A stretch of DNA of 5,854 nucleotides, taken from assembly GCF_019052655.1 (NCBI RefSeq), contig NZ_JAHQVB010000095.1, positions 1 to 5,854 on the forward strand, read 5' to 3'. The DNA comes from Holdemanella porci. GTDB lineage: Bacteria; Bacillota_I; Bacilli_A; Erysipelotrichales; Erysipelotrichaceae. The number at the start of each line of letters is the position of its first letter. The first letter of the stretch is position 1. The notes beneath the pieces were generated by a model. The model worked only from the letters and a program-made list of their open reading frames with translations. It did not search any database and was not told where the DNA came from. This document shows, one piece after another, positions 1-5,854 of this stretch. The position numbers were made by a program, and so were the translations under genes.

Positions 1-403
1 GACTAGCATATCCAGCAGTTGCACCTTCAACAAAAGAACATAATCCTGTTACACCAAATGTTTTTGTGTCTGATCCCCATGAAATTTCGTCAGCTCCTTG
101 ACCTTTCCATCCAACAAATTTATATCCTTCTTTAGCTGTTACTTCTGGAATTGAATATTGTTGATCACTATTTTCATCAAGATGTTCGAAACTAACTGTA
201 TTAGTTCCATATTCAGTGAATGAACCATATTCTGGATTTACATTGAAGTAAACATTTGCTTCCCTATTACTTGTTCTTACCCCCCCCCACGTACTTTCTT
301 CTGCAGTTTTATTGTCTGCATAAATTTGCATTGAAGCGGACGGAACCATTGACAATGCCAACAATCCACTTAATGCGATTCTTGATAAATGTTTCTTTTG
401 CAT
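1..403 (-). CDS. secreted/surface protein, N-terminal part, poly-G phase-variable candidate
   Basis: The gene runs off the left edge; 134 codons are visible. The ATG at 403-401 follows a strong AAGGAG site with about 8 nt spacing. Residues 1-29 form a signal peptide: basic start (K3, K4, R8), hydrophobic core IALSGLLALSMV (9-20), and probable cleavage after IYA (27-29). The mature part begins DNKTAEEST, then WGGV (39-42) encoded by nine consecutive G. Residues 80-100, with GYKFVGW at 93-99, resemble the InlB B-repeat/Listeria-Bacteroides repeat fold common in firmicute wall-anchored proteins; this assignment is by eye. No anchor is visible because the C-terminus lies outside the window. It is probably exported and attached to or released from the cell wall; ligand unknown. 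The present tract length leaves the frame open (ON). Secretion is well supported; the adhesin role is an inference. Confidence 0.8.
   Translation of the reverse strand, partial: MQKKHLSRIALSGLLALSMVPSASMQIYADNKTAEESTWGGVRTSNREANVYFNVNPEYGSFTEYGTNTVSFEHLDENSDQQYSIPEVTAKEGYKFVGWKGQGADEISWGSDTKTFGVTGLCSFVEGATAGYAS
280..288 (-). repeat. G9 homopolymer inside the surface protein gene (contingency tract)
   Basis: Nine C on the plus strand are nine G in the sense strand, covering the last two bases of codon 39 to the first base of codon 42. It is exceptional in such AT-rich DNA. With eight G the next codon is TAA; with ten G a TAA follows at codon 46. Either change therefore truncates the protein to about 41-45 residues. 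Slipped-strand mispairing at such tracts is an established ON/OFF mechanism for surface genes; its operation here is inferred. Confidence 0.75.
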
Positions 404-456
404 TATAAGCACTCCTTTCCTTCTAAACTTATTTTTCTTGCGCAAAAAAATGCAAC

Positions 457-479
457 TGATATATATTATTGATATATCA
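457..479. repeat. perfect 8-bp inverted repeat between promoter and RBS
   Basis: TGATATAT (457-464) and ATATATCA (472-479) are perfect inverted arms around a 7-nt spacer. They lie just downstream of the TATAAT of the surface protein gene, over or next to the expected transcription start. This is a typical operator position, or a 5' hairpin in the leader. The arms are pure AT steps apart from the ends, so chance is possible. Confidence 0.35.
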
Positions 480-481
480 CC

Positions 482-508
482 ATTATATTACACCCATTTT
501 CTTGTAAA
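482..508 (-). promoter_or_regulatory. probable promoter of the surface protein gene
   Basis: On the minus strand TTTACA (508-503) and a perfect TATAAT (487-482) are separated by 15 nt, shorter than the usual 17. The -10 box lies about 80 nt upstream of the ATG, leaving a leader of about 70 nt. The -10 is good; the -35 choice is uncertain. Confidence 0.45.
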
Positions 509-811
509 TAAAAATAAAAAATAATTTTTTTGTGTACTTATGGTAATTAATTAAGGATTATTTAAGATTACAATGATATTCTGTTAGTCGATATTGCATT
601 TATAACTAAAAATGAATAAGCGTTGTTATTTCTCCATATTTATCCTCACTAAATATTTCATTAATTCTTTTCAATAAGCATAAATATGGCCAAATCAGTT
701 AAAGTATAGGTACCCACTCCACATACACATAAATATTTACTAAGTTAATTATTATATCTAAAGGCTTAACTAGCAATTTGGTGACATTATTATAATTCTG
801 CTTTTTATCAC
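509..811. other. AT-rich intergenic spacer, no gene seen
   Basis: No ORF of credible length or RBS was found on either strand. It lies between the promoter of the surface protein gene and the 3' end of the IS1595-like transposase fragment, so its right part (roughly 700-811) probably includes the outer end of that element. The partner end is missing, so the terminal inverted repeat cannot be defined. GGTACC near 709-714 is the most GC-rich patch but has no clear meaning. Confidence 0.5.
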
Positions 812-1273
812 TTACACGAATAACTGTTCTTTCTTCAAATCCTTTAAACGTGTGATCTTATAGATGTTTTTCAAATGTAGTAGTACATACTGTAGTTTTT
901 CTGTATTATCTATTCCTTGAGTTTCTCTTTGCATGACAAAAAGAGCGTTGTACCGATTTATATACTTTGATGCTACTCCCTTATATTTTTGCAGTCTTTC
1001 TTCAATCAATTTATGGAAACTGTTCACTGTATTTAAATGAATGAATTTATCATAAGACTCATGACTGATTAACACTTTCTTAGTACAGTTTTTACTTTCT
1101 AAAAGTTCGTTGTAACTGTTAGAACCATCTAGTATTACAAAAGATTTTGATTCAAGATATTCACCAAATCTTAATAGATCTAGAGATTATGGCTTGCCAT
1201 AATTTAATGTTCTGGCAACTGTATGTCCGAATCTCTGTATTGCAGTGATGATACACACCTGCTGATTAGACAA
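812..1273 (-). pseudogene. IS1595-family (ISXO2-like) transposase, 3' fragment with internal stop
   Basis: Reading minus from 1273, one frame stays open to the TAA at 814-812 except for a TAA at 1189-1187. The 5' part reads LSNQQVCIITAIQRFGHTV...NYGKP, then stop, then SLDLLRFGEYLESKSFVILDG. It continues through LNTVNSFHKLI and YKGVASKYINRYNALF, the C-terminal signature of IS1595-type DDE transposases. The DG after VIL probably carries one catalytic Asp. Because the protein motif continues on both sides of the stop, this is a nonsense mutation and not a gene boundary. The N-terminal zinc-ribbon part and the first half of the catalytic domain are absent; at 1273 the sequence changes to an unrelated, oppositely oriented transposase. 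The longest intact piece (GTG at 1075-1073 to 812, 87 codons) is unlikely to be made. Family assignment is by motif memory, no search done. Confidence 0.75.
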
Positions 1274-1389
1274 TCAAGTGTATCAAGAACAATGCCAACG
1301 GTTATACCAACTGGCTTCGCTTCCGCAATCGCGTAATGTATGTACTCTATCCAAACGCAACATTCAGTCTGGAACCAAAGGAGAAATAA
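1273..1389 (+). pseudogene. ISL3-like transposase, C-terminal 38 residues only
   Basis: In this frame the sequence reads IKCIKNNANG, then YTNWLRFRNRVMYVL, ending in EPKEK and TAA (1387-1389). The pattern IKxIKxNAxGYxN-xxFRxRV is the usual tail of ISL3-family transposases. Everything upstream is missing: directly to the left is the IS1595-like fragment on the opposite strand. No start codon or RBS belongs to this piece, so it is a dead remnant. A plus-strand reading that starts at 1278 in another frame is not protein-like here. Family call is by motif and moderately sure. Confidence 0.65.
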
Positions 1390-1391
1390 TC

Positions 1392-1544
1392 ATGGATGCA
1401 CAAGATATTATTGAACTGATTGAATACTTCAGAAAGCTACAAAACATTGAGTTAGAATTCTAAATTGAAGAATTACGCGAATACATAGACCTAAAATTTG
1501 AAGAACTATATGACCAATTAACAGAATACATTGATCTGAATTAA
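1392..1544 (+). pseudogene. small acidic coiled-coil ORF behind the ISL3 tail, broken by one stop
   Basis: The ATG at 1392 lies 3 nt after the stop of the ISL3 fragment and has a good AAGGAG (1378-1383) 8 nt upstream, itself inside the transposase tail. This looks like translational coupling. The frame gives 23 residues (MDAQDIIELIEYFRKLQNIELEF), TAA at 1461-1463, then 26 more in the same frame with the same character (IEELREYIDLKFEELYDQL...) to TAA at 1542-1544. Both halves are acidic with Leu/Ile every 3-4 residues, as in a coiled coil, and EYIDL occurs twice. Continuity of character suggests an original protein of about 50 residues interrupted by one point mutation. Possibly a small passenger or accessory ORF of the IS; function unknown. 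Confidence 0.45.
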
Positions 1545-1566
1545 TCAAACTCAGATCATCCATTAT

Positions 1567-1597
1567 AAAAAAAGCAGAGATTTCAAATAGCTCTGCT
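1567..1597 (-). terminator. rho-independent terminator, minus strand
   Basis: AGCAGAG (1573-1579) pairs perfectly with CTCTGCT (1591-1597) around an 11-nt loop. On the minus strand the stem is followed by seven T (1573-1567), so it ends leftward transcripts such as that of the S66 peptidase gene 150 nt away. It has no T run on the plus strand. It probably sits inside the ISL3 remnant and would shield it from outside transcription. Confidence 0.65.
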
Positions 1598-1622
1598 CTC
1601 TAGTTAATCCTTTAAACACTCA

Positions 1623-1653
1623 TAGGGTTTTCAACCCTACATCTTTTAAAGCC
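1623..1653 (+). mobile_element. possible right end of the ISL3-like element
   Basis: A perfect hairpin, TAGGGTT (1623-1629), loop TTC, AACCCTA (1633-1639), is followed by CATCTTTTAAAGCC. GTAGGGTT-type sequence next to a terminal AAGAGCC-like motif is what I recall of ISL3 right ends. The left end is gone, so neither the terminal repeat nor an 8-bp target duplication can be confirmed. Beyond 1653 to the peptidase stop (1747) nothing else is seen. Confidence 0.35.
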
Positions 1654-1746
1654 AACTTTTAGTCGACCCTATCCAATTTCGGATTACCGATATTTTTAAC
1701 ACGATCAATCAACATACATTATATAAGATATTCACTAATCGTTAAG

Positions 1747-2727
1747 TTAATCTTTAATTTCGTAACAAATAGAACCATGACCATCTTTGATTTCAATACT
1801 TGCCATGGCACCATTTACTACATACATATGCGGATATGTATGTCCAATATCCACCTTAAATACGACATCTATATCAGGTAATGCCTTTTTAAAAGCCTGG
1901 TCATACCCAATTAAATCCGAAACATTCTTAAATAGTACACGACCCACCAATATAGCCTTCGTATATTTAAAATACCCCATATACTTCATCTTCAATAAAG
2001 CACGATACACATCACATGAGTTCATTGAAAAAATATCAAAGAACCAAATAATCCCATCCAACTTATATCGTTCATTAAAAACTTCTACAAAGTCATAAGG
2101 CGTGCCCGCCATATCATTTATACTCTCAAAACAACCACCAAGTAATCTACCCACTACACTACAATTACCCACATATTCTGTCTTTGTGTTAAGTATTGGA
2201 GCTCCATCATTATAAAAATCAACATCCTGATGCAGAGAACTTGAATGTAGTTCACCATTCTTTCCCTTTAAAAAATCAAGACACAAACTTGAATATTCAT
2301 TGATACCATATTCATCAAAACTACCCGCATTAAAACCATACACCGTAGCCAAATCACACTTACAAGTAATGGGAAATAATAAATTTGTAGGATCACTCGC
2401 ACCCAAATACCACTTAGGATTCTTTTCAATCCAATCAAAATCAATATATGGCAACGTCTCAAACTGAAAATCACCACCCGCAGCCAACCATACAGCTCCA
2501 ACACTAGAATCATTCACCAACGAATTCAATTCATCAACACGAGTTTTGGCATCAATACTTGGTTCACTATTATTACGAACACTAGCTGTTTCAACAATAT
2601 GAAACCCATTGGATTGAATATACTCTATAGACGCATCAAAACTATCTAGCTTATGCCCTACACCACTCGACATAGCACAAACACCAATCGTATTATACTT
2701 CTCATTTAAAAACTTAGGATATTTCAT
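1747..2727 (-). CDS. S66-family peptidase (LD-carboxypeptidase / MccF-like)
   Basis: 326 residues from the ATG at 2727-2725, preceded by GGAGG 11 nt upstream. A longer reading from 2790 is unlikely because a TATAAT box (2755-2750) lies within that extension. S66 enzymes cut the amide next to a D-amino acid in muropeptides, or detoxify microcin-C-like peptides; they are cytoplasmic and no signal peptide is seen. Visible motifs: N-terminal NTIGVCAMSSG; AAGGDFQFETLPYIDFDWI before the nucleophile elbow YLGASDPT (Ser111); RLLGGCFE and GTPYDF; DGIIWFFDIFSMN, where the catalytic acid falls on Asp231 and not the usual Glu; and DIGHTYPHMYVVNG with His296. Length is normal for the family. It stands alone, next to IS debris and a divergent TA operon. 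Family sure; substrate unknown. Confidence 0.85.
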   Translation of the reverse strand: MKYPKFLNEKYNTIGVCAMSSGVGHKLDSFDASIEYIQSNGFHIVETASVRNNSEPSIDAKTRVDELNSLVNDSSVGAVWLAAGGDFQFETLPYIDFDWIEKNPKWYLGASDPTNLLFPITCKCDLATVYGFNAGSFDEYGINEYSSLCLDFLKGKNGELHSSSLHQDVDFYNDGAPILNTKTEYVGNCSVVGRLLGGCFESINDMAGTPYDFVEVFNERYKLDGIIWFFDIFSMNSCDVYRALLKMKYMGYFKYTKAILVGRVLFKNVSDLIGYDQAFKKALPDIDVVFKVDIGHTYPHMYVVNGAMASIEIKDGHGSICYEIKD

Positions 2728-2749
2728 ACACAAAAAAACCTCCACACCC

Positions 2750-2777
2750 ATTATAAAGGAAAAACGACAAGACACAA
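2750..2777 (-). promoter_or_regulatory. promoter of the S66 peptidase gene
   Basis: TTGTGT (2777-2772), 16 nt, then perfect TATAAT (2755-2750) on the minus strand. Transcription would begin near 2743, giving a leader of only about 16 nt that holds the GGAGG. It fixes the ATG at 2727 as the start, since any upstream ATG would not be transcribed. Confidence 0.65.
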
Positions 2778-2822
2778 AGTCCTGCCGCATTTCCCATAGT
2801 TTTAAGATAGAAAGGAAGTTTC

Positions 2823-2843
2823 ATGTATTAGCACTTAATACAT
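2823..2843. repeat. perfect 8-bp inverted repeat upstream of the peptidase promoter
   Basis: ATGTATTA (2823-2830) and TAATACAT (2836-2843) flank GCACT. It lies 46 bp upstream of the -35 box of the peptidase gene in a non-coding stretch (2728-3064) that otherwise holds only AT-rich DNA with several TACAAA repeats on the minus strand. A related GTATTAAGCAC occurs near 2906. Could be a regulator site; none is identified. Confidence 0.3.
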
Positions 2844-3064
2844 CTTTATTATAATCCCTATACAACCATTTGTCTTTGTACTTTTTAGTGAATTTGTATT
2901 TTTTGTATTAAGCACAAATCAAAAGATACAAATTATACACTATAACTCAAGTGACTCGATTACATTTTAGATAATTAGAATTTTTTGTTTTCAATTCAAA
3001 TACAAGCAATAGACTCTCCATACAAAATATTCTGTTTTTTTAAATCTTATGCACGTCTATTAGG

Positions 3065-3093
3065 TTGGCTATGCAATGCATTAGATATATAAT
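3065..3093 (+). promoter_or_regulatory. promoter of the dinJ-yafQ operon
   Basis: TTGGCT (3065-3070), exactly 17 nt, then perfect TATAAT (3088-3093). The expected start of transcription near 3100 gives a leader of about 28 nt with AAGGAG (3113-3118) before the dinJ ATG. Confidence 0.7.
3071..3081. promoter_or_regulatory. palindromic operator candidate for DinJ/YafQ autoregulation
   Basis: ATGCA-A-TGCAT is a perfect odd palindrome lying wholly in the promoter spacer. RelB/DinJ-type ribbon-helix-helix antitoxins bind palindromes overlapping their own promoter. Further TGCA cores at 3050-3053 and 3099-3102 are placed symmetrically, each 24.5 bp from the palindrome centre. The position is persuasive; binding is inferred. 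Confidence 0.45.
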
Positions 3094-3127
3094 TTAAGTG
3101 CAATAAGCAGATAAGGAGTTGACATTT

Positions 3128-3403
3128 ATGGCTAACACAACTAATTTCAGTGTTCGTATGGACAGCGATATTAAGAAACAATGCGAAGCAATGTATGGTG
3201 AATTAGGTATCAATCTTACTACTGCAATTAACGTGTTTCTTCGTCAATTACTTCGTGTTGGTGGTTTCCCTTTTGATGTACGTATGGAGAAGCCAAATAA
3301 AGAAACGATAGCAGCAATGTTGGAAGCAGAACGCATTGCACGTGATTCATCTGTAAAGCGCTACTCTGATGTAGAGGAAGCATTGAAGGCATTAAAAGAA
3401 TGA
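3128..3403 (+). CDS. dinJ: RelB/DinJ-family antitoxin
   Basis: 91 residues from ATG 3128, with AAGGAG 9 nt upstream. A TTG at 3119 in the same frame sits too close to the RBS and is rejected. The N-terminus NTTNFSVRMDSDIKKQCEAM gives the DNA-contacting beta strand and helix A of a ribbon-helix-helix fold. LGINLTTAINVFLRQLLRVGG (about 28-48) is the RelB/DinJ signature helix B with the following GGFPFDV. The C-terminal half (PNKETIAAMLEAERIARD and RYSDVEEALKALKE) is the flexible, charged arm that wraps the toxin. It neutralises YafQ and represses the operon, most strongly as a complex. The stop overlaps the yafQ start (ATGA), so the two are translationally coupled. All expected parts are present. 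Confidence 0.9.
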   Translation: MANTTNFSVRMDSDIKKQCEAMYGELGINLTTAINVFLRQLLRVGGFPFDVRMEKPNKETIAAMLEAERIARDSSVKRYSDVEEALKALKE

Positions 3404-3663
3404 GTAAACATTTAGACATCGTTTGGAAAAATCAATTTAAAAAGGATTATAAGCTTGCGATGAAGCGTCATCTTGATATCGATCTTCTTGACAACATTAT
3501 TCGTAAATTGGCTAGCAACGAAGAACTTCCAGAGAAGAATAAGGATCACGCATTAACCGGAAACTGGATTGGTCATCGTGAATGTCACATTCAGCCGGAT
3601 TGGCTTTTACTCGTGTTAACATTATCCCGAACAGGAACACATAGCGATTTATTTGGAAAGTAA
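3400..3663 (+). CDS. yafQ: YafQ-family mRNA interferase toxin, internally shortened
   Basis: 87 residues; the ATG overlaps the antitoxin stop by 4 nt. YafQ toxins are ribosome-dependent endoribonucleases with a RelE-like fold. The visible parts match: LDIVWKNQFKKDYKLAMKRH at the N-terminus, then KNKDHALTGNW, RECHIQPDW and RTGTHSDLFGK. Residues reported as important in E. coli YafQ fall at H50, H63 and D67 with identical numbering. The last pair falls at H81 and F85, where E. coli has H87 and F91. Thus six residues are missing between D67-W68 and RTGTH, where the family has a strand reading like ILIYKL/LLIYRI followed by a turn; here it is only LLLVLTLS. The frame is kept, so this is an in-frame deletion or a variant form. 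Toxicity may be lost or reduced. A terminator follows 8 nt after the stop. Confidence 0.85.
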   Translation: MSKHLDIVWKNQFKKDYKLAMKRHLDIDLLDNIIRKLASNEELPEKNKDHALTGNWIGHRECHIQPDWLLLVLTLSRTGTHSDLFGK

Positions 3664-3670
3664 AAAGACG

Positions 3671-3707
3671 CACTCGGTATCCCATCATCAAAATACCGGG
3701 TGTTTTT
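3671..3707 (+). terminator. terminator of dinJ-yafQ
   Basis: CACTCGGTAT (3671-3680) pairs with ATACCGGGTG (3693-3702), with one G-T pair and a 12-nt loop, followed by TTTTT (3703-3707). The A-rich stretch before it pairs partly with the T run, so it may also act leftward. Confidence 0.85.
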
Positions 3708-3766
3708 CTTGCTTTCCACAGCACTAAAAATTAAATAACACAAACCAATTATCTGTAAATACACAA

Positions 3767-3937
3767 TCATTTTTTTACAAATCCAAACAATTTCCTATAT
3801 TCTTCAACATCTTTTAGATCATGATGATCATTTGTTATTTGAATTTTGATTTTCTTTGTATCCGACATAATACGACAGAATCGATCTATATCAAAACCTT
3901 TAATTTTATATGTATCTGTAAAACTCTTGATTGCCAT
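3767..3937 (-). CDS. small protein of unknown function (56 aa)
   Basis: From the ATG at 3937 the product reads MAIKSFTDTYKIKGFDIDRF, continuing with CRIMSDTKKIKIQITNDHH and DLKDVEEYRKLFGFVKK. I do not recognise a named family. It is soluble, mixed alpha/beta in character, with an N-terminal MxIKSFT strand and a lysine-rich C-terminus. Such short proteins are often seen near toxin-antitoxin loci of Firmicutes, and an antitoxin-like role is a guess only; no partner gene is beside it. The start is uncertain: the RBS is weak (TAGGG, 8 nt upstream), and the frame stays open to an ATG at 4003, which would add a basic 22-residue leader over a GC-rich patch. Its gene stands alone, convergent with the TA operon. 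Confidence 0.5.
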   Translation of the reverse strand: MAIKSFTDTYKIKGFDIDRFCRIMSDTKKIKIQITNDHHDLKDVEEYRKLFGFVKK

Positions 3938-4030
3938 ACAACATACCCTACCTTTCAAAAATAAATGACGCTTACCCAGGCCACTACGGCGTGTGAGACG
4001 CATCTTTTACCCACTTCAGACGTTCCTATA

Positions 4031-4058
4031 TCTATAATACACAAAGTTTGACCAACAA
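4031..4058 (-). promoter_or_regulatory. weak candidate promoter for the 56-aa gene
   Basis: TTGTTG (4058-4053), 16 nt, TATAGA (4036-4031) on the minus strand, just after the terminator stem of the upstream operon. It would give a leader of roughly 90 nt containing the GC-rich patch at 3967-4013. Uncertain. Confidence 0.3.
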
Positions 4059-4087
4059 AAAAGAGTAGGCGCGTATTCCTACTCTTT
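4057..4087 (-). terminator. terminator of the galE-trpS-cupin operon
   Basis: AAAGAGTAGG (4060-4069) and CCTACTCTTT (4078-4087) form a perfect 10-bp stem with an 8-nt loop. On the minus strand it runs into TTTTTT (4062-4057). It is the first strong terminator after the cupin stop, 163 nt downstream of it. Confidence 0.75.
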
Positions 4088-4175
4088 ATGCATCCTCTAT
4101 TAAGTCGCGATTTAAGAGAATAAATTGACGGATTATTTCTCACAGAAATATTATAGAGAGAAATAGTTCTATGTG

Positions 4176-4189
4176 CGAAAACGTTTTCA
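4176..4189. promoter_or_regulatory. cre-like CcpA site in the cupin 3' region
   Basis: CGAAAACGTTTTCA matches the catabolite-responsive element pattern TGAAANCGNTTTCA at all fixed positions except the first base, and contains the 12-bp palindrome GAAAACGTTTTC. It lies downstream of the cupin stop and upstream of the operon terminator, not at a visible promoter. The rest of 4088-4250 is AT-rich, with an 8-bp inverted repeat (TATTTCTC 4134-4141, GAGAAATA 4158-4165) and no gene. Confidence 0.45.
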
Positions 4190-4250
4190 CAAAACCAATA
4201 GTATTATATATCAATTTTGTTCATCATGTTTGCACAAATTAGTAATCCGT

Positions 4251-4595
4251 TTACATTTTTTGTTGAGAATCATAAATAATCAAAGCCATGAAGACTAAAT
4301 CCTCATCTTGTTCATTCAAAATACTATGACCCTTACCACTCGGTGTAAAATAATGCTCCCCGGGCTTTAAATATAAAGTTCGCTCATGATTATCATCCAA
4401 TGTTGCCACTCCAGAAAGAACGAAATAATCTTCGCCATCTCCATTATGCACATGATAACCAACACTACAACCCTTCTTTAAAGTGACCTTGGCATACACA
4501 CGATTCATACCATGCATCTCTTGTGCACTCATGATATGTTCAAAATGCGCAATACCAGTACCACCCATAAAATTTTCTTTATCTACAACTACCAT
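4251..4595 (-). CDS. small single-domain cupin protein
   Basis: 114 residues, one cupin_2 barrel. Motif 1 is GYHVHNGDGEDYFVLSG (46-62), giving the metal ligands H48, H50 and E55. Motif 2 is GEHYFTPSGKGHSILN (79-94), giving the fourth ligand H90. The spacing agrees with a complete metal-binding site. Such stand-alone cupins bind small molecules, sugars or metals, or act as isomerases or dioxygenases; the substrate cannot be told here. The start has an AGGGG box whose bases overlap the trpS stop, with an 11-nt gap between the genes, so it is co-transcribed and probably coupled to trpS. There is no signal peptide. Position after galE and trpS gives no clear pathway link. Fold sure, function unknown. 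Confidence 0.8.
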   Translation of the reverse strand: MVVVDKENFMGGTGIAHFEHIMSAQEMHGMNRVYAKVTLKKGCSVGYHVHNGDGEDYFVLSGVATLDDNHERTLYLKPGEHYFTPSGKGHSILNEQDEDLVFMALIIYDSQQKM

Positions 4596-4606
4596 TTTCT
4601 ATACCC

Positions 4607-5665
4607 CTAGATCAAAGAATTATCTTTGAAATAATTGATTTTCATACTTGACTTCACTTCATCCAAAGTCTTTTCCGCTGTCGCATACGCCTTTTTCGTA
4701 CCCTCTTCTAGAATCTTGACAACTTCAGGAAGTTTTGCCTGCCATTCCAATCTTCTTTCACGAATTGGAGCCAACTCTTCTTGCATAACACTATTTAAGA
4801 AACGCTTCACCTTCACATCTCCTAAACCACCACGCTGATAGTGTGCTTTTAATGCATCCAAGTTTTCATATTCAGGCAAATACTTTTCGAAATGCTCTGG
4901 CTTACAGAATGCATCCAAATATGTAAATACACAGTTTCCCTCAATCTTACCAGGATCACTCACCTTAATATGATCAGGATCTGTATACATACTCATAACT
5001 TTCTTCTTGATTGTCTCTTCATCATCCGACAAATAAATACAGTTACCCAAAGACTTAGACATCTTTGCCTTACCATCTGTACCCGGAAGTCTTAAACAAG
5101 CACAGTTTTGTGGTAATAAGATTTTAGGTTCTACTAAAGTCTCCCCATAGATTGAATTGAATTTATGAACGATCTCCTGCGTCTGTTCAATCATAGGCAT
5201 CTGATCTTCTCCAGCAGGAACCGTAGTCGCCTTAAATGCCGTAATATCTGCAGCCTGTGAAATTGGATAACACTGGAAGCCAACTGGAATACTCGCATCA
5301 AATCCACGCATCTTAATTTCAGCCTTCACAGTTGGATTTCTTTGAAGACGACTTACAGAAACTAAGTTCATATAATAGAATGTCAATTCTGTCAATTGAC
5401 TGATTTCAGACTGAATAAAAATTGTTGTCTTACTCGGATCAATACCACAAGCCAAATAATCCAAAGCCACCTCTAAAATGTTTTCACGCACCTTATCCGG
5501 ATTATCAAAATTATCTGTCAATGCCTGTGCATCCGCAATCATAATATAAATTTCATCATATTCTCCAGAATTCTGTAAAAGAACACGATTTCTTAAGGAA
5601 CCCACATAATGTCCAATATGCAATTTACCCGTCGGACGATCCCCCGTTAAAATAATCTTAGCCAT
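4607..5665 (-). CDS. trpS: tryptophan--tRNA ligase
   Basis: 352 residues from the ATG at 5665-5663, with GAGG 5 nt upstream; a longer frame from 5725 overlaps galE and is rejected. The enzyme charges tRNA-Trp with tryptophan using ATP in the cytoplasm. It is a class Ic synthetase: the N-terminal MAKIILTGDRPTGKLHIGHY holds the HIGH signature at 16-19, and KAKMSKSLGN holds KMSKS at 201-205. GEDQMPMIEQTQEIVHKFN (152-170) is the conserved mid-domain segment that sits by the active site. The C-terminal helical part (about 210-352) recognises the anticodon. Length is normal for the long firmicute-type TrpRS with KIILTGDRPTG. It lies 10 nt after galE, with its RBS overlapping the galE stop, so no T-box leader is possible here; control would come from the operon promoter outside the window. 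Confidence 0.97.
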   Translation of the reverse strand: MAKIILTGDRPTGKLHIGHYVGSLRNRVLLQNSGEYDEIYIMIADAQALTDNFDNPDKVRENILEVALDYLACGIDPSKTTIFIQSEISQLTELTFYYMNLVSVSRLQRNPTVKAEIKMRGFDASIPVGFQCYPISQAADITAFKATTVPAGEDQMPMIEQTQEIVHKFNSIYGETLVEPKILLPQNCACLRLPGTDGKAKMSKSLGNCIYLSDDEETIKKKVMSMYTDPDHIKVSDPGKIEGNCVFTYLDAFCKPEHFEKYLPEYENLDALKAHYQRGGLGDVKVKRFLNSVMQEELAPIRERRLEWQAKLPEVVKILEEGTKKAYATAEKTLDEVKSSMKINYFKDNSLI

Positions 5666-5675
5666 AAATACCTCA

Positions 5676-5854
5676 CTATAATAATTGTTTCTTCGCAAAA
5701 TTCCATGTATCTCTACACATATCATCTAGATTCTTTTCAGCCACCCAGCCAAGCTGTTCCTTAGCTCTTGTAGGATCTGCGAAACATGTCGCAATATCTC
5801 CTGGACGTCTTGGTTTGATGACATAAGGAATCTTAATTCCATTCACTCTTTCAA
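5676..5854 (-). CDS. galE: UDP-glucose 4-epimerase, C-terminal part
   Basis: The gene enters from the right edge; the last 58 residues and TAG (5678-5676) are visible. They read ERVNGIKIPYVIKPRRPGDI, then ATCFADPTRAKEQLGWVAEK and NLDDMCRDTWNFAKKQLL. IPYxxxPRRPGDIATCFADPTKA followed by LGWxAEKxLDDMCRDxWxW is the typical C-terminus of GalE, a short-chain dehydrogenase-fold enzyme that interconverts UDP-glucose and UDP-galactose using bound NAD. PRRPGD contributes to UDP-sugar binding. Galactose use and supply of UDP-galactose for envelope polymers are the usual roles. The N-terminal Rossmann part and YxxxK active site are outside the window. The stop overlaps the trpS RBS (TAGTGAGG). Confidence 0.92.
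   Translation of the reverse strand, partial: ERVNGIKIPYVIKPRRPGDIATCFADPTRAKEQLGWVAEKNLDDMCRDTWNFAKKQLL

Follow-up and report, generated by a model that had tools for sequence, protein, structure and literature searches.

A probable poly-G ON/OFF switch in a predicted surface-protein gene of Erysipelotrichaceae

A run of nine G near the start of a gene for a predicted surface protein is likely to act as a slipped-strand translational ON/OFF (phase-variation) switch. This assignment comes from an analysis of a 5,854-nucleotide stretch of DNA, here called the window, together with public proteins related to the gene product. A sequence-only reading of the same DNA had already proposed a poly-G phase switch, and the proposal is now supported by the tract itself, by the consequences of tract length for the reading frame, and by frame differences located at the tract in public proteins.

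In the mechanism that we propose, slippage during replication would add G to the tract or remove G from it. At 6, 9, or 12 G (ON), the predicted signal peptide would be joined to the repeat domains, a linker, and a predicted C-terminal membrane anchor. At 7, 8, 10, or 13 G (OFF), a stop within four codons past the tract would leave a short peptide alone. Switching would be reversible, and surface display would be lost in the OFF state. The features of the window that bear on this mechanism, together with the neighboring genes, are collected in Table 1.

Table 1. Features of the window, with positions, strand, and the basis of each assignment
Feature	Position	Strand	Basis
Surface-protein gene (predicted), 5' part; ATG at 403, 134 codons, running off the window start	1..403	-	ORF; P0029
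First InlB-B-repeat-like domain, residues 45-134 present, directly past the tract	2..271	-	Pfam Flg_new, model
Poly-G tract, G9, codons 39-42 (TGG GGG GGG GTA)	280..288	-	sequence
Sec signal peptide (predicted), residues 1-29, MQKKHLSR...MQIYA	317..403	-	by eye
Shine-Dalgarno-like AGGAG, 8 bases upstream of the ATG	412..416	-	by eye, inferred
T7 tract in the leader	444..450	-	sequence
Possible promoter, TTTACA - 15 nt - TATAAT	482..508	-	by eye
IS1595-family transposase remnant, upstream of the surface gene	812-1075, up to about 1200	-	NF033547, E 1.6e-5, below cut-off
Peptidase S66 (LD-carboxypeptidase) family gene	1750-2790	-	family match
RelB/DinJ-family antitoxin and YafQ/RelE-family toxin pair	3119-3663	+	family match
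TrpRS gene	4610-5725	-	genome-sample matches

The G9 tract and its reading frame

The + strand reads CCCCCCCCC at window positions 280-288, which places G9 on the coding (minus) strand and bears out the nine consecutive G reported earlier. The base composition of the window is 34% GC, and G9 is its sole run of G or C of at least six bases. Besides the tract, the longest runs on the + strand are five C and three G, in agreement with the earlier claim that G runs are otherwise short in this DNA. Runs of at least nine bases are expected 0.003 times (C) and 0.00004 times (G) in the window, as computed from base-to-base transitions with the tract excluded from the estimate. All four matches to GGGGGG in the window lie inside the G9 run, and a count of four was reached in 2 of 200 shuffles.

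Translation of the window DNA with an altered tract shows how the frame depends on length. The gene is open to the window end at 6, 9, and 12 G, and a premature stop appears at codon 45 with 7 G, 42 with 8 G, 46 with 10 G, 43 with 11 G, and 47 with 13 G. The sequence-only reading had described the gene as open at nine G, with stops at codon 42 for eight G and codon 46 for ten G, and recomputation returned the same values. A homopolymer within an ORF, with the frame set by its length, is characteristic of a contingency locus, and this is the arrangement found here.

The position of the tract in the protein also appears permissive. In the model of the full-length relative P0029 (310 aa), tract residues 39-42 lie inside the low-confidence segment 1-44, ahead of the first domain, and the segment between the signal peptide and this domain is predicted from the model to be disordered. 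Such a segment would likely tolerate one glycine more or less, the outcome of adding or removing three G.

Frame variants among public relatives

Relatives were collected by a first search (22 proteins), a profile search of the 7997 best-sharing candidates (74 proteins at an E cut-off of 1e-10), and a short-product search that used the product expected at ten G as query (6 proteins), giving 80 different proteins in all. Versions of the window DNA with tracts of 5 to 13 G were then matched against public proteins. Three proteins are reproduced at a single tract length each: P0029 at 9 G only (134/134 residues, the whole of the window's gene product), P0010 at 10 G only (107/107 residues), and P0003 at 7 G only (106 residues, reaching the window end). 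P0003 and P0010 are not encoded by the window as given; all three proteins carry the same "-" source mark as the window's own proteins and are not demonstrably independent records. The contig of P0010 has 5855 bases versus 5854 for the window and both end at the same residue, so that P0010 looks like the product of the same contig with one extra G. At the protein level, natural variants both shorter and longer than the open length are thus found.

Frame changes at the tract were also detected by tblastn, in which 11 proteins had matches in two or more frames. The change falls at the tract in eight of these (P0003, P0008, P0010, P0012, P0017, P0075, P0076, and P0078), elsewhere in P0051, and in the leader in P0077 and P0079. 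For the eight proteins, this independent alignment agrees with the tract as the site of frame change.

Fixed rules classify 36 of the 80 proteins: 12 are in frame, 14 are out of frame, one (P0005) leaves the frame and later regains it, and nine have an interrupted run. All lengths outside the window are inferred from predicted proteins of assemblies, and those outside the window's own allele assume GGG glycine codons. The in-frame proteins fit 9 G in a W context (5), 7 G (3) or 10 G (3) in an F context, and 8 G in an L context (1). A signal peptide is present in 11 of the 12; P0016, in the F context, is without one and is fused to other sequence. The 14 out-of-frame proteins, a share biased upward because the short-product search sought short forms on purpose, comprise nine leaderless and five short forms. 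The leaderless forms fit 7 G (2), 8 G (5), and 10 G (2), with the M-G-G-V forms P0015, P0018, P0028, and P0033 fitting 8 G only if their start is the tract GTG. The short forms fit 7, 8, 9, 9, and 13 G; the one at 8 G, P0076, has an altered stop and reads on to 54 residues. Two short OFF products, P0075 and P0078, represent clusters of 20 and 58 sequences, with lengths read from the representatives alone. By context, the out-of-frame lengths are 7, 8, 10, and 13 in W, 7 in L, 8 in F, 9 in S, and 9 in F-L.

The sequence-only reading had held that mixtures of 8, 9, and 10 G would support a switch, and the proteins of relatives fit 7, 8, 9, 10, and 13 G. The lengths of 8 and 13 G, inferred in relatives, would add to the 7, 9, and 10 G found with exact flanks. 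The W, L, and F alleles were considered as proof of length change and rejected as such: W9, L8, and F7 differ by substitution, because all three total ten T plus G bases. F10 is three bases longer than any of these and is still open.

The leaderless ORFs start either at the tract GTG or at an ATG that has no Shine-Dalgarno-like sequence ahead of it (by eye), and since they would have no signal peptide, their products are not expected at the surface. The two untargeted searches returned nine tract-located leaderless forms versus three breaks elsewhere (P0014, P0019, and P0051). Breaks off the tract were located by tblastn in P0051 and by eye in P0014, P0019, and P0080. The 44 unclassified proteins include five, P0014, P0019, P0026, P0051, and P0070, that have the family anchor without a readable junction.

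Ordinary decay would also generate out-of-frame copies: the tract would be a mutation hotspot, the gene dispensable and inactivated there, and the OFF copies dead ends. OFF forms are indeed common, at 14 of 36 (partly through the targeted search), and other breaks or fusions are seen in P0051 (tblastn) and in P0014, P0080, P0016, and P0070 (by eye). Against decay, open reading still reaches the C-terminal anchor in five of the nine leaderless OFF forms, and a long G run is retained in the W, L, F, and S contexts. Codon usage points in the same direction: GGG is a minor Gly codon across six genes of the window (GGT 45, GGA 23, GGG 10, GGC 3; 10 of 81), and two of these ten GGG codons make up part of the tract. 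We consider decay an unlikely explanation.

Homopolymer error in sequencing or assembly, in which one true length is miscounted in some assemblies, fits the single base that separates the window from the P0010 contig. Every variant is known from predicted proteins, and a study of Bifidobacterium breve advises care with G-tract lengths in databases and in Illumina reads (PMC9187656). However, the inferred lengths in the W context extend from 7 to 13, which exceeds ±1, the F alleles are open at 7 G and at 10 G but out of frame at 8 G, and the out-of-frame forms span ena, ncbi, and lgn rows. Miscounting is thus quite unlikely to account for the variants. Programmed transcriptional or ribosomal slippage, which a nine-base G run could in principle support on general grounds and which would yield some ON protein at every tract length, is very unlikely, as the encoded frames differ between records and such slippage does not require them to.

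A slipped-strand switch at the tract is not universal among the relatives, because in nine proteins the run is interrupted and reads G-E-V; one of these, P0080, terminates early for another reason. Alleles of this G-E-V type may be locked in the ON state.

The encoded protein, its leader, and neighboring genes

The window holds part of the first repeat domain, and this fragment scores 18.4 bits with Flg_new, below the Pfam cut-off. P0029 scores above the curated cut-offs for PF09479 (28.2 bits; cut-off 27) and PF18998 (25.0 bits; cut-off 23.6), which by domain match places it with surface proteins of the InlB B-repeat / Listeria-Bacteroides repeat type. With the family profile as query, the PDB sequence search gave no match at E 0.01, and the top Foldseek match is a Streptococcus pyogenes pilin, with a TM of 0.18, on which no assignment was based by itself.

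The C-terminus encoded by the gene lies outside the window, and the anchor tests were made on P0029 and P0023. LPXTG models gave no match to either protein at E up to 0.1; P0029 ends in NKVSTGAATGLFGSLAGVTAAGASLVALLRKKNSK and is without an LPXTG motif ahead of a C-terminal membrane segment. P0020, a distant relative, scores as a match to both LPXTG models. Other relatives include P0018, a partial Holdemanella porci protein with 69% identity over 71% of the query, and more distant proteins from Brotaphodocola sp. (P0038) and Mediterraneibacter faecis (P0048 and P0050). Holdemanella (Erysipelotrichaceae) is the likely source of the window.

The number and order of repeat domains vary among P0023, P0024, P0025, P0026, P0029, and P0070 (by eye). 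Together with the fused or deleted appearance of P0026 and P0070, this variation suggests recombination between modules. A second break lies in the repeat domain, close to a TGGGGA sequence near window positions 61-73, and is seen in P0051 (tblastn) and P0014 (by eye). In P0016, MNSFHQLIEE runs directly into ESTFGG, as if a deletion had fused an IS1595-like remnant of this kind to the surface gene.

The leader may hold a second variable element, its T7 tract. N-terminal extensions imply six T in P0077 and nine in P0079 (by eye, assuming that leucine is encoded by TTG). A promoter scan with spacers of 16-18 did not return the candidate listed in Table 1, and the other sites that it found were no commoner than chance. 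Tentatively, we suggest that the locus could be doubly tuned in a human-gut genus of Erysipelotrichaceae, with the poly-G switch accompanied by an expression-setting leader poly-T, exchangeable repeats, and locked-ON alleles, which together might shift the surface with respect to phage or host IgA.

A scan of genome contigs returned three distant Clostridia loci (L001-L003), in which the matches lie inside large, otherwise different-looking proteins; a fourth candidate, L004, was a chance DNA match and was rejected as a relative. A run of seven G was found in 0 of the 15 loci examined, and searches with two tract-flank DNA patterns gave no match. Searches of viral contigs gave no relative, and P0029 had no match in plasmid and phage collections. 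Among plasmid records matching the window DNA, the best 20 of 60 all fall within 4751-5665, in the TrpRS gene. Matches to TrpRS listed in the Clostridia-centred genome samples have 59-78% identity, the best being 77-78%, which may reflect gene exchange in the past. These samples comprised 398, 189, 392, and 199 genomes, the 189-genome sample gave no match at 1e-190, and no close host genome was found in them. YafQ was found in 0 of the three Clostridia-centred genomes in which it was sought. Rfam models returned nothing at gathering scores in the window.

Comparison with known switches

If the tract acts as proposed, its length could be read from metagenome sequences, and ON/OFF ratios could then be compared between people and diets and followed with phage exposure and disease, with no need for culture. 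In protein records, gene callers split the gene, and OFF states are entered as leaderless or tiny proteins. Literature on phase variation or surface proteins in Holdemanella and Erysipelotrichaceae, covered at the level of titles and abstract openings and with few subscription journals, yielded no such switch. The mechanism is known; the gene and the lineage appear new for it.

In contingency genes of Neisseria and Campylobacter, the length of a poly-G tract controls the expression of surface-related genes; these bacteria are Gram-negative and carry many such genes per genome. Bifidobacterium breve is a high-GC member of the Actinomycetota. The sequence-only reading had described such switches as mostly Gram-negative, a statement that needs correction in view of published examples in B. 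breve, Gardnerella, and S. pyogenes.

The closest parallel in its layout is that of B. breve UCC2003, where G-tract length in the sortase-pilus genes bbr_0113 and bbr_1889 decides pilus production (PMC9187656). As here, the tract is intragenic and lies between a secretion signal and the remainder of a surface protein, its length joins two ORFs, and the host is a Gram-positive gut commensal (PMC9187656). The B. breve genes belong to a pilus operon with a dedicated sortase (PMC9187656), whereas the gene described here is a low-GC gene, likely of Erysipelotrichaceae, for which no LPXTG was found. Slippage in B. breve was measured by Maximum Depth Sequencing (PMC9187656), whereas the lengths reported here are inferred from protein records.

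In Gardnerella, homopolymer tracts of at least 8 are found at predicted surface-protein genes, some with InlB B-repeats (PMC11287997); the tract described here resembles these. Gardnerella differs in that it belongs to the Actinobacteria, the gene is a different one, and about 70% of its G/C tracts lie upstream of genes (PMC11287997). The mga gene of S. pyogenes contains an intragenic polycytidine tract with reversible frame change and is thus likewise an intragenic G/C homopolymer in a Gram-positive bacterium (PMC10330708). That tract lies in a regulator gene and affects the M protein indirectly (PMC10330708), whereas the G9 tract lies within the gene for the predicted surface protein. Should the switch operate as proposed, a low-GC Gram-positive commensal of the Erysipelotrichia would hedge its surface by the same simple-repeat device as Neisseria, Campylobacter, and Bifidobacterium.
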